From Nostoc sp. TH1S01 (GTDB lineage Bacteria > Cyanobacteriota > Cyanobacteriia > Cyanobacteriales > Nostocaceae): DNA of 64,000 nucleotides. Below the pieces are notes generated by a model, which made no database searches, had not been told where the DNA came from, and saw only the letters and a program-made list of their open reading frames with translations. Both the position numbers and the translations under genes were made by a program. Of the stretch, positions 1 through 64,000 are shown piece after piece; within the stretch, counting starts at the first letter, position 1; each line of letters begins with the position of its first letter. Location: NCBI GenBank assembly GCA_018993265.1, contig JAGKSW010000152.1, forward strand, positions 1 to 64,000. The letters are read 5' to 3'.

Positions 1-141
1 GTTAAAAAAATGGGTAACGCAATTGTTCTTATTGCCAAAGATAACCCTTGGCAATCTCTTATCGAGAGTTTAGACAACTTCTCTGATGATTTCATGACTA
101 CTAGAGATCAACCACAAATTGACATCAGAGAGAGTTTGTAA
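1..141 (+). CDS. VapB/AbrB-type antitoxin, 3' end only
   Basis: The frame is open from the first base of the window and ends with TAA at 139-141, so the gene is cut by the window edge. The 46 visible residues contain NPWQSLIESLDNFSDDF, which resembles the C-terminal tail common to cyanobacterial VapB/AbrB-like antitoxins (hydrophobic NPW..L..SL followed by acidic DDF and a charged end). Such antitoxins neutralise a PIN-domain VapC RNase encoded just downstream. Here no intact vapC follows; only a 30-codon frame starts right after the stop. Family assignment is from the tail alone, because the DNA-binding part lies outside the window. Confidence 0.6.
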   Translation, partial: VKKMGNAIVLIAKDNPWQSLIESLDNFSDDFMTTRDQPQIDIRESL

Positions 142-234
142 ATGCGATACGAGTCTACTGAAGTGCATAAAGTAGCAGAAAAATTTATTCAGGCAAACTG
201 TTATCAGCTGTCAGTGTGCAGAGAGATGCAATAA
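142..234 (+). pseudogene. 30-codon frame after the antitoxin, possible vapC remnant
   Basis: An ATG directly follows the antitoxin stop, where a vapC start is expected. It opens with MRY, as many VapC proteins do, but ends after 30 residues and shows none of the acidic PIN residues. It could be what is left of a deleted toxin gene or a chance frame. I cannot decide between them. Confidence 0.25.
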
Positions 235-257
235 ATCTTTAAAAATCTCTGAAAGCC

Positions 258-1862
258 TTAGATGTCACACTTTACAAGTCTCGATGTGAGTGAAGAGATA
301 AATTTTGACATCCCCCAATTCCAACCCCAAATATAAATATTGATACTGTAATCTAAACATGGGAAGTGTCCTTTTGGGGCAGAGGTATCAAAAGAGACGT
401 TTCTGGTATCAATCCATTTCTGTCCTACCCTCCATCCTACGCGATCGCCAAACTTCTCCCAGGCTTCTCCGTCATAGTTACCGTCTGGCTTACCACCAAC
501 GCTTAAGTAAATTTCCTTTTGAACGCTGAAGCCAAAGCGTCCATTGCTGTATTTTACCCATAAGCTGTCAATTGTGCGGAGGTCAGTAGAGGGAAAGTTT
601 AATAGTTCTTCTTCCTTAATCCAGTCACCTTTCTTTCGCCCTACCGCTTTAAGCATTACCATATAGGTTTCATAATCAGCGTCTTTCCAGTTCTCGGCTG
701 CTAGTAAGTCGCGTAGCTTGGTATAGTCTACGCCTTTCTCTGAACTGAGATTATCTTCGTTTTGCTGCTCCCCTCCTTGCTGGCTCTGAAGGGATGGGGT
801 AGCACGCGCCTCAATCCCCGCAATATCCTCATCTCTAAGTTGCAAAAGTTGCTGAAACCGCTTTAATTCTTCTCGTGTATGCTGACTTAGAGTTCCTTCA
901 TCCTGTATCGCCTCAGCTAATGCTTCTTCGTATTCCCTGAGATTTGCTTGATATTGGCGGTAAGGTTCCAAAACTTCGTTTTCAATTTGGGCTGCTACCT
1001 CAACTGACAAACCCAATTCACTTTGGCAACGTTTGAGAATGCGACGACCTATAACCGAAACATTACCATTCCTGACACATCGCTCTACTTCCTTACGGTA
1101 CTCTAATTGCGGGTCGCCTACAGGAGCTTTCGCTAACTTTATTTTAAAACCTTCCCGCACAGCATAAATTTCTGGTTTCATTGCTGGAGCTGCTTCCTGC
1201 ACCTTTTTACGGGCATATTCATGCAGTTCATCTACAGAAATTATGCCGTCGTTATCAGCGTCAGCCGCGCCTTTCTCAATCCCTTCGACAATGTAGCGAG
1301 TGTAAACTGATAAGTCTGATCCTGGTTGTTCAAAAGAATACTGAGTAGAAGTAGAAGAAGTTAATACAGCCCTTCCTTCTCCGCCTAGTTGATTCTTGAT
1401 ATCTACGGTGTTATCATCTTTCGCCTTCATCCCTTCAGCAAAAGCACCGCTAAAGCAACAGTCAAGAATAATTACCTGTCGCCGGGAACGGCTTATTTCC
1501 ATCATTCCATGTATTAAGCTGGCAGCAGTGGCGGTAGTTTGAATAAGTTCACCCGATTGATGCTTACTGGTTTCGCTAGTTGCTAAATATAATTTGCCAC
1601 TGTCATCTTTAATCCCGTGTCCAGAGAAATAAAACAGCACTAATTCATCTTTTTGACGATGAGAAAACAGGTTTTCAATTGCTCTTTCCATTAACTGGCG
1701 TGGTGGATTTTCCAGCACTGTCATATCAGCATCGGCAAAATCACCCATTTCTGAATGCTGTAAGACTCGCTGCATTGCTTTGATATCTTGCACAGCCCCA
1801 GGTAAAGCATTTAATCCTGGTTGGTACTCACTAACCCCAATCAGCAATGCAAATTTCGCCAT
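258..1862 (-). CDS. Caspase (peptidase C14)-GUN4 domain fusion protein
   Basis: This 534-residue protein has three parts. Residues 1-235 are a caspase/metacaspase-like fold with the catalytic dyad visible: His82 in FYFSGHG and a Cys at 135/136 in ILDCCFSG. An EF-hand-like acidic stretch (DADNDGIISVDEL, about 200-212) lies inside it and suggests Ca2+ sensing. A charged helical linker follows, and residues from about 378 form a GUN4-like domain (VDYTKLRDLLAAENWKDAD, then GWR and W motifs), the tetrapyrrole-binding fold that partners Mg-chelatase. C14-GUN4 fusions occur in multicellular cyanobacteria; whether this one binds porphyrin is inference. It is a lone minus-strand gene with no signal peptide, so it should be cytosolic. 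Confidence 0.88.
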   Translation of the reverse strand: MAKFALLIGVSEYQPGLNALPGAVQDIKAMQRVLQHSEMGDFADADMTVLENPPRQLMERAIENLFSHRQKDELVLFYFSGHGIKDDSGKLYLATSETSKHQSGELIQTTATAASLIHGMMEISRSRRQVIILDCCFSGAFAEGMKAKDDNTVDIKNQLGGEGRAVLTSSTSTQYSFEQPGSDLSVYTRYIVEGIEKGAADADNDGIISVDELHEYARKKVQEAAPAMKPEIYAVREGFKIKLAKAPVGDPQLEYRKEVERCVRNGNVSVIGRRILKRCQSELGLSVEVAAQIENEVLEPYRQYQANLREYEEALAEAIQDEGTLSQHTREELKRFQQLLQLRDEDIAGIEARATPSLQSQQGGEQQNEDNLSSEKGVDYTKLRDLLAAENWKDADYETYMVMLKAVGRKKGDWIKEEELLNFPSTDLRTIDSLWVKYSNGRFGFSVQKEIYLSVGGKPDGNYDGEAWEKFGDRVGWRVGQKWIDTRNVSFDTSAPKGHFPCLDYSINIYIWGWNWGMSKFISSLTSRLVKCDI

Positions 1863-1990
1863 TTTAACTGTTTACTTTTGACTTACAAAATTTTCTACTG
1901 CTTTAACTGCTGCTTCCAATTCTGACATATTACTAGTTTTTACCTGGATTTTCTTAGCGTTTACTCCTGATATTTTGGTCTAGCTACATA

Positions 1991-2023
1991 AAAAATCAGG
2001 TGAACAATGCTCACCTGATTTTT
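1991..2023 (-). terminator. Hairpin terminator downstream of glmM
   Basis: AAAAATCAGGTGA and TCACCTGATTTTT form a 13-bp perfect stem around a 7-nt loop. It ends in a T-run when read leftward, so it suits transcripts leaving glmM; the A-run on the other side makes it bidirectional in principle. Confidence 0.7.
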
Positions 2024-2033
2024 CAATTTCATC

Positions 2034-2124
2034 AGGACTTACGCAAAAGTATGAAAACACGAACCGCAAAGGACGCAAAGGACACGAAGTTATAAGAGTT
2101 TTAGAGAGTTATTGCGTAAGTCCT
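2034..2124. mobile_element. 91-bp MITE-like element with 13-bp terminal inverted repeats
   Basis: AGGACTTACGCAA at 2034-2046 is mirrored by TTGCGTAAGTCCT at 2112-2124. The interior has no coding capacity. It lies between glmM and its terminator. I see no clear target duplication. The terminal sequence resembles ends of small IS elements common in Nostoc, but no transposase is near. Confidence 0.55.
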
Positions 2125-2145
2125 ATTCATATAACTCAGAATTGC

Positions 2146-3618
2146 TTACGCCAAGTGTTGTTGAACTTTGGCGACTAATTCATTTGTCCAATGTTGGGCG
2201 AGTTCGGCATCAGCGGCTTCTACCATGACTCTGATGACTGGTTCTGTACCAGAGGCGCGGACTAAGATTCTACCACTATCACCCATTGCGGTTTCGGCTA
2301 GAGCGATCGCATCTTGAACAGCTTGACAATCTTTCCACCCCAAACGGCGATCGCGGTCTACAACTCTGACATTCTTTAATAATTGGGGATAAGTCTGGAA
2401 GCTTTGGTCAACTAATTCACCCAAGGAAACACCAGTTTGTTTGACTAAGTTGGCTATATGCAAGGCGGTTAATAAACCATCACCAGTCAAGCCATAGTGT
2501 CTACACAAAATATGACCAGATTGTTCGCCGCCTAGCATTCCGCCAGTCCGCAACATTTCGGCTTGCACATATTGATCACCAACGGCGGTACGAATCAATT
2601 TACCACCTTGTTGTTGCCAAGCGCGTTCAAACCCTAAGTTCGCCATGACGGTGGAAACTATCAAGTTATCGGGGAGTTGTTGCTGTTGTTGCAAGTGACG
2701 ACCCCACAAATAAAGGATATAGTCGCCATTGACTTGTCTACCTGTATTATCTACAGCTAACACGCGATCAGCATCACCATCAAAGGCAAAACCTATGTCA
2801 GCATGATGTTCTTTAACGGCGGCTTGCAAAATATCCAGGTGGGTAGAACCACAATCAACATTGATGCGATCGCCATCTGCGGCATTATGTAAGCAGATAA
2901 CTTCTGCCCCCATTTCTCTAAATACTTGTGGTGCTAAACCCACGGCTGCACCCCAAGCCAAGTCTAAAACAATCTTCATTCCTTGCAGATTTCCATCACT
3001 CTGCAATGGTTGTTTTAATGCTTGGCTATAATCACTCACTAACTGCTGCCGAGAATAATGTCTGCCGCAATTCATCCCGCCTGTAACTGCTAACTTACCA
3101 CGCAATCCGGCTTCAATTTCTGCTTGTAATGCTTGTGGTAACTTCCCACCATCGGCACCAAAAACTTTAATTCCATTGTCTTCCGGTGGGTTGTGACTGG
3201 CAGAAATCATCACGCCGCCGATCGCTTCACTCACGCTGGTAAGATAAGCAACGCAAGGAGTAGGACATAAACCTAAATACCAAACTTCGATACCTGCGGC
3301 TGTTAACCCCGCACTCAAAGCCATTGCTAACATATCGCTGGAGTTGCGAGAATCTTGTCCCAGAATTACGGGTCGTGTTTCACCTGCATGATTTCGTAAA
3401 ACTACACCTGTCCAGAAACCTATTTGTAAAGCCAAGGGTGCATTCAGTAATTCTCCTACTTTTCCCCGAATCCCATCTGTACCGAACAGGGGAGTCGTTG
3501 GGAGTGATATCAAACTAAATGCCGAATTCTCATTCAGTGCTGTTTCTCCATTATTATGAGATTCTGCGGCAGCAAGACCTCGGATGTTGCCTTGAGTTCG
3601 AGTTATTGATGACACCAT
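2146..3618 (-). CDS. glmM: Phosphoglucosamine mutase GlmM
   Basis: It converts glucosamine-6-phosphate to glucosamine-1-phosphate, the step before UDP-GlcNAc for peptidoglycan and lipid A. The alpha-D-phosphohexomutase signatures are all present: N-terminal [12 protein letters not shown], the phosphoserine loop [10 protein letters not shown], the metal-binding FDGDADR, the sugar loop GGEQSGH, and the phosphate-binding RASGTEP near the C-terminus. I take ATG 3618 as start; a GTG six codons upstream (3636) is possible. The N-terminus carries about 45 residues ahead of the usual [11 protein letters not shown] start, giving about 490 aa. It is monocistronic, and its 3' end is followed by a MITE and then a hairpin. 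Confidence 0.95.
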
Positions 3619-4115
3619 AATGTTTAAACACCCCACACCATAACACTGGAAAATTTTACTTTACTTTTTAATTGAATAAGTTCAAGTAGTAGTTAGAGAC
3701 TAGAGGCTAGGGGCTAGAAGCTAGTATTTTTTACTCAAAACTCCAAACTCAGCACTCAGAACTCCAAACTCAGCACTTTTATCTGTACTATATACTCCTT
3801 TTTCTTTTTAGAAATCTATTACTGTCAGACTTATTTAAGTGAAAGTCTTTAAAATTTTTCTGAGGTTTGTAAAGTTTTTATACAAAAAACTCTAGTGATC
3901 GCCATCTTTGATCATAGATTCTAACCTTGGCGATGAATAGATTAGTCACTATTTTGCGGTTTGGTGAAGCGTTACAAAAGTATACACTTCGCTTGCTTAA
4001 AAATTTTTAATATAAATTCTCATCAAATAGTTTTAATGTAACTTTTTAATGACCTTTCTTAGCCGTTCGTAAATCGGAACCTCGGTACATCCTTTTAAAG
4101 GTGAGAAATTTTAAT
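3619..4115. repeat. Non-coding spacer with heptamer-type repeats and the ho1 upstream region
   Basis: No gene was found. 3695-3725 holds tandem variants of CTAGAGG/CTAGGGG, and 3735-3780 alternates ACTCAAA/ACTCCAA/ACTCAGC units; these are the short tandemly repeated (STRR) sequences of heterocystous cyanobacteria. The remaining AT-rich 300 bases must contain the promoters of glmM (leftward) and ho1 (rightward). Confidence 0.5.
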
Positions 4116-4832
4116 ATGAGCAGCAATTTAGCCAGCAAGTTACGTGTCGGCACCAAAAAAGCCCATACGATGGCAGAAAATGTGGGTTTTGTCAAGTGCT
4201 TTTTAAAAGGAGTGGTAGAAAAAAGTTCCTACCGGAAATTAGTGGCTAACTTTTACTTTGTCTACTCGGCAATGGAAGAGGAGATGGAAAAGCATCGCCA
4301 ACATCCCATCGTTTCTAAAATTGATTTTGCTCAGTTGCACCGCAAGCGGACTTTAGAGCAAGACTTAAGCTACTATTACGGTGCTAACTGGCGCGAACAA
4401 ATCAAACTATCGCCAGCCGGTGAAGCTTATGTACAACGCATCCGCGAAGTTTCCGCAACCGAACCAGAATTATTAATTGCTCATTCCTACACCCGTTACT
4501 TGGGTGACTTATCCGGGGGACAAATTCTCAAGAACATTGCCGTGACAGCAATGAACTTGAGCGATGGTCAAGGAACCGCCTTCTATGAATTTGCCGACAT
4601 TCCTGATGAAAAGGCATTTAAAGCAAAGTATCGTCAAACATTAGACGAACTACCCATTGATGATGCCACAGGCGATCGCATCGTAGATGAAGCCAATGCT
4701 GCCTTCGGAATGAACATGAAGATGTTCCAAGAATTAGAAGGCAACTTAATCAAAGCGATCGGTATGATGTTGTACAACAGCCTCACCCGTCGCCGGACAC
4801 GCGGCAGCACTGAACTAGCTACGGCTGAGTAA
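4116..4832 (+). CDS. ho1: Heme oxygenase (biliverdin-forming, ferredoxin-dependent)
   Basis: It opens heme to biliverdin IX-alpha, CO and Fe, the first step to phycocyanobilin and other phycobilins. The 238-residue all-helical protein has the proximal heme-ligand His17 in KKAHTMAEN and the distal-helix signature YLGDLSGGQ. Length fits plant/cyanobacterial HO1. ATG 4116 is chosen because AAAGGTGAG lies about 10 bases before it; an in-frame GTG at 4101 lies inside that ribosome-binding region and is less likely. It is a single gene, with the CobW-type GTPase following 370 bases later in the same direction. Confidence 0.95.
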   Translation: MSSNLASKLRVGTKKAHTMAENVGFVKCFLKGVVEKSSYRKLVANFYFVYSAMEEEMEKHRQHPIVSKIDFAQLHRKRTLEQDLSYYYGANWREQIKLSPAGEAYVQRIREVSATEPELLIAHSYTRYLGDLSGGQILKNIAVTAMNLSDGQGTAFYEFADIPDEKAFKAKYRQTLDELPIDDATGDRIVDEANAAFGMNMKMFQELEGNLIKAIGMMLYNSLTRRRTRGSTELATAE

Positions 4833-5202
4833 ATTTTTGTAAACTAATATTTGTTAATTCTGGGGGCAGTTTCCCTGGGGTCATCTTATCAAGGTAAGGC
4901 GATCGCAAGGAAGTTGCCCCATTGAAGTATGAAGGGTGAAGTGTGAAGTATGAAGTATGAAGTGTGAAATTATTGCTATATAGCGATTCTCATACTTATG
5001 AGGTATGGCTAGAAAAAATTAACCGCCGATGGAAGAGGATGTAGACGCTTTAGCGGCTTGCCGCAGGCTACGCAGATGCACGCCGATAAATTTTTACTTC
5101 AGTAGACTAGGAAACGCTACATAACACTCTAGCCTCTAGTCCCTAACCCCTAAAAACACTATATACTTCATAATTCAGACTTCACACTTCAGACTTTTCA
5201 CA
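4833..5202. repeat. Non-coding spacer with GAAGTATGAA-type repeats
   Basis: 4922-4970 carries tandem variants of TGAAGTA/TGAAGTG, and 5128-5195 carries CTAGCCTCTAG and ACTTCA units. 5036-5085 is a GC-rich palindromic stretch of a kind scattered in Nostoc genomes. No open frame of note was seen. Confidence 0.45.
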
Positions 5203-6255
5203 ATGGCTACCAAAATCCCCGTCACCGTCATTACAGGCTTCTTAGGTAGTGGTAAAACTAGCCTAATTCGCCATCTTTTACAAAATAACCAAGGTCGTCG
5301 CATCGCCGTATTAGTCAACGAATTTGGCGAATTGGGTATTGATGGCGAATTATTGAAATCCTGTCAAATCTGCCCCGAAGATGAAACTGACGGGAGTAAT
5401 ATTTTTGAATTAACCAATGGCTGTTTATGCTGCACGGTGCAGGAAGAGTTTTATCCCACAATGCAAGAGTTAATCAAGCGGCGAGACAACATTGACTGCA
5501 TTGTAATTGAAACATCTGGGTTAGCTTTACCGAAACCACTAGTTAAAGCCTTTCGTTGGCAAGAAATTCGCAACGCTGCCACAGTAGATGCTGTAATTAC
5601 TGTAGTAGATTGTGCAGCCGTCGCCGCAGGCACATTTGCCAGTGATTTAGAAGCGATCGCCGCCCAACGGCAAGCAGATGATAGCCTAGAACATGAGACA
5701 CCCTTGCAGGAGTTATTTGAAGACCAACTCGCCTGTGCAGATTTGGTGGTGTTGAGTAAAACTGACTTAGTAGATGCAGAAACTAAAGCACAAGTAGAGC
5801 AATTAGTCAAACAAGAATTGCCCAGAGTAGTGAAAATGGTCGAGAGCGATCGCGGTCAAATCGATCCAGCCGTATTATTAGGATTACAAGCCGCCGTCGA
5901 AGATAATTTAGATAGCCGCCCCAGCCATCACGACAGCGAAGAAGACCACGACCACGACGACGAAATCACCTCAACACACGTCATCTTAGACCGCGCCTTC
6001 GACCCAGAAAAACTCCAACAACAGTTGCAAAATCTGGTAAATCAACAAGAAATTTACCGCATTAAAGGCTTTGTCGCAGTTCCCAATAAACCTATGCGTC
6101 TAGTTATGCAAGGCGTAGGAAACCGCTTTGAAAAATTTTACGACCGTCCTTGGCAAGCAACAGAAGCAAGACAAACCCGCTTAGTTTTTATCGGTCGTGA
6201 TTTGAATTCCTCAGAAATAGAATCGCAACTTGTAGAAGAAGGCAGAAGAAAGTAA
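5203..6255 (+). CDS. CobW/COG0523-family metal-handling GTPase
   Basis: It is a G3E-family P-loop GTPase. Walker A is GFLGSGKTS (12-20). The conserved metal site CLCC is at 74-77, preceded by ELTNG, and a guanine-specificity SKTD follows. A His/Asp-rich insert (HHDSEEDHDHDDE, about 245-257) separates the GTPase from the C-terminal CobW_C domain. Family members load or traffic Zn, Co or other metals; some serve cobaltochelatase. No cobalamin genes are beside it, so I do not assign a specific metal. The His-rich loop argues for direct metal binding. Length (350 aa) is normal. Confidence 0.9.
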   Translation: MATKIPVTVITGFLGSGKTSLIRHLLQNNQGRRIAVLVNEFGELGIDGELLKSCQICPEDETDGSNIFELTNGCLCCTVQEEFYPTMQELIKRRDNIDCIVIETSGLALPKPLVKAFRWQEIRNAATVDAVITVVDCAAVAAGTFASDLEAIAAQRQADDSLEHETPLQELFEDQLACADLVVLSKTDLVDAETKAQVEQLVKQELPRVVKMVESDRGQIDPAVLLGLQAAVEDNLDSRPSHHDSEEDHDHDDEITSTHVILDRAFDPEKLQQQLQNLVNQQEIYRIKGFVAVPNKPMRLVMQGVGNRFEKFYDRPWQATEARQTRLVFIGRDLNSSEIESQLVEEGRRK

Positions 6256-6344
6256 ATTTTTAATAACAGCTTTTTAGGCTGAATAGCTATAAATTTCAAG
6301 CCAGAATACTTTCATTCATTTATTAGTTCTTCACCTCTTTTTTT

Positions 6345-6827
6345 ATGACAATCTCTCAATTATTCGACATTGCCAATTTATTCGTTTTACCTTTTTGGGC
6401 ATTGATTATTCTTTTGCCCAACTGGAAAGTTACAAGGCGAATAATGGAATCATATATTCCATTTGTGCCTTTAGCTGGAGCATATTTGTATTTATTTATT
6501 ACCAGCATTACCCCAGAAAATGCCCAAGCTTTATCTAATCCTCAATTAGCTGATATTGCTCGATTTTTTGCTGATGAAAAAGCTGCTGCAACAGGTTGGA
6601 TTCATTTTTTAGTAATGGATTTGTTTGTTGCCAGATTTATCTATTGGGAAGGTCAAAAAACCGGAGTTTGGACAATTCATTCTCTAATACTTTGTCTGTT
6701 TGCTGGGCCGATGGGAGTGTTATCTCACATCCTCACTACTTGGATTACTAAAGCTATTTCTCCCAAGTTTCCAGCTAATGAAACAGCTAATTTACCAGAA
6801 CAAACTGTGTCATCTCCTGGTAATTAG
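6345..6827 (+). CDS. ABA4-like (DUF4281) membrane protein
   Basis: This 160-residue protein has four hydrophobic helices (about 10-27, 40-55, 80-100 and 112-135). The motif pattern NLFVLPFWALIILLP, AAATGWIHFLVMDLFVARFIY and GPMGVLSHILT is characteristic of the ABA4-like family. Plant ABA4 is required for neoxanthin formation; cyanobacteria make no neoxanthin, so the bacterial role is unknown. It stands alone, 90 bases after the CobW gene on the same strand. Confidence 0.85.
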   Translation: MTISQLFDIANLFVLPFWALIILLPNWKVTRRIMESYIPFVPLAGAYLYLFITSITPENAQALSNPQLADIARFFADEKAAATGWIHFLVMDLFVARFIYWEGQKTGVWTIHSLILCLFAGPMGVLSHILTTWITKAISPKFPANETANLPEQTVSSPGN

Positions 6828-6859
6828 AATCAACGAAAAATCTGGGTTTTACTCCCCTC

Positions 6860-7087
6860 TCCTACGAGGCTACCGTGTACACACAAGTCAAAAATTTGCT
6901 GTATGAAACCGCATCCCGGCTTGAACTAAAGTTCCAGGCTCATAGCCAAAGTCCACAAAGCGTGGACTGAAATGAACTGCTGGTTGAGTCCTCCCAAGAG
7001 GACTTGCGCTATGAGACTCGGAATTGATTCTGAGGCGGGATAGATGCACTCAACACCGATTTGTGTGTACACCGTAGCTCCTACGAG
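6860..7087. mobile_element. 210-bp palindromic element, copy A, with 9-bp target duplication
   Basis: The element is 6869-7078, bounded by GCTACCGTGTACACACAAGTC and its imperfect complement ending GTGTACACCGTAGC. TCCTACGAG occurs at both 6860-6868 and 7079-7087; removing the element and one copy restores a CCCCTCTCC...GGAGAGGGG palindrome. Inside are nested stems: GCATCCC/GGGATAGATGC, AGTCCAC/GTGGACT and AGTCCTC/GAGGACT, with GGCTCATAGC facing GCTATGAG. It has no ORF. Related copies are at 44010-44216 and about 49848-50048. Confidence 0.75.
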
Positions 7088-7145
7088 GAGAGGGGCTGGG
7101 GGTGAGGTCAAAAAACACTCATCGAATTCACGTTAATCTAATATC

Positions 7146-7424
7146 TCAAGATGATGGTGGAATTAAACTAGCAGTTTTGGCGACACTATCCCAAACTATC
7201 CAAGCACAGGAATTATCTACATCATCGGCATTGTTGGTAACTTTGAAATAGATTTTATCTCCGCCTTTCGGTTCAATGGCAAAATCAGCATTTTGAGCAT
7301 AAACAACTTTGAAACCTCTATCACGTAAGCAATACATCGCCCAAGCTTTTAAAGATTGCTTGTATGGTTCGTGGGGTATAGATGGTTTAGTGAGTGCTGC
7401 TTCGATGACTTGAAATATCTGCAT
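7146..7424 (-). CDS. Conserved-type hypothetical protein, 92 aa
   Basis: I do not recognise the family. The protein has an N-terminal helix (VIEAALTKPS), a helix with KAWAMYCLRDRGF, then beta-strand-like segments FKVVYAQNADFAIEPKGGDKIYFKVT and a C-terminal CAWIVWD. The D-F-x-I-x-P-x-G...I-Y-F-K pattern is loosely like the core of a small restriction-endonuclease-like fold, but the residues are not convincing. No signal peptide or membrane segment was seen. It lies 58 bases beyond the mobile element and is transcribed toward it. Confidence 0.6.
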   Translation of the reverse strand: MQIFQVIEAALTKPSIPHEPYKQSLKAWAMYCLRDRGFKVVYAQNADFAIEPKGGDKIYFKVTNNADDVDNSCAWIVWDSVAKTASLIPPSS

Positions 7425-7575
7425 TGCTAGAGTAGTTCGGTTTGATTTTTGAAATTATCTGTGTAGGCTAGGAGTGGGGTGTAGGAAAGAGTATTTTTTT
7501 CAGCAATCAAATATGATTCCTATATGTGAGAAGGAAAGGGAAAACAGAGATCAGGTTTAGAGAAAGACTTAGAAC

Positions 7576-8046
7576 TTAGTACTCAGGACTCAGCACTTTA
7601 TTTTCAGGTTGAGGATCGCAACGGATTTCAATCATAAATCCATCAGGGTCATAAAAGTAGACACCTTTACCTGTAGGACGAGTAACTGGGCCATGTGCGA
7701 TCGCTACCTTATTCTCCTCTAAAACAGCTAGTGCTGTCTCAAATAATCGCGGATCTATATCAAACGCCAGATGATACGCTCTTGTAAAACTTTGTGCTGG
7801 GTCTGGATGGGGTGGATTGAGATCGGGTGTCCAAAATAAATCTAAAATTACGCCATCGGGAGTCACAAAGTTAGCGACTTTCCCTTCAGCGACAAGTTCC
7901 ACCAGAGTTGCAGGTACGTGCTTACCCGTCAATTCATGCAAGCCTAAAATATTACCGTAAAAGTGACGGGAAGCTTGCATATCTTTGACATTGAGAGCAA
8001 TGTGATGCACTTTCCGCAAATTTCCAGGAGCAAGGATACTTTTCAT
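7576..8046 (-). CDS. VOC (glyoxalase/dioxygenase fold) protein
   Basis: This is a single-module vicinal-oxygen-chelate protein of 156 aa. The metal-ligand positions are visible: HHIALNVKDM at the N-terminus, YHLAFDID in the middle, and FYDPDGFMIEIR with the terminal Glu. These folds catalyse lyase, isomerase or dioxygenase reactions on small molecules; the substrate cannot be read from sequence. It is divergent from the DUF4385 gene, with 83 bases between the two starts. Confidence 0.87.
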   Translation of the reverse strand: MKSILAPGNLRKVHHIALNVKDMQASRHFYGNILGLHELTGKHVPATLVELVAEGKVANFVTPDGVILDLFWTPDLNPPHPDPAQSFTRAYHLAFDIDPRLFETALAVLEENKVAIAHGPVTRPTGKGVYFYDPDGFMIEIRCDPQPENKVLSPEY

Positions 8047-8129
8047 ACAGCGGCTAGATAATAGGGCAGAATAAATTTCCTTACTAGGGTAGAAGTTTAA
8101 CTCTTAAACAGAGTTTACTTTAAATTATT

Positions 8130-8600
8130 ATGGATTTTGATTATTCTTTAGACTTTCAAAAAATTGATTTTCGCCAGCACCCTGAATTATACCGTGTTGG
8201 TAAAGGCGAACAGGGTGTACTTTTGGTTGAACCCTATAAATCAGAAATTCTCCCTTATTGGCGGTTTAAAACACCTGAGATTGCTAGACAGTCCAGTGAA
8301 AAAATCTATGAGCTATTCCTACATTATCTCGAACAAGACGATTTTGTAGGAGCAGATATGGCACGAAAGTTTATCCAAATGGGTTATACTCGTTCTCGTC
8401 GTTATGCTAATCATAAAAGCGGCAGAAAATACAAAAAAACTTCCGATACAGGCAGTTCAAAAAAAGAAATGCTGCCTTATGATGTAGACCCAGTAAAAGC
8501 AGAATCAGCCGCTATTTTTAAAGCTAAATGGCTAGAGGCAAAAACGAATGCCAAGTATCTTCAGCTTTTAGCTAAACATAAACAAATGTATGAAGTCTGA
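8130..8600 (+). CDS. DUF4385 family protein
   Basis: This soluble protein of 156 aa begins MDFDYSLDFQKIDFR and contains HPELYRVGKGEQGVLLVEPYKSE, FVGADMARKFIQMGYTRSRRYA and a basic stretch HKSGRKYKK. These are the hallmarks of DUF4385, found in many bacteria and some phages, with no assigned function. The basic middle suggests nucleic-acid contact, which is inference. Confidence 0.85.
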   Translation: MDFDYSLDFQKIDFRQHPELYRVGKGEQGVLLVEPYKSEILPYWRFKTPEIARQSSEKIYELFLHYLEQDDFVGADMARKFIQMGYTRSRRYANHKSGRKYKKTSDTGSSKKEMLPYDVDPVKAESAAIFKAKWLEAKTNAKYLQLLAKHKQMYEV

Positions 8601-8643
8601 AGTCTGAAAGTAAAGGAATTGTACAGAAGATCGGAATTAATAA

Positions 8644-9663
8644 TTATCTTCGATACTCGTCGCCACAGTCACCTATTAGCTTATACAAATCGCGTGATTG
8701 TTGCGAGATTTGAGCGATGCGATAGCAATCCTCTTGGTCTAAACTAAAACCAAATACTTTGGCGTTATTTTCGATATGTTCAGATATACCCAGTCTCGCA
8801 CCAACAATCACACCGCCTACGGCTGGTTTATCTAAAATGTAACGTACTGCCACGTTCGCTATACTGACACCATATTTATTAGCAATTTCTTGCAAAGTAG
8901 CCAGCAATTCTTGAAATAATCCCCAACCACCCCAAGCATCAATCATATTTTTATATTTGCGTAGGCTAACTGTGCCTAAATTGAAGCTTCCTGGTTCTGG
9001 CTGACTTAAATATTTTTCGGAAAGGAAACCGCCACAAACTGTACCATAAGTAAACAGTTTAATATTATGTTGCTGGCAAAATTTCACCATTGCCACTTCT
9101 GGACGACGGTCAACTAACGAAAATTGCACTTGGTTAGAAACAATTTTAATCCCTGCCTCTGTGATAATTTGTAGGTGTTCTGTATCAAAATTAGTCAACG
9201 CTAAATGTTTAATTTTGCCCTCAGATTGCAATTCTGCCATATATTTGAGGGCATCTAAATAATTTTTATCTTGATAGTCCCACCAGTGAAATTGCATTAA
9301 ATCTAAAGAATCAACATCCATTCTCCTCAAGGAGATATTAATATTATCCTCAACTAATTTTTTCGTCATTTTGCCAGGACGAGGTACCCATTTTGTAAAA
9401 GCTTGGATGTTTGCTAAAGCTTCTTTACCTCTAGTAGCAATTAATTGACGGCGAAATTCCCCAATAAAATCTTCAGCCGGGCCATAATGGTCGGCTAAAT
9501 CCCAAGTAGTAAAACCTGCATCTACATATTGAAACATCGCTTGTATTGCAGCTTTAGGATTAATTCTGCCATGTGCGCCAGACACTTGCCACATACCATT
9601 TAATATCCGGCAAATGTTTAAATCAGGAGTAAATTGGAGACGGCTTTCTGCGGGTAGTATCAT
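8644..9663 (-). CDS. Aldo/keto reductase family oxidoreductase
   Basis: This is a TIM-barrel NAD(P)H reductase of 339 aa. The catalytic tetrad is recognisable: Asp in TTWDLADHYG with its Tyr, Lys in AFTKWV, and His in LMQFHWWDY. The C-terminal cofactor segment GGVIVGARLGISEHI is also present. The subfamily resembles plant and cyanobacterial members acting on small aldehydes or sugars; the substrate is unknown. It is on the same strand as the cytochrome c6-like gene, whose stop lies 16 bases upstream of this start, so the two may be cotranscribed. Confidence 0.92.
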   Translation of the reverse strand: MILPAESRLQFTPDLNICRILNGMWQVSGAHGRINPKAAIQAMFQYVDAGFTTWDLADHYGPAEDFIGEFRRQLIATRGKEALANIQAFTKWVPRPGKMTKKLVEDNINISLRRMDVDSLDLMQFHWWDYQDKNYLDALKYMAELQSEGKIKHLALTNFDTEHLQIITEAGIKIVSNQVQFSLVDRRPEVAMVKFCQQHNIKLFTYGTVCGGFLSEKYLSQPEPGSFNLGTVSLRKYKNMIDAWGGWGLFQELLATLQEIANKYGVSIANVAVRYILDKPAVGGVIVGARLGISEHIENNAKVFGFSLDQEDCYRIAQISQQSRDLYKLIGDCGDEYRR

Positions 9664-9679
9664 TTTTATTTTGAATTAA

Positions 9680-10057
9680 TTAACGCCAATTTTTTTCAGC
9701 TTGTTCAAGAACGTAAGCCGCAACATCTTGAATTTCTTGTTCAGTCAGGCGGTCTTTGTAAGCAGACATATTACTTTTGCCATTGGTGACAATGGATGTA
9801 ATTGCCTCTATAGAATCCATATTATATTTCTTGAGGGCTGACTTTTTTAAATTTTTACCGCGTCTGATAATATTACTCCCATTGATATGACAGCCAGCAC
9901 AATGCACACTAAATATTTGTGCGCCGTTAGCTGTGTCGCTGGCATTTGCTGGCAAGGTAAAAGTAGTCATAAATAACAAGAGAATTAAACATGATAGTTG
10001 CACCAATTTTAGCAATTTAATTCTTATGCTTCTGATTTGTTCTTTGATGATAATCAT
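9680..10057 (-). CDS. petJ: Cytochrome c6-like lumenal electron carrier
   Basis: A Sec-type signal peptide (basic start, hydrophobic LVQLSCLILLLFMTTFTLPANA, cleavage after ANA) precedes a mature protein of about 85 aa. The heme attachment motif is CAGCH, followed by the class I helix LKKSALKKYNMDSIEAI. A Met ligand lies in NGKSNMSAYKDRL and the C-terminus is IQDVAAYVLEQAEKNW. This matches cytochrome c6, which carries electrons from cytochrome b6f to photosystem I or oxidase. The charge is more basic than many c6 proteins, so a c6 paralogue rather than the main carrier is possible. Confidence 0.85.
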   Translation of the reverse strand: MIIIKEQIRSIRIKLLKLVQLSCLILLLFMTTFTLPANASDTANGAQIFSVHCAGCHINGSNIIRRGKNLKKSALKKYNMDSIEAITSIVTNGKSNMSAYKDRLTEQEIQDVAAYVLEQAEKNWR

Positions 10058-10279
10058 TTTTTTATATCAACTGTTAATTCAAGTTTATCTTCTCATAAGT
10101 ATGTGCATAGTGATACACAAGATTGGGAATGTCAATAAAACCGTAGATGCACCCTGATAATTTATCATTTTCTATCTAAAGGAAGTGCCTATTCCCAATA
10201 GAATACGTCAGGATTGAGATGTCAGACTATGAATAAACTAAATAAATTTATCCAAAATAGCTAAATACACGAGTTGAAA

Positions 10280-11062
10280 ATGGTTAGAAATATCAAAGAA
10301 CAAATTCAAACAGACCTGAGACAAGCTAAAGAAACAGGTCAGTTACGCACTGAGCGAGTTAGAGAAATTGTCAAATCAGCAGTTTCTCAAGTAGCGGCTG
10401 AGTTTAAAGAAGGGTCAAGTGAACTGCGGGGACTGGTAAAAGATGCAGTTTCTGCTGTTATTGAAACCTTGCAAGAAAGAGGGACTGAAATTAAGGAAGA
10501 AGTCACAGCTTCTATTGAAGGTGCTTTAGAAGGTGTGAATCATAAGAGACACGAAAATATCATTCAAACTCAGTCAGAACTGCAACGGCTGCAAGCTCAA
10601 CTAGATAGTGAAGAAGAAAAACTTCAGCAAGATGTAGATGTGATATTAGCAGAGATTGAGGAAACAGGTAAACAAAATACGGCTGATACCAAAGATGTTA
10701 TTGACTCAGCTGTAAATGCTATCAAAAATAGTGATGAAGTTGCTTTATTAAGAAAACGTTACGCTCAATTACAAGCACAATTAGCAATTGTTCGTGCTAA
10801 TTTAGCTGCACGTTATGGCGGCCGTTCAGACGAAATTCAAAATTATCTCAACGATGCCAAAACTTGGTATAACCAAGCTCGTCCCCAAGCGGAAGTTTTA
10901 GCGACACAGGTATCACAGAAGCGATTGCAGTTAGAAGATAAACTAGGCGAAGCTGGTACAGCCATAGCGAAAAAAGAATTCCAACTCAAACAAACTTTAC
11001 GAGAGTTACTTCTAGCAACCGCTGATTTGTTTAAAGACAAGGAACCCGCAGATAAAAACTAG
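10280..11062 (+). CDS. Long coiled-coil protein, unknown function
   Basis: This 260-residue protein is almost entirely predicted helix: heptad-like repeats rich in Glu, Gln, Lys and Ala, with two amphipathic blocks (VREIVKSAVSQVAAEFKEG and RGTEIKEEVTASIEGAL) that resemble apolipoprotein/LEA-type helices. The central block SELQRLQAQLDSEEEKLQQD and the later LRKRYAQLQAQLAIVRANLAARYG look like dimeric coiled coil. There is no signal peptide, transmembrane segment or enzymatic motif. ATG 10280 is preferred over a TTG two codons earlier. A strong hairpin follows the stop. Confidence 0.75.
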   Translation: MVRNIKEQIQTDLRQAKETGQLRTERVREIVKSAVSQVAAEFKEGSSELRGLVKDAVSAVIETLQERGTEIKEEVTASIEGALEGVNHKRHENIIQTQSELQRLQAQLDSEEEKLQQDVDVILAEIEETGKQNTADTKDVIDSAVNAIKNSDEVALLRKRYAQLQAQLAIVRANLAARYGGRSDEIQNYLNDAKTWYNQARPQAEVLATQVSQKRLQLEDKLGEAGTAIAKKEFQLKQTLRELLLATADLFKDKEPADKN

Positions 11063-11075
11063 ATACCAACATCAT

Positions 11076-11110
11076 AAGAACCCCGACTTCTTGAAGAAGT
11101 CGGGGTTCTT
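11076..11110 (+). terminator. Strong intrinsic terminator
   Basis: AAGAACCCCGACTTC pairs with GAAGTCGGGGTTCTT over about 15 bp with a 5-nt loop, right after the coiled-coil gene. It is symmetrical and may also stop the convergent Uma2 gene. Confidence 0.85.
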
Positions 11111-11149
11111 AGTAAGTGCAATTTAGTTAACAACGTACTCATACAACAG

Positions 11150-11686
11150 CTATTTTCGCCTAGTCATGGCCATAACAGCATTAACTGTAATTTCCGGGAG
11201 AATACGCAAGCTTGGGAGGAAATCTCCTCCCGCAAAAATTATTGGTAGGTCATCTCCTTGCCAAACCCATATTTGCTGACGAGCCAAGTCGATTAACCAA
11301 GCAAGTTGTGTTCCATTACTAAGACAGTGGAGAATCTTATTTTGTAAGTCTAAAGTGCTTTGGTCTGGTGAGCGAATTTCAATTAACCAATCTGGCGCTC
11401 CATTAAATGGCCCATCTGCATCACTCAAGCGATCGCAAGCAATAATCGCAATATCTGGAACTGGTGAGTAAGGCGGTACAATACACCGTAGCTCCTGCAC
11501 AGCTTCAAATTTATCGGTGCGATCGTTAATGTAATTAACAAGGTTACGTTGTAGCCTGGAATGGAATAGGGTTGGCATTGTTTTTTGAACAACTCGCCCA
11601 TCAATTAATTCCCATGCAGGAGAAGCTTCTATTTTAGATTGAGCAAGAAACTCTGCAAGCGAAATCCTAGTACTTGACTGGGGCAT
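11150..11686 (-). CDS. Uma2 family (DUF820) putative nuclease
   Basis: This 178-aa protein has the PD-(D/E)XK-type Uma2 core: WELIDGRVVQK, PTLFHSRLQ, VPDIAII with the conserved Asp, and DWLIEIRSPDQS with the Glu. These proteins are hugely expanded in filamentous cyanobacteria and behave like transposon-derived or selfish nucleases; no definite role is established. ATG 11686 is preferred over a TTG four codons upstream. A second, divergent member is at 25980-26543. Confidence 0.88.
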   Translation of the reverse strand: MPQSSTRISLAEFLAQSKIEASPAWELIDGRVVQKTMPTLFHSRLQRNLVNYINDRTDKFEAVQELRCIVPPYSPVPDIAIIACDRLSDADGPFNGAPDWLIEIRSPDQSTLDLQNKILHCLSNGTQLAWLIDLARQQIWVWQGDDLPIIFAGGDFLPSLRILPEITVNAVMAMTRRK

Positions 11687-11814
11687 ATCTTTTAACAAAA
11701 TTTGACTATGCTTGCTTGCACGGACTCTGACTATATTTCATATTCTATGTGCAACCAACACAATCATAACTTAAGTGACTATAGCTAGATAAATATTAAT
11801 AAAATACATAATAA

Positions 11815-11843
11815 AAAGGGTAGACTCTGCGAATCTACCCTTT
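11815..11843 (-). terminator. Hairpin terminator of the Pmp3-like gene
   Basis: AAAGGGTAGA and TCTACCCTTT form a 10-bp stem separated by 9 bases. A-rich sequence precedes it, so a T-run follows on the minus strand; it lies about 75 bases beyond the stop of the 11917-12102 gene. Confidence 0.75.
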
Positions 11844-11916
11844 ATTTATTGTCCTTATTTAGAGAGGTTTGCTCGATAGAGCGATGTAAAGTACCTTGCC
11901 TAAGTTACAGTCGATT

Positions 11917-12102
11917 TTAGTAAGTTCCGCTGTTAAATGCTTCTTCTCTCTTAGCAACTACCCACAGTGCATGAATACTACCAGGAAGCCAACCAAGCAA
12001 AGTCAGCAGAATATTAATTACCAAAGTCGGGCCAACACCAACTGTTAGAAAAACGCCTAAAGGAGGCACTAAAAGAGCAAGTAGAAAACGAAATAGTTTC
12101 AT
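11917..12102 (-). CDS. Pmp3/YqaE (UPF0057) small membrane protein
   Basis: This 61-residue protein has two hydrophobic helices and the family signature LLALLVPPLGVFLTVG...NILLTLLGWLPGSIHALWV. Members are stress-induced proteolipids of the cytoplasmic membrane linked to membrane potential and cold or salt response. A 52-aa paralogue lies at 47155-47313. Its own hairpin terminator follows. The neighbour upstream on the same strand is the holin-like membrane protein. Confidence 0.92.
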   Translation of the reverse strand: MKLFRFLLALLVPPLGVFLTVGVGPTLVINILLTLLGWLPGSIHALWVVAKREEAFNSGTY

Positions 12103-12226
12103 GGGTTTGTTATTACTTTTTCAAATTGATTAACTCACATTGTCCAGAATTAACTTAATTACCAACTCTGTCTCAGGAATTATGTTAATTCTGAATAACT
12201 TTTCCAGCTAGAAGATAATACTTCTA

Positions 12227-12634
12227 CTATTGCTGAGGATTGCCTTGAGGTAATTCGCCTGGGGTTGAAGTGTTACCTGTTAAAGTCAAGTTTCTTTCAG
12301 CAAAGTAGTTACCAATGAAGGTATTAGCCAAAGATAGAACAACTGGCCCAAGAATAAAAGCGATAATGCCATGTGCGCTAAACCCAGGTACTAAAAATGC
12401 TGCTAATGCAAAACAAATGCCGTTAACAACCAGAGAAAATGCGCCGAAGGTTACAAGGTTTAGAGGTAAAGATAGGGTTGAAAGAACTGGCTTCACAGAA
12501 CTATTAATTAAGCCAATTGCTACAGCAGCAATTAAAGCAGAAGGAAAGTTAGCAATATTAACACCAGGCACAACTAAATCAACAATTAGTAAGCTTAGTG
12601 CTGTAGCTAGAGTTATTAGAAATGTTCCCAACAT
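12227..12634 (-). CDS. Phage holin family 4 (DUF360/YvlD-like) membrane protein
   Basis: This 135-aa protein has four hydrophobic helices with short loops. ALIAAVAIGLINSSVKPVLSTLSLPLNLVTFGAFSLVVNG matches the family called Mycobacteriophage-holin/YvlD-like (PF04020). Despite the name, chromosomal members are ordinary small membrane proteins of unknown role. There is no adjacent endolysin, so I do not propose lysis. The C-terminal tail from about 113 is hydrophilic and Pro/Gln rich. Confidence 0.85.
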   Translation of the reverse strand: MLGTFLITLATALSLLIVDLVVPGVNIANFPSALIAAVAIGLINSSVKPVLSTLSLPLNLVTFGAFSLVVNGICFALAAFLVPGFSAHGIIAFILGPVVLSLANTFIGNYFAERNLTLTGNTSTPGELPQGNPQQ

Positions 12635-12823
12635 TTTTTTTACCTAAAAAGTCAGTGATAGTTTGTTTGAATGTCTTTCTACTATCATTAACAATGTGGG
12701 AAGATTTACCCTCTCTTATAAGATAGATTCAGCTTCTACCCGTTGACCGATTTTGTGAAAAATTCCATAAATTTAGGAGAAAACTTACTCTAGCCTCTAG
12801 CATCTAGCCTCTAATCCCTATTT

Positions 12824-13288
12824 TTACCACCAATGATTACCTCTGCCCTCGCATTCTCGCTTTGTTACATAATGGCGATAGCGAAACATTGCCTCAAGTT
12901 GACTTTGCACTAGCCAACCACTAATAAACTCAACTGTATCTCCCCCTGGCATAGAGTAGGAAATTGCATCTGTTAGCTTGGTTTTGCCATCTTCCGGCTG
13001 AAATTCATGGCGATGTACCCAAGTTTCAAAAGGGCCAGACATCTGTTCATCCACAAATAGGTGATATGGTTCGCATTGAGTGTGACGCGCTAACCAAGTT
13101 AAAGGTACTAACCCCAGAAACAAACGAAACTCTGTAATAGCACCTTTTTCCAGACCTCCCTCTCGCCGGACTACTTGGACTGGTTGCCAAGGTGGAGTTA
13201 GCATTTGTAGGATATCTGGCCTTTCATGAAATTGCCAAACTACTTCTATTGGCGCATTAATTACAGATGAATGGTTGAAGTGCAGCAT
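12824..13288 (-). CDS. SRPBCC/polyketide-cyclase-like ligand-binding protein
   Basis: This 154-aa START/Bet v1-like fold begins FNHSSVINAPIEVVWQFHERPDILQMLTPPW, the standard first strand and helix of the family. It continues with EFRLFLG, HLFVDEQMSGPFETWVHRHEF and a long C-terminal helix. Cyanobacterial relatives are annotated cyclase/dehydrase; the ligand is unknown. ATG 13288 is preferred to a TTG three codons upstream. STRR-type repeats (12786-12815) lie just past its stop. Confidence 0.85.
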   Translation of the reverse strand: MLHFNHSSVINAPIEVVWQFHERPDILQMLTPPWQPVQVVRREGGLEKGAITEFRLFLGLVPLTWLARHTQCEPYHLFVDEQMSGPFETWVHRHEFQPEDGKTKLTDAISYSMPGGDTVEFISGWLVQSQLEAMFRYRHYVTKRECEGRGNHWW

Positions 13289-13394
13289 GAACAGCAAAAC
13301 CTAAAACTCATACCAAGAAAAAATGATGGCGACAGATGCTATTGATACACCCAAGGGATACACAGCGATTCTAAATCTAAAATTCAAAATAGTA

Positions 13395-13586
13395 TCAGCC
13401 TTCGTCGTATTCGGTATCGATTTCGATATCTAAGGTGTCCTCGTCAACCCGGATGTACAAAATATTTGGGTTACAGCAAACTTGACAGTCTTCAACATAA
13501 GATTGCTGTCCCCCCGCACTCAAGTCAATAAAGGTTAAGTTTGGTTCGCCACAAAAGGCGCAGTAATACTCAGCAGTTGTTTGCAT
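13395..13586 (-). CDS. CPXCG-motif cysteine-rich protein
   Basis: This 63-residue protein has two Cys pairs, CAFCG near the N-terminus and CQVCC in the middle, that can form a zinc ribbon. It also has the acidic C-terminal tail DEDTLDIEIDTEYDE typical of the family (PF14255). Function is unknown. Its start lies 11 bases after the stop of the radical SAM gene, so the two are probably cotranscribed. Confidence 0.87.
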   Translation of the reverse strand: MQTTAEYYCAFCGEPNLTFIDLSAGGQQSYVEDCQVCCNPNILYIRVDEDTLDIEIDTEYDEG

Positions 13587-13597
13587 TCAAATTTTGA

Positions 13598-15244
13598 CTA
13601 CGAATTTAACGGTTGTAGTTCTTTGGAGGCTGAACGGAAATGACTGGTTGCCTCATCCAAGTGCTTTAGTAGTGTAGACTGCGGTAGCGGCCCTTGCAAG
13701 TGGCTCCAAGGCAAGACTTGAGATGTTGACCAGTTAGTATGGACATAAAAATCTAAATCGGGGATTTGCCCTTTAAGTTGCTTGAAGGCGCGTTTGTAAC
13801 TACCCAAGGAGTCGCCAAAGTCGCGGGTAAGTTCGAGAAGTTGAGATAATCTGCGATCGCCCCTGGATAACAAAGCCTGTATGATAGACCAGTTATAACT
13901 TTCTGGACGAAAATCAATTCCTTGCGGCTTAAGTTGTTTTTGTAAAAGCTGCAACCGCTTTTCAGCTTGACGATTTACCCCAAACCATTGAAATGGTGTA
14001 TGAGATTTCGGGACAAAGGTACTACAACCAAAGCTTAACCGCAGTCCAGGCGCAGCTTTTTTAATACTCCGCATCATCGCCACAGTTGCGTCTAAATCTT
14101 CCGCCTCTTCCCCAGGAATACCTACCATCCCGTAGAGTTTCAAGCCTGAGAGTCCGCCAGCTTTGGCATTTATCGCCGCTTGGATGATTTCATCATTTTG
14201 TAGCTTTTTATTGATGATTTGCCGCAGTTGATCAGAACCACTTTCTACAGCAATGGTAAGCGATCGCGTGTCTCGTTTCGCCAAAGTTTCTGCCAACTGC
14301 ACCGTTACAGTATTAGTTCTCACAGAAGCAATACTCAGCCGCACATCATCATACTTTGGCTGACTAATATAATTTAATAACTCCTCAAACTCTGGATGTT
14401 GTGTCACAGAAGCACCCAATAATCCCAAGCGGTTTGTTACTGCTAAACCTCTCTCAATTGCTGGAATTAATGAACTTTCCAAACTAGCAGTTCTAAATGG
14501 TAAAGTCAGATAACTTGCTAAACAAAAGCGGCACATTTCCGGACAACTTCTGACCACCTCCACCATGTAAATATTTTCCCAAGCCGCCTTTTCTGTAACT
14601 ACTGTGGATGCTGAGAGAATATTTCCGCGATAAGTCTGCTTCTGCACAATAGCCGGAACATCTGCATCAATCGGCTGAATTGACTTTACCTCACCATCAA
14701 GCGTTTGATATTCCACCTCATACAAACTCGGAATATAAATTCCTGGTACTTGTGCCAATCTTTTTAGCTGATTTTGTCTATTAGCATTCCTTACTTCTTT
14801 GTAAGATTCAATAAAATCACCCAGCAGATTTTCGCCATCTCCTAACAAGATGACATCAAAAAAATCAGCAAAAGGTTCAGGATTTGCCGTCAGAACTGGC
14901 CCGCCGCCAAAAATTAGCGGATGTGAGTCCTCACGTAAATTTGCCCGAATCGGAATATCTAAAGATTCCAACAAATTTAAAATATTCACATAATCCAATT
15001 CCCAAGAAATCGAAAATCCCACAATTTCCGTTTGTCTAGGAAGTTGTTCACTAATATCAGTAAATAAGCGACTCACCTGCACATCATCGCGCATTGCCAA
15101 AGTTGCCCAAACTACCTGATAACCAAGGCTAGTAATACCCACACTGTACTCATTAGGAAAGGCAAAAATTAAGGGTATTGCATCAGTATCAGAAGTAGTG
15201 GGAGTGAATAAAAGACGTTCAGCAGCAAATACAGATGATGTCAT
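13598..15244 (-). CDS. Radical SAM protein with B12-binding-like N-terminal domain
   Basis: Residues 1-200 resemble a cobalamin-binding Rossmann region (IVGFSISWELDYVNILNLLE, PLIFGGGPVLTANPEPFADFFDVILLGDGE). The radical SAM core follows with the 4Fe-4S motif CPEMCRFC (CxxxCxxC) and the SAM-binding GMVGIPGEEAEDLDAT. At 548 aa it fits the cyanobacterial family related to YgiQ/B12-radical-SAM proteins of unknown substrate. The DxHxxG B12 motif is not obvious, so actual cobalamin binding is uncertain. It heads a two-gene unit with the CPXCG protein. Confidence 0.88.
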   Translation of the reverse strand: MTSSVFAAERLLFTPTTSDTDAIPLIFAFPNEYSVGITSLGYQVVWATLAMRDDVQVSRLFTDISEQLPRQTEIVGFSISWELDYVNILNLLESLDIPIRANLREDSHPLIFGGGPVLTANPEPFADFFDVILLGDGENLLGDFIESYKEVRNANRQNQLKRLAQVPGIYIPSLYEVEYQTLDGEVKSIQPIDADVPAIVQKQTYRGNILSASTVVTEKAAWENIYMVEVVRSCPEMCRFCLASYLTLPFRTASLESSLIPAIERGLAVTNRLGLLGASVTQHPEFEELLNYISQPKYDDVRLSIASVRTNTVTVQLAETLAKRDTRSLTIAVESGSDQLRQIINKKLQNDEIIQAAINAKAGGLSGLKLYGMVGIPGEEAEDLDATVAMMRSIKKAAPGLRLSFGCSTFVPKSHTPFQWFGVNRQAEKRLQLLQKQLKPQGIDFRPESYNWSIIQALLSRGDRRLSQLLELTRDFGDSLGSYKRAFKQLKGQIPDLDFYVHTNWSTSQVLPWSHLQGPLPQSTLLKHLDEATSHFRSASKELQPLNS

Positions 15245-15371
15245 GCAATTTTAGATTTTGGATTGTTCCCAATTTTTATATTAAAAAACCGAAAAAAAGA
15301 CTCTGCGTACCTTTGCGTTTACCTCCGCGAGCCTCTGCGTTTAAAAGTCTTTCTACATCTCTAATTATAAC

Positions 15372-16238
15372 TTAACAAAACCTAGCAATTAATTCTTCCC
15401 GCGATAATTGCAACAGTAAAGGAGTAAATTCTTCTGCTGGTAAAGCTAATAAAGGTTCAATAATTGCTTGTAGTTGATTATCTAATTCACCAAAGCGAAC
15501 CTTTAGCAAATTCTCCACAACTAAGCGTTCACCCTGCTGTATCGCTTGTTCTCTATCTTGTTGATAAAGTGGTGCTAATCGCATAACTAACTCCCTATCT
15601 TCTTCGTCTGGATTTTGTGTAAATTGTAAATTTTGTTGCAAGTTGTACAGTAATTCTAATGCTGCTTTGCGGAATGGGTTATTGGGAGAAAGTGCTTCTA
15701 GTTCATCAATTGCTTGTTTCTGCACGTTTCCTCTGCCAATAATTCTCAGCCATAAAGTTTCAGGGATAATAGGTAACTGATGAATTGCGACTATGGCTGT
15801 ACGTAAGTATTCTGCCATGAAGTAAACACCAGGCAAAAAATCAGCTTTGGGGTTAGCACCAAATCCTGAGAGGAGTGATGCTGATGCTGTTGGTGTCAGA
15901 ATCCATAATTTTGGTAAATCAGATTCTGGAATGCGGGTGTTATTTCGATTTGCTTGCCGTTGTAAATCGCCACGTACCTCTAATAATTTTAAAAGACAAT
16001 CACAAATTTCTGTAGCCGCAGCAGGATTCCGAAACGGTTCAAACAACGCCGGAGTCGTGGCAAATTGTCCCAATAAACCCAGTGTTTCTGTGATATTACT
16101 TGGCTGTGTGGGAATGAAATAAACGTCTATTTCTCTGACTTCGCCTGCAACTCGTCGTGCTGCTTGAACTTCGCCATAAGGGGTGAGTAATTCTTCTAGA
16201 TAATCTTTGGCGAATTGGTCGTGAATGAATCTGGTCAT
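15372..16238 (-). CDS. Cyanobacterial Rpn/DUF4351-like hypothetical protein
   Basis: This 288-residue protein has an N-terminal region MTRFIHDQFAKDYLEELLTPYG...VAGEVREIDVYFIP, which resembles the PD-(D/E)XK-like start of cyanobacterial transposase-derived (Rpn-related) proteins. Its C-terminus VVENLLKVRFGELDNQLQAIIEPLLALPAEEFTPLLLQLSREELIARF is typical of DUF4351-bearing relatives. Function is unknown; it probably belongs to the large selfish nuclease-like families of Nostoc. ATG 16238 is preferred over TTG 16256. Confidence 0.7.
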   Translation of the reverse strand: MTRFIHDQFAKDYLEELLTPYGEVQAARRVAGEVREIDVYFIPTQPSNITETLGLLGQFATTPALFEPFRNPAAATEICDCLLKLLEVRGDLQRQANRNNTRIPESDLPKLWILTPTASASLLSGFGANPKADFLPGVYFMAEYLRTAIVAIHQLPIIPETLWLRIIGRGNVQKQAIDELEALSPNNPFRKAALELLYNLQQNLQFTQNPDEEDRELVMRLAPLYQQDREQAIQQGERLVVENLLKVRFGELDNQLQAIIEPLLALPAEEFTPLLLQLSREELIARFC

Positions 16239-16324
16239 GTAATGAAAATTTGGCAATGCAACCTAGTTTAAAGTTTTGATGCACACCAAAAACAAAATCA
16301 TCCCCTTGCTTACGGCTGTTTCTA

Positions 16325-17410
16325 TTAAAAAGTACAAGCGATCGCTAATTCTGCGTGTCGTAGTAATGTAGCTTTATCTAAAGTATGAACAATATATTGT
16401 GGTGTTTGGGCTAACACATTTTCAATTCTCTGTCTAGCGGCTTTCACTACCTCTTGCTTCAAACTACCTTGACTAAGAGCATCAGCAAAATCTTTCGCCA
16501 TATAATAAGTACGTTCCAAAGACGATGAATTGATATTCCGCGACAAAATAAACAAGTCACACCCAGCATTAAAGGCGCGTGCGACAGTACCGCTTTGGGT
16601 AAACATATCGGAAATTGCTTTCATATCCAAGTCATCGGATACGACAACACCCTCAAACCCTAGTTCTTCTCGTAAAATATTTTTCAGAATTGGTTGTGAG
16701 ATAGTGGCTGGCACATCTGGATCAATTTGAGGAAACAGAATATGAGTTGTCATAATTAAGGGAATTTGCGCCCCAATCAAGGCTTTGAAAGGTATCAGTT
16801 CCCGATCGCGCAAATCTTGTACAGTTAAATTCAGCACTGGTAATTCAACATGAGAATCGGTGCTAGTGTCTCCATGTCCCGGAAAATGCTTGGCACATCC
16901 TAAAATACCAGACTCTTGCAAGCCTAGATAATATTCCAACGCATACTGGGCTGCGGTTTCTAGTGTGTTACCAAAAGCACGCGCCCCAATTACCGGGTTG
17001 AGAGGATTAGAATAAACATCGGCCACAGGCGACCAAGATACGTTAATTCCCAGTGATTTCAACTCTCTAGCTGTTGCTTTGGCTACTTCCCTGGCTTGCG
17101 ATCGCAATAGCATTGCATAAGGAAATCTCGTAATTGGTAAAGGTGCGCGTACTACGCGTCCGCCTTCATGATCTAAAGTCATGAACATCGAATCACGTTC
17201 AGCATATTCTCGAATTTGGTCGATGAGTTCTTTAAAACTTTCTAACCAAACCTGATAAGGAACACCTTCTATAAAGTTTTTCCCAAAAAATATGACTCCG
17301 ACTGGTTTTAATTCACTCAGCGCCCGTTTATCATCATCACTCAATTTTGTGCCGGAAATACCCAGAATCACATGATTTCCAAATAGTTCTAGCTCTCGTG
17401 AGATTGACAT
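16325..17410 (-). CDS. nagZ: Beta-N-acetylhexosaminidase-type glycoside hydrolase family 3
   Basis: This 361-aa TIM barrel has the NagZ signature KHFPGHGDTSTDSHVELP, which includes the catalytic His/Asp loop. The nucleophile Asp lies in VVSDDLDMKAI, and ELKSLGINVSWSPVADVY is also present. NagZ removes GlcNAc from anhydromuropeptides in peptidoglycan recycling. There is no signal peptide, consistent with a cytosolic enzyme. Peptidoglycan-linked neighbours in the wider window are glmM and the NlpC/P60 enzyme, but they are not cotranscribed. Confidence 0.9.
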   Translation of the reverse strand: MSISRELELFGNHVILGISGTKLSDDDKRALSELKPVGVIFFGKNFIEGVPYQVWLESFKELIDQIREYAERDSMFMTLDHEGGRVVRAPLPITRFPYAMLLRSQAREVAKATARELKSLGINVSWSPVADVYSNPLNPVIGARAFGNTLETAAQYALEYYLGLQESGILGCAKHFPGHGDTSTDSHVELPVLNLTVQDLRDRELIPFKALIGAQIPLIMTTHILFPQIDPDVPATISQPILKNILREELGFEGVVVSDDLDMKAISDMFTQSGTVARAFNAGCDLFILSRNINSSSLERTYYMAKDFADALSQGSLKQEVVKAARQRIENVLAQTPQYIVHTLDKATLLRHAELAIACTF

Positions 17411-17739
17411 AATTTTGTACCTGTATTTTTTTTAATTGGAGATTAGAGGTTAGAGGCTAGGGGCTAGGAAGCTATGGGCTAGAAAAGAAACTTTGTTTAT
17501 GCCTTAGTGGAGGTCTAGCATGAAAAAGTGCTGAGTAATTAAGTTAAAAACATGACTTTATTCCTAACCTCTAACCTCTAGCCCCTAATCCCTCATTTCT
17601 CTAACCTCTAACCTCTAGCCCCTAGCCCCTCTTCACTTTTTCCCCAAGCGATCGCACAATTACTGCCAAATGTAACGGATTGCAACGTATAATGAGAACG
17701 ACAAAACCATTAAGAAATATTGAACAACAGTAGGTTTAA
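17411..17739. repeat. STRR repeat cluster upstream of crtP and nagZ
   Basis: 17440-17485 holds TTAGAGG/CTAGGGG units, and 17563-17632 holds the complementary CTAACCT/CTAGCCC units. The two blocks are inverted relative to each other and could form a long imperfect hairpin. No gene was found. The promoters of nagZ (leftward) and crtP (rightward) must lie here. Confidence 0.6.
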
Positions 17740-20095
<2,356 letters not shown>

Positions 20096-20401
20096 GTAAT
20101 TGGCGTGAGTAATTCTCCTTAAGGTAAGGCAGAAGGCAGGAGGCAGACGTGAAGAGGCTTTTAGCCTAGGTCATTTTTATTCGCTTAGTTTGGTTTCTTT
20201 CAGCCCTTCTATTCAATGGTTAATAGTTGATCTCATGACTATTGACCATATACCCGTAGTCACATAAATTAAGACATTTTAAGAGCCTAAATATTAGGAA
20301 AACTAATGTTTTTACCTCCTGCTTTCTGCCTCCTGCCTCCTGCCTTCTAAAAATTGTTTGACTTTCCCAAAAAATCTGCTATCATAAATATTCGTGACCC
20401 T
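20096..20401. repeat. Spacer with inverted GGCAGGA-type repeats
   Basis: 20123-20148 (AAGGCAGAAGGCAGGAGGCAG) and 20312-20347 (repeats of CTGCCTC) are complementary heptamer blocks about 170 bases apart. No gene was seen. The downstream block abuts the tRNA-Ser promoter region. Confidence 0.45.
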
Positions 20402-20493
20402 GGAGAGGTGGCTGAGTGGTCGAAAGCGGCAGATTGCTAATCTGTTGTACGGCAGGCAACTCCGTACCGAGGGTTCGAATCCCTCCCTCTCCG
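20402..20493 (+). tRNA. tRNA-Ser (anticodon GCT)
   Basis: The acceptor stem GGAGAGG/CCTCTCC is followed by D-loop GGCTGAGTGGTCGAAAG. The anticodon stem CAGA/TCTG encloses loop TTGCTAA, there is a long variable arm (TACGGCAGGCAACTCCGTA), and the T-loop is GGTTCGAATCCC. The discriminator is G at 20493 with no encoded CCA. The class II long arm and the GCT anticodon identify Ser for AGC/AGU. A T-run (TTTTT) follows directly. Confidence 0.95.
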
Positions 20494-20688
20494 TTTTTCG
20501 GCAGTAAATTGCACTCACTACTGCTAACTATTAAATAAATATTAATATCAAAGTCAGGAATAACACAGATACTCCTCATGGTGGATGTTATTATTTATCA
20601 CTTGGAGTCTGTTAAGATCGAGCTAACCTGAAACATAGTTTGAATCTTACTTTCAGGCTCCTGAATATCACAGGAGTGAAAGTAAATT

Positions 20689-21999
20689 ATGCCAAGAATT
20701 ACTACTGCCATAGCCTTGAGTGTAGCTACCATAGCCACAGGCTTTTTGATGGCAGCTTGTGAGAATACTAATACCAGCAATAATACAAATACTGCTTCCC
20801 CAGTAGCCAACTCAACTACAACAAGTAGTAGTGATGGATTAAAAATTGGCACTCTACTACCTACAACCGGTGACTTAGCTTCCATTGGACAGCAGATGGT
20901 AGGTTCTGTACCTTTGCTAGTTGATACCGTTAACGCCTGTGGTGGAGTCAATGGTAAAAATGTCACCCTCGTACAAGTAGACGACCAAACCGACCCCAAA
21001 GCAGGTGCTGCTGGTATGACCAAACTCGCAACACTAGATAAAGTTGCAGGTGTAGTTGGTTCCTTTGCTAGTAGTGTTTCCACAGCAGCAGTTTCCGTGG
21101 CTGTACCTAATAAAGTTATGTTGGTGTCTCCTGGTAGCACCAGTCCAGTATTTACAGATAAAGCGAAAAAAGGCGATTTTAAAGGTTTTTGGGCGCGGAC
21201 TGCACCCCCCGATACTTACCAAGCATTAGCATTAGCACAATTAGCTAACAAAAAAGGGTTTAAACGCGTTTCTACAGTCGTGATTAACAACGACTACGGT
21301 GTAGGTTTTGAAAAAGCATTTGTCGAAACTTTTGAAAAATTAGGTGGCACAGTAGTTAATAAAAATAACCCTGTTCGTTACGACCCCAAAGCCCAAACCT
21401 TTGACACTGAAGCAGCGGCAGCGTTTGCGGGTAAACCAGATGCAGTAGTTGCTGTACTTTATGCAGAAACAGGTAGTCTTCTGTTAAAAGCAGCTTATCA
21501 ACAAGGTTTGATGAAAGGCGTACAAGTTCTACTCACTGATGGCGTGAAATCACCTACATTCCCTGAACAAGTAGGTAAAGGTAGCGATGGCAAATTTATC
21601 TTAACTGGGGCGTTAGGTACAGTACCGGGTTCTGATGGGAAAGCCTTAGAAGCCTTTAACAAGTTGTGGAAAGAGAAAAAAGGTGGTTCACCAGGAGAAT
21701 ACGCACCACAAGCTTGGGATGCAGCTGCATTGCTAGTTTTGGCAGCACAAGCCGCTAAAGACAACACAGGTGTGGGCATTTCTAGTAAAATTCGGGAAGT
21801 TGCCGCTGGCTCTGGTACAGAAGTTACTGATGTTTGTGAAGGGTTAAAGTTACTCAAAGAAGGTAAAAAGATTAACTACCAAGGCGCTAGTGGTAACGTA
21901 GATGTTGACGCTAATGGTGATGTCCTTGGTGTGTATGATGTTTGGACAGTAGGAGATGACGGCAAAATTAGCGTAATTGATAAAGTTACGCCTAAGTAA
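20689..21999 (+). CDS. natB: Neutral amino-acid ABC transporter substrate-binding lipoprotein (NatB/LivJ type)
   Basis: The N-terminus is a lipoprotein signal: AIALSVATIATGFLMAAC with the lipobox Cys at about 24, followed by a low-complexity Asn/Thr/Ser linker. From about residue 50 it is a type I periplasmic binding protein (LKIGTLLPTTGDLASIGQQMVGSVPLLVDTVNACGGVNGK). In Anabaena the orthologous position after crtP-crtB holds natB, the binding protein of the N-I neutral amino-acid permease, whose other genes lie elsewhere; I rely on memory for that. No permease genes are beside it here. AGGAG precedes ATG 20689. Confidence 0.88.
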   Translation: MPRITTAIALSVATIATGFLMAACENTNTSNNTNTASPVANSTTTSSSDGLKIGTLLPTTGDLASIGQQMVGSVPLLVDTVNACGGVNGKNVTLVQVDDQTDPKAGAAGMTKLATLDKVAGVVGSFASSVSTAAVSVAVPNKVMLVSPGSTSPVFTDKAKKGDFKGFWARTAPPDTYQALALAQLANKKGFKRVSTVVINNDYGVGFEKAFVETFEKLGGTVVNKNNPVRYDPKAQTFDTEAAAAFAGKPDAVVAVLYAETGSLLLKAAYQQGLMKGVQVLLTDGVKSPTFPEQVGKGSDGKFILTGALGTVPGSDGKALEAFNKLWKEKKGGSPGEYAPQAWDAAALLVLAAQAAKDNTGVGISSKIREVAAGSGTEVTDVCEGLKLLKEGKKINYQGASGNVDVDANGDVLGVYDVWTVGDDGKISVIDKVTPK

Positions 22000-22195
22000 G
22001 AAGAGGCTAGGGGTTACGAGCTAGAGGCTAGGGGCTAGAGGCTAGAGATTAGTATTTTTACTTAGAGTTAGCCTTCATAAACACCGTACACAATAGGGAT
22101 GATCAAAAAAGGCTAGAGCCTAGAAAATACGAATTATCATCACAGGAAAAACTCTTTTCCCTAGCCTCTAACCTCTAGTCTCTAGCCCCTATTTT
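22000..22195. repeat. Two opposed STRR blocks
   Basis: 22003-22047 repeats GAGGCTAGGGGCTAG units, and 22156-22192 repeats their complement (CCTCTAACCTCTAGTCTCTAG). Together they can fold into a long stem between natB and the convergent outer-membrane-like gene and may serve both as terminator. Confidence 0.5.
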
Positions 22196-22933
22196 CTAAA
22201 AACCGCTGAAATTATAACCAACGCCTACCAACAAACCCACATCGGTTTGATCAAAAAATCCGGCGTTTACAGATGCTGTGGCTGTAAATTGAGCGTTGAG
22301 GGGTACATCAATCCCACCAGATACTAAGAAAGCAACTTGTGAATTATCACCAGTGTTAATAGCTGCACCAACTCCTACATAGGGCGCTATGGGTAAAGGC
22401 TCGGTAAATTCGTCTTGTTGCAGAGAAAAATCGTAGGTGACAGGAATCAAAATTGTTGTGTTATCACCAAATATTGCTGAAGGTCTGATAGAAAAGGCAT
22501 TTGTAAATCCCACCTTACTCAGAACGGCGAAGTTACCATCACCTAAAGATGTTTCTCCCCCACTTAAGCCAATATTAGCGCCAACACCAATGTAGCTTCT
22601 ACCGCCACGAGTCGGTCTACCAACATTCACAACATTTGATTGAGCAACTTCTGGAACAGCTGAAGGTTGAGTAGTAGCTTCAACAGGCTGAGGAATCAAA
22701 GCTGTGGATGAGGTGGCTACTGTTCCCGGAATCGGTGTGAGGACGGGACTAGAAGATTCTTGAGTGTATGCACTAGTAAATTGTGGGGATGTGGTAGTAG
22801 AAGAATCACTTAACTGCTGAGTATTGGGTATGTCTACTGTCTGGGCGTTAACAGAAAAACCCCAACTCAAGACAGCAAAATTAACTAACCCCGACAACAA
22901 AACAACACTTTGACGAAGAAAAATAGTATTCAC
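22196..22933 (-). CDS. Secreted beta-barrel-type outer-membrane protein
   Basis: GTG 22933 is chosen as start: AGGAG lies 5 bases upstream and the following residues (NTIFLRQSVVLLSGLVNFAVLSWGFSVNA) form a clear signal peptide. A Ser/Thr/Pro-rich linker of about 90 residues follows. The last 130 residues alternate small and hydrophobic residues in strand-like runs (YIGVGANIGLSG, PYVGVGAAINTG, VGLLVGVGYNFSGF) and end in Phe, as outer-membrane barrels do. Likely an 8-strand OmpA-like or OprB-unrelated small barrel. No porin family was recognised. Confidence 0.72.
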   Translation of the reverse strand: MNTIFLRQSVVLLSGLVNFAVLSWGFSVNAQTVDIPNTQQLSDSSTTTSPQFTSAYTQESSSPVLTPIPGTVATSSTALIPQPVEATTQPSAVPEVAQSNVVNVGRPTRGGRSYIGVGANIGLSGGETSLGDGNFAVLSKVGFTNAFSIRPSAIFGDNTTILIPVTYDFSLQQDEFTEPLPIAPYVGVGAAINTGDNSQVAFLVSGGIDVPLNAQFTATASVNAGFFDQTDVGLLVGVGYNFSGF

Positions 22934-23145
22934 ATTCACTCCTAACAGAATATTGCCGTCAAAATCCTTAATTTTACGGTTATACTCCGCAAAATTCGGC
23001 AATGGCTAGAATTTAACTCACAAATTCATTTCCTACATCCTGAGAAGGACGTAGGTGATGAAAGGGAAATATGAAAAAATTAATTTTTTGAGAGTGGGAA
23101 GTGAGGAATGAATGGTTGATGATTTATTCAGGGCTGCTAGAAACT

Positions 23146-24084
23146 TTAAAGATTGCTAATGGCTTCTGCAACTAGTTTCGAGACATAGGGGAGAATTTCG
23201 CGGCTTTTGGCGTTGGCTTTACCTTCAGTAAACACCACTAATAAATAAGGGCGTTTATCAGGTATTTCAATATACGCTGCATCGTGACGCACTTGACTTG
23301 TCCAACCAGCTTTTGACCAAATTTGGGAATTTTGCGGTAAACCACCACCGATAAAGCCTGTGATTTGGTCTTCTTCAACATCTTTAGGTAAATCTTCGGG
23401 GTTGGTGCTGCGTTTGAGTAGATTCATCATGGCTTGCGATCGCCCACTCGCAACTGCGACCCCACCCACGATACTATGTAGTAGACGTGCGATCGCATGG
23501 GTCGTTAACATATTGCGATTATCAAACATCTCCCCATAAAAAGCGCGTTCCCGACCATAAGGGCCATCACCCCAAGTTTTTTGACAAACATTTATTGTCT
23601 CCATTTCTTCCCAACCCAAAGACTGGTAGTAGCGGTTAACAATATGGCGTTGTTGCTTCCAAGTTTCAAAAGGCCCTGGTGGTAACTCTGGCCCGGAAGT
23701 AGTACCTGTTAAAATATCTACCACTAAACTTGTGGCATCATTACTAGAATCAATTATCATATCGCCCAAGGCTCGCTCCAATTCCTTCGAGGTTTGGATC
23801 ATGCCTTTTTCTAACCACTCGTTTACTGCTACCAAGTAAAATAACTTAACCACACTCGCGGGATAAATCCTTTCTACACCGCGATAGGTAAAACCACGGA
23901 CTGGGTGATTCCAAAAGGCATCAGGAGTTAAAGCGCCACCAGTATTTACGGGTGCTGGCGGATCGTAGACAATCCAAGTCAAAGCAATTTGATTTTGGGC
24001 TAATGTCGGAAATGTTGCCCAAGTTGCTTCTAAAATGCCATTACCCAAATTTTCTAGTTGTTCGTCTTTTCTAAAGAAAACCAT
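23146..24084 (-). CDS. Class A beta-lactamase-fold serine hydrolase
   Basis: This 312-aa protein carries the three penicillin-recognising motifs in order: SxxK as SVVK in YPASVVKLFYL, SxN as SND in MIIDSSNDATSLVVD, and KxG as KAG in IWSKAGWTSQVRHDAAYIE. No signal peptide is apparent, so a role in classic periplasmic resistance is doubtful; it may be a DD-peptidase-like or other hydrolase. Its start lies only 6 bases from the divergent start of the NlpC/P60 peptidoglycan endopeptidase, so the two share a very short promoter region or overlapping promoters. Confidence 0.82.
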   Translation of the reverse strand: MVFFRKDEQLENLGNGILEATWATFPTLAQNQIALTWIVYDPPAPVNTGGALTPDAFWNHPVRGFTYRGVERIYPASVVKLFYLVAVNEWLEKGMIQTSKELERALGDMIIDSSNDATSLVVDILTGTTSGPELPPGPFETWKQQRHIVNRYYQSLGWEEMETINVCQKTWGDGPYGRERAFYGEMFDNRNMLTTHAIARLLHSIVGGVAVASGRSQAMMNLLKRSTNPEDLPKDVEEDQITGFIGGGLPQNSQIWSKAGWTSQVRHDAAYIEIPDKRPYLLVVFTEGKANAKSREILPYVSKLVAEAISNL

Positions 24085-24090
24085 TGAATA

Positions 24091-24795
24091 ATGCTCTCTA
24101 ATTCAGAATCCCAAATCCTCAATTTGACCGCATCTGAATATCAGTGTCTCGCTAACCTCAACTTATATGATTCTCCTGAGTGTATGCGTTTGGCAACTCA
24201 AGCTGCTGTTGGGCGACATTTACAGGTAACATCAAATCATCAAGAGCAAGCGGTTGAGGTTTATTTATGTGAGGATGATTATCCAGGCTGGGTTTCGTTG
24301 GCGGATTTGGGTTTATTACAACCTGCTACTGTACAGTATCAAGCTGCTACATTGGCGGAAACTGAAATTAAAAATCTACTTCTCCAGGTTATCGCTTTCA
24401 CCCAAAAAGCTATGGAGCAATCTAATGAATATCTTTGGGGTGGTACAGTGGGGCCAAATTATGACTGTTCCGGTTTGATGCAGGCGGCGTTTGTCTCGGT
24501 GGGAATTTGGCTACCAAGAGACGCTTATCAGCAAGAAGCTTTTGTCGAACCAGTCAAGTTAACGGAATTAGAACCAGGGGATTTAATATTTTTTGGTACT
24601 CCAGAAAAAGCGACCCATGTCGGACTTTATTTAGGTAATGGTGCTTATATTCATAGTTCAGGAAAAGCCCAAGGACGCAATGGGATTGGAATTGATGTTC
24701 TCTCGGAACAGGGAGATGCGGTGAGTCGGTCATATTATCAGCAACTACGAGGTGCTGGCCGAGTTGTGCAAAGTTACGAACCACAGAGGCGCTGA
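24091..24795 (+). CDS. NlpC/P60 gamma-D-glutamyl-diamino acid endopeptidase (SH3b-C40)
   Basis: It cleaves the gamma-D-Glu-diamino acid bond of stem peptides. The N-terminal 80 residues are a bacterial SH3 fold (YDSPECMRLATQAAVGRHL). The C-terminal domain has catalytic Cys126 in NYDCSG, His176 in THVGLYL and His188 in YIHSSG, positions that match the crystallised Anabaena/Nostoc homologue as I recall it. That enzyme needs a free N-terminal L-Ala and acts in muropeptide recycling. There is no signal peptide, which fits a cytosolic recycling role. It is divergent from the beta-lactamase-fold gene. Confidence 0.93.
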   Translation: MLSNSESQILNLTASEYQCLANLNLYDSPECMRLATQAAVGRHLQVTSNHQEQAVEVYLCEDDYPGWVSLADLGLLQPATVQYQAATLAETEIKNLLLQVIAFTQKAMEQSNEYLWGGTVGPNYDCSGLMQAAFVSVGIWLPRDAYQQEAFVEPVKLTELEPGDLIFFGTPEKATHVGLYLGNGAYIHSSGKAQGRNGIGIDVLSEQGDAVSRSYYQQLRGAGRVVQSYEPQRR

Positions 24796-24904
24796 TACAG
24801 TTTTGGATTTTAGATTTTGGATTAAGAATTTCTGTCTGGACATAGAATTTTTGAATTCATCTGTGGCAATTATTTTTTAAATTGGTTTGAGGTGATAGAG
24901 AGTT

Positions 24905-25924
24905 ATGAGGAGTGGGTTGATTCCAGAAAGAATGAGTGAGGAAAATCAGGCGATTTCTGCAAATGTACCTGCGGTGTCGGTGGTGGTGCCTGTGCGTGAT
25001 GAGGTGGAAAGTTTACCACATTTAATCGAAGCGATCGCATCTACTTTATCTGATAGTCAAATTAGTTATGAAATCATCTGTGTTGATGATGGTTCTACAG
25101 ATGGTTCGGCGGAATTTCTCAAACAACAAGCGCAAATTCGCAGTGATTTAAAGGCGGTAATTCTGCGGCGCAATTACGGACAAACCGCAGCCATGTCTGC
25201 TGGGTTTAACTATGCGGTGGGTAAAGCCGTTGTCACTTTAGATGCTGACTTGCAAAATGATCCGGCTGATATCCCAATGTTATTGGCTAAGTTAGATGAA
25301 GGCTACGATTTAGTTAGCGGTTGGCGGCAAAAACGGCAAGATGGGGCAGTGAATCGTTTACTTCCTTCTAAAATTGCTAACTGGCTGATTCGTCGCACTA
25401 CTAGCGTTTATATTCATGACTATGGCTGTTCTCTCAAAGCCTATCGCTCAGAATTGGTAGCAGATATGAATCTCTATGGAGAACTGCACCGATTTTTGCC
25501 AGCCTTAGCATATATTGAAGGGGCAAGAATTACCGAAATGCCTGTACGTCACCACGCAAGGCGATTTGGTCGGAGTAAGTACGGCATATCCCGGACTTTT
25601 CGCGTGTTGATGGATTTGTTAACTATTTTATTTATGAAAAAGTTCCTCACCCGCCCAATGCACGTTTTTGGGTTGTTCGGGTTGAGTTCAATGGTTTTGG
25701 GCTTGGGGATAGGAATATATTTGACATTTATTAAGTTAGTGATGGGTGAAATGATTGGCAATCGCCCATTGTTGATTTTGGCAGTTTTGTTATTAGTAAC
25801 TGGTGTACAACTATTTTGCTTTGGTCTTTTGGCAGAGTTACTGATGCGTACCTACCATGAATCCCAAGGACGACCTATTTATCGAGTCAGAGAAGTAGTT
25901 GAAAATAAAAATAACCAAACTTGA
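24905..25924 (+). CDS. GT2 glycosyltransferase with C-terminal membrane anchor
   Basis: The catalytic N-terminal domain resembles dolichyl/polyprenyl-phosphate hexose transferases: VVVPVRDEVESLPHLIEAI, ICVDDGSTDGSAEF, LDADLQNDPADIP (DxD-like) and ISGWRQ-type VSGWRQKRQDG. Two C-terminal transmembrane helices (about 247-270 and 285-310) place it in the cytoplasmic membrane. It likely transfers a sugar from a nucleotide donor to a polyprenyl phosphate. ATG 24905 gives 339 aa; an ATG at 24935 is an alternative because the first 10 residues are not conserved-looking. Confidence 0.9.
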   Translation: MRSGLIPERMSEENQAISANVPAVSVVVPVRDEVESLPHLIEAIASTLSDSQISYEIICVDDGSTDGSAEFLKQQAQIRSDLKAVILRRNYGQTAAMSAGFNYAVGKAVVTLDADLQNDPADIPMLLAKLDEGYDLVSGWRQKRQDGAVNRLLPSKIANWLIRRTTSVYIHDYGCSLKAYRSELVADMNLYGELHRFLPALAYIEGARITEMPVRHHARRFGRSKYGISRTFRVLMDLLTILFMKKFLTRPMHVFGLFGLSSMVLGLGIGIYLTFIKLVMGEMIGNRPLLILAVLLLVTGVQLFCFGLLAELLMRTYHESQGRPIYRVREVVENKNNQT

Positions 25925-25979
25925 TTAATGGGTCATTAACATTAAGAGTAGGTTTTTCTGTTTTACCTTTTAACTGATT

Positions 25980-26543
25980 ATGATAGCCTCACCCAACTAC
26001 ATTTCATCCGAAGAATATTTGCAAATGGAGGAAAAAAGCTCCATTAAACATGAATATATCGATGGCTACATTTATGCAATGGCTGGAGCCAGTGACCCTC
26101 ATGTGACCATAGCAGGCAACCTGTTTGCTCTTGTGCGAAATCATGTGCGTGGTTCCGGTTGCCGGGTTTACATTGCTGATATGAAAGCTCGAATTGAATC
26201 TTTGAATCGATATTACTATCCTGATGTGATGGTGACTTGTGATTCAAGAGACCAAGCAACACCTGTATATAAAAGATTTCCCTGTTTAATTGTTGAAGTT
26301 TTATCTGACTCGACTGAAGCTTTTGACCGGGGTGATAAATTCGCAGATTATCAAACCATAGAAAGCTTAAAAGAATACGTTTTAATTAATACGAAACGCC
26401 AACGAGTTGAGTGTTTTCGGTTGAATGATGATGGTTTTTGGGTTCTACAAACATACACATCCGAAGAAAAACCTTTTCGACTCAATAGTATTAATTTTGA
26501 GGCAACAATTACAGAACTTTACGAGGATGTAGTGTTTGAATAA
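25980..26543 (+). CDS. Uma2 family (DUF820) putative nuclease
   Basis: This 187-aa protein has the Uma2 core: YLQMEEKSSIKHEYIDGYIYAMAGAS, YYPDVMVTCD with the active-site Asp, and FPCLIVEVLSDSTEAFDRGDKFADYQ with the Glu. It belongs to the HEYIDGYIYAM subgroup, distinct from the one at 11150-11686. The family is highly expanded in Nostoc; its activity is unproven. Confidence 0.9.
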   Translation: MIASPNYISSEEYLQMEEKSSIKHEYIDGYIYAMAGASDPHVTIAGNLFALVRNHVRGSGCRVYIADMKARIESLNRYYYPDVMVTCDSRDQATPVYKRFPCLIVEVLSDSTEAFDRGDKFADYQTIESLKEYVLINTKRQRVECFRLNDDGFWVLQTYTSEEKPFRLNSINFEATITELYEDVVFE

Positions 26544-26690
26544 AGCTAAATAAAATTCTACTCTGCACCTATGCTTTTGTACTCTCATGCTTGCTTCAAT
26601 TTGCTTTAATAAATGATTGGCTACGGGAAGTATTGGCAAAAAATTTTAACTAACGTAAAAATATTAGAACAATTATAGTTAGGCTTATTT

Positions 26691-27347
26691 ATGGAAAACA
26701 CTGTTAATGCTGAAAAACCTAAAATGACCGTATTAAAAGCAATCAATTTTGCCAAGGTTATTACAATTGTTTGTCTGATTAGTTTTGGTGTGGTTTTTGG
26801 AATCCAAGACTGGCGGCAGGTTGTTTATATGTGTCTGCATATTAGTTACTGTCTGTGGTGGTTGTTAGAACAGTGGTTATTTCCAGAGCGGCAAAAGATA
26901 TTTAATGAGCCATCTGGGACAGGGACTTTTGTTTTTATACTATTAAATGTAGGATTTTTTTATGCCTTACCTGGATACTTAGCATTTATCAATCCTGTTC
27001 CTTTATCAATGGGAACAGCTGCTATTGCACTTTTTCTCTACATTTTTGGTAGTCTGATTAATGCTACTGCCGATGTTCAAAAGCTCACAGCTAAACAGTT
27101 TCAAGCTGGGCTAGTACGTGATAACATTTGGCGTTTTTCTCGCAACATCAATTATTTTGCAGATTTGCTACGGTACTTAAGTTTTAGTGTTGTCGCTGGC
27201 TCCCTGTGGGCTTATTTAGTTCCGGGATATATTTTTATCTTCTACCTCTGGCGTATATCTCAAAAAGAACAGGCAATGTCTGCCAAATATTCAGATTATG
27301 CAGAGTATCAACAATCTAGCTCTCGTTTGATTCCATTTATTTGGTAG
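26691..27347 (+). CDS. Multi-pass membrane protein, DUF1295/isoprenylcysteine methyltransferase-like
   Basis: This 218-aa protein has five or six hydrophobic helices. The region NATADVQKLTAKQFQAGLVRDNIWRFSRNINYFADLLRYLSF, followed by an aromatic-rich helix and RISQKEQAMSAKYSDYAEYQQSSSRLIPFIW, matches the C-terminal cofactor region of steroid-5-alpha-reductase/DUF1295/ICMT-like membrane enzymes. The substrate is unknown, and a sterol- or carotenoid-related role would be guesswork. It is a single gene. Confidence 0.78.
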   Translation: MENTVNAEKPKMTVLKAINFAKVITIVCLISFGVVFGIQDWRQVVYMCLHISYCLWWLLEQWLFPERQKIFNEPSGTGTFVFILLNVGFFYALPGYLAFINPVPLSMGTAAIALFLYIFGSLINATADVQKLTAKQFQAGLVRDNIWRFSRNINYFADLLRYLSFSVVAGSLWAYLVPGYIFIFYLWRISQKEQAMSAKYSDYAEYQQSSSRLIPFIW

Positions 27348-27699
27348 AACTGCGGTGAAAAGTCAGAACTGAATCTTTCTCAAGCTCAACAACTTGCTCA
27401 ACAAGCGCGATCGCCTTCAGGCGGGGCGAAGCATCGTCGCACCTACTGGCATAATTCCTACCGTGTAGACTGTGGTAGATAAATGTCGTCAAACCCCACA
27501 TTACCGACATAAAAGGGCGATCGCAGTTTTCTTTTTCTCCCCTAGCCGCCCCAGCTACCCCTGCTCCCCCAGCTTCGAGGATCGACAGCGCAAGAAAGGT
27601 ACACAGCATTGGCGACTCTAATCGTTGACATATATAGGTTTGAAGCCAGTAAGAATTCCCATTGCTTAATTTTTGCTTACTGCTGCTACATTCCATAGA
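27348..27699. other. Non-coding spacer
   Basis: No convincing gene was found. A minus-strand frame covers it but has no family features and is rich in Cys, Gly and Ala from repeat-like DNA (a GC-rich palindromic block at 27408-27445 and a CCCCTAGCCGCCCC tract at 27540-27575). Confidence 0.5.
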
Positions 27700-27725
27700 A
27701 AAAACCCTCATAAACACTATGAGGG
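27700..27725 (-). terminator. Terminator of the RRM-rpsU unit
   Basis: On the minus strand CCCTCAT-agtgttt-ATGAGGG is followed by TTTTTT, 26 bases past the rpsU stop. Confidence 0.88.
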
Positions 27726-27750
27726 CATTCGTTAAAATCTATGTCAGTTC

Positions 27751-27939
27751 TCAAGTGCGGAAACGTCTTTTACCCTGCTTTTGTAAAGCCAGTTTTTTGC
27801 GCTTGGATTTTTCAATAGGGGTTTCAAAGTGACGGTGCTTCCTCATGTCTTGAAAAATTCCGGCTTTGGAAACTTCTCGCTTAAATCGGCGTAATGCTGA
27901 CTCAAGATGTTCGTTTTCACCCACTATAATTTGGGTCAT
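27751..27939 (-). CDS. rpsU: Ribosomal protein bS21
   Basis: This 62-aa basic protein of the 30S subunit has the core [43 protein letters not shown], typical of S21. It lies 69 bases downstream of an RRM-domain gene on the same strand and shares its terminator. The rbp-rpsU pairing is known from Anabaena cold-inducible RNA-binding protein loci. Confidence 0.97.
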
Positions 27940-28008
27940 TCTCTCTCCTAGTAAATTGCTTGATCAATGGCGGAAAAATTCGCTCTCTCAAATTTCCGGT
28001 TTCAAATC

Positions 28009-28344
28009 TTAGTAGCGTCCGCGTCCACCGCCGCCACTATATCCACCGCGTCCACCACCGCCACCATAGGAGCCACGTCCGCCACCAGAAGAACCTCTGT
28101 CTTCTCTGGGCTTGGCTTTATTAACTTTCAGGTCACGACCCATCCATTCAGCACCATCAAGAGCTTCAATAGCAGCAGTTTCTTCTGCATCTGTTCCCAT
28201 TTCCACGAAAGCAAAGCCTCGCGGACGACCTGTTTCCCTGTCTTGTGGTACTTGAACCCGGTTTACCGTACCATATTCAGCAAAAATACCCTTAATATCC
28301 TCTTCCGTAACTTGGTAAGAGAGGTTGCCTACATAAATTGACAT
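28009..28344 (-). CDS. Glycine-rich RRM RNA-binding protein (cyanobacterial Rbp)
   Basis: One RRM fills residues 1-80: RNP2 is IYVGNLSY and RNP1 is RGFAFVEM. It is followed by a Gly/Arg/Tyr-rich tail of about 25 residues (GGGRGSYGGGGGRGG-like). Such proteins bind single-stranded RNA or poly(U); in Anabaena several are cold-induced through a long 5' leader. rpsU follows in the same unit. About 200 AT-rich bases upstream, before a hairpin at 28567, could be that leader. Confidence 0.93.
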   Translation of the reverse strand: MSIYVGNLSYQVTEEDIKGIFAEYGTVNRVQVPQDRETGRPRGFAFVEMGTDAEETAAIEALDGAEWMGRDLKVNKAKPREDRGSSGGGRGSYGGGGGRGGYSGGGGRGRY

Positions 28345-28566
28345 TGATTTTCTCCAAAATTATCAGTTTGTAGAGATTTAAATTTTGGAGAAAAGTCTGT
28401 AAATACCAAAAGGGAAAAGCCTGTCAATACTAACAACAAAAATACTCACCAAATTAATTCTCTTTTTCTAGGATGACATAAAAGCCAATTAGCCGCATCC
28501 AGTTTTAGGTTAATAGATGATTAACCATTAATGTAATGAGGCAGAGATAGCTCTCGCACTCAAAAA

Positions 28567-28590
28567 CCCAGTCATCCTGACTGGGCTTTT
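28567..28590. terminator. Isolated bidirectional hairpin
   Basis: CCCAGTCA-tcc-TGACTGGG forms a stem with GCTTTT on one side and GTTTTTG on the other strand. No annotated gene ends here, so it may mark the 3' end of a small RNA on either strand. Confidence 0.6.
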
Positions 28591-28828
28591 GTTGGGATTA
28601 TATTTCCCAAGGGCGAGTTATATAAGTTACTTTTTTCTAAGTAGCTTTTCTTTCTATGACTACAAAAGCTAAATTGCGAATTCCAGAGAACAGTGGATAC
28701 AAAACTGCAATTGCCCTGTCCAATCCAATTACGCCCCGGTTTCTCCGCAACTTGTATATCTGCGGTATTGAGTCCATTTACTAAACAAGGTAGCCTGAGT
28801 AAAAGGAGATTTTGAACTGATTTTATAG

Positions 28829-28996
28829 ATGCAACTACCGCCAGAAGAAGCCGACTATTTTTTTAGCCTTTTTAAACCTCTGTTAGTTTATACAAATAAA
28901 AAATTTCAGATAACCCCTGATATCAGAAAGCGAGATGCTTACGGTCTACGGCTGATGTTTAAGGAGTTTAAGAAAGCAGTACAGACAGTATCATAA
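28829..28996 (+). CDS. Short 55-aa frame, possible gene fragment
   Basis: It begins MQLPPEEADYFFSLFKPLLVYTNKKFQ and ends KEFKKAVQTVS. The LPPEEA..F...KPLL.Y.N pattern reminds me of the N-terminus of a longer protein family seen in cyanobacteria, so this may be a truncated remnant. AGGAG lies 18 bases upstream of the ATG, too far for efficient initiation. The rest of 28345-29048 shows only the hairpin at 28567 and AT-rich sequence. Confidence 0.35.
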   Translation: MQLPPEEADYFFSLFKPLLVYTNKKFQITPDIRKRDAYGLRLMFKEFKKAVQTVS

Positions 28997-29048
28997 ACCT
29001 ACTACTCCCCGAATGGGGAGTTTAAAATTCACTAGTTAAGAATCTAAA

Positions 29049-30284
29049 GTGAAAGCTTTTAATACATTTAATGCCGAACTCCGGCAAAACCTGCTGATTT
29101 TGTTTACGGCAGGTTTGTTATTCTGGTCAAGCACTGCTGCTTTTTTACCAACCCTACCGCTATACATTGAGCATATAGGTGGTAGTAAGCAAGAAATTGG
29201 CATAGTTATGGGTGGCTTTGCCATTGGGTTATTGCTGTTTCGTCCAATGCTGGGAAAACTAGCCGACCAGCGTGGACGTAAACTGGTTTTATTGATTGGA
29301 CTCACAGTAGCCGCGATCGCACCTTTTGGTTATTTAGTATTTACGTCCATTCCTATATTATTTTTCCTGCGGATTTTTCACGGAATTAGCATTGCAGCAT
29401 TTAGCACTGGCTACAGTGCTTTGGTGGCTGATTTAGCACCTATGGCCATTCGTGGTGAAGTTATTAGTTATATGAGTTTAACTGGCCCCATTGGTTTAGC
29501 CATTGGGCCAGCACTGGGAGGATATTTACAAGACAGTTTTGGCTACTCACCTTTATTTTTGTTTACCACCGCTATCGCAGTAATTGGACTATTGTGTGCA
29601 TCACAAGTTATCAACCCACCATTAAATGCACAATCCCAATCGGAACGCCAAAACATTAATTTTTGGCAAATATTGACTAGTTCAAGGGTGAAAGTTCCGG
29701 CTGTAGTGATGTTACTAGTGGGTACATCTATCGGTGCGGTGCATGTCTTTGTATCGTTATTTATTAAATCTACTGAAGTAAATTTTAATGGCGGCTGGTT
29801 TTTCACAGTTGCCGCCATTTCTAGTTTTGTAATCAGGGTGTTTGCAGGTAAAGCCAGCGATCGCTTCGGTCGTGGTTTGTTTATTACCTTTGGGATTGCG
29901 GCTTACAGCTTGGCTTGTGCATTACTATGGCAAGCTAATAGTACCAATGCTTTTTTGATATCTGCCATAGCTGAAGGCTGCGGTGGTGGAACAATATTCT
30001 CGATGATGGCTGCCATGATGGCAGACCGTTCGCTACCACAAGAACGGGGGCGCGTTTTTTCGATTTGTCTGGCTGGATTGGATTTAGGTATTGCGATCGC
30101 TGCTCCGATTTTTGGTTATGTGAGTGAACAGGTAGGCTACCGTAATATGTTTGGCTATAGTGCGGCGCTAACTTTTTTAGCACTGCTGATTTTCCTCACC
30201 CTGTCCAACAAAACTTTACCCGATTCTCTGCGTTTTGCGATCGGTCGCGGTGAAGATGCCTTTTCGTTGAATAATAGTAATTAA
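29049..30284 (+). CDS. MFS transporter
   Basis: This 411-aa protein has 12 predicted membrane helices. The family loop signature is GKLADQRGRKLVLLIG between helices 2 and 3, and its repeat GKASDRFGRGLFITFG appears in the second half. It resembles bacterial drug/sugar efflux MFS proteins (YfcJ/DHA1-like); the substrate is unknown. A GTG (29049) is used as start. A strong hairpin follows before the convergent tRNA-Arg. Confidence 0.9.
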   Translation: MKAFNTFNAELRQNLLILFTAGLLFWSSTAAFLPTLPLYIEHIGGSKQEIGIVMGGFAIGLLLFRPMLGKLADQRGRKLVLLIGLTVAAIAPFGYLVFTSIPILFFLRIFHGISIAAFSTGYSALVADLAPMAIRGEVISYMSLTGPIGLAIGPALGGYLQDSFGYSPLFLFTTAIAVIGLLCASQVINPPLNAQSQSERQNINFWQILTSSRVKVPAVVMLLVGTSIGAVHVFVSLFIKSTEVNFNGGWFFTVAAISSFVIRVFAGKASDRFGRGLFITFGIAAYSLACALLWQANSTNAFLISAIAEGCGGGTIFSMMAAMMADRSLPQERGRVFSICLAGLDLGIAIAAPIFGYVSEQVGYRNMFGYSAALTFLALLIFLTLSNKTLPDSLRFAIGRGEDAFSLNNSN

Positions 30285-30290
30285 GCAAAA

Positions 30291-30331
30291 CAAAAGGCAA
30301 GAGCTATATACTTTTGCCTTTTGCTTTTTTA
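30291..30331 (+). terminator. Intrinsic terminator of the MFS gene
   Basis: CAAAAGGCAA and TTGCCTTTTG form a 10-bp stem followed by CTTTTTT; it lies just after the MFS stop. Confidence 0.85.
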
Positions 30332-30347
30332 CTTTTTCTTGATTAAG

Positions 30348-30421
30348 CGGGCGAGGAGGGATTCGAACCCCCGACACCGTGGTCCGTAGCCACGTGCTCT
30401 AGTCCACTGAGCTACACGCCC
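30348..30421 (-). tRNA. tRNA-Arg (anticodon ACG)
   Basis: On the minus strand the acceptor GGGCGTG pairs with CTCGCCC (one mismatch at position 6). The D-arm is GCTCAGTGGACTAGAGC, anticodon stem GTGG/CCAC encloses CTACGGA, and T-arm GGGGGTTCGAATCCCTC is present, with discriminator G and no encoded CCA. ACG is read as ICG and decodes CGU/CGC/CGA Arg codons. Confidence 0.93.
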
Positions 30422-30458
30422 CTGCCAGAAAAATATATTAGCACCATATTCCCCAACA

Positions 30459-30968
30459 ATGCAAGACAATTCTCAAAAAAATTTTTCTGCCGAGTTAAGT
30501 CATCTGGATTCCCAAGGACAAGCGCAGATGGTAGATGTTTCTGGCAAAGCATCCACAGTCCGCCAAGCCGTTGCCGTTGCCAGGGTGCGGATGCTGCCAG
30601 AAACTTTAAGTGCCATTCAGGACGGCAATACGCCTAAAGGTGATGTGTTAGCTACCGCTCGGATAGCGGGGATTATGGCTGCCAAACAAACATCTAATTT
30701 GATTCCCTTATGCCACCCACTGCCATTGCAAAAGGTTGCCGTAGAAATTACCCCCGATTCCCAATTACCTGGTTATCACATTCAAGCTACCGTTAAGACC
30801 AAAGCTGAAACTGGCGTGGAAATGGAAGCTTTAACTGCCGTCTCCGTTGCAGCGTTGACGTTATACGATATGGCGAAAGCCTTAGAAAAGTCGATTCAAA
30901 TTGAATCAATTCATTTAATTAGTAAAACTGGTGGGAAATCTGGAGATTACTCCGCATCAGAAATATAA
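30459..30968 (+). CDS. moaC: Cyclic pyranopterin monophosphate synthase MoaC
   Basis: It converts the MoaA product 3',8-cyclo-GTP to cPMP in molybdenum cofactor synthesis. The 169-aa protein has [16 protein letters not shown] at the start, the active-site segment [18 protein letters not shown] and [21 protein letters not shown]. No other moa gene is adjacent. Its stop lies 1 base from the stop of a convergent DUF2795 gene. Confidence 0.95.
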
Positions 30969-30969
30969 A

Positions 30970-31176
30970 CTAATCAATCTCACCTATAGCTTTGTTGACA
31001 TCGGTGGGATTGCCAAATTCTTCATCATCTGGCAGTTTCTCTAATAATGATAGAACCTTGCGATCGGCTCCCTGTTTTTGAGCATGTTTCACTAATTCTT
31101 CTTTACTTGCGGGATAGTCTATTCCCTTTAAGTGTTTTTGAATTTCAACTGGATTTGCTTTAGCCATTTTTGCCAC
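30970..31176 (-). CDS. DUF2795 family small protein
   Basis: This 68-aa helical protein has IQKHLKGIDYPASKEELVKHAQKQGADRKVLSLLEKLPDDEEFGNPTDVNKAIGEI, the DUF2795 pattern found in many bacteria as a stand-alone small domain of unknown role. It is convergent with moaC. Confidence 0.9.
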   Translation of the reverse strand: MAKMAKANPVEIQKHLKGIDYPASKEELVKHAQKQGADRKVLSLLEKLPDDEEFGNPTDVNKAIGEID

Positions 31177-31691
31177 CTACTTTTTATGGTTATTACCATA
31201 TTCATCACTGAAGATATTTGCTTCCTCTATCAAATAGGAGAATCATTTTTGACATAGATAAATTCAGATGTCACTCAAATGGTTGATGTATTACTGATAG
31301 GATTTGATATTAAAAATATGAGATATTTATTGTATTTGTAATTTCTGTTTTGCGAAGGCAATATTTATATAGACCTATATCTTGCATTTAGCCCCTAAGA
31401 ATGGAATTTGCGGCTAAAAATAAAGTACTTATAAGCAGACTAGTGAATAGGTTTTATTTGCTATGAATTTGATTGTTTTTTTGCTAAATCAATCTGATAT
31501 TCTTGAGTATTTTTGAGAGTAAGCTAAAATCAAATAAGTCAAATAATAAATAAAAAATTAAGTTTTAGTGTTACATAAGTTTACGTCGATTTTGAGGTTA
31601 GCAGAAGAATTTGCGAATTATCTAAAAGTTGCTATAACAACTTAAGATTAAGTATCAAGCTGAAATTGCTCAGCTAAGGGATGTTCACTTT
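31177..31691. other. AT-rich gene-free region
   Basis: No ORF, hairpin or repeat worth naming was found. It holds the promoters of DUF2795 (leftward) and the GAF sensor (rightward). AT-rich runs are frequent but I cannot fix -10/-35 elements. Confidence 0.5.
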
Positions 31692-32903
31692 ATGTCCCCG
31701 CCAGAAATTATTGAAGATGTATTAGAAGCTCGACGCGTATACAAATCTACTGGAGCGATTCCGGCTCAGATGTTGCGCTCAACTATCTATCGTGCTTGGG
31801 AGCGATCGCACCTCCAAGGCGCTAACTCTCAAGCTCTGCAAGCCGAAAAACTATCAATCTTAAATACAGAGCGTTTAATCGAGAACCAGCGAACTTTAAT
31901 TCAAGTTGCTGCACCTTACATACGGATGCTGTCACAGGCGGCGGGTACAGATCGTCATGCAGTGATGTTAGGCGGCAGCGATGCGATCGTGTTGGATGTA
32001 GTTGGCGACAAACAAACTGTACAAGGGCCAGAACCTTTTCCTGGGCCTGGTTCCTTGCTATCGGAGGCTGTAGCTGGTGCTAATGGTATTGGTACGCCCT
32101 TAGCAGAAGCAGATTATGTGGAAATTATTAGTGCAGAACATTTCATTGATGGTTTTCATCCATTCACATGTCAGGGAATTCCTTTACGTGATGACAAAAA
32201 AGAAATTATCGGAGTTCTTAGTATTTCCCTACGACGTGCAGATGCTAGACAACGCCTGAAAGAAATATTGCTATGTGCTTCTCACGGTATTGAAGCAGAA
32301 TTATTAATCGCCAACTTAGAAAAAGATGTGCGACGAGTTTTAGAGTCTAACCCCAACGAATATCAAGCACTCGAAGAATTACGTCAAGATATTGTTCAAG
32401 CACATCAGGCTGCACGCTTAAAAATGGAAGTCATTTCGCGGATGGTAGCAGTTAACCGTTTAGACTACGCGATACAATTGCTACGTCAGGCTGAACAATC
32501 AATTCAAATATTTCGTCGCCGTGCAGAAATTTGGCGCAATTTAGCATCCTTTGAGATTGGTACACTCCAACCTGTATCATTGACTGCTAATATATCCGAT
32601 TTAGTGGATCTTCTCTCGACAGAAGCTGCTATTCATCAAGTACAAGTAGTTACTGACTGGTATGAACCAATCACAGTAGTTGCTGATCCACGCAGCCTTT
32701 TACGCCAACTGCTGCATTATTTTCTGCAAGCTTTTGATCATGCTGGTAAAGGTGGAATAGTAAAAATAGTAGTCAAGGTAATTCCTAGCTCTGAATTAGC
32801 GCAAATTAGTTTTATAGTTAATTCAGTTTTTAATATCTCTCAATCAACACCAACCTCGCAGATTTTTTATCTACCAATAACAAAAATTAAAAATGAACGG
32901 TAA
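31692..32903 (+). CDS. AcoR-like GAF sensor with degenerate histidine-kinase C-terminus
   Basis: Residues 1-200 resemble the sensor half of AcoR-type sigma-54 activators: RSTIYRAWERSHLQG, then a GAF domain with GSLLSEAVAGANGIGTPLAEADYVEIISAEHFIDGFHPFTCQGIPLRDDKKEIIGVLSISL. No AAA+ or Fis domain follows. Residues 235-400 look like a worn histidine kinase: a helical hairpin AAIHQ and ADPRSLLRQLLHYFLQAFDHAGKGG in place of an N-box, and no clear phospho-His or G-boxes. It probably signals by contact rather than phosphotransfer. It overlaps the response regulator gene by 11 bases, so the two are translationally coupled. Confidence 0.82.
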   Translation: MSPPEIIEDVLEARRVYKSTGAIPAQMLRSTIYRAWERSHLQGANSQALQAEKLSILNTERLIENQRTLIQVAAPYIRMLSQAAGTDRHAVMLGGSDAIVLDVVGDKQTVQGPEPFPGPGSLLSEAVAGANGIGTPLAEADYVEIISAEHFIDGFHPFTCQGIPLRDDKKEIIGVLSISLRRADARQRLKEILLCASHGIEAELLIANLEKDVRRVLESNPNEYQALEELRQDIVQAHQAARLKMEVISRMVAVNRLDYAIQLLRQAEQSIQIFRRRAEIWRNLASFEIGTLQPVSLTANISDLVDLLSTEAAIHQVQVVTDWYEPITVVADPRSLLRQLLHYFLQAFDHAGKGGIVKIVVKVIPSSELAQISFIVNSVFNISQSTPTSQIFYLPITKIKNER

Positions 32904-33276
32904 CAATACAGGGAAGCGCAAAATATTGATTGCAGATGATGACGATGATAGTCGAGTCATGCTGAGCTTTCTTTTAGAAGAGGAAGGTTGGGAGGTAAAG
33001 GAAGCGAAAAATGGTGAAGAAGCTCTAGAAACAGTAATTAAGGAACAACCAGATTTATTAATTTTAGATAATAGAATGCCGAAGCTCTCAGGGGTGGAAG
33101 TATATCAGCGCCTCCAAGCACAAGGGATAAAAATAGCGGTGGTCTTAGCTACAGCACATGGCTATCTAGACGAATTAGCCTCGTCCTTGGGAATTGCTCA
33201 CTTTATTTCTAAACCCTATGACATTCCAGAATTGTTAAAAACTATAGAGTCTGCTTACAAAAATTTTTTCAGTTAA
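32893..33276 (+). CDS. Single-domain response regulator (CheY-like)
   Basis: This 127-aa receiver domain has the acidic pocket DDDDD near residue 16, phospho-acceptor Asp in LLILDNRMP, Thr/Ala in ATAHG, and Lys in FISKPYD. There is no output domain. It is coupled to the upstream GAF sensor by overlap. Since that sensor lacks kinase residues, the phosphodonor may be another kinase. Confidence 0.92.
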   Translation: MNGNNTGKRKILIADDDDDSRVMLSFLLEEEGWEVKEAKNGEEALETVIKEQPDLLILDNRMPKLSGVEVYQRLQAQGIKIAVVLATAHGYLDELASSLGIAHFISKPYDIPELLKTIESAYKNFFS

Positions 33277-33356
33277 AGTCGCTGCGGTTGAGATAGCAAC
33301 TGTACTCCTAAACACCTTAAAATAATCAAGTGTATTTAAATTTGTAACAAATATTT

Positions 33357-33614
33357 ATGCCTCCTCGTTGGCCTCGCAAACCCGATCGCAATGATCCAGA
33401 ATTTCGTAGATTAGATGACCGCATGAATTTTGCTGTCCATGTTGCTGTAGCTGCCACAATTAATTCTGGTCTCTGGTTCTTCCATAACCTGAAAGCAGCC
33501 AAATGGGAGTGGTTGCCGTTGTTGACCGCAGGTTGGGGAATAGTTTTGTTGGTGCATCTAGTTTATATTGCGGCGATCGCTAACTATTCATCCACACCTT
33601 CTAAATCCACCTGA
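33357..33614 (+). CDS. 2TM domain small membrane protein
   Basis: This 85-aa protein has RLDDRMNFAVHVAVAATINSGLWFFHNL (first helix) and WEWLPLLTAGWGIVLLVHLVYIAAIA (second helix), the pattern of the 2TM family (PF13239), which in other bacteria can occur fused to histidine kinases. It lies 80 bases after the response regulator in the same direction, and a membrane sensing link is plausible. A decayed copy of this locus is at 38033-38220. Confidence 0.82.
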   Translation: MPPRWPRKPDRNDPEFRRLDDRMNFAVHVAVAATINSGLWFFHNLKAAKWEWLPLLTAGWGIVLLVHLVYIAAIANYSSTPSKST

Positions 33615-33836
33615 ATATATACAGCTGCTGCTAAGGCTGTAACCTGTGGGGGTAGAGTTAGCCGTCTCAACTAACACGCGCAATTGCTCAATGTTAGCGA
33701 CTGCGGCAACCTCGTCAAAACCAACAGGCACACGTACAACCTTAGTATCAGCAACATCTGCATAATTTTGGTTCGCCTTACATCCGGCTTCAATCCTGAA
33801 ACCACCTCTAGGCAACAAAGTAATACTCTCTGACAA
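33584..33836 (-). pseudogene. Frameshifted gene convergent with the 2TM gene
   Basis: A minus-strand frame starts at 33836 (MSESITLLPRGGFRIEAG...FDEVAAVANIEQLRVLVE). Near 33665 the coding signal appears to switch frame to LTLPPQVTALAAAVYIQVDLEGVDE, ending at 33584. That second frame is supported by the partial copy at 38130-38220, where differences are in-frame or partly synonymous (an inserted codon, Leu and Val third-base changes). The tail overlaps the 3' end of the 2TM gene. I do not recognise the family. Confidence 0.45.
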
Positions 33837-34063
33837 AGTTATTTTGCCCCATCTTCAGTTTCTTCATTCACTTGGGACGCGCTTTTGAAAGTGCAGTGAT
33901 CACGCCTCATACCGTTTCTTTGGCTATTTCTTTGTGTCCTACCCTTCGGGAAGCCACTTCGTGTCTATGCGTCCTACCCTGCGGGTTCGCCGTTAGGCGT
34001 TCTCGTACTGCTAAAGCAGAACCCGAAGGATAGAGTAGCCGCTGGCGCGTCTATGCGGTTCGT

Positions 34064-34161
34064 TATAGCAGTCGAAGCATAGGTTAGGACTATGTTGGTG
34101 GCTGAAACTCATGAAAATACTTAGTTCCTACTCAGCACTCAGCACTCAGCACTCAGCACTT
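34064..34161 (+). repeat. Left arm of 98-bp inverted repeat flanking the carotenoid oxygenase gene
   Basis: It begins TATAGCAGTCGAAGCAT and ends in four CTCAGCA heptamer units. Its reverse complement is at 36897-36994 with 3 mismatches in 98. The rest of 33837-34435 is gene-free: 33945-34055 is a GC-rich palindromic Nostoc-type repeat, and the bases after the arm are the promoter region. Confidence 0.9.
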
Positions 34162-34275
34162 CACTGTATATCATTCGGCGCATCTTCATACAAAATTGGT
34201 ATGAGTTAATGTTTAGGAATTCTATTTAATTTTATTAAAGTTTACATAATTTTGAGATTTTAAAGAAATTTAAAG

Positions 34276-34355
34276 CTTAAGTATCTTAAGTGTCTTAACT
34301 GTCTGCTTATTCTTAAAAAAATTTATCAAAGTACTCTCTTAAATGTCTTATCTGT
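34276..34355 (+). promoter_or_regulatory. Tandem 9-bp repeats upstream of the carotenoid oxygenase
   Basis: CTTAAGTAT, CTTAAGTGT and CTTAACTGT are head-to-tail at 34276-34302. CTTAAATGT and CTTATCTGT follow at 34338-34355. The same unit occurs upstream of crtW at 37949-37975. It is likely a protein-binding site; the factor is unknown. Confidence 0.6.
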
Positions 34356-34435
34356 CATTGCCTTTGTGAATTGGAACTAAGATAATTTACTAGCTTGACG
34401 AAGTTAAATTGTATTTTGCGACCATAAAAATTACT

Positions 34436-36730
34436 ATGTTGTTTAAAGTTACTGGGCGAGTTTATGAAGCTGAAAGTGGAGTAGGAATTTCTAGCTTAGT
34501 TGTCGAAGCCTTTGATAAGGATATCTTAAAAAATGATAAATTAGGGCAAACTAATACCGATCAAGATGGCAAGTCTGAAATTACTTATTCAGAAGCAAAT
34601 TTCAAAAGTGCATTTGAAAAATTTGAAGGCAATCCCGATTTATATATCGTCGTCAGAACTCCAGACCTTTCCAATATTTTATATAGCAGCGAAAAAAATC
34701 TTCGCCCCGATGCTAGTACAAATGAGCATTTTGACGTAGCTATTTCTAAAGCAACTTTAATAGCTGAACAACAACGAACAGCGCAAGAAAATAAGCAACT
34801 TTTAAAAATATTGATTGGCATAGCCTGGTTAGATGGAAAACTCGAACCTGGAGAAAAAGAATATTTATCCAAAGTAGCAACCAAAAAAAGACTAGCTGAA
34901 GATGCAGAGATTCAAAGTTTATTATCTGATAATAAGCCAGTACAGCATCAGCAGTGTTTTGAGTGGTTACAAGCTTATTTAGGCAACAATTATAGCCCAT
35001 ACAAATTTGAGGCATTAAATGAAGTTTTAGAAAGCTTAGTTACAAGTGATGCAGAAATAGACGAACGAGAAAAACAAATATTAGCGGCTTTTGCTGACAA
35101 AAATATTCGCCAAAACATTCTCCAACAAAGATTAGCCAGTATCTTTCTCGATCCGACTTTCTTAGCTAAAGTTACTCCTAGTACCCCAGATTCTCCACAA
35201 ACCGCACGCAAAAATCTCAAAAAAGGCTTCGCCTACGCTCGTGTTCCCCAAGCAGTTTTAAGTAAACTCACAGCGACACAATCCGATCCAGAAATCAAAG
35301 AAGAATTAGCCCATCGCTTTTTAACTCTAAATTACGCTCCAGTCCGCAAAGAAATTACAGCCGATAACCTAGAAGTAATTGGTCAACTTCCACAACAGTT
35401 GTCAGGGATGTTTTTGCGGATTGGCCCAAACCCCCGCTTTTCTCCTTTAGGCCTTTATCATTGGTTTGATGGAGATGGCATGGTTCACGGAGTACACATT
35501 AAAAATGGTAGCGCCAGCTATCGTAATCGTTACGTTCGTACTGAAGGATGGAAGATCGAAGAAAAAGAAGGTAAAGCTATCTGGCCAGGCTTGCTCAATC
35601 TACCTCGCTTCGATGAACCTTACGGTATGATCATGAAAAATGTGGCAAATACCGCTTTAGTTTGGCATCATGGACGGTTACTCGCTCTTTGGGAAGGAGG
35701 AGAACCCTATGAATTGAGCCTTCCTGATTTAGAAACCGTTGGTTCTTACACCTTTAAAGAGCAGTTGACATTTCCCTTCTGCGCTCACCCCAAAATAGAT
35801 GCTCAAACAGGGGAAATGATGTTTTTTGGTTATCAACCTCTAACCAAGCCCTACGTTCAATATGGTATCGTCTCGGCAGAGGGAAATATTGTCAAAACCA
35901 TGCCAATTGACATTCCTTCTCCAATCAGTATGCATGATTTTGCTATTACTGAAAATTATACCATTTTCCTGGATATGCCTTTAGCTCTCAAGCCGATGCG
36001 AGTTATGCAAGGCAAAATTCCCCTCGTGTTTGAACGCAATAAACCTAGCCGTTTCGGTATTATTCCTCGACATGGAGGAGAAATGCGCTGGTTTAGCGTG
36101 CCAAGCTGTATGGTCTATCATGTTGTTAATGCCTACGAAGAAGGTAACGAGGTGATTTTAGTTGCCTATCGTATGGATTGGACGCAACTATTTATCCCTG
36201 ACAGAGAAAACCCCCTCGATTTTGCTAGCACTGACGGTTTGTTAGAAAAAATCGAACCAGAAATTACGAAACTCTATCGTTGGCGGTTTAATCTTTCTAC
36301 TGGTCAAGTTAAAGAGGAAATAATTGACAAGGAAGTTTGTGAATTCCCCCGGATCAACGATAATTTAATTGGTCGCAAGATGCGTTACGTTTACTCCGGA
36401 ATCGGGGCTGCATATATGGAACGGCCATTATTTGATGGAGTCAAGAAGTACGACTTAGAAGCAGAAACAGCGCAATCTGTTTATTTTGGTCGCGGACGCT
36501 TTGGCGGTGAATGTGTCTTTGCGCCTCGTCCTGATGGCAAAACTGAAGATGATGGGTGGGTATTGACTTATATTTATGATGCTGTTGCCCAACGTTCGGA
36601 ATTGATTGTTTTAGATGCCCAGAATATCACTGCTGAACCTGTCGCCCGTGTTTTGCTCCCCCAAAGAGTTCCTTTCGGCTTTCATTGTGAATGGGTTTCT
36701 AGTGAGAAAATGGCAAATACCAAGAGATAG
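34436..36730 (+). CDS. Three-domain carotenoid cleavage oxygenase (transthyretin-like + TerB-like + CCD)
   Basis: The N-terminal 90 residues (LFKVTGRVYEAESGVGISSLVVEAFDKD) look like a carboxypeptidase-regulatory/transthyretin beta-sandwich. Residues about 105-215 (LLKILIGIAWLDGKLEPGEKEYL, VTSDAEIDEREKQILAAF) resemble a TerB-like helical domain. From about 285 a complete RPE65/CCD propeller follows with the four Fe ligands in CAHPKI, SMHDFAIT, VYHVVNAYE and FGFHCEW. The oxygenase should cleave a carotenoid or apocarotenoid; the products cannot be read. ATG 34436 is preferred over TTG 34409. It is convergent with crtW. Confidence 0.88.
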   Translation: MLFKVTGRVYEAESGVGISSLVVEAFDKDILKNDKLGQTNTDQDGKSEITYSEANFKSAFEKFEGNPDLYIVVRTPDLSNILYSSEKNLRPDASTNEHFDVAISKATLIAEQQRTAQENKQLLKILIGIAWLDGKLEPGEKEYLSKVATKKRLAEDAEIQSLLSDNKPVQHQQCFEWLQAYLGNNYSPYKFEALNEVLESLVTSDAEIDEREKQILAAFADKNIRQNILQQRLASIFLDPTFLAKVTPSTPDSPQTARKNLKKGFAYARVPQAVLSKLTATQSDPEIKEELAHRFLTLNYAPVRKEITADNLEVIGQLPQQLSGMFLRIGPNPRFSPLGLYHWFDGDGMVHGVHIKNGSASYRNRYVRTEGWKIEEKEGKAIWPGLLNLPRFDEPYGMIMKNVANTALVWHHGRLLALWEGGEPYELSLPDLETVGSYTFKEQLTFPFCAHPKIDAQTGEMMFFGYQPLTKPYVQYGIVSAEGNIVKTMPIDIPSPISMHDFAITENYTIFLDMPLALKPMRVMQGKIPLVFERNKPSRFGIIPRHGGEMRWFSVPSCMVYHVVNAYEEGNEVILVAYRMDWTQLFIPDRENPLDFASTDGLLEKIEPEITKLYRWRFNLSTGQVKEEIIDKEVCEFPRINDNLIGRKMRYVYSGIGAAYMERPLFDGVKKYDLEAETAQSVYFGRGRFGGECVFAPRPDGKTEDDGWVLTYIYDAVAQRSELIVLDAQNITAEPVARVLLPQRVPFGFHCEWVSSEKMANTKR

Positions 36731-36812
36731 TTAAACTGGTGCTGATTTTTACTATTATCTAAGCATAACTCCCTAGAATGCTATGTGGATACAGGGAGAA
36801 GAGCAGTGTAAC

Positions 36813-36843
36813 AGGGGAAATACTTACACTAAGTATTTCCCCT
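36813..36843 (+). terminator. Terminator of the carotenoid oxygenase gene
   Basis: AGGGGAAATACTT and AAGTATTTCCCCT form a 13-bp perfect stem with a 5-nt loop, followed by TTTACTCTT. Confidence 0.88.
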
Positions 36844-36896
36844 TTACTCTTATGCTGACCACAACACTTGCGTTACCTTGGCAGACTACTATAGCA

Positions 36897-36994
36897 AAGT
36901 GCTGAGTGCTGAGTGCTGAGTGCTGAGTAGGAACTCAGTATTTTCAGGAGTTTCAGCCACAAACATAGTCCTAACCTATGCTTCGACTGCTATA
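36897..36994 (-). repeat. Right arm of 98-bp inverted repeat
   Basis: It is the reverse complement of 34064-34161 (95 of 98 match). The STRR heptamers face inward and TATAGCAG is the outer end in both arms. The arm separates the oxygenase terminator from the crtW stop. Confidence 0.9.
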
Positions 36995-37038
36995 CTACTC
37001 GACTAACCCAAAATTACCGTGTAGGTAGAAGTTGGAAT

Positions 37039-37818
37039 TTATAAATTATACAAATTTCTTTTGTAAATATCTGGTAATTTCCACCAAGGAACATTGGGAT
37101 GTTCATGGTGTTCTTTGTGATAACCAAAATGGTAACAAGTTATGAATGACCAAAAAGTAGGTAATGGAGTACTTCGTGTACGATGCACACTGGTATATCC
37201 TCCTTCAACTTTTCTGTGGGGTAGGTATGTGCCAAAATAAAATAACTGTATTGAACTTAAAATAGATGGTATTACCCAAAATAAAATTAAATTAACATCA
37301 CATATATTAAAAACATATTTAAGCACAATATATGCACATATTAATCCAAGATGTTGTTGCCAACTCCAGTAGGATTTTATGAAGTTAAAGTACCATGCAA
37401 AAAAGTTTTGATATTGATTTTCGTAAAAATCAGGATCATCTTTAGTACTAGAATAGCGGTGATGTAAGTAATGCTTATTTAATAGTTCTTGATAAGAAAA
37501 TAGAGCGTAAAACAGTACGCATATTCTACCTATTAAATGGTTGATTTGGGCATTTTTAGGAAAAACTACACCATGCATGGCATCATGAGCAGTAATAAAT
37601 AATCCTGTATATAAAAATGTTTGCCAAAGAACGGTTACAGCAATTAACAAAATTTGAATTTTAGTAATATCTAAAAACAATAATAAAATTAAACTTGTTG
37701 CCCATAATCCTAAAATAAGGCAAGCAATAAAAATTCCTTTATTATTAGGTTTGACTTGGGTATTTATATCAAGGCTTATTTTTTTCGTTTGTGGAGACAA
37801 TAAATTAAACTGAATCAT
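37039..37818 (-). CDS. crtW: CrtW-type beta-carotene ketolase
   Basis: This membrane di-iron enzyme adds 4-keto groups to beta-ionone rings, giving echinenone and canthaxanthin. The 259-aa protein has the three His boxes HDAMH (78-82), HYLHH (116-120) and HKEHH (234-238). Its sequence is close to known Nostoc CrtW (LWQTFLYTGLFITAHDAMHG, IPSILSSIQLFYFGTYLPH, FWSFITCYHFGYHKEHHEH). Four membrane helices are evident. It is convergent with the carotenoid oxygenase and shares a 9-bp tandem repeat upstream with it, hinting at co-regulation. Confidence 0.93.
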   Translation of the reverse strand: MIQFNLLSPQTKKISLDINTQVKPNNKGIFIACLILGLWATSLILLLFLDITKIQILLIAVTVLWQTFLYTGLFITAHDAMHGVVFPKNAQINHLIGRICVLFYALFSYQELLNKHYLHHRYSSTKDDPDFYENQYQNFFAWYFNFIKSYWSWQQHLGLICAYIVLKYVFNICDVNLILFWVIPSILSSIQLFYFGTYLPHRKVEGGYTSVHRTRSTPLPTFWSFITCYHFGYHKEHHEHPNVPWWKLPDIYKRNLYNL

Positions 37819-37948
37819 GCCTTAATCCTATTAAAATTATTAGAATGTATCAAACTAAGAAATAGTTAAGCTAAAAACCTGATAAAAACAATTTTGAAAA
37901 GATTTTTAATAATTTAATGTATATCAGTAATTTAATATGGGTACAAGG

Positions 37949-37975
37949 ACAGTTAAGACAGTTAAGACAATTAGT
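37949..37975 (-). promoter_or_regulatory. Tandem 9-bp repeats upstream of crtW
   Basis: On the minus strand CTTAACTGT occurs twice head-to-tail, preceded by the variant ACTAATTGT, about 130-157 bases before the crtW ATG. It is the same unit as at 34276-34355. Confidence 0.6.
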
Positions 37976-38032
37976 GTAAAATTTAAACAAGCTTTATCTA
38001 ATAGCTCACTTACTTCATCTTTCTTAATATTT

Positions 38033-38220
38033 ATGCTTCTTCAGTACGTATGAGTAGCCGTTACCCTCATCGTCTGGTTCCTGCAACCGTTCTGTTTACT
38101 GTCAGCGTTGCTTTGTCAACTAACTGGTGAGGCTAACTATTCATCTACACCACTTAAATCCACCTGAAGATGTACAGTTGATGTTAGGGCATTTGTAACC
38201 TGTGGGGGTAGAGTTAGCTT
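38033..38220 (+). pseudogene. Decayed second copy of the 2TM locus
   Basis: ATATTTATGCTTCTTC matches the start context of the 33357 gene (ATATTTATGCCTCCTC). A short middle stretch can be aligned with gaps, and 38130-38220 matches 33579-33665 closely, including the tail of the convergent gene. Most of the coding region is deleted. The rest of 37819-38287 is crtW promoter sequence and shows no other gene. Confidence 0.55.
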
Positions 38221-38287
38221 GATTAACTGAGCGATAATGATATATAGGTTGAGAGCGTTAGCTTTTTCTTAATATAGGGTGATTTTT

Positions 38288-38596
38288 ATGGCTAAGACTA
38301 ACACCACAGAGTTACTAGAAGCCCTAGCATCGGAAATTGGCGAAAATGTCTATATAGATATTGCCAAATGGCATCTTTATTTATCTGATGCCAAACTGCA
38401 CACCGTTGTCGCTGAACAGTTATATCCTTTAATCACTTCTAATAATGTCAACGAAGACCGCGTAATTAAAGTATTAGAATCTATACCAGTCAAGATAGGC
38501 GGCGGTAGAAGAGAACTAGCACTAATTGATTTGCTACCCCTGCAATGTCAGGTCAATCTGGTGGATATTTTAGAAAAATATCAACGAGAATTCTAA
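38288..38596 (+). CDS. DUF3181 family protein
   Basis: This 102-aa protein begins MAKTNTTELLEALASEIGENVYIDIAKWHLYLSDAKLHTVVAEQLYPL, the pattern of the cyanobacterial DUF3181 family, conserved in cyanobacteria with unknown function. ATG 38288 is preferred over a TTG three codons earlier. No signal peptide was seen. The 270 bases after it contain an inverted TGTGTTAG/CTAACACA repeat block (38708-38775) and no gene. Confidence 0.85.
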   Translation: MAKTNTTELLEALASEIGENVYIDIAKWHLYLSDAKLHTVVAEQLYPLITSNNVNEDRVIKVLESIPVKIGGGRRELALIDLLPLQCQVNLVDILEKYQREF

Positions 38597-38866
38597 TTTA
38601 GCTGTCAGAATTCAGGAGTCAGAAGCCAGAATTCAGAATGATTAATCAATTAATTTGTTCTTAGACAGCGATTTGAATAATCTAGAAGTATTTGAAATAC
38701 ATGTATGATGTGTTAGCGACAGCGTAACACATCTACTGTAAAGCTTTTGGTGCGTTACGGCTTACGCCTAACACACCCTACCGGACTTCTGTATTCTGAC
38801 TTTTTGCTACTTTAAATTTTTTACAAATGATTCCTTTAGCACCCCTATTTGTAGGAGGTGAAAAGT

Positions 38867-39085
38867 ATGCCTGTCTATGAGTTTCACGATGAATATACTC
38901 TGGCAGAAACAGCAGATAAACTAGGACAAAAGGCTTTAAAGTTAAACCTCATACCTAGCTTTGTGGTGCGTTATTTTGCTGATAGTCGGCAATACTACAT
39001 TCCTAACGAAAAAGAATCTCAACCGCTCACACCAGAACAAGCATATATGCACTTTAAAAAGTTAGTCGAAACATCTGGTGAGTAG
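38867..39085 (+). CDS. Small conserved-type protein, 72 aa
   Basis: Unrecognised. GTAGGAGGTGAAAAGT just before ATG 38867 is a strong ribosome-binding site and fixes the start. The protein is MPVYEFHDEYTLAETADKLGQKALKLNLIPSFV-like at its N-terminus, with a soluble, mixed alpha/beta composition and YFADSRQYYIPNEKE in the middle. It lies 58 bases upstream of another small protein with an equally strong ribosome-binding site, so the two are likely an operon. Confidence 0.65.
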   Translation: MPVYEFHDEYTLAETADKLGQKALKLNLIPSFVVRYFADSRQYYIPNEKESQPLTPEQAYMHFKKLVETSGE

Positions 39086-39143
39086 ATATTCTTATATTCG
39101 ATTTAGCAGTGGATACTTTAAATATTTTTTGGAGGTTAATTAT

Positions 39144-39356
39144 ATGTTATTACAAGTCAAAAATACCAGCGATTTAGTGAAAATTACTGATGTTCAGGAA
39201 TTAATTGACCCGAATGTTAATGTTGTTCATGGACAAGACCAAGAAGGTCAAGAAGAACAAGATATTGATACTTTCGCCAAAGAAAATCTTGTTTTTCCTT
39301 CTGGGGAAAGTTTACCTCGCTGTTGGTTAGATGCTAACTATCGTGAAGGGAAATGA
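39144..39356 (+). CDS. Small acidic protein, 70 aa
   Basis: Unrecognised. TTGGAGGTTAATTAT precedes ATG 39144. The sequence MLLQVKNTSDLVKITDVQELIDPNV is followed by a very acidic Gln/Glu stretch (GQDQEGQEEQDIDTFAKENLVFPSGESLPRCW). Highly charged with no membrane segment. It is the second gene of a pair with the preceding 72-aa protein. Confidence 0.6.
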   Translation: MLLQVKNTSDLVKITDVQELIDPNVNVVHGQDQEGQEEQDIDTFAKENLVFPSGESLPRCWLDANYREGK

Positions 39357-39536
39357 CCTTTAAAGTAGCAGGTGATTGATAGGCGATCGCAGCGCAGTAT
39401 CATAAAGTTCACAAATGCCAGGAAAGCTTGGGAACAAACCATCAAAATAGTATCGATTTTACGTAATCAGCCGACCTCTACGTGAATTACTGAGTTAAGT
39501 TACCATCAGATTAACTAACCAGTGATAGAGGGAGTT

Positions 39537-42500
39537 ATGGCGCAGAATTGGTTGCGGATTACTCATCAAGATGACAAAATCCAACTTTCTTGGCAACGAG
39601 AACAATCTGTACCACGTTCAGCACCTCCAGTTACTTTTGAGCATCCATTTGATGAACAGACGTTAACCGAATTACGCTGGTATTTAGAAGAGTATTTACC
39701 TTTTCCTTACGGTATTTTCCCTGAGCAAGCCGAGAAAATCGAGCAAAAGTTTCAAGAGTGGGGACAGCAGTTATTTGAGTTAGTGTTTCCCCGTACCACT
39801 AAAGCTTGGGATTTTTTTCAAGAAGCTACAAGGGAAGGACTAGACAAGTGCGAAATTAATATTTCTTCTGATGACCCCAAAGTGCTAAATTTGCCTTGGG
39901 AGTTGCTGTATACGCCTGATTATCAATTTCTGGCACCATCTTTACAGGGAATGTATCGCAGTCTCAACGGTTATGCAGTGCGATCGCATCTCCAAGAATT
40001 ACCCCAGGACAAGTTAAATATTTTACTGGTAGTTTCCCGTCCTTATGGCGAAAAAGATGTTGCTTTAAAAACTATCGCCCGTCCTTTACTGGAAGCACTG
40101 AAACCAATTCACAAATATGTCAACCTGAAAGTGCTACGTCCACCAAGCTTTGAGGCATTTGAGCAAGAACTAAATGCTCATAAAGGTTTTTACCATATTG
40201 TCCATTTTGATGGACATGGGGACTTTGACGAAAACAGCACAGGATTTCAACATTCCTATGGTAGCAAGGGGCAGGGAGTGTTAGTGTTTGAAAATACCGA
40301 TGGTTCACCCCAAATTATTACTGCTGCCCAAATTGCTCAAAGTTTAAATGATTGTCGTGTGCCGATTTTTGTGTTGAATGCTTGTAAATCAGCACAGGAA
40401 GGAGACGGTAGTTTTTCTTCTGTGGCGACGCGCTTGGTATCTTTGGGGACAAGGGGCGTAGTTGCAATGGCTTATAACGTGCAAGCCGAAGCAGCCAAAC
40501 ATTTCATTGGCAGATTTTACCAGCAACTAGTCACGGGAACCGATGTATCCAACGCTGTAGCAGCAGCACGGCGACAAGTCATAAATCAACGTTTGCGTCC
40601 TAGCCCTAAAGGTGATTTACCTTTGGCTGACTGGATGGTTCCGGTGTTGTACCAGCAGGAAACTTACACACCGTTTACAAAAGTCAATCATCAAACAGAA
40701 GACTTTACTGATATTGATGACTTTTTGGCAGAACCCATCAGCAATTTATTCGGGTTTCCAGAACAGGGACGCTACGGTTTTATTGGGCGAGACTACGACA
40801 TTTTACGGTTAGAGCGAGTATTTCGCCAAAATAATATCGTGTTGTTGCAAGGTATGGGAGGTGTAGGTAAAACTGAGTTAACCACAGGGTTTGCCCAATG
40901 GTTAGATGAAACTCAGGGGCGTAAGCAGATATTTTTTACCTCCTTCGAGTCTGGCGTGTCACTGAGTCGGGTAATAAACGAAGTCGGAAGAGTCGTTTGG
41001 GGAGATAAGTTTTCTCAGTATGAGGCAGTGCAACAACAACGAGCCGTCTTAAAATATTTGCAATCTCAGCCTTGTTTGTTGATTTGGGATAACTTTGAAC
41101 CTGTGAATGGTTTCCCGACAGGGAATGAACCTTTACTGAGTGCAGAAGAAAGAAACAATCTCAAACAATTTCTCAAGGAATTACAGGGTGGGAAATCTTG
41201 GCTATTAATTACCAGTCGCCGCGCAGAACCTTGGCTTGATTGTGGGTATAGTTTAATCAATTTGCAGGGTTTATCTCAAGCCGATGCCCAAGAGTTAGCC
41301 GCCAAGATTTTGCAAACTGTAGGTGTGGAGAGAAAGAACTTACCAAAAGAGTATTTGGAGTTGTTGAAATTGCTGGGAGGACATCCTTTATCGTTGCGGG
41401 TGGTGTTACCGCATTTAAAGACGCAGACACCAAGTCAGTTAATTGAGGCGTTGCGGTTGGGGTTGGATACTTTTAGGGGACAAGAGGAAGAAGGGAGAGA
41501 AAAATCTCTTACTGTGTCGTTGGATTATTCTTTTGCTAAGTTGTCGGAACGAACACGTCAGCATTTACCATTTTTGGCGCTGTTTTCGGAACGGGTGGAT
41601 GCACATTGGCTGCATAGTTTTTCAGAAAATTCTGATGGTTATTATGGAAAAGCTTATCGGGCGGTGTTTGGGGAAAACTTGCAAAAAGCTGATTGGTTGC
41701 AGGTTCTCAATGAAGCCGCCGCCGCAGGTATTGTGGAATATTTGGGTGAGAGCATCTACAAAATTCACCCTGCGTTACCTTGGTATTTGCGGCAAAAGTT
41801 GAACCAACAAGTTTGCTGGGGAATGAATGGTGACGCTGAACATACCCGCCTGGAAATTAATTCTCAGGCAGTTATGGAGGTGCAACACAAAATTAACGAA
41901 CTCGAAAAAAAGTTGCTGATTTTTTACGCTTATTTGGCGGATAGCTACCGTGAGAAACTCATTAGTAACGCAGAACTGGCAACTTTTGTGCTGCGAGTGG
42001 AAGAACCAAATTTGTTGCACAATTTGCGCCTTGCCGAACATCAGCAGGAATGGGCTGAAGCACAATCAATTCTGCAAGCCTTGGGAGAAGTGTATCAGCG
42101 CATAGGGCGCAAACCCGAATTTAAGTCATTGCGACAACGGACGCTCAAGCATATTGGTATTTACTTAGCAGATGCCAAAGCAAAAGGTAGAGATGCTCTA
42201 GATTTCTGGATATATCTACGAGGTGTAGATGCCAATGAAGCCACTCAAAGTGCTGACTTGGAAGGGGCAAGGAAAGTCTATCAAGAAATTCTGGATGAAC
42301 TGATAGCTGTAAATGACTCCTCAGTGAATGACAAAATTGCCAGTGCTAATCATAATTTAGGCATAGTAGCCTATGAGCAGAGGCAGTTTGATGTGGCGAT
42401 TGATTACTACAACAAGGCGCTGAAGATATATGAAGATGCTGGGGATTTGTACTCTGCTGCTAGTGACTATCACAACCTGGGCGTGGTAGCTCAAGAGCAG

Positions 42501-42800
42501 AGGCAGTTTGATGTGGCGATTGATTACTACTATAAGGCGTTGAAGATATTTGAAGATGCTGGGGATTTGTACTCTGCTGCTCGTGACTATCACCACCTAG
42601 GCATAGTAGCCTATGAGCAGAGGCAGTTTGATGTGGCGATTGATTACTACCATAAGGCATTGAAGATATTTGAAGATGCTGGGGATTTGTACTCTGCTGC
42701 TGTGATTGGTAAGTGTAGATGCTGTAGATTTTGTTGTAGGCATTACGCTGTGTACAGGCCATACCCGCCTAGGGTTGTAAACCCCAGGCTCATAGCGTAA
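39537..42800 (+). CDS. CHAT protease-NB-ARC-TPR STAND protein, C-terminus disrupted
   Basis: This is an NLR-like protein of about 1087 aa. Residues 100-375 are a CHAT caspase-like domain with the dyad His in HFDGHGDF (about 224-227) and Cys in LNACKSAQ (about 282). An NB-ARC ATPase follows (P-loop GMGGVGKTEL about 440, LLIWDNFEP, LLITSRR). Three nearly identical 40-residue TPRs occupy about 935-1055. The frame then enters unrelated sequence (Cys/Arg-rich, about 42705 on) and a REP-like unit at 42764, so the TPR array was probably truncated. GAGGGAG before ATG 39537 fixes the start. The likely role is a self-recognition or defence switch whose protease is released on ligand binding. Confidence 0.88.
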   Translation: MAQNWLRITHQDDKIQLSWQREQSVPRSAPPVTFEHPFDEQTLTELRWYLEEYLPFPYGIFPEQAEKIEQKFQEWGQQLFELVFPRTTKAWDFFQEATREGLDKCEINISSDDPKVLNLPWELLYTPDYQFLAPSLQGMYRSLNGYAVRSHLQELPQDKLNILLVVSRPYGEKDVALKTIARPLLEALKPIHKYVNLKVLRPPSFEAFEQELNAHKGFYHIVHFDGHGDFDENSTGFQHSYGSKGQGVLVFENTDGSPQIITAAQIAQSLNDCRVPIFVLNACKSAQEGDGSFSSVATRLVSLGTRGVVAMAYNVQAEAAKHFIGRFYQQLVTGTDVSNAVAAARRQVINQRLRPSPKGDLPLADWMVPVLYQQETYTPFTKVNHQTEDFTDIDDFLAEPISNLFGFPEQGRYGFIGRDYDILRLERVFRQNNIVLLQGMGGVGKTELTTGFAQWLDETQGRKQIFFTSFESGVSLSRVINEVGRVVWGDKFSQYEAVQQQRAVLKYLQSQPCLLIWDNFEPVNGFPTGNEPLLSAEERNNLKQFLKELQGGKSWLLITSRRAEPWLDCGYSLINLQGLSQADAQELAAKILQTVGVERKNLPKEYLELLKLLGGHPLSLRVVLPHLKTQTPSQLIEALRLGLDTFRGQEEEGREKSLTVSLDYSFAKLSERTRQHLPFLALFSERVDAHWLHSFSENSDGYYGKAYRAVFGENLQKADWLQVLNEAAAAGIVEYLGESIYKIHPALPWYLRQKLNQQVCWGMNGDAEHTRLEINSQAVMEVQHKINELEKKLLIFYAYLADSYREKLISNAELATFVLRVEEPNLLHNLRLAEHQQEWAEAQSILQALGEVYQRIGRKPEFKSLRQRTLKHIGIYLADAKAKGRDALDFWIYLRGVDANEATQSADLEGARKVYQEILDELIAVNDSSVNDKIASANHNLGIVAYEQRQFDVAIDYYNKALKIYEDAGDLYSAASDYHNLGVVAQEQRQFDVAIDYYYKALKIFEDAGDLYSAARDYHHLGIVAYEQRQFDVAIDYYHKALKIFEDAGDLYSAAVIGKCRCCRFCCRHYAVYRPYPPRVVNPRLIA

Positions 42801-42904
42801 GTTGTCTGAAGACAACTGATGAAAATTTCAATAAAAGTTATATAAATTATCAGTCCGTTGAAACGGACTTTTGCTATCAGCCTGGGAATTTATTCCGAGG
42901 CGGG
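42764..42904. repeat. REP-like cloverleaf unit 1
   Basis: CCCGCCT (start) pairs with AGGCGGG (end). The inner stem CAGGCTCATAGC faces GCTATCAGCCTG. Within are hairpins AGTTGTC/GACAACT and AGTCCGT/ACGGACT, plus small arms GGTTGTAAACC and GGAATTTATTCC. The unit has no coding capacity of its own; it forms the 3' end of the CHAT gene. Confidence 0.75.
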
Positions 42905-42928
42905 GGCGATGCGATCGCGCTGTTCAAT

Positions 42929-43068
42929 CCGCCTAGGGTTCTAAACCCCAGGCTCATAGCGTAAGTTGTCTGAAGACAACTGATGAAAATGTCAATAAAG
43001 ATTCATCTAAATTATCAGTCCGTTTCAACGGACTTTTGCTATGAGCCTGGGAATTAATTACCAGGCGG
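42929..43068. repeat. REP-like cloverleaf unit 2
   Basis: It has the same architecture and orientation as unit 1, about 90% identical, with CCGCCT/AGGCGG ends and the same two internal hairpins. It is separated from unit 1 by 24 bases and from the transposase start by 63. Confidence 0.75.
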
Positions 43069-43131
43069 ACTTGGCAGATTTGCTAATAAAAAAATATAAT
43101 CGATAAATTCCATTTTATATTCAAAAATATC

Positions 43132-43554
43132 ATGGCTTTCTGGCGGCTTTATTATCATCTTGTTTGGGCAACAAAAGAACGCCAACCTCTGATTACGCCT
43201 GATAAAGAAACTGAACTTTATAATTACATTATTGGAAAAGCAGATTTTCTTAATAGTATTATTCATGCTATTGGCGGTATAGAAGACCATATCCATTTAA
43301 TAGCTTCAATACCACCTAGTTTATCTATAGCTGATTTTGTCAAAAATATTAAAGGTAGTAGTACTCACTTTTTAAATCAAAATCATCATATATCAAATAA
43401 TTCATTACTTTTCAGTTGGCAGCGCGGATATGGTGTATTGTCATTAGGTAGTAAGCAGTTAGACAATGCTGTTTTTTATGTGAGAAACCAAAAAAATCAT
43501 CATTCTCAAGGAACAGCGATCGCATCTTTAGAAAAGCATGACGGTGAGGCATGA
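43132..43554 (+). CDS. REP-associated/IS200-like Y1 transposase (RAYT)
   Basis: This 140-aa HUH-family protein has the metal-binding HIH motif at residues 53-55 (EDHIHLIAS), the catalytic Tyr116 in VFYVRNQKNHH, and the N-terminal YYHLVWATKERQPLIT typical of IS200/RAYT enzymes. It looks complete. Two cloverleaf repeats sit directly upstream and related palindromic elements occur elsewhere in the window, the expected substrates of such an enzyme. Its stop overlaps the next gene's start region (1 base apart). Confidence 0.88.
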   Translation: MAFWRLYYHLVWATKERQPLITPDKETELYNYIIGKADFLNSIIHAIGGIEDHIHLIASIPPSLSIADFVKNIKGSSTHFLNQNHHISNNSLLFSWQRGYGVLSLGSKQLDNAVFYVRNQKNHHSQGTAIASLEKHDGEA

Positions 43555-43555
43555 T

Positions 43556-43978
43556 ATGGCTACTCAATTATCTACTACCGAAATTAAAGAATTACAACAC
43601 ATCATCGAAGACGAACAAGCACAAAAAGCACTAGCTACTCTACAACAAAATAACGGTAATTTAGAAGCTAGTTTTGATGAACTTTGGCAAGAGCAATTTG
43701 GGAAAACAGCTTTCGGTAAAAATAAATCTTTATTACAATTAACACTAAATGAAATCCGCGCTGAAATATGCGGCGATGATGGTTTACAAGGCAAAATTAA
43801 AGAATATACGAAAAACCCTGGTAGTGCTGCTTTACTTAATAGTATTATTGGCTCATTAGTAACTGTGGCTGCTGTTCATGGTATTCCTCTTGATGCTGCG
43901 ATCGCCACAATTGTCGTATTATATATCCTCAAAATTGGTATTAACGTTTTCTGTAAATATACAGAACCAGTTCAATAA
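43556..43978 (+). CDS. Small protein with C-terminal membrane helix
   Basis: This 140-aa protein was not assigned to a family. The N-terminal half is charged helical (TTEIKELQHIIEDEQAQKALATLQQNNGNLEASFDELWQEQFG). The C-terminal 45 residues contain a long hydrophobic segment (LLNSIIGSLVTVAAVHGIPLDAAIATIVVLYILKIGINVF). Genes of this shape accompany CHAT/NLR proteins in Nostoc; it may originally have followed the CHAT gene before the RAYT block inserted. Start ATG 43556 is one base after the RAYT stop. Confidence 0.65.
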   Translation: MATQLSTTEIKELQHIIEDEQAQKALATLQQNNGNLEASFDELWQEQFGKTAFGKNKSLLQLTLNEIRAEICGDDGLQGKIKEYTKNPGSAALLNSIIGSLVTVAAVHGIPLDAAIATIVVLYILKIGINVFCKYTEPVQ

Positions 43979-44009
43979 TGAACAGTTGACAGTTACCTCT
44001 CCTTTTAAG

Positions 44010-44216
44010 GCTACCGTGTACACACAAGTCGGAAATAGGCAGTATGAAACGCATCCCGCCTAGAACTAAAGTTCCAGGCTCATAGCCAAAGTCCACTGAA
44101 GTGGACTGGAATGACTTTCTTGTTGAGTCCTCTTCAGAGGACTTGCGCTGTGAGACTCGGAATTTATTCCGAGGCGGGACGATGCACTCAACCGAGATTT
44201 GTGTGTACACCGTAGC
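44010..44216. mobile_element. 207-bp palindromic element, copy B
   Basis: It has the same ends (GCTACCGTGTACACACAAGTC ... GTGTACACCGTAGC) and nested stems as the element at 6869. The flanks are CTTTTAAG on the left and CTTAAAAG on the right, inverted rather than direct, so the terminal palindrome extends 8 bp. No ORF. It lies between the TM protein gene and the clpB terminator. Confidence 0.75.
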
Positions 44217-44231
44217 CTTAAAAGATCCATA

Positions 44232-44263
44232 AAAAAACGCAAAGGCAAACCTCTGCGTTTTTT
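44232..44263 (-). terminator. clpB terminator
   Basis: AAAAAACGCA and TGCGTTTTTT form a 10-bp stem with a 12-nt loop, 18 bases past the clpB stop. Confidence 0.85.
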
Positions 44264-44280
44264 AGTGAAATAACCTGAAA

Positions 44281-46899
44281 TTAACTGCTGAATACTTCCA
44301 CAGGTAAGCGACTAAACGCCAGTCTTTCATTCTGCACATCGACAAAGATGGTGTCGCCGTCGTGGAATTCGCTGCGAAGTAAGGCTTTGGCGATTTGGGT
44401 TTCTAACTCGCGCTGAATCGCCCGTTTGAGTGGACGTGCGCCAAATACAGGGTCGTAACCAACTTCCGCCAAGAAGTCAAGCGCAGCATCGGAGAGTTTG
44501 AGAGATATTTTGCGATCGCTCAATCTTTCTCTTAATCTACCAACTTGCAACTGTACAATATGCCGCAGTTCTTTCTTATCTAAACTGTGGAAGATGATAA
44601 TTTCATCAATGCGGTTGAGGAATTCTGGTCGGAAGCTATTCCGCATTGCTTCCATGACTCGATGACGCATTTCGTCGTAGCGAGAATTGTCCCCAGCAAT
44701 ATCAAGAATGAACTGTGAACCGATGTTGCTGGTCATAATAATAATTGTGTTCTTAAAGTCCACAGTATGACCTTGAGCATCGGTGACGCGCCCATCATCA
44801 AGAATTTGCAGGAAGATATTGAAGACATCGGGGTGGGCTTTTTCGATTTCGTCAAACAAAATCACGGCGTAAGGACGACGGCGAATTGCTTCGGTGAGTT
44901 GTCCGCCTTCTTCGTAACCGACGTAACCAGGAGGCGCACCAATTAACCGAGACACGGCGTGTTTTTCCATGTACTCTGACATATCAATTCGCACCAGTGC
45001 GTCTTCGGTGTCGAACATATACGCCGCTAAGGCTTTGGCTAACTCGGTTTTACCGACACCTGTAGGGCCGAGAAAAACAAAGCTGGCGATGGGACGATTG
45101 GGGTCAGCTAACCCAGCACGCGATCGCTGAATTGCATCGGCGACTGCTGTCACGGCTTCTGCTTGTCCAACTACTCGATGATGTAATTCATCTTCTAAAT
45201 GCAGCAGTTTTTCTTTCTCAGATTCCACCAATTTACTAATCGGAATTCCTGTCCATTTAGAAATAACTTCCGCAATATCAGATTCGGTGACTTCTTCCCG
45301 CAGCAAAGATTTACCGCTTCTTTGGGCGTTGGCTAATTCACTTTCAGCGATTTCAAGTTTGCGGTGCAAATCAGTCAAATTGCCGTATTTTAATTCCGCC
45401 GCGCGGTTGAGGTCGTAGTTTCTTTCTGCTTGCTGAATTTCTAAGTTTACCCGTTCAATGTCTTTCTTAACAGACTGAATTTTATTGATAATATCTTTTT
45501 CAGACTGCCATTGGGCGCTGAGGGTTCTTTGTTCTTCTTTCAGGTCAGCAATTTCTTTTTCTAATCTTTCCAACCGTTCACGCGAAGCCGCATCGCTTTC
45601 TTTTTGCAAAGATAATTTCTCCATTTCTAATTGGAGAATTTTGCGATCAATTTCGTCGAGTTCTTCCGGTTTCGAGGTAATTTCCATCTTCAACCGGGCG
45701 GCGGCTTCGTCTACCAAGTCAATGGCTTTATCTGGTAAAAAGCGATCGCTAATATACCGACTCGATAATGTAGACGCAGCCACTAAAGCACTGTCAGAAA
45801 TCTTCACCCCGTGGTGGTTTTCATAGCGTTCTCGCAAGCCACGCAAAATCGAAATCGTATCTTCAACGCTGGGCTGATCGACATAAACTTGTTGGAAACG
45901 TCTTTCTAAAGCGGCATCTTTTTCGATATATTTGCGATACTCATCTAAAGTTGTCGCACCGATACAACGCAACTCACCCCGCGCCAACATTGGTTTTAAC
46001 AAGTTACCCGCATCCATCGCCCCTTGGGTAGCACCAGCACCGACAACGGTATGAATTTCATCAATAAATAGAACTATATTCCCGCCAGATTCGGTAACTT
46101 CTTTTAAAACTGCTTTCAGGCGTTCTTCAAATTCGCCCCGGAATTTCGCCCCCGCAATCAAAGCACCCATATCTAAAGCGATGAGTTTGCGGTCTTTCAG
46201 GGATTGGGGAACATCACCAGCCACGATGCGTTGGGCTAATCCTTCGGCGATCGCAGTTTTACCAACCCCAGGTTCCCCAATTAACACCGGATTATTTTTG
46301 GTACGACGCGAGAGAATCTGCACAGTCCGGCGAATCTCGTCATCCCGACCAATCACCGGATCGAGTTGACCTTTGCGGGCGGCTTCGGTGAGGTCACGTC
46401 CATATTTTTCCAGTGCTTCATATTTACCTTCTGGATTTTGGTCGGTCACTTTCTGGCTCCCACGAATTTGTTTAATAATATTTTTCAACTTGCCTTCGTC
46501 TAACCCGAATTCTTGGAGTAGACTTTTGCCAAAGCGGTCATCTTTGGCATAACCAAGCAACAAGTGTTCAATGGAAATATATTCGTCTTTAAAATCTTTA
46601 CGATAGTTCTCCGCCCTGTCTAACAGGGTGTCTAAACTGCGTCCCAAGAACACAGAACTACTTGTACCAGACACCTTTGGCTGACGCTGGAGAAATTGAT
46701 CAGTGCGATCGCGGATTTTTTGCAGATTCACACCCGCCTTGGTTAAAATACTGCTGGCTAAACCTTCTTGTTCTAGCAGTGCTTTCAGCAGGTGTTCGCT
46801 TTCGATTTGTTGTTGGTGATATTGTTTAGCAATATCCGGTGTGTGGGCGATCGCTTCCCAAGCTTTTTCGGTAAATTGGTTAGGGTTAGTAGGTTGCAT
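44281..46899 (-). CDS. clpB: ClpB disaggregase
   Basis: This Hsp100 AAA+ hexamer reactivates aggregated protein with DnaK. The 872-aa protein has the Clp N-domain ([38 protein letters not shown]), NBD1 with [13 protein letters not shown] and Walker B VLFIDEIH, the coiled-coil M-domain (about 400-530, [13 protein letters not shown]) that defines ClpB, and NBD2 with [12 protein letters not shown] and [18 protein letters not shown] 46899 (MQPTNPNQ) is chosen; an upstream in-frame extension to 46980 lacks family similarity. It ends at its own terminator. Confidence 0.95.
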
Positions 46900-47154
46900 A
46901 AGCCGTTTGAATAACCACTCCAAATATGAAGCGCCGAGAAAACAAATTCTTATATGGTTATTGTATGAAGCAGAGCGCAACTAACTGGATCGGTCTTCAC
47001 GTCTTGAGGAAGTAGTATTATTACCTGAAAAATGAATATTTTCCCAACACACAGAGGCGCGACGTTGAGATTTTGCCAACATTGTTACAATGCTTGATGA
47101 AAACCACTATTGTTTACGTACTATCGGTAATTGGTGATCATCAAGCGATCGCGA

Positions 47155-47313
47155 TTATTTCCTGGCGATTACCCAAACTGCGTGTACAATCCCCGGAATA
47201 TAGCCCAAAAATGTCAAAAGGATATTAATCCAAAAATCTTTCCCTAAACCTACTTGTAAAAATACTCCCAAAGGCGGTAGAAAAATCGCTGCTAAAATCC
47301 TAATTAAGTCCAT
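47155..47313 (-). CDS. Pmp3/YqaE (UPF0057) small membrane protein, 52 aa
   Basis: It is encoded on the minus strand from ATG 47313 with a textbook AGGAGG 8 bases upstream. The protein reads MDLIRILAAIFLPPLGVFL, then QVGLGKDFWINILLTFLG and YIPGIVHAVWVIARK: two membrane helices and the PPLGVFL...NILLT.LG..PG..HA.WV signature. It is a shorter paralogue of the 11917-12102 gene and likely a stress-linked membrane proteolipid. It lies upstream of the clpB 5' region on the same strand. Confidence 0.92.
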   Translation of the reverse strand: MDLIRILAAIFLPPLGVFLQVGLGKDFWINILLTFLGYIPGIVHAVWVIARK

Positions 47314-47500
47314 TTCAGCCTCCTGTCAGACTATGTTTATACTCCTCAAAGATAGCATTGCCAGAATATTAGACCTCTTGCATGAATCAGATTATGCCTA
47401 CTAAACAAGTGAACTTTCTGTATCTCTTTGCGTCTTTGCGCCTACTCTGCGAGAACGGCTTCGCCGAATGCGTGAGACATAAAATTCGTGTTTGATAACA

Positions 47501-47632
47501 TTAAATATATTGTTTATTGCGATCGCCCACATTCACTTCTTCATTAAAAGCGATCGCAGTATCTTTCTCAAAATGGTTAATTACTTGCTCAATCTTTTGA
47601 CTAGTAAAGCACGGCGGAAATAAAGCACCCAT
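47501..47632 (-). CDS. Micro-ORF of the MGALFPPC repeat family (copy 1)
   Basis: A 43-codon frame starts MGALFPPCFTSQKIEQVIN. The 65 bases around its start (about 47600-47665) recur in the opposite orientation at 61405-61470, where another frame starts MGALFPPC. Downstream residues differ. It may be a real micropeptide, a repeat, or a small RNA. The STRR block 47675-47697 abuts it. The rest of 47314-47500 is gene-free. Confidence 0.35.
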   Translation of the reverse strand: MGALFPPCFTSQKIEQVINHFEKDTAIAFNEEVNVGDRNKQYI

Positions 47633-47707
47633 TATAAATTGCTGAAAAGCTCACTACGAGGGTTTTTTCATTTCATACTTCATACTTCAGACTTCAGCCT
47701 TTTTGTC

Positions 47708-48052
47708 CTAGCCGCCACTGAGTTTGGCTTTGTAACCTAATTTAGTAACAATCTCTAAAATTTTCTGCTTGTGTTCGCCTTGAATTTCAATGGTGTTATC
47801 TTTGACTGTCCCACCTGTACCGCATTGGGTTTTTAACTGCTTGACTAAATCTGCTAAAGTTTCGGGTTTGGTTTGAAACCCAGTAATCACCGTCACTGTT
47901 TTACCCTTGCGTCCAGTGCGTGTGGCTTGGATTCTCAAGTTTTGTTGTTGCGGGGGGAGTTCCTGAATTGGTCGTTCGGTGGCGGCGGAGTTATCGTTAC
48001 CGAATTCTTGATAGACAATCTTTTTATCAGAGTTGGATTTGGAAGCAGACAT
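47708..48052 (-). CDS. SUI1/eIF1-like translation factor (YciH type)
   Basis: This 114-aa protein has a SUI1 core (LRIQATRTGRKGKTVTVITGFQTKPETLADLVKQLKTQCGTGGTVKDNTIEIQGEHKQKILEIVTKLGY) after a flexible N-terminal tail of about 35 residues. Bacterial SUI1 proteins bind the 30S subunit and can influence start-site fidelity; they are non-essential. It is a single gene, divergent from trpB. Confidence 0.93.
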   Translation of the reverse strand: MSASKSNSDKKIVYQEFGNDNSAATERPIQELPPQQQNLRIQATRTGRKGKTVTVITGFQTKPETLADLVKQLKTQCGTGGTVKDNTIEIQGEHKQKILEIVTKLGYKAKLSGG

Positions 48053-48250
48053 ACAAAATTGCGGTAGTGATCAGTTCTACTACATCCATTATGGTGTCAG
48101 GTAAGGCGAGTTTAACAGTGGTTTGCAATTTACCTTTTTCAACGCAAAGGTACGCGGAGGTATTTTTAGAGAGATTGTTGAGGAGTTACGAATTACTGTT
48201 CTAGACTCTTTATAATTAATGAAGTCTTTACTTGTCATCAAGATAATTCC

Positions 48251-49486
48251 GTGACTACTACTCCCCTTTCTCCAAATTCTTCCACAACTGCTCAGGTTCC
48301 CGATACACAAGGACGCTTTGGACGCTTTGGCGGTAAGTACGTCCCGGAAACGCTGATGCCTGCTTTAGCTGAACTAGAAACAGCTTATCAGCAATATCGT
48401 CATGACCCAGAGTTTCAAGCAGAACTCCAACAACTGCTGCGGGATTATGTGGGACGCGCTACACCCTTGTATTTTGCTGAACGTTTGACTGCTCATTATG
48501 CCCAACCCGATGGCACAGGGCCGCAGATTTATTTGAAGCGGGAAGATTTAAATCACACTGGCGCACACAAAATTAATAATGCTTTGGGTCAGGTATTGTT
48601 AGCCAAGCGCATGGGTAAGCAGCGAATTATTGCCGAAACTGGCGCTGGACAGCATGGCGTTGCAACAGCCACAGTTTGCGCCCGATTTGGCTTAGAATGT
48701 GTGATTTACATGGGTGTTCACGATATGGAACGCCAAGCATTGAATGTGTTTAGAATGCGGTTGATGGGAGCAGAAGTCCGTCCAGTAGAGGCGGGTACAG
48801 GTACTCTCAAGGATGCGACTTCGGAAGCAATTCGAGATTGGGTGACGAATGTTGAAACAACTCACTACATTCTTGGTTCTGTAGCCGGGCCACATCCTTA
48901 CCCAATGATGGTGCGCGATTTTCACGCGGTGATTGGACAAGAAACTCGCGCCCAAGCTTTAGAAAAGTGGGGCGGTTTACCTGATATTCTCTTGGCTTGT
49001 GTGGGTGGTGGTTCCAATGCAATGGGGCTGTTTTATGAGTTTGTCAATGAGCCATCTGTGCGGTTAATTGGGATAGAAGCTGCTGGCGAAGGTGTGAATA
49101 CAGAAAAACACGCCGCTACCTTGACAAAAGGAAGAGTTGGTGTACTGCACGGAGCGATGAGCTATCTATTGCAAGATGAAGATGGACAAGTCACCGAGGC
49201 GCACTCAATTAGTGCGGGGTTAGATTATCCTGGTGTAGGGCCAGAACACAGTTATTTAAAAGATACGAATCGGGCAGAATATTACAGTGTGACAGATGCA
49301 GAAGCTTTGGCAGCATTCCAAAAGCTTTCTCGCTTAGAAGGGATTATCCCAGCTTTGGAAACCTCCCATGCGATCGCCTATCTCGAAAACCTCTGTCCCC
49401 AACTCAGCGGTAGTCCCAAAATTATCATTAACTGTTCTGGACGCGGTGACAAAGATGTCCAAACCGTCGCTAAATTTTTAACTTAA
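48251..49486 (+). CDS. trpB: Tryptophan synthase beta chain
   Basis: This PLP enzyme makes Trp from indole and Ser as the alpha2-beta2 complex. The 411-aa protein has [16 protein letters not shown], the PLP lysine segment [20 protein letters not shown], the [10 protein letters not shown] turn, and the phosphate-binding [10 protein letters not shown]. It starts with GTG 48251. trpA is not adjacent, as usual in cyanobacteria. A strong hairpin follows. Confidence 0.96.
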
Positions 49487-49544
49487 CAATAAACTCTGTC
49501 GGCATCACACCTTTGACGAGGTGAAACTTTTGTAATACTGAGTG

Positions 49545-49584
49545 TAGGGGAGCCATTGCTTTAGGTGGCTTCCCTACTAATTTT
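49545..49584 (+). terminator. trpB terminator
   Basis: TAGGGGAGCCA and TGGCTTCCCTA pair over 11 bp (one G-T), followed by CTAATTTTT. Confidence 0.85.
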
Positions 49585-49600
49585 TATGCGGCAAAATATT

Positions 49601-49876
49601 ATGAAAGTTAATGAATTAAAACAACTCTACGAAATTGATGATTCTCAATGGCTAGAAGAAACAGTCAAGCTCATTAAAAATCATCAACTTCAAGAACTAG
49701 ATTTAGAAAATTTAGTTGAGGAATTAGAAGATTTGGGCAGAGAAAGGAAAAATGCTGTAGCCAGTCTTTTAGAGCAAATTATCCGTCATTTATTATTATT
49801 GCAATATTGGACAAGCGAATCTGAGTATAATTCCATTCACTGGCAAGAACAAACAAGTCGAAAATTTGCTGTATGA
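49601..49876 (+). pseudogene. DUF29 family protein, truncated by mobile element copy C
   Basis: The N-terminal 80 residues (MKVNELKQLYEIDDSQWLEETVKLIKNHQ, then DLENLVEELEDLGRERKNAVASLLEQIIRHLLLLQYWT) match DUF29, a cyanobacterial family of about 150 aa. At HWQEQ the frame runs into the palindromic element and stops ten codons later, so about half the domain is missing. Longer in-frame starts at 49565 and 49586 overlap the trpB terminator and are unlikely. Confidence 0.75.
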
Positions 49877-50048
49877 AACCGCATCCCGCCTTGAACTAAA
49901 GTTCCAGGCTCATAGCCAAAGTCCACTTAAGTGGACTGAAATAAACTTCTGGTTGAGTCCTCTTGAGAGGACTTGCGCTATGAGACTCGGAATTGATTCC
50001 GAGGCGGGATAGATGCACTCAACCAGGATTGATGTGTACACAGTAGCT
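49848..50048. mobile_element. Palindromic element, copy C, left end degenerate
   Basis: From AAATTTGCTGTATGAAACCGC onward it matches copy A closely, and it ends GTGTACACAGTAGC. The first 15 bases of the left terminal repeat are not recognisable. TGGCAAG flanks both sides (49841-49847 and 50049-50055), consistent with a target duplication. The remaining spacer to 50302 holds no gene. Confidence 0.68.
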
Positions 50049-50302
50049 TGGCAAGGGGTGGGGTATCTGTTGCAAACATTATTTGAATTGGTATGACTTC
50101 TGATTCGTGACTTCTTATTATTTCTCTGCCCAGAGAATGATGATGGGTGGAAATTTATGAATATGTAAGTTGGCTGGCAATTTTTCAAGGTAGAGCAGCA
50201 TAAATCCTCAGATGCTGGCTCATAGCCTATTTGTTCAATTTACATGAGTCCGTTACATTATCTGGAAGTGTTTTCTTTCAGTGTGTTTAGGGCTACCTAT
50301 TA

Positions 50303-50842
50303 ATGATTCAGAATAAAATCTACAGTGCTGGTGTGGCGACTCTAGCCTTAATTGGAGGCGTAACCGCTTTTTCTACACCAGTTCAAACTGCTACCTTGCA
50401 ACAACCTAAAATGTCAGACCACAGCATCCAACTGGCACAATCAACTGTAAATACTGCGGCGTTAGAGGCTGCCGTTTTCACTCAAATCAATCAATATCGA
50501 TCTTCTGTTGGTCTACCAGCATTAACACGTAACTCAACTATTGACAATCAAGCTAGGACTCATAGTCAAAATATGGCTCAGGGGCGAGTTGCATTTGGTC
50601 ATGATGGTTTTGGCGCAAGAATTCAAGCGATCGCAGTTACAATTCCCTACAGCGCAGCTGCTGAAAATGTGGCTTACAATCAGGGATATAGCGATCCTGC
50701 AACCCAGGCTGTGCAAGGTTGGCTCAGAAGTTCAGGACATTTGGCTAATATCAAAGGTAATTACAACCTCACAGGTGTTGGTGTGGCGGTAAATAGCAGA
50801 GGTGCGGTTTACTTCACCCAAATATTTATCCGCACGCGTTAG
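50303..50842 (+). CDS. Secreted CAP/SCP-domain protein
   Basis: This 179-aa protein has a signal peptide (AGVATLALIGGVTAFSTPVQTA) and then a CAP domain from about residue 52: AAVFTQINQYRSSVGLPAL, RTHSQNMAQGRVAFGHDGF (the His of the CAP pocket), ENVAYNQGYSDPATQAVQGWLRSSGHLANIKGNYNLTGVGVAV (second His). Bacterial CAP proteins are extracellular and their activity is unsettled. A close paralogue lies at 55060-55596, 4.2 kb away, with the Bell/NLR and TA genes between the pair. A GC-rich hairpin (GTGCGTTAC/GTAACGC, about 50879-50906) follows. Confidence 0.9.
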   Translation: MIQNKIYSAGVATLALIGGVTAFSTPVQTATLQQPKMSDHSIQLAQSTVNTAALEAAVFTQINQYRSSVGLPALTRNSTIDNQARTHSQNMAQGRVAFGHDGFGARIQAIAVTIPYSAAAENVAYNQGYSDPATQAVQGWLRSSGHLANIKGNYNLTGVGVAVNSRGAVYFTQIFIRTR

Positions 50843-50970
50843 GAAGATAATTCAGTTAAAACTTGCTTAAAACTTGGGGTGCGTTACTTTATTTGCGTAA
50901 CGCGCCCTATTTTCGCTGTATATTCCTTAGATACATCGAATCTCTCGTGCTGACTTATAAAGGATTAACG

Positions 50971-51363
50971 ATGGAACCTATTTCTATAATTATTACTGCT
51001 TTAGGTGCTGGTGCGATCGCTGCTACTAAAGAAACCGCCGGAACAGCCGTTAAAGATGCCTATCAGGGTTTAAAGGCTTTGATTAAGAAAAAATTTGCTG
51101 ATCAGGGTAAAGAAGATGATAGCAATATCGTAGATAAACATGAGAAAAAGTTAGATTCAGAAGCGTTTAAGGCATTGCTCAAAGAAGAGTTAACCAATTT
51201 AGGCGTTGATAAAGATGCGGAAGTTATTAAATTAGCGCAGGAGTTATTGAAACAGGAAAAGCCGGAAGAGTCCGCAGCAGGTAAGCATAACACAATATTT
51301 CAAGGAGAAGTGAAAGGCGCTCAGGTTGGAGATCGCAACACCCAAACAAATACCTTTAACTAA
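50971..51363 (+). CDS. Bell-type pore-forming effector with C-terminal amyloid-like motif
   Basis: This 130-aa protein starts MEPISIIITALGAGAIAAT, then KETAGTAVKDAYQGLKALIKKKF, the small-residue-rich N-terminal helix of Bell domains, bacterial counterparts of fungal HeLo-like membrane-disrupting effectors. Helical middle. Residues 109-123 are IFQGEVKGAQVGDRN, repeated almost exactly at the N-terminus of the next protein (20 bases downstream). The QVGDxN core resembles RHIM/BASS amyloid signalling motifs. The model is that the STAND protein nucleates the motif and templates the effector, which then damages the membrane. ATG 50971 has an upstream AGGA; longer in-frame starts lack similarity. 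Confidence 0.78.
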   Translation: MEPISIIITALGAGAIAATKETAGTAVKDAYQGLKALIKKKFADQGKEDDSNIVDKHEKKLDSEAFKALLKEELTNLGVDKDAEVIKLAQELLKQEKPEESAAGKHNTIFQGEVKGAQVGDRNTQTNTFN

Positions 51364-51383
51364 AAGTCACTGGAGTCTCTAAA

Positions 51384-53747
51384 ATGAACCATACAGAGTT
51401 TCAAGGAGAAGTTAAGGGCGCTCAGGTTGGCGATCACAACATTATCTACAACTATTTCTACTACAGAGAAGAGGTAAAACCCACATCTGTTGATGTTGCT
51501 GATGAAAATCTGCCTTGTCCTTATCGGGGGTTGTTTCATTTTGGCCCCAATGATGCGGATGTGTTCTTTGGGCGAGAAATTTTTATCGAAGAACTTTATA
51601 GTGCAACTAAAACCCAGAATTTTATTCCCGTGCTGGGTGCATCGGGAAGCGGTAAATCTTCGGTGGTGTTGGCGGGGTTAGTCCCCAAGTTGCAAACAGC
51701 CGGACATTGGCAGTTTACTCACTTTCGTCCTGGTGCTGATCCTTTCCATGCGCTGGCTGTAGCTTTAGTGCCACTTTATACGCCTAATTTAGATGCAACT
51801 GACCAAATTGCCCAAGCCCGCAAGTTAGCTGGCTACTTGCAAGATGGCTCTATGCTGATATCGGACGTTTTTGCTAAAATTCGGCAAAATCACCCTAATG
51901 AACGGGTGCTATTAATTGCTGACCAATTTGAAGAAATTTATACTCTCTGTCACCATCAGGAAACTCGCCATAAATTTCTTGACTGCTTATTAGCTAGTTT
52001 AGAAACTTCCACGTCTCTATCTGCATCCGCTACGGTGTGGGTAACGACAATGCGGGCAGATTTTTTGGGCAATGCTCTCTCCTATCGTCCCTTTGCGGAT
52101 GTTTTGCAAAATGCTGACTTAAAACTGGGGCCGATGAATCGGGAGGAATTAACCCAAGTCATTGAAAAACCAGCCGAAAAATTAGGAGTGACATTTGCAA
52201 GCGGACTGGTAGAACGCATTTTAGAGGATGTAGAAAACCAACCAGGAAATTTACCTTTGCTAGAGTTTGCTTTAACAGAGTTGTGGAACAAGCGCACAGG
52301 TAAACAATTAACTCACAATATCTATGAAGAAATTGGTCAAGTAGAAGGTGCATTAGCTCGTCATGCGGATGAGAAATATGGCAACTTGACAGAGGCGGAG
52401 AAAGAAAAAGTCCGGCGGATTTTTATTCAATTGGTGCGTCCGGGTGAGGGAACAGAAGATACCCGACGTGTGGCAATGAAAGCTGAATTGGGGGAGCAAA
52501 GCTGGGATTTGGTCAAACAATTAGCTGATGCTCGGTTGGTGGTGACAAGTCGCAATGCTACCAGTCAAGAAACAGTAGAAGTAGTCCATGAAGCTTTGAT
52601 TCGCAATTGGGGAGAATTGCGGGAATGGATGAATAAAGACCGCGTTTTTAGAGCTTGGCAAGAGCGACTGCGGGCAGCAAAGGGACAATGGGAAGCAACG
52701 CAGCGAGATTCTGGTTCATTGTTGCGGGGTGCGGCTTTGGCGGAAGCAGAAGAAAAACTCAAGGAACGCCCTGGAGACTTGATTGATGAGACAGAATTTA
52801 TTGAGGAGAGTATTCAAGAAAATAATCGCCTGAAACAAGTCGAAGTAGCCCGCAGGAAGCGCGAAATTAGAACCGCCTGGGGCATTGCGGCGGGTTCGTT
52901 GGTGGCGGTGGTAATTAGCGGTGGATTGGGTTTGACGGCATGGAATCAGAAAAACCAATCGGAACTGAATCAAGCTGAATCTCTTGCTCGATATTCCTTG
53001 TCTCTATTTAATGAAAATAAACAATTGGAAGCTTTTGTCCAAGCAATCAAGGCGGGAAAAATCCTGCCAAGCCAACACACCACTAACCTACAGGTATTCA
53101 ATGCTTTACAGACAGTTCGTTTTCAAGGAAGAGAGCGCAACCGCTTGGAAGGGCATAGTCTATTTGTCAATAGCGTGAGTATTAGCCCCGACGGCAAGAC
53201 ATTGGCTTCTGGCAGTGTGGACAACACAATCAAACTCTGGAATCTAGAGACAGGCAAGGAAATCCAAATCCGCACCCTGAACGGGCATAGTTACTCTGTC
53301 GATAGCGTGAGTATTAGCCCCGACGGCAAGACATTGGCTTCTGGCAGTTCGGACAATACAATCAAACTCTGGAATCTAGAGACAGGCAACCTAATCCGCA
53401 CCCTGAACGGGCATAGTGAAGATGTCAGTAGCGTGAGTATTAGCCCCGACGGCAAGACATTGGCTTCTGGCAGGGACAAGACAATCAAACTCTGGAATCT
53501 AGAGACAGGCAAGGAAATCCGCACCCTGAACGGGCATAGTAACTATGTCTATGACGTGAGTATTAGCCCCGACGGCAAGACATTGGCTTCTGGCAGTGGG
53601 GACAAGACAATCAAACTCTGGAATCTAGAGACAGGCAAGGCAATCCGCACCCTGAACGAGCATAGTGAAAGTGTCAGTAGCGTGAGTTTTAGCCCCGACG
53701 GCAAGATTTTGGCTTCTGGCAGTCTGGACAACACAATCAAACTCTAG
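51384..53747 (+). CDS. WD40 STAND ATPase with N-terminal amyloid-like motif; ends at premature TAG
   Basis: Residues 6-19 (FQGEVKGAQVGDHN) repeat the motif of the upstream effector. A STAND ATPase follows with Walker A GASGSGKSS (84-92) and Walker B VLLIADQFEEIY (about 175-186), a winged-helix-like region, and a membrane-like segment (IAAGSLVAVVISGGLGLTAW, about 500). Near-identical WD40 repeats start at about 585 ([29 protein letters not shown]). In the sixth copy the Trp codon TGG is TAG at 53745-53747, ending the protein at 787 aa. The frame stays open to 54008 with a normal family C-terminus, so the intact form would be about 874 aa. Confidence 0.88.
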   Translation: MNHTEFQGEVKGAQVGDHNIIYNYFYYREEVKPTSVDVADENLPCPYRGLFHFGPNDADVFFGREIFIEELYSATKTQNFIPVLGASGSGKSSVVLAGLVPKLQTAGHWQFTHFRPGADPFHALAVALVPLYTPNLDATDQIAQARKLAGYLQDGSMLISDVFAKIRQNHPNERVLLIADQFEEIYTLCHHQETRHKFLDCLLASLETSTSLSASATVWVTTMRADFLGNALSYRPFADVLQNADLKLGPMNREELTQVIEKPAEKLGVTFASGLVERILEDVENQPGNLPLLEFALTELWNKRTGKQLTHNIYEEIGQVEGALARHADEKYGNLTEAEKEKVRRIFIQLVRPGEGTEDTRRVAMKAELGEQSWDLVKQLADARLVVTSRNATSQETVEVVHEALIRNWGELREWMNKDRVFRAWQERLRAAKGQWEATQRDSGSLLRGAALAEAEEKLKERPGDLIDETEFIEESIQENNRLKQVEVARRKREIRTAWGIAAGSLVAVVISGGLGLTAWNQKNQSELNQAESLARYSLSLFNENKQLEAFVQAIKAGKILPSQHTTNLQVFNALQTVRFQGRERNRLEGHSLFVNSVSISPDGKTLASGSVDNTIKLWNLETGKEIQIRTLNGHSYSVDSVSISPDGKTLASGSSDNTIKLWNLETGNLIRTLNGHSEDVSSVSISPDGKTLASGRDKTIKLWNLETGKEIRTLNGHSNYVYDVSISPDGKTLASGSGDKTIKLWNLETGKAIRTLNEHSESVSSVSFSPDGKILASGSLDNTIKL

Positions 53748-54008
53748 AATCTAGAGACAGGCAAGGAAATCCAAATCCGCACCCTGAACGGGCATAGTGA
53801 ATTTGTCAATAGCGTGAGTATTAGCCGCGACGGCAAGACATTGGCTTCTGGCAGTTCGGACAAGACAATCAAACTCTGGAATCTTGCAGATTTGGAATTA
53901 GACTCTTTAATACAGAACAATTGTGATTGGGTACGCAATTATTTACAAAATAATATTAACGTCAGCGAGAGTGACAGGCACTTGTGCGATGGTATTGGTA
54001 AGAAGTAA
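53748..54008 (+). pseudogene. Orphaned C-terminal WD40 tail of the STAND protein
   Basis: In frame with the preceding gene after the [51 protein letters not shown], then [28 protein letters not shown] and TAA at 54006-54008. CDWVRNYL...[12 protein letters not shown] is the usual end of Nostoc WD40 STAND proteins, showing that only one base separates this allele from a full-length gene. Confidence 0.85.
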
Positions 54009-54163
54009 GGGTGTAATACCAAATCGCACCGCAATTCGCAATTCGCATTTTCGCACAACTTCAGAAGCGATCGCACAAAAGCAGATTTTCCCAATATGCG
54101 ATCGCACAAAATCTGCGCCATGATTAATAAAATATAGGGCAAATTTAAATAGGAGAAGACCAG

Positions 54164-54421
54164 ATGCAATCGGCGTTACGAATTGAAACTCAAGTTTTAC
54201 CAGGAAACAAAATTGAAATTAATTTGCCTAATGATACTGCTTTAACCTCAGTAGGAGAAACCGTTGAGGTGATTGTCTTGTTACCAGAACAGAAACCTGC
54301 ACTAAAAAGCCAATCCATTCTAACATTGCTTGAAGAAATTCATAGACAACGCCCTGTCGGAAGAAGTGTAGAGGAAATCAATCGAGATATACAGGTAGAG
54401 AAAGAGGCATGGGACAACTAA
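54164..54421 (+). CDS. Antitoxin of a VapBC-like pair
   Basis: This 85-aa protein has an N-terminal beta-rich part (ALRIETQVLPGNKIEINLPNDTALTSVGETVEVIVLLPE) like SpoVT/AbrB-type or related antitoxins of cyanobacteria. The C-terminal helix SILTLLEEIHRQRPVGRSVEEINRDIQVEKEAW is typical of antitoxins that wrap a PIN toxin. AGGAGAAGACC precedes the ATG. It overlaps the PIN gene by 13 bases. Confidence 0.82.
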   Translation: MQSALRIETQVLPGNKIEINLPNDTALTSVGETVEVIVLLPEQKPALKSQSILTLLEEIHRQRPVGRSVEEINRDIQVEKEAWDN

Positions 54422-54855
54422 CTTTTTCCAATGCTGACCGTATATACATTGATACAGTAACGATTATTTACGCCGTTGAACAGAACCCAACTTATGGAAT
54501 GTTGCTGAATCCTCTATGGAATAACCTTCAGACAGGAAACCTGGAAGTTTTTACCAGTGAACTGACTTTGATGGAAACCCTAGTCGTACCAATGAGAAAT
54601 TCAGATACGTTTCTGATTAATGCCTACGAGCGATTATTGCAATCACCCCAAATACAATTAGTTCCCATTAGTCAAGCCATCTTGAAGGAAGCAGCAAGAC
54701 TACGTGCTATTACACCTTCATTGAGAACACCCGATGCCATTCATCTTGCAACGGCTACAGCATTAGGCTGTACCCAGTTTCTCACCAATGACCGACAACT
54801 AAGAACAGTGTCAAACTTATTCATCGTGATTTTAGATGAAGTGCTGGCATTATGA
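54409..54855 (+). CDS. PIN-domain toxin (VapC-like)
   Basis: This 148-aa PIN RNase has acidic residues in the expected order: Asp in DRIYIDTVTIIYAVE, Glu in SELTLMETLV, Asp in TPDAIHLATATALGC and Asp in FLTNDRQL. It should cleave tRNA or rRNA when freed from the antitoxin encoded just upstream. The pair sits between the broken STAND gene and a CAP gene. Confidence 0.9.
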   Translation: MGQLTFSNADRIYIDTVTIIYAVEQNPTYGMLLNPLWNNLQTGNLEVFTSELTLMETLVVPMRNSDTFLINAYERLLQSPQIQLVPISQAILKEAARLRAITPSLRTPDAIHLATATALGCTQFLTNDRQLRTVSNLFIVILDEVLAL

Positions 54856-55059
54856 GCGATCGCACCATCAACTATTCTGCTGCTACAAATACCACACCTT
54901 CATACAATAGTGCGATCTATACCCTCTTCCCTAGCCTCTAGCCCCTAATCCCTAACCCCTCCTTCCCAAATTGAGCAATTTTTAATAATATCCTGTTACA
55001 GATTCGAGAAAGTCGAAGGTAGAGTATAGGTCTTAATCATCTATATTCTGTAACTCTTC

Positions 55060-55596
55060 ATGTTTCGACAACCTGCTTTTGGCATCGCTTTAAGTACGCT
55101 TGTCCTTGCTAGTGGATTTGTCACTACTCCAATACCAAGCCACTCATCTACCAACAAAACAACTCAACCAATTGCTGCAAGTCAACTAGCTTCGTCAACT
55201 ACTACCTTTAACACCACTGCATTAGAAAAATCAGTTTTTGAACAAATCAACCGCTACCGAGTTTCTAAAAAACTGCCAAAATTAACTTTAAATGCCAATA
55301 TCTCTCGACAAGCCAGGATTCACAGTCAAAATATGGCTAAGGGGAAAGTTCCCTTCAGTCATAACGGATTTGAAAAGCGTGTTATAGCTACTTCGATTCG
55401 CTTTAATAGTGCAGGCGAAAATGTTGCAGTCAACCAAGGATATAGTAATCCTGCTAGTCAAGCTGTGATTGGTTGGTTAGAAAGTCCGGGACATTTGAAG
55501 AATATCAAAGGTAATTACAACCTGACTGGGGTTGGTGTAGCGACTAATCAGCAAGGTGAAGTCTACTTAACGCAAATTTTCCTGTTGAGTAGATAA
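55060..55596 (+). CDS. Secreted CAP/SCP-domain protein (paralogue)
   Basis: This 178-aa protein has a signal peptide (FGIALSTLVLASGFVTTPIPSHS) then the CAP domain EKSVFEQINRYRVSKKLPKLTLNANISRQARIHSQNMAKGKVPFSHNGF and AGENVAVNQGYSNPASQAVIGWLESPGHLKNIKGNYNLTGVGVAT. It is similar throughout to the 50303-50842 protein, so they derive from a duplication. It is a separate gene, with STRR repeats (54925-54960) upstream. Confidence 0.9.
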   Translation: MFRQPAFGIALSTLVLASGFVTTPIPSHSSTNKTTQPIAASQLASSTTTFNTTALEKSVFEQINRYRVSKKLPKLTLNANISRQARIHSQNMAKGKVPFSHNGFEKRVIATSIRFNSAGENVAVNQGYSNPASQAVIGWLESPGHLKNIKGNYNLTGVGVATNQQGEVYLTQIFLLSR

Positions 55597-55671
55597 AGTG
55601 ATTTGCTGAAAACATGTAGTGTCTAAGGGTATTCTTTTGTGGAAGACACTGCATTTATTATTGAGTAATTC

Positions 55672-56301
55672 ATGACATTACCAGATTTTCAGGTTTGCGA
55701 TCGCGACATTAATGACTCTACCCTCAGTGAGTACTTAAAAGCCGAAGCGATCGCTGTTGATACGGAAACTATGGGATTATTACCACAGCGCGATCGCTTG
55801 TGTCTTGTGCAACTGTGCAACTCGGAAGGTAAAGTCACAGCCATCCGCATCGCTAGAGGACAAACGGAATCTCCCAATTTAAAACAACTTCTCGAAGCCA
55901 AGAATGTACTGAAGATATTTCACTTTGCGCGTTTTGATGTTGCTACTTTACGCCACAACTTAGGAATTTACGTCCAGCCTGTTTTTTGTACCAAAATTGC
56001 CAGTAAGTTAGCCCGTACTTATACCAACCGTCACGGACTCAAAGATGTAGTACAAGAGTTAGAACAAGTAGAACTTGATAAAAGCGCCCAAAGTTCTGAT
56101 TGGGGTAATGCTGCTAATTTAACTGAAGCGCAACTAAGTTATGCTGCCAATGATGTGCGTTATTTAATTAGTGTCCAGCACAAGCTGAGTGAAATGCTCA
56201 AACGAGAAGAACGTTGGCAACTCGCACAAGAATGCTTTCAAGTATTACCAACAATCGTTGCATTAGATTTATTACAGTTCAAAGATTTATTTGAACATTA
56301 G
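55672..56301 (+). CDS. RNase D-type 3'-5' exonuclease
   Basis: This 209-aa DEDD exonuclease has AIAVDTETMGL (DE of Exo I), the Exo II segment HFARFDVATLRHNLG, and Exo III YAANDVRYLISVQHKL with the catalytic Tyr and Asp. It lacks HRDC domains and is shorter than E. coli RNase D, as in other cyanobacteria. It trims tRNA or other small RNA 3' ends. Single gene. Confidence 0.92.
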   Translation: MTLPDFQVCDRDINDSTLSEYLKAEAIAVDTETMGLLPQRDRLCLVQLCNSEGKVTAIRIARGQTESPNLKQLLEAKNVLKIFHFARFDVATLRHNLGIYVQPVFCTKIASKLARTYTNRHGLKDVVQELEQVELDKSAQSSDWGNAANLTEAQLSYAANDVRYLISVQHKLSEMLKREERWQLAQECFQVLPTIVALDLLQFKDLFEH

Positions 56302-56331
56302 TCGAAAATCAAAGAGTCAACAGTCAATTGA

Positions 56332-56637
56332 CTATTGACTCTTTAAGTGAAGTACCAACACTTCCGCAAGCGGTAAGTGTTGGCTTCCTGTCTCATTTGC
56401 CACTGCTCTGTTAGGAACATTGTGAAAACAATGTGCGTTACCAAAAACGCTCCGAGTCTGACGTAGCATCTCTGGGGTTTCCCCCTTTATCTGGTTAAAG
56501 CCAGAACCCAGGCAGCCGCCCTGCTTCCCAAGGCAGTTAATTGTAATCCGAGAATTTACATGGAGCGGAGCCGGAGACGCTCCGCCTCCGGTGTGCATTC
56601 GCGTCCCAGCGGCAAATTCCCTTCCCCAATTGCTCAC
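56332..56637 (-). pseudogene. Possible debris of an IS605-type tnpB 3' end
   Basis: The minus strand of 56340-56640 has tail-like segments (PLGRECTPEAERLRLRSM in one frame, NRAVANETGS in another) and a terminal hairpin ACACTTACCGC/GCGGAAGTGT. They resemble the 3' end and right terminus of cyanobacterial TnpB elements as I remember them. No zinc-finger or RuvC motif remains, so the call is weak. Confidence 0.3.
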
Positions 56638-56725
56638 GCTAGTTGCCTACGCAAGCGTCGTACCGCTACTTCGTGTTGTTTACAGCCGTGTGGGTGGGTC
56701 AATGACCATTTATATATTATCATAG

Positions 56726-56748
56726 ATGTATCCATAGTAGTGATACAT
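56726..56748. promoter_or_regulatory. Inverted repeat operator before the RHH gene
   Basis: ATGTATC-(9 nt)-GATACAT is a perfect 7-bp inverted repeat ending 1 base before the RHH start codon. Ribbon-helix-helix repressors usually bind such sites in their own promoter. Confidence 0.55.
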
Positions 56749-56749
56749 T

Positions 56750-56929
56750 GTGAAGGAAAAATCTATCAGAATTAGGCTTTCTCAGAGAAGGTACGACAAG
56801 CTAAAATCTTATGCAGAATCTAGAGAAAAAACAGTTACCCAGTTGGTTGAAGACTGGATTGATAGGATGCCAAATATAAAGATTGGCGACTCCTCCTTGA
56901 CCCCACTCCCTGATCAACCTATCGGTTGA
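56750..56929 (+). CDS. Ribbon-helix-helix (CopG/Arc-like) small protein, 59 aa
   Basis: GTG start. The first strand KSIRIRLSQRRYDKL leads into helices SYAESREKTVTQLVEDWIDRMP, the Arc/MetJ pattern (strand, turn, E-K-T-V-T-Q-L-V-E-D-W-I). Small genes like this lie beside TnpB elements or in antitoxin positions in Nostoc. Here no toxin follows and the adjacent sequence looks like decayed insertion-element DNA. Its promoter contains a perfect inverted repeat, so self-repression is likely. Confidence 0.62.
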   Translation: MKEKSIRIRLSQRRYDKLKSYAESREKTVTQLVEDWIDRMPNIKIGDSSLTPLPDQPIG

Positions 56930-56973
56930 TAATGGTCGGAGGTCAACTCGTCGCCGCCCAAAAATTCATCTCG

Positions 56974-57005
56974 TCGCCTCCCGTTCCGGGTAGGCGAGAG
57001 GCTTC
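56974..57005. terminator. Terminator between the RHH and rhodanese genes
   Basis: TCGCCTCCCG-TTC-CGGGTAGGCGA is a strong stem, followed by GAGGCTTCTTTTTG on the plus strand; the A-rich opposite side serves the convergent rhodanese gene weakly. Confidence 0.75.
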
Positions 57006-57025
57006 TTTTTGTTCAAGCTAAAAAT

Positions 57026-57478
57026 CTAGACTTCTTTTTGCTGATTTTCGGCGTGGTTTTTCAGACGAGAGACAACATTATAGTCGTCTGCACCTGCGGG
57101 AGTTCTAGATTCAACAATACCTTCTGTTGGGCCGCCGATCGCCTTCCATGCACCTAGGCCACCCTTAAGTTGAGATACATGCACAAAACCAGCAGAACGC
57201 AAAACTTGTGCTGCTTGAGCAGATTCTTCATCATTACCACCGTAAACATAGATATCACGGTTCTTATCTAGAGATGGTACTGCTCGGTCTGCTAATTCAT
57301 CTACAGGCATAGGCATTGCGCCCATGATATGACCTTCGTTATATGTCTGGCGATCGCGCACATCTAAAATTGTAAAAGCTGGTTCGCCCCATTCCAAACG
57401 AGACTTGAGAACATGAGCATCAGACACAGGCTCAATGGGTGGCTGTTGAGGAATAATACCGCCTACTAAATTATTCAT
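57026..57478 (-). CDS. Rhodanese-fold protein lacking the catalytic Cys
   Basis: This 150-aa single-domain rhodanese has FTILDVRDRQTYNEGHIMGAMPMP and QVLRSAGFVHVSQLKGGLGAWKAIGGPTEG. The active-site loop reads VYGGNDEES, with Gly in place of the usual Cys, so sulfur transfer is unlikely. Such inactive forms act as binding or regulatory modules. No signal peptide. Single gene, 5' region AT-rich. Confidence 0.88.
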   Translation of the reverse strand: MNNLVGGIIPQQPPIEPVSDAHVLKSRLEWGEPAFTILDVRDRQTYNEGHIMGAMPMPVDELADRAVPSLDKNRDIYVYGGNDEESAQAAQVLRSAGFVHVSQLKGGLGAWKAIGGPTEGIVESRTPAGADDYNVVSRLKNHAENQQKEV

Positions 57479-57693
57479 AAAATATCCTTAACTGACTTCG
57501 CTAACAGCAATTTAACGAGATTAAGCTATTTGATTGCTCTTTCTCTGGTATGAATGTTATAAAAGTCTTTCTTATGGCATATTGGGATATTTTTAACTAG
57601 GAATTCATTTGAATCATAAATATACTTATGACATCAAACCTTTTATAAATTCTGATTTCTGACTCCTGAGTTATGAATTTTTACCTAGATAAT

Positions 57694-60084
57694 TTAATTT
57701 TTGACTTTTGCGATCGCCAACAGCAGTGTTTCTTCAATTTCTTGGCGAATCGCGGGTGTAATATTATTAGCAATATTCAGACAGTTTATCAATAATTTAT
57801 TAGCAATATAATATTGCTGAATTACTTCTATTTGCTGTTGACTAAACTGCCAATCATGACAAATGTTGCGATATTGAATTAAGAGTTCTCTAAATTTTTC
57901 GTTCCAGAATTTACCATGTTCTATCCACCACTTACGAAATTTATGAGGATGGTTGTGTGCATTTGGTAATTGTTTTTTTAAATTTTGGAGAAATTGCTTA
58001 AACTTAGACTCAATAACTAAATTTAGAGCTTTGTCAAAAGCAATATTTAAAGCATGAGCATAATCAAAAACAATAGCATCATTCAAAATATAGTTACAGG
58101 CAAATTCTAGTTCTCCAGCACAAGCAAAAGTACTAGCGAGAAACTCATCAATAGCCAGTTCTGGGTTGAAGGCTAAGTTGCCAATAATAGCACACTCCAA
58201 ACCGTAGCTAGATGAATTAGCGAAAACTTGGTGTTGAGGAGAATTACTTCCTTTCAGAAACACTTCTAATGAACGACCAACACAAACTAAGTAAAAAGCC
58301 CTAATCGCACCTGCTTGATATTGAGTCGCAACTGAGTTAGATTTTTGATATAGCCACAGTAGAAAATCTTGAATTTTCTGATCATTAGCGACTAAATCAT
58401 CTATTTTTTGTTTCATTACCCGCAGCATTTCTTCAGCATTGTTTAACATACTTACAGTCAGCAAGAAGACATTTTGCCAGCGTTTTTCGGGGAGATGAGT
58501 AATTAACTGATTGAGTGACTCCTTTTGGTAATTTATCACAATATTTTTTGCAGTTAAATACTCTTGCAAAGCCAAATGAGAGAAAGAATAAATCCCATGC
58601 GATCGCTGCACTAATAAACCATAATCTACCTCAAGTATTTTTAGTAATCTTTCACTATCTTGCATCTGCTGATTTATCAAAATTGAATCATTATAAACAT
58701 AGTAATTATATTTACTTAAATGCTGAGATATTAACGACTGGATTTGTTCTTGTTCAAAAAAATAATTTTCCTGCTCAAAAGTAATAGCCGCAATTTGAGC
58801 CAGGAGCTTTTTTGCACTAGCTATGCTGAAATGCCAGTCAATTGAATGCCTTTCAATACCTCTAACTTCATCCCATCGACCTAGCAAAATATTTAATGCT
58901 TCGTCATATAACTTAGTTGGTTTAAATGTAAATTCAGATTTTGCTTGAAATAATAAGCAAATAAAATGTAACAATATTGGTGTTATCGCTAATTCTCTTA
59001 ATTGCTTATTTTCTGGCAAATGCAATTGATGAATAAATAAATTTCCTATAGAATCTCCATCTTCCTTAGATTCATGAGCAACTGCTACGAACCAATTTTT
59101 TACAAAAGTTTCAGCTTGTTGCATATCAAAGTCGGAAATTTCAACTTCCGTAAATCCTGAAAATTTGTATTTTTGAGCTGCTATTCGACAACTAATCACA
59201 AACTGATTTTTGTAATAAGACTGATAAAATCGCCGAATTTCTTTATTAACCTGATTTACATACTCCGCTTGTACTTCATCTAATCCATCTAATAAAATCA
59301 ATGCTTGACCTTCAGTTAAAACGCTTAGTGTAGACTCTGCTTCAATCCCACAGCTTAGAAATTCTTGGCTAATATACTCCAATAAACTAAAATCACTATT
59401 ATCTTTAAAATCTTCAGTAAAGTCTTTGAGGCTGATAAATATAGCTACGTGATTCGGTTTTATTTCTCCTTGATTACACCCAAGCGCCAAGTATTTCAAA
59501 AATGTGGTTTTACCTGCACTTGGTTTACCCAACACCATCAACTTAGAGTACAGCGATGCAGCTTCTAACCCTGGTAATTTTTTGTGTAGCTGTGTTTGTC
59601 CAACTCGATTAAACCCTGATTCAAAACAAAAGTCTTTTAACAAATCTCCAATTTCTATCCATCTCTGACTAGTAATTTGTTCTAATACATAAACAGGAGT
59701 ATAAATATCAACCAACGGAATTGCTTGGGCAATATCTAACATTTGTACAGTACAGCACTGGTCTTGAATTTTTCCTTGGCGCTTTTGACGTATTTCCTGC
59801 ACCAATATATTTAAATCTCTCTTATTAATATTTGATTGAGCAATCGAATCTGAAGTTATATCTTCTGGCAATTCAGCAATTTTTTGCCAAGATAATCCTA
59901 AATGTTGGCAAATTTGTACAAAGCAACTACGAGAAACTGGCTCACCTGCAAAAAACTTAGATACTGGTTGACGTGTAATACCTAAAGCTATTGCTAATTT
60001 GTGTTGGCTTAAAGTTTTATCAGTTAAGGCTGTTTTCGCAGCTCTAATACCTTCTAAGGAAGCTCTGAGTCCTTGGCTTGTCAT
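57694..60084 (-). CDS. NACHT NTPase with N-terminal HTH domain
   Basis: This 796-aa STAND protein has an N-terminal XRE-like helix-turn-helix at residues 1-75 (LSQHKLAIALGITRQPVSKFFAGEPVSRSCFVQICQHLGL). A linker precedes the NACHT domain with Walker A VLGKPSAGKTTFLKYL (about 186) and Walker B ALILLDGLDEV. The C-terminal half is helical (LQEYLTAKNIV, then a NACHT-associated helical domain) with no LRR, WD40 or TPR. Cyanobacteria carry many such genes, and bacterial NACHT proteins include antiphage systems. The HTH may bind DNA or act as a signalling adaptor. No effector gene is adjacent. Confidence 0.88.
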   Translation of the reverse strand: MTSQGLRASLEGIRAAKTALTDKTLSQHKLAIALGITRQPVSKFFAGEPVSRSCFVQICQHLGLSWQKIAELPEDITSDSIAQSNINKRDLNILVQEIRQKRQGKIQDQCCTVQMLDIAQAIPLVDIYTPVYVLEQITSQRWIEIGDLLKDFCFESGFNRVGQTQLHKKLPGLEAASLYSKLMVLGKPSAGKTTFLKYLALGCNQGEIKPNHVAIFISLKDFTEDFKDNSDFSLLEYISQEFLSCGIEAESTLSVLTEGQALILLDGLDEVQAEYVNQVNKEIRRFYQSYYKNQFVISCRIAAQKYKFSGFTEVEISDFDMQQAETFVKNWFVAVAHESKEDGDSIGNLFIHQLHLPENKQLRELAITPILLHFICLLFQAKSEFTFKPTKLYDEALNILLGRWDEVRGIERHSIDWHFSIASAKKLLAQIAAITFEQENYFFEQEQIQSLISQHLSKYNYYVYNDSILINQQMQDSERLLKILEVDYGLLVQRSHGIYSFSHLALQEYLTAKNIVINYQKESLNQLITHLPEKRWQNVFLLTVSMLNNAEEMLRVMKQKIDDLVANDQKIQDFLLWLYQKSNSVATQYQAGAIRAFYLVCVGRSLEVFLKGSNSPQHQVFANSSSYGLECAIIGNLAFNPELAIDEFLASTFACAGELEFACNYILNDAIVFDYAHALNIAFDKALNLVIESKFKQFLQNLKKQLPNAHNHPHKFRKWWIEHGKFWNEKFRELLIQYRNICHDWQFSQQQIEVIQQYYIANKLLINCLNIANNITPAIRQEIEETLLLAIAKVKN

Positions 60085-60608
60085 ACAATCAGCTTTTTAA
60101 GTGTTTTTGGTTACAAGTAGGAATGTAGCTGCACGTAGACACACCCTGGACAGATGGCCTTTCCTTTCCAACTCCATTTACTGTGGAAAGTTTAGAGTAA
60201 GTTATTTTACCAAATTTCAGTTGAGGCTGGCTTGGTGAGCAATTGACTTTCTGTCTGAAGGGTATTTCTTCTGGGAAAATCCCCAATAAATTAAATTTAT
60301 TTTAAAGACGAGAGTATTTAATTATACTGTTAAATTCAAAATCATACAAAAATCATACAAAAATTATACATTTGGTATGCACTATGATAGCTGAAGTTTT
60401 CCGAAATTTAATAGAAAATTAAGTGTATCTCTGTATATTAGTGCCAATGTCTGGGAAAAAGCTGTTTTATGTCTAAGTACTCGACTTAGGTAAATGTCAA
60501 GAAAATCTCAAAAATTTTTGTAATACAAACTTCCTGAGAGTGGCTTCTCGTAATTTACAAAAGCTATCTCAACTACGAGTTGCCAGATTAATCATAGGCT
60601 AGAAATTT
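60085..60608. other. Gene-free promoter region between NACHT and regulator genes
   Basis: No supported gene was found. 60330-60375 is very AT-rich with repeats of CATACAAAAAT, which could contain promoters in both directions. A short minus-strand frame at 60089-60286 lacks family features. Confidence 0.5.
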
Positions 60609-61325
60609 ATGGTGACGCTTCCTGCTACAAATCCCAAAATTCTTGTTGTGGATGACGACTTTGGTGTCCGTAATCTTATCTATCGTTTTCTCGGTCGAAA
60701 ATATCAAATAGAGTCTGCGGCAGATGGAAAAACGGCACTATCTTTGTTTGAGCAATTTAATCCAGTTTTAGTAATTTTAGATTGGAATTTACCAGATATC
60801 AGTGGCTACAGTTTGTGCGAAGAAATGCAGAGACGTACGAATGTGTTAGTAATGATACTGACCAGTAGAAATGCGGAAGAAGATAAAATTAAGATTCTTT
60901 CTGCGGGTGCTGATGACTTTTTGACTAAACCATTTAGTCTTGCAGAAGTAGAAGTTAGAGTACAAGCACTTTTAAGACGTGTACGTTCTATCAACCCATC
61001 CCCTGTACAACGCTTGGTTTTCAAGCAACTAGCTATTAATCCAGAAGGTAGAGAAGTCACGCTCAATGATAAACCACTAAATTTAACAGCTTTGGAGTTT
61101 AATATTTTACATTTTTTGGCAAGTCATCCTAATCAAGCTTGGAGTCGTCCACAACTTATCCAAAAAATTTGGGGTTGCGACTATGTGGGCGATGGACGAG
61201 TTGTTGATGTACACATTGGTCAACTACGCAAGAAATTAGAAGTTGATCAGAACGTACCTGAGTTTATTAAAACAGTTCGTGGCTACGGTTATAAATTTGA
61301 ATTGCCAGAAGCAACAACCGCTTGA
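60609..61325 (+). CDS. OmpR/PhoB-family response regulator
   Basis: This 238-aa protein has a receiver domain (1-120) with acidic DDD near residue 15, phospho-Asp in LVILDWNLPD, Thr in ILTSRN and Lys in FLTKPFS. A winged-helix effector domain follows (LNLTALEFNILHFLASHPNQAWSRPQLIQKIWG, VVDVHIGQLRKKLEVD, IKTVRGYGYKFE). No kinase gene is adjacent, so it is an orphan regulator. It lies about 680 bases upstream of the peptide precursor genes; control of them is possible but unproven. Confidence 0.93.
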   Translation: MVTLPATNPKILVVDDDFGVRNLIYRFLGRKYQIESAADGKTALSLFEQFNPVLVILDWNLPDISGYSLCEEMQRRTNVLVMILTSRNAEEDKIKILSAGADDFLTKPFSLAEVEVRVQALLRRVRSINPSPVQRLVFKQLAINPEGREVTLNDKPLNLTALEFNILHFLASHPNQAWSRPQLIQKIWGCDYVGDGRVVDVHIGQLRKKLEVDQNVPEFIKTVRGYGYKFELPEATTA

Positions 61326-61374
61326 TAAGTTAATTACACTACTACAATGACAATACATCCAAGAAACTAGTACA

Positions 61375-61470
61375 AAAAGGCTGAAGTATGAAGTCTGAAA
61401 TGAAAAAACCTTTATAGTGAGCTTTCCAGCAATTTATCATGGGTGCTTTATTTCCGCCGTGCTGTACTAG
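61375..61470 (+). repeat. MGALFPPC repeat element (copy 2) with STRR edge
   Basis: It starts with CTGAAGTATGAAGTCTGAAA units and continues through GAGCTTTCCAGCAATTTATC to GGGTGCTTTATTTCCGCC. The reverse complement of 47600-47697 matches it with few changes. Confidence 0.75.
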
Positions 61471-61594
61471 GATAGAAAAGCATTTAGAAACTCAAATTTC
61501 CAATTATAGTGATGTTTCGTCTCAAATTCCATTAGGTGCTACAAATCTTCGTAGCACCTTTGTTTATCGTTTTTTAAAGACAAAACTTGTATAA
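61439..61594 (+). CDS. Micro-ORF of the MGALFPPC repeat family (copy 2)
   Basis: A 51-codon frame begins MGALFPPCCTRIEKHLETQ. Its second half overlaps a perfect hairpin (61534-61559), which argues that the transcript may end there and the frame may be shorter or not translated. No ribosome-binding site is obvious. Kept as a candidate because the start region is conserved with the copy at 47501-47632. Confidence 0.3.
   Translation: MGALFPPCCTRIEKHLETQISNYSDVSSQIPLGATNLRSTFVYRFLKTKLV
61534..61566 (+). terminator. Hairpin within/after the micro-ORF
   Basis: AGGTGCTAC and GTAGCACCT form a 9-bp stem with an 8-nt loop, followed by TTGTTT. It suggests that a short transcript starts upstream in the repeat element. 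The remaining spacer to 62006 is AT-rich and gene-free, probably holding the precursor promoter. Confidence 0.75.
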
Positions 61595-62006
61595 TTATGT
61601 CGCTAAAATGCTTTTAATATAGACACATATAACTTAGCAAATACTAGAAGTAGATAGCCTGACCTAATTATTCTGCCTGCTTTGATTTGTTGAGTCTGAT
61701 TAAGGCAGATTTCAAGGCGATCGCATCTTAGTTGCAACTAATATTGATAATCAAAATAGCAATTAAAATGTTGATTTTGTCTTAGTTATTTATTTAAAAA
61801 ATATTTAAATACTCCTTTATTTATTACAGACTAAAATAAATATTTTTGTTTCGGACATAATTAGTCATTTTAGGACGTAATTATCTTTATTAAGCTATTG
61901 AACAATAAAGTTTTTTTCATAAAAATGTCAGTATGAATTAAGCAATGCAAGCTTAATCCATACATAAATGAATGTTTTCTGCCAATTTTGATTGGAGGAA
62001 AAAAGA

Positions 62007-62435
62007 ATGAAACAAATGAATATGTCAGAACCAAATCCTGCCGGTTCAAAACTGTTTACAGATACAGAAAGCTTTTTAGAAGACTTAGGTGATACAGAAG
62101 CTATGGCTGTACAAGGCGGAGAAGGCGCTCTATTCCTGCCATACATCGCCTATGGTCAGAAGTTTCTAGAGTATGGCGTGAACGGATTTGCGATCGCTAA
62201 TATTGCATCCATTGCCAAATCATTTAGTGCTGCTGGTATCGGTGGCTTTGGTGGTGCTGGTGGTGGTGCTGGTGGTGGCGCTGGTGGTGTTGGTGATGCT
62301 GGTGCTGGCGGCGCTGGTGGTGCTGGTGGTGCTGGTGCTGCGCCTGTTGCGCCTGCTGCGCCTGCTGGTAGTGTTGGTGGTGCTGGTGCGGCTGGTTTGC
62401 ATGGTCTCAGTGGCAGCATAACCTATACGTTGTAG
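62007..62435 (+). CDS. Double-Gly leader peptide precursor 1 (RiPP-like), 142 aa
   Basis: GGAGG 8 bases upstream fixes ATG 62007. The leader (about residues 1-38) is acidic and ends DTEAMAVQGG, a double-Gly processing site. The core EGALFLPYIAYGQKFLEYG is followed by hydrophobic VNGFAIANIASIAKSFSAAG, then a Gly/Ala tail of about 65 residues, which in this copy includes Pro and ends SGSITYTL. There is no Cys anywhere. Three paralogues stand in tandem upstream of a HopA1-family gene. I infer a modified secreted peptide; the product is unknown. Confidence 0.75.
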   Translation: MKQMNMSEPNPAGSKLFTDTESFLEDLGDTEAMAVQGGEGALFLPYIAYGQKFLEYGVNGFAIANIASIAKSFSAAGIGGFGGAGGGAGGGAGGVGDAGAGGAGGAGGAGAAPVAPAAPAGSVGGAGAAGLHGLSGSITYTL

Positions 62436-62521
62436 TTTGCTGGTCAATCAAGTTCTTACAATCAACAACACAACCACAAACAAGTTTAGGTATTGAATGT
62501 ATTGAATTAGGAGAAAAAACA

Positions 62522-62854
62522 ATGGTCAACATCAATGGTTCTGCATTACATCCAACAGGTTCTGAATTGTTTACAGATACAGAAAGCTTTTTAGAAGACT
62601 TAGGTGATACAGAAGCGATGGCTGTACAAGGCGGAGAAGGCGCTTTATTCCTGCCATACATCGCCTATGGTCAGAAGTTTCTAGAGTATGGCGTGAACGG
62701 ATTTGCGATCGCTAATATTGCATCCATCGCCAAGTCATTTAGTGCTGCTGGTATTCTTGGCCTTGGTGGTGCTGGTGGTGCTGGCGGTGCTGGTGGTGGT
62801 GCTGGTGGTGGTGCTGGTGGTGGCGCTGGTGGTGTTGGCGGTGCTGCCGAATAG
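62522..62854 (+). CDS. Double-Gly leader peptide precursor 2 (RiPP-like), 110 aa
   Basis: AGGAG precedes ATG 62522. The leader GSELFTDTESFLEDLGDTEA, then MAVQGG, and the core LFLPYIAYGQKFLEYG with IANIASIAKSFSAAG are virtually identical to precursor 1. The tail is shorter (ILGLGGAGGAGGAGGGAGGG..., ending GGAAE). Only Ser residues (three in IASIAKSFS) could be dehydrated; no Cys or Thr follows the GG. The intergenic distance to precursor 1 is 86 bases. Confidence 0.75.
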   Translation: MVNINGSALHPTGSELFTDTESFLEDLGDTEAMAVQGGEGALFLPYIAYGQKFLEYGVNGFAIANIASIAKSFSAAGILGLGGAGGAGGAGGGAGGGAGGGAGGVGGAAE

Positions 62855-62935
62855 ATGGTCATTTGCTGGTCAATAGGATTTAGCAATTCACACATGAATT
62901 CCAAAGAAGTTTAGCTATTGAATAGGAGAAAAACA

Positions 62936-63265
62936 ATGGTCAACATTAATGCATCTAAAATCAATCCTGCTGGTTCTGAACTGTTCACAGATGCAGAAAA
63001 CTTTCTCGAAGACTTAACTGATACAGAAGCTATGGCTGTGCAGGGAGGAGAAGGCGATTTATTTCTGCCATATATTGCCTTCGGTCAGAAGTTTCTAGAG
63101 TATGGCGTAAACGGATTTGCGATCGCTAATATTGCATCCATTGCTAAGTCATTTAGTGCTGCTGGCGCTGGTGCTGGCGCTGGTGGTGCTGGCGGTGCTG
63201 GCGCTGGTGGTGCTGGCGCTGGTGCTGGTGGTGTTGGCGGTGGTGGTGCTGGTGGTGCCTTCTAG
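62936..63265 (+). CDS. Double-Gly leader peptide precursor 3 (RiPP-like), 109 aa
   Basis: AGGAG lies before ATG 62936. It is more diverged in the leader (DAENFLEDLTDTEAMAVQGG), has D for A after GEG and F for Y in YIAFGQKF, but an identical VNGFAIANIASIAKSFSAAG. The tail is Gly/Ala only (GAGAGAGGAGGAG...) and ends GGAF. It is the last precursor before the HopA1 gene, with a 9-bp hairpin in the 123-base gap. Confidence 0.75.
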   Translation: MVNINASKINPAGSELFTDAENFLEDLTDTEAMAVQGGEGDLFLPYIAFGQKFLEYGVNGFAIANIASIAKSFSAAGAGAGAGGAGGAGAGGAGAGAGGVGGGGAGGAF

Positions 63266-63285
63266 ATTGTCATTTGTTAGTCAAT

Positions 63286-63313
63286 AGGATTCAGTTATTA
63301 ATAGCTGAATCCT
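63286..63313 (+). terminator. Hairpin after the third precursor
   Basis: AGGATTCAG and CTGAATCCT form a 9-bp stem with a 10-nt loop and no T-run. It may partly stop or process the transcript between the precursors and the HopA1 gene, giving more precursor than enzyme. Confidence 0.5.
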
Positions 63314-63388
63314 ACTCAAGTCAGACAATTAGTAGTAAGTCTATTTTAAAAAATCATATTTTTATAATTGAATAATGTGATTAAAAGT

Positions 63389-64000
63389 ATGCAGTTACTA
63401 AGTTCAATTTCGTTACAAAACTTTGAACACAGACTACTAACTTCTTTGCTAGACATAGCCAGTAACCTTAACATTCAGTCTAACTTTTGTATTTCTCATC
63501 CTAAATACAAACCCTTGAAACTACCAGAAGAAGCGGTAGTACGCTTTCAACAATTACCTTTAAAGCTTCAGCACAAGTTTTTAAGTTCACAATTGTGCAA
63601 TTTTCTCTACGGTATTTATTATAACGGTGCTGGCAAAAAGGCTCTGTCTTTAGATATAAATCTAATGGATTCAACAATGCCTAACAATTTAGAAAACAAT
63701 ACTTATTTTGGAGTAGATGTAGAGTTTTATGAGCAATTACACTTATCCAATAAAGGTAGAGGCTACTTTGACCCCGGTTGGCAAGTTTTAAGGGAAGAGA
63801 GCGATCGCTCTGTGGTGGTGAAAAAAGCTGGCTTGACTTTGTATATAGAACGCGATCGCCATCTTCGAGATAGAGAAAAAAATGCGATCGCTGGAGATAT
63901 GGTGGCCGTCCAAATGCCTCGTAATTTGGTGCAGAACGGTTTTTATATGGCTGTTGGCGATGCTGGATTATCAAGTTCTGCTGATCATGCAATCAATTTA
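63389..64000 (+). CDS. HopA1-family protein, N-terminal part (runs off the window)
   Basis: The frame is open from ATG 63389 to the last base (204 codons), so the gene is partial. Visible motifs are SNFCISHPKYKPLKLPEEAVVRFQQLPLKLQHKFLSSQL, NFLYGIYYNG, LENNTYFGVDVEFYEQLHLSNKGRGYFDPGWQVLREESD and QNGFYMAVGDAG, which I recognise as the cyanobacterial HopA1-like family (PF17914 relatives). In class V lanthipeptide pathways HopA1-domain proteins act as the lyase that eliminates phospho-Ser/Thr to dehydroamino acids with a kinase-like partner. That partner would be expected just beyond this window. Confidence 0.75.
   Translation, partial: MQLLSSISLQNFEHRLLTSLLDIASNLNIQSNFCISHPKYKPLKLPEEAVVRFQQLPLKLQHKFLSSQLCNFLYGIYYNGAGKKALSLDINLMDSTMPNNLENNTYFGVDVEFYEQLHLSNKGRGYFDPGWQVLREESDRSVVVKKAGLTLYIERDRHLRDREKNAIAGDMVAVQMPRNLVQNGFYMAVGDAGLSSSADHAINL

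What the first reader, a model, noticed from the sequence alone, without database searches (positions are those of the whole stretch)
62007..64000. Tandem Cys-free double-Gly precursors next to a HopA1-family gene: candidate new RiPP locus
Three consecutive short genes share an acidic leader ending in QGG, an almost invariant hydrophobic core with three Ser, and variable Gly/Ala tails, followed by a HopA1-like gene. HopA1 proteins are known as lyase partners in class V lanthipeptide synthesis, but these cores contain no Cys, so thioether rings are excluded. The product could be a Dha-bearing, membrane-active helix or something different.
Basis: partly seen in the sequence, partly recalled or inferred. 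Interest (0 to 1): 0.88.

Follow-up and report, generated by a model that had tools for sequence, protein, structure and literature searches.

The report
Kinase-less lanthipeptide-like peptide gene cluster
A filamentous cyanobacterium carries three small cysteine-free export peptides next to half of a two-part peptide-modifying enzyme whose other half, a kinase, is missing at this spot but present elsewhere in the genome; the peptide family is known but uncharacterised, and this stripped-down version suggests that its parts are shared across a genome.

Summary
In detail: three Cys-free double-Gly precursors (62007-63265) and a HopA1 gene (63389-64510; PF17914 E 3.8e-56). It is not a new RiPP kind: it resembles the cyanobacterial HopA1-linked 'Family 1A' already in print (PMC8153245). 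Unusual: no kinase and no exporter in cis. Among 90 HopA1 genes the four kinase-less ones near precursors form one clade among kinase-bearing loci, so one kinase loss by parsimony. At the same site three relatives lack HopA1 too, yet keep precursors with mainly synonymous changes. The window HopA1 keeps R/K/R/Y at the spacing of CaoY's catalytic residues. Best reading: Ser dehydration (KSFS motif after GG) with the kinase of contig C9 acting in trans, and export in trans. No product has been seen. A by-product may matter more: the catalytic Lys is present in 54 of 55 HopA1s near precursors and is Gln, Glu or His in 35 of 35 without; 40 of 40 further loci agree. That marks a conserved kinase plus pseudo-lyase pair, mostly beside a thioesterase gene.

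The parts
62007..62435 (+). precursor 1, 142 aa, double-Gly leader, Cys-free, long Gly/Ala tail ending SGSITYTL
   Evidence: homologues
62522..62854 (+). precursor 2, 110 aa
   Evidence: AlphaFold helices 14-32 and 45-74, low confidence
62936..63265 (+). precursor 3, 109 aa
63389..64000 (+). 5' part of the HopA1-family lyase gene (LanY-like); the gene ends at C111 position 64510, 510 bases beyond the window; the residues that match CaoY R187, K219, R229, Y236 by spacing lie beyond the window and are all present
   Evidence: PF17914 3.8e-56; weak match to solved lyase 9dk1_B, E 0.00016; residues
60609..61325 (+). response-regulator gene: left border of the site (conserved neighbour, not claimed as part of the pathway)
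   Evidence: same neighbour in the seven genomes with the locus, own included, and at the empty sites L213, L214

Best explanation
A reduced cluster of the cyanobacterial HopA1-associated RiPP family. Shown: three precursors with double-Gly leaders, a HopA1 gene with the expected active-site residues, an HTH gene and a rotamase gene stand together between a response regulator and lysS; kinase and exporter genes are absent there and present elsewhere in the genome. Inferred by parsimony from the HopA1 tree: the kinase was lost once on the line to the four kinase-less HopA1s. Inferred: the LxmK-like kinase of the C9 cluster, whose own precursors share the leader (LFxDxESFLxDLxD) and the post-GG K-S-F-S motif, phosphorylates Ser (most likely the KSFS serines) of the window peptides in trans; HopA1 (the window's or C9's) eliminates phosphate to give dehydroalanine; without Cys no lanthionine forms, so the product is a linear, hydrophobic, probably helical Dha-bearing peptide (or a reduced one); a C39 transporter encoded elsewhere (C144 or C209, both beside the same rotamase family) removes the leader after GG and exports it.
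For: HopA1 identity, with R215/K246/R256/Y263 (numbered from TTG 63368) at spacings 31, 10, 7 against 32, 10, 7 for CaoY R187/K219/R229/Y236 (PMC9486802 section 6); K, R and Y align with those of 9dk1_B. The four kinase-less HopA1s near precursors are one clade, 100/98, sister to kinase-bearing L142. Only two kinases of this kind in the own genome, C9 and C196; C9 is the one paired with a Lys-bearing HopA1, C196's HopA1 has Gln there. dN/dS of the kinase-less HopA1s 0.19-0.30 (six pairs); precursors of the two HopA1-less genomes G005 and G006 also differ mainly at synonymous sites (L090|8732 vs L093|10380: leader dN 0.011, dS 0.282; segment after GG 0.012, 0.158). A1 precursor matches occur in 28 of 28 family genomes with a Lys-bearing HopA1 and 0 of 8 without. 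K[ST][FY][ST] after GG in 96 of 212 precursor hits, 1.7 expected by shuffling. C39 transporters in stretches with HlyD-like and rotamase genes in trans.
Against: No product or modification has been observed. No kinase in cis, and at the same site three genomes keep precursors without HopA1; the rotamase frame is split in one of them (L093). The kinase-less HopA1s have higher dN/dS (0.19-0.30) than C9-type (0.10-0.24) or C196-type pairs (0.08-0.18), and their N-terminal part diverged more from L142 (N/C ratio 1.23-1.59 against 1.12 and 1.07 for two kinase-bearing loci), as expected if kinase contact weakened. For another pair of HopA1-less precursors (L090|9469 vs L093|9546) the leader is less constrained (dN 0.034, dS 0.093). 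The KSFS motif is missing in 116 of 212 hits, some doubtful members. Published Family 1A cores are said to lack conserved Ser/Thr (PMC8153245). L142 is not at the window's site (in its genome, G025, that site holds no cluster, L216), so kinase loss may have come with a move. The helix model is weak (mean pLDDT 54). With the broader model A2, 2 of 16 genomes with only a non-Lys HopA1 have one weak precursor match each.
Confidence: 0.5

Rival explanations
1. The peptides are exported double-Gly peptides that work unmodified (bacteriocin-like or a signal, as GG small proteins do in Synechococcus biofilm control); HopA1 is a leftover at this site.
For: HopA1 absent in three of seven genomes with the locus while precursors are kept, in G005 in four copies, and conserved; further precursors without HopA1 in cis; no kinase in cis; precedent of GG secreted small proteins (PMC4997328, start of abstract in the listing).
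Against: HopA1 keeps its four active-site-type residues and dN/dS well under 1 in four kinase-less genomes; all 32 genomes with an A1 precursor match carry HopA1; the closest complete relative L142 has kinase and HopA1 beside the same precursor type.
Confidence: 0.27
2. The window locus is a decaying remnant: kinase lost, then HopA1, then rotamase in relatives, with precursors last to go, and no function now.
For: Series of absences at one site, empty sites in G001 and G008, raised dN/dS of HopA1.
Against: Intact frames in the window locus, dN/dS well under 1 for HopA1 and for the precursor segment after GG, four precursor copies in the HopA1-less G005.
Confidence: 0.11
3. HopA1 acts without the class V kinase: it eliminates phosphate placed by another kinase of the cell (for example a Hanks-type kinase), on these peptides or on another target.
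For: HopA1 kept without a kinase beside it in four genomes; the P. syringae HopA1 is an effector that presumably works without such a bacterial kinase (my inference from PMC9486802, section 6).
Against: CaoK and CaoY form a complex and their gene families co-occur (PMC9486802, section 6); a C9-type kinase, 56-58% identical to that of L142, exists in trans in all seven genomes with the locus.
Confidence: 0.1

Closest known systems
Cyanobacterial HopA1-associated 'Family 1A' putative RiPPs (Eyles et al. 2021, PMC8153245; section 16 and passages read)
   Same: HopA1 gene, cyanobacteria, several non-identical precursors, conserved double-Gly leader, no conserved Cys
   Different: No phosphotransferase beside the window HopA1 (the paper: 96% of 1,340 HopA1 proteins have one); here the post-GG segment is conserved, with a K-S-F-S type motif in 96 of 212 hits, where the paper reports no conserved Ser/Thr in the core. 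Membership of its peptide list was not checked
Class V lanthipeptides, cacaoidin CaoK/CaoY (PMC9486802; sections 6 and 7 and passages read)
   Same: PF17914 lyase with R, K, R, Y at nearly the same spacing; kinases of the genome match NF038156 LxmK below its cut-off
   Different: No Cys, so no lanthionine or AviMeCys from these peptides; kinase not in the cluster
Cyanobacterial bacteriocin clusters groups I and II (Wang et al. 2011, PMC3140520; passages read)
   Same: Rotamase (SurA), HlyD, long C39 transporter, M16 and HetP-like genes occur around related loci here (several names are my reading)
   Different: The window locus has only the rotamase of these; 'phosphotransferase' occurs 0 times in the paper's main text; I did not ask it for HopA1
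Stand-alone LanM with remote clusters, Prochlorococcus MIT9313 (as described in PMC3140520, passages read)
   Same: Modifying enzyme and other parts of the pathway in different places of one genome
   Different: Different enzyme class; in the window case trans service is inferred, not shown

Membership tests
Cyanobacterial HopA1-associated RiPP family (Family 1A type) | HopA1 (PF17914) gene beside several short precursors | tested here: met
Cyanobacterial HopA1-associated RiPP family (Family 1A type) | Conserved double-Gly leader shared with precursors of kinase-HopA1 clusters | tested here: met
Cyanobacterial HopA1-associated RiPP family (Family 1A type) | Phosphotransferase beside HopA1 (96% of cases in the paper, so usual, not absolute) | tested here: not met
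Cyanobacterial HopA1-associated RiPP family (Family 1A type) | Direct match to the published peptide list of Family 1A | not tested
Class V lanthipeptide | LanK kinase in the cluster | tested here: not met
   no kinase on L009, no kinase match by tblastn there; in the genome only on C9 and C196
Class V lanthipeptide | LanY lyase with catalytic Arg, Lys, Arg, Tyr | tested here: met
   by spacing against residue numbers in PMC9486802; CaoY itself was not aligned
Class V lanthipeptide | Cys in the core for lanthionine or AviMeCys | tested here: not met
   no Cys in the three precursors; 185 of 212 related hits Cys-free after GG
Class V lanthipeptide | Dehydrated Ser/Thr in the product | not testable with these tools
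   needs mass spectrometry
C39-exported double-Gly peptide | GG leader with a C39 transporter in the cluster | tested here: not met
   leader present; no C39 match on C111, seven elsewhere in the genome

The most novel reading that the evidence does not exclude
In this cyanobacterial family the class V dehydratase has come apart: a lyase gene that lives on with its own peptides but without a kinase (window), peptides that live on with neither enzyme beside them, and, in 35 of 36 family genomes examined, an inherited kinase paired with a HopA1 whose catalytic Lys is Gln, Glu or His and that has no recognisable peptide beside it. The last pair would be a kinase with a pseudo-lyase as substrate adaptor, whose product stays phosphorylated or that serves some cell process; the first would be fed by a kinase in trans.
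Probability: 0.3. Interest if true: 0.72.

Novelty: new variant of a known kind. Interest (0 to 1): 0.5.

Why it matters
It offers a natural experiment on a poorly understood enzyme pair: kinase and lyase of class V-type dehydratases can be separated in evolution while the lyase keeps its active-site residues, which asks directly whether the lyase needs its own kinase and whether one kinase serves several loci. The Lys/Gln split across 130 HopA1 genes also gives a simple rule for telling peptide-linked HopA1s from a conserved pseudo-lyase branch, useful for genome mining.

Tried and rejected
NCBIfam and Pfam gave no family for the precursors. The idea that the IS630-like ORF behind HopA1 is a transposon that displaced the kinase was rejected: the same HTH family occurs in 31 of 54 precursor+HopA1 loci and stands between HopA1 and the rotamase in L080, L087, L104 and L142 too. 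The idea that the precursor-less C196 pair serves the window peptides was set aside: its HopA1 lacks the catalytic Lys, and 8 of 8 family genomes that hold only this pair have no A1 match (with A2 one of these eight has a marginal match, E 5.9e-4). A look for an overlooked precursor beside such pairs (ORF families shared by at least 6 of 34 loci) showed, to my eye, no double-Gly peptide, only ordinary genes and shadow frames. Domain-wise divergence as a test of lost kinase contact was inconclusive: among the four kinase-less genes the N/C ratio is 0.89, against L142 it is 1.23-1.59. Promoter and terminator scans were near shuffled numbers. The precursor model had low confidence, so no fold search was run. 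Rows left out or doubtful: two PF17914 fragments (G017:C297, G054:C76) were not fetched; the 212 precursor hits come from an iterated profile and include doubtful members (for example L172 7226-7501); the pattern covered 133 of 212; 'near precursors' means a profile hit within 7 kb; one HopA1 (L100) lies at a contig edge, so its missing kinase and precursors say nothing (it is counted among the 35 without precursors); the 40 hold-out loci were picked by me from listed places of genomes not seen before, not at random.

Full report
What is in the window. The last 2 kb hold three tandem precursor genes (62007-62435, 62522-62854, 62936-63265) and the first 612 bases of a HopA1-family gene from ATG 63389. 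The window is part of contig C111 of genome G000, a 7.65 Mb draft; the contig goes on to 80,033. Reading on (L009 = C111:60000-79000): HopA1 ends at 64510, then an HTH gene (C111 64990-65652), a rotamase gene (65682-66416) and lysS on the other strand. HopA1 matches PF17914 at 3.8e-56; the rotamase matches PF00639 (1.2e-5) and TIGR04500 'putative peptide maturation system protein' (1.1e-18, under its cut-off). The precursors match no Pfam or NCBIfam family.

The same genome. PF17914 occurs three times: C9, C196 and C111. LxmK-like kinases (NF038156, under the cut-off) occur twice, on C9 and C196, each next to a HopA1; a search with the kinase of the nearest complete cluster, L142, again finds only these two in G000. 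C9 holds six tandem Cys-free precursors homologous to those in the window, a kinase, a HopA1 and a rotamase. C196 has kinase and HopA1 and no precursor. C39 peptidase domains occur in seven places, none on C111; those of 1,020-1,055 aa on C144 and C209, which I take for the 'long type' of PMC3140520 by length, stand in stretches with HlyD-like and rotamase genes of the same families.

Relatives. In 60 genomes (own included) PF17914 is found in 41 and the precursor model A1 in 32; all 32 are among the 41. I fetched 100 loci and scanned them plus L009 with profiles grown from the genome's own genes: 90 HopA1, 85 kinases, 61 rotamases, 212 precursor hits (some doubtful). Of 54 loci with precursor and HopA1, 50 have the kinase, 39 the rotamase, 33 a C39-transporter-like gene, 32 HlyD, 31 the HTH gene, and 16 an aldo/keto-reductase-like gene right behind HopA1 (several loci are cut by contig ends; the names of HlyD, transporter and reductase are my reading). 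Ten fetched stretches have precursor hits and no HopA1: L090, L093, L101 at the window's site, and L131, L132, L133, L143, L146, L166, L167 elsewhere, L132 and L143 reaching a contig end and L166 beginning at one.

Kinase loss. Four HopA1s near precursors lack a kinase: G000 (window), G002, G004, G010. In a tree of the 90 they are one clade (100/98), sister to L142 of another genus, which has precursors, kinase, HopA1, HTH and rotamase in that order. The site, response regulator to lysS, is the same in G000, G004 and G010 (G002 shares the response-regulator side). In G005, G006 and G009 the same site has precursors, HTH and rotamase but no HopA1 and no kinase, and tblastn at 1e-3 finds no remnant of either; in G006 the rotamase frame is split. 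G001 and G008 have the response regulator next to lysS with nothing between; G007 has the response regulator without lysS or the cluster beside it; G003 has no close match to it (best 63%). In G025 the response-regulator site holds no cluster (L216), so L142 sits elsewhere: the single kinase loss is parsimony, and it may have come with a move of the cluster. Contigs of G005, G002 and G010 agree in length with contigs of Nostoc spongiaeforme FACHB-130, Fortiea sp. LEGE XX443 and Nostoc sp. CHAB 5844.

Selection. Among the four kinase-less HopA1s dN/dS is 0.19-0.30 (six pairs); for nine C9-type genes 0.10-0.24 (36 pairs), for eight C196-type genes 0.08-0.18 (28 pairs). So the kinase-less lyase is conserved but less strictly. 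Precursors of the HopA1-less G005 and G006 differ mainly at synonymous sites in one pair (L090|8732 vs L093|10380: leader 0.011 vs 0.282, post-GG segment 0.012 vs 0.158) and less clearly in another (L090|9469 vs L093|9546: 0.034 vs 0.093 and 0.023 vs 0.163). The sequences are short and exchange between copies is possible.

Catalytic residues. PMC9486802 (section 6) reports CaoY K219A without lyase activity, R187A nearly so, R229Q inefficient, and Y236 conserved. The window HopA1 has R215, K246, R256, Y263 (numbered from TTG 63368) at spacings 31, 10, 7 against 32, 10, 7, and its K, R and Y align with K, R and Y of the solved lyase 9dk1_B (E 0.00016). CaoY itself was not aligned. Near precursors the Lys is present in 54 of 55 HopA1s (50 of 51 with kinase, 4 of 4 without); the exception, in L170, lies beside a copy with all four residues. 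All four residues are present in 47 of the 51 with kinase; three Lys-bearing ones (L151, L159, L171) lack others. In 35 of 35 HopA1s without precursors the Lys is Gln, Glu or His. In 40 loci from genomes not used before, 19 of 19 with precursors have Lys and 21 of 21 without have Gln or Glu. The 35 Lys-less genes without precursors form one branch of the tree (100/97) and occur in 35 of 36 family genomes, all but G023. Lys-less genes have a thioesterase gene within 2 kb in 32 of 36 and 15 of 21 cases, Lys-bearing ones in 0 of 54 and 0 of 19. Kinases without precursors near keep all six checked residues in 31 of 34, those with precursors in 50 of 51. The genes around C196 look like phylloquinone (men) genes (my reading).

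The post-GG segment. K[ST][FY][ST] follows GG in 96 of 212 hits against 1.7 in shuffled segments. In the 133 hits that fit a strict leader pattern, the two hydroxyl positions are Ser/Thr in 96 of 119 and 94 of 116 rows with a residue there. 185 of 212 are Cys-free after GG. AlphaFold gives helices 14-32 and 45-74, the second ending at KSFS, at low confidence.

What follows. The C9 kinase is the natural partner: in G000 it is the kinase paired with a Lys-bearing HopA1 and with precursors of the same leader and motif. Genome-wide, A1 precursors occur in 28 of 28 family genomes with a Lys-bearing HopA1 and 0 of 8 without; with the broader model A2, in 6 of 6 against 2 of 16, the two being single weak matches. 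These genomes share ancestry, so the counts are not independent trials. Modification in trans is favoured but unproven.

Prior art. HopA1-phosphotransferase pairs in cyanobacterial RiPP-like clusters are described (PMC8153245, section 16); clusters of C39 transporter, HlyD, SurA/rotamase and precursors are described (PMC3140520, passages); dehydration by kinase plus HopA1 protein is shown for cacaoidin (PMC9486802, sections 6, 7 and passages). In seven paper searches the listings that I saw show no report of a product of this cyanobacterial family, of kinase-less members, or of the Lys-less branch. I opened three papers; two of the four papers that hold HopA1, lanthipeptide and cyanobacteria (PMC7794033, PMC10880069) were not opened; one search listed ten of 2,055 papers, none with HopA1, which is weak; and the library lacks many journals.

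Noticed in passing
L010:7986-10430 (contig C196); orthologues such as L116, L173, L230: Conserved kinase + HopA1 pair without precursors in 35 of 36 family genomes, HopA1 catalytic Lys replaced by Gln, Glu or His, mostly beside a thioesterase gene near men-like genes: a candidate kinase with pseudo-lyase.
   Followed up: partly
L009:4991-5653 (C111 64990-65652): HTH protein that matches the N-terminal part of the IS630 transposase model is a regular member of these clusters (31 of 54 loci), perhaps a domesticated regulator.
   Followed up: partly
L094:11675-12697, L081:9652-10692, L112:10135-11175: Aldo/keto-reductase-like gene (my reading) directly behind HopA1 in 16 of 54 loci; could reduce dehydro residues.
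   Followed up: no
L208:8393-8848, L141:4142-4438: HetP-like small proteins (my reading) near an exporter or HopA1, as reported for cyanobacterial bacteriocin clusters (PMC3140520, passages).
   Followed up: no
window 57694-60084: 796-aa protein with an N-terminal HTH-like part and a P-loop NTPase (NACHT-like by eye), also near the site in related genomes.
   Followed up: no
window 54164-54855: Small gene followed by a PIN-like protein gene, looks like a toxin-antitoxin pair (by eye).
   Followed up: no
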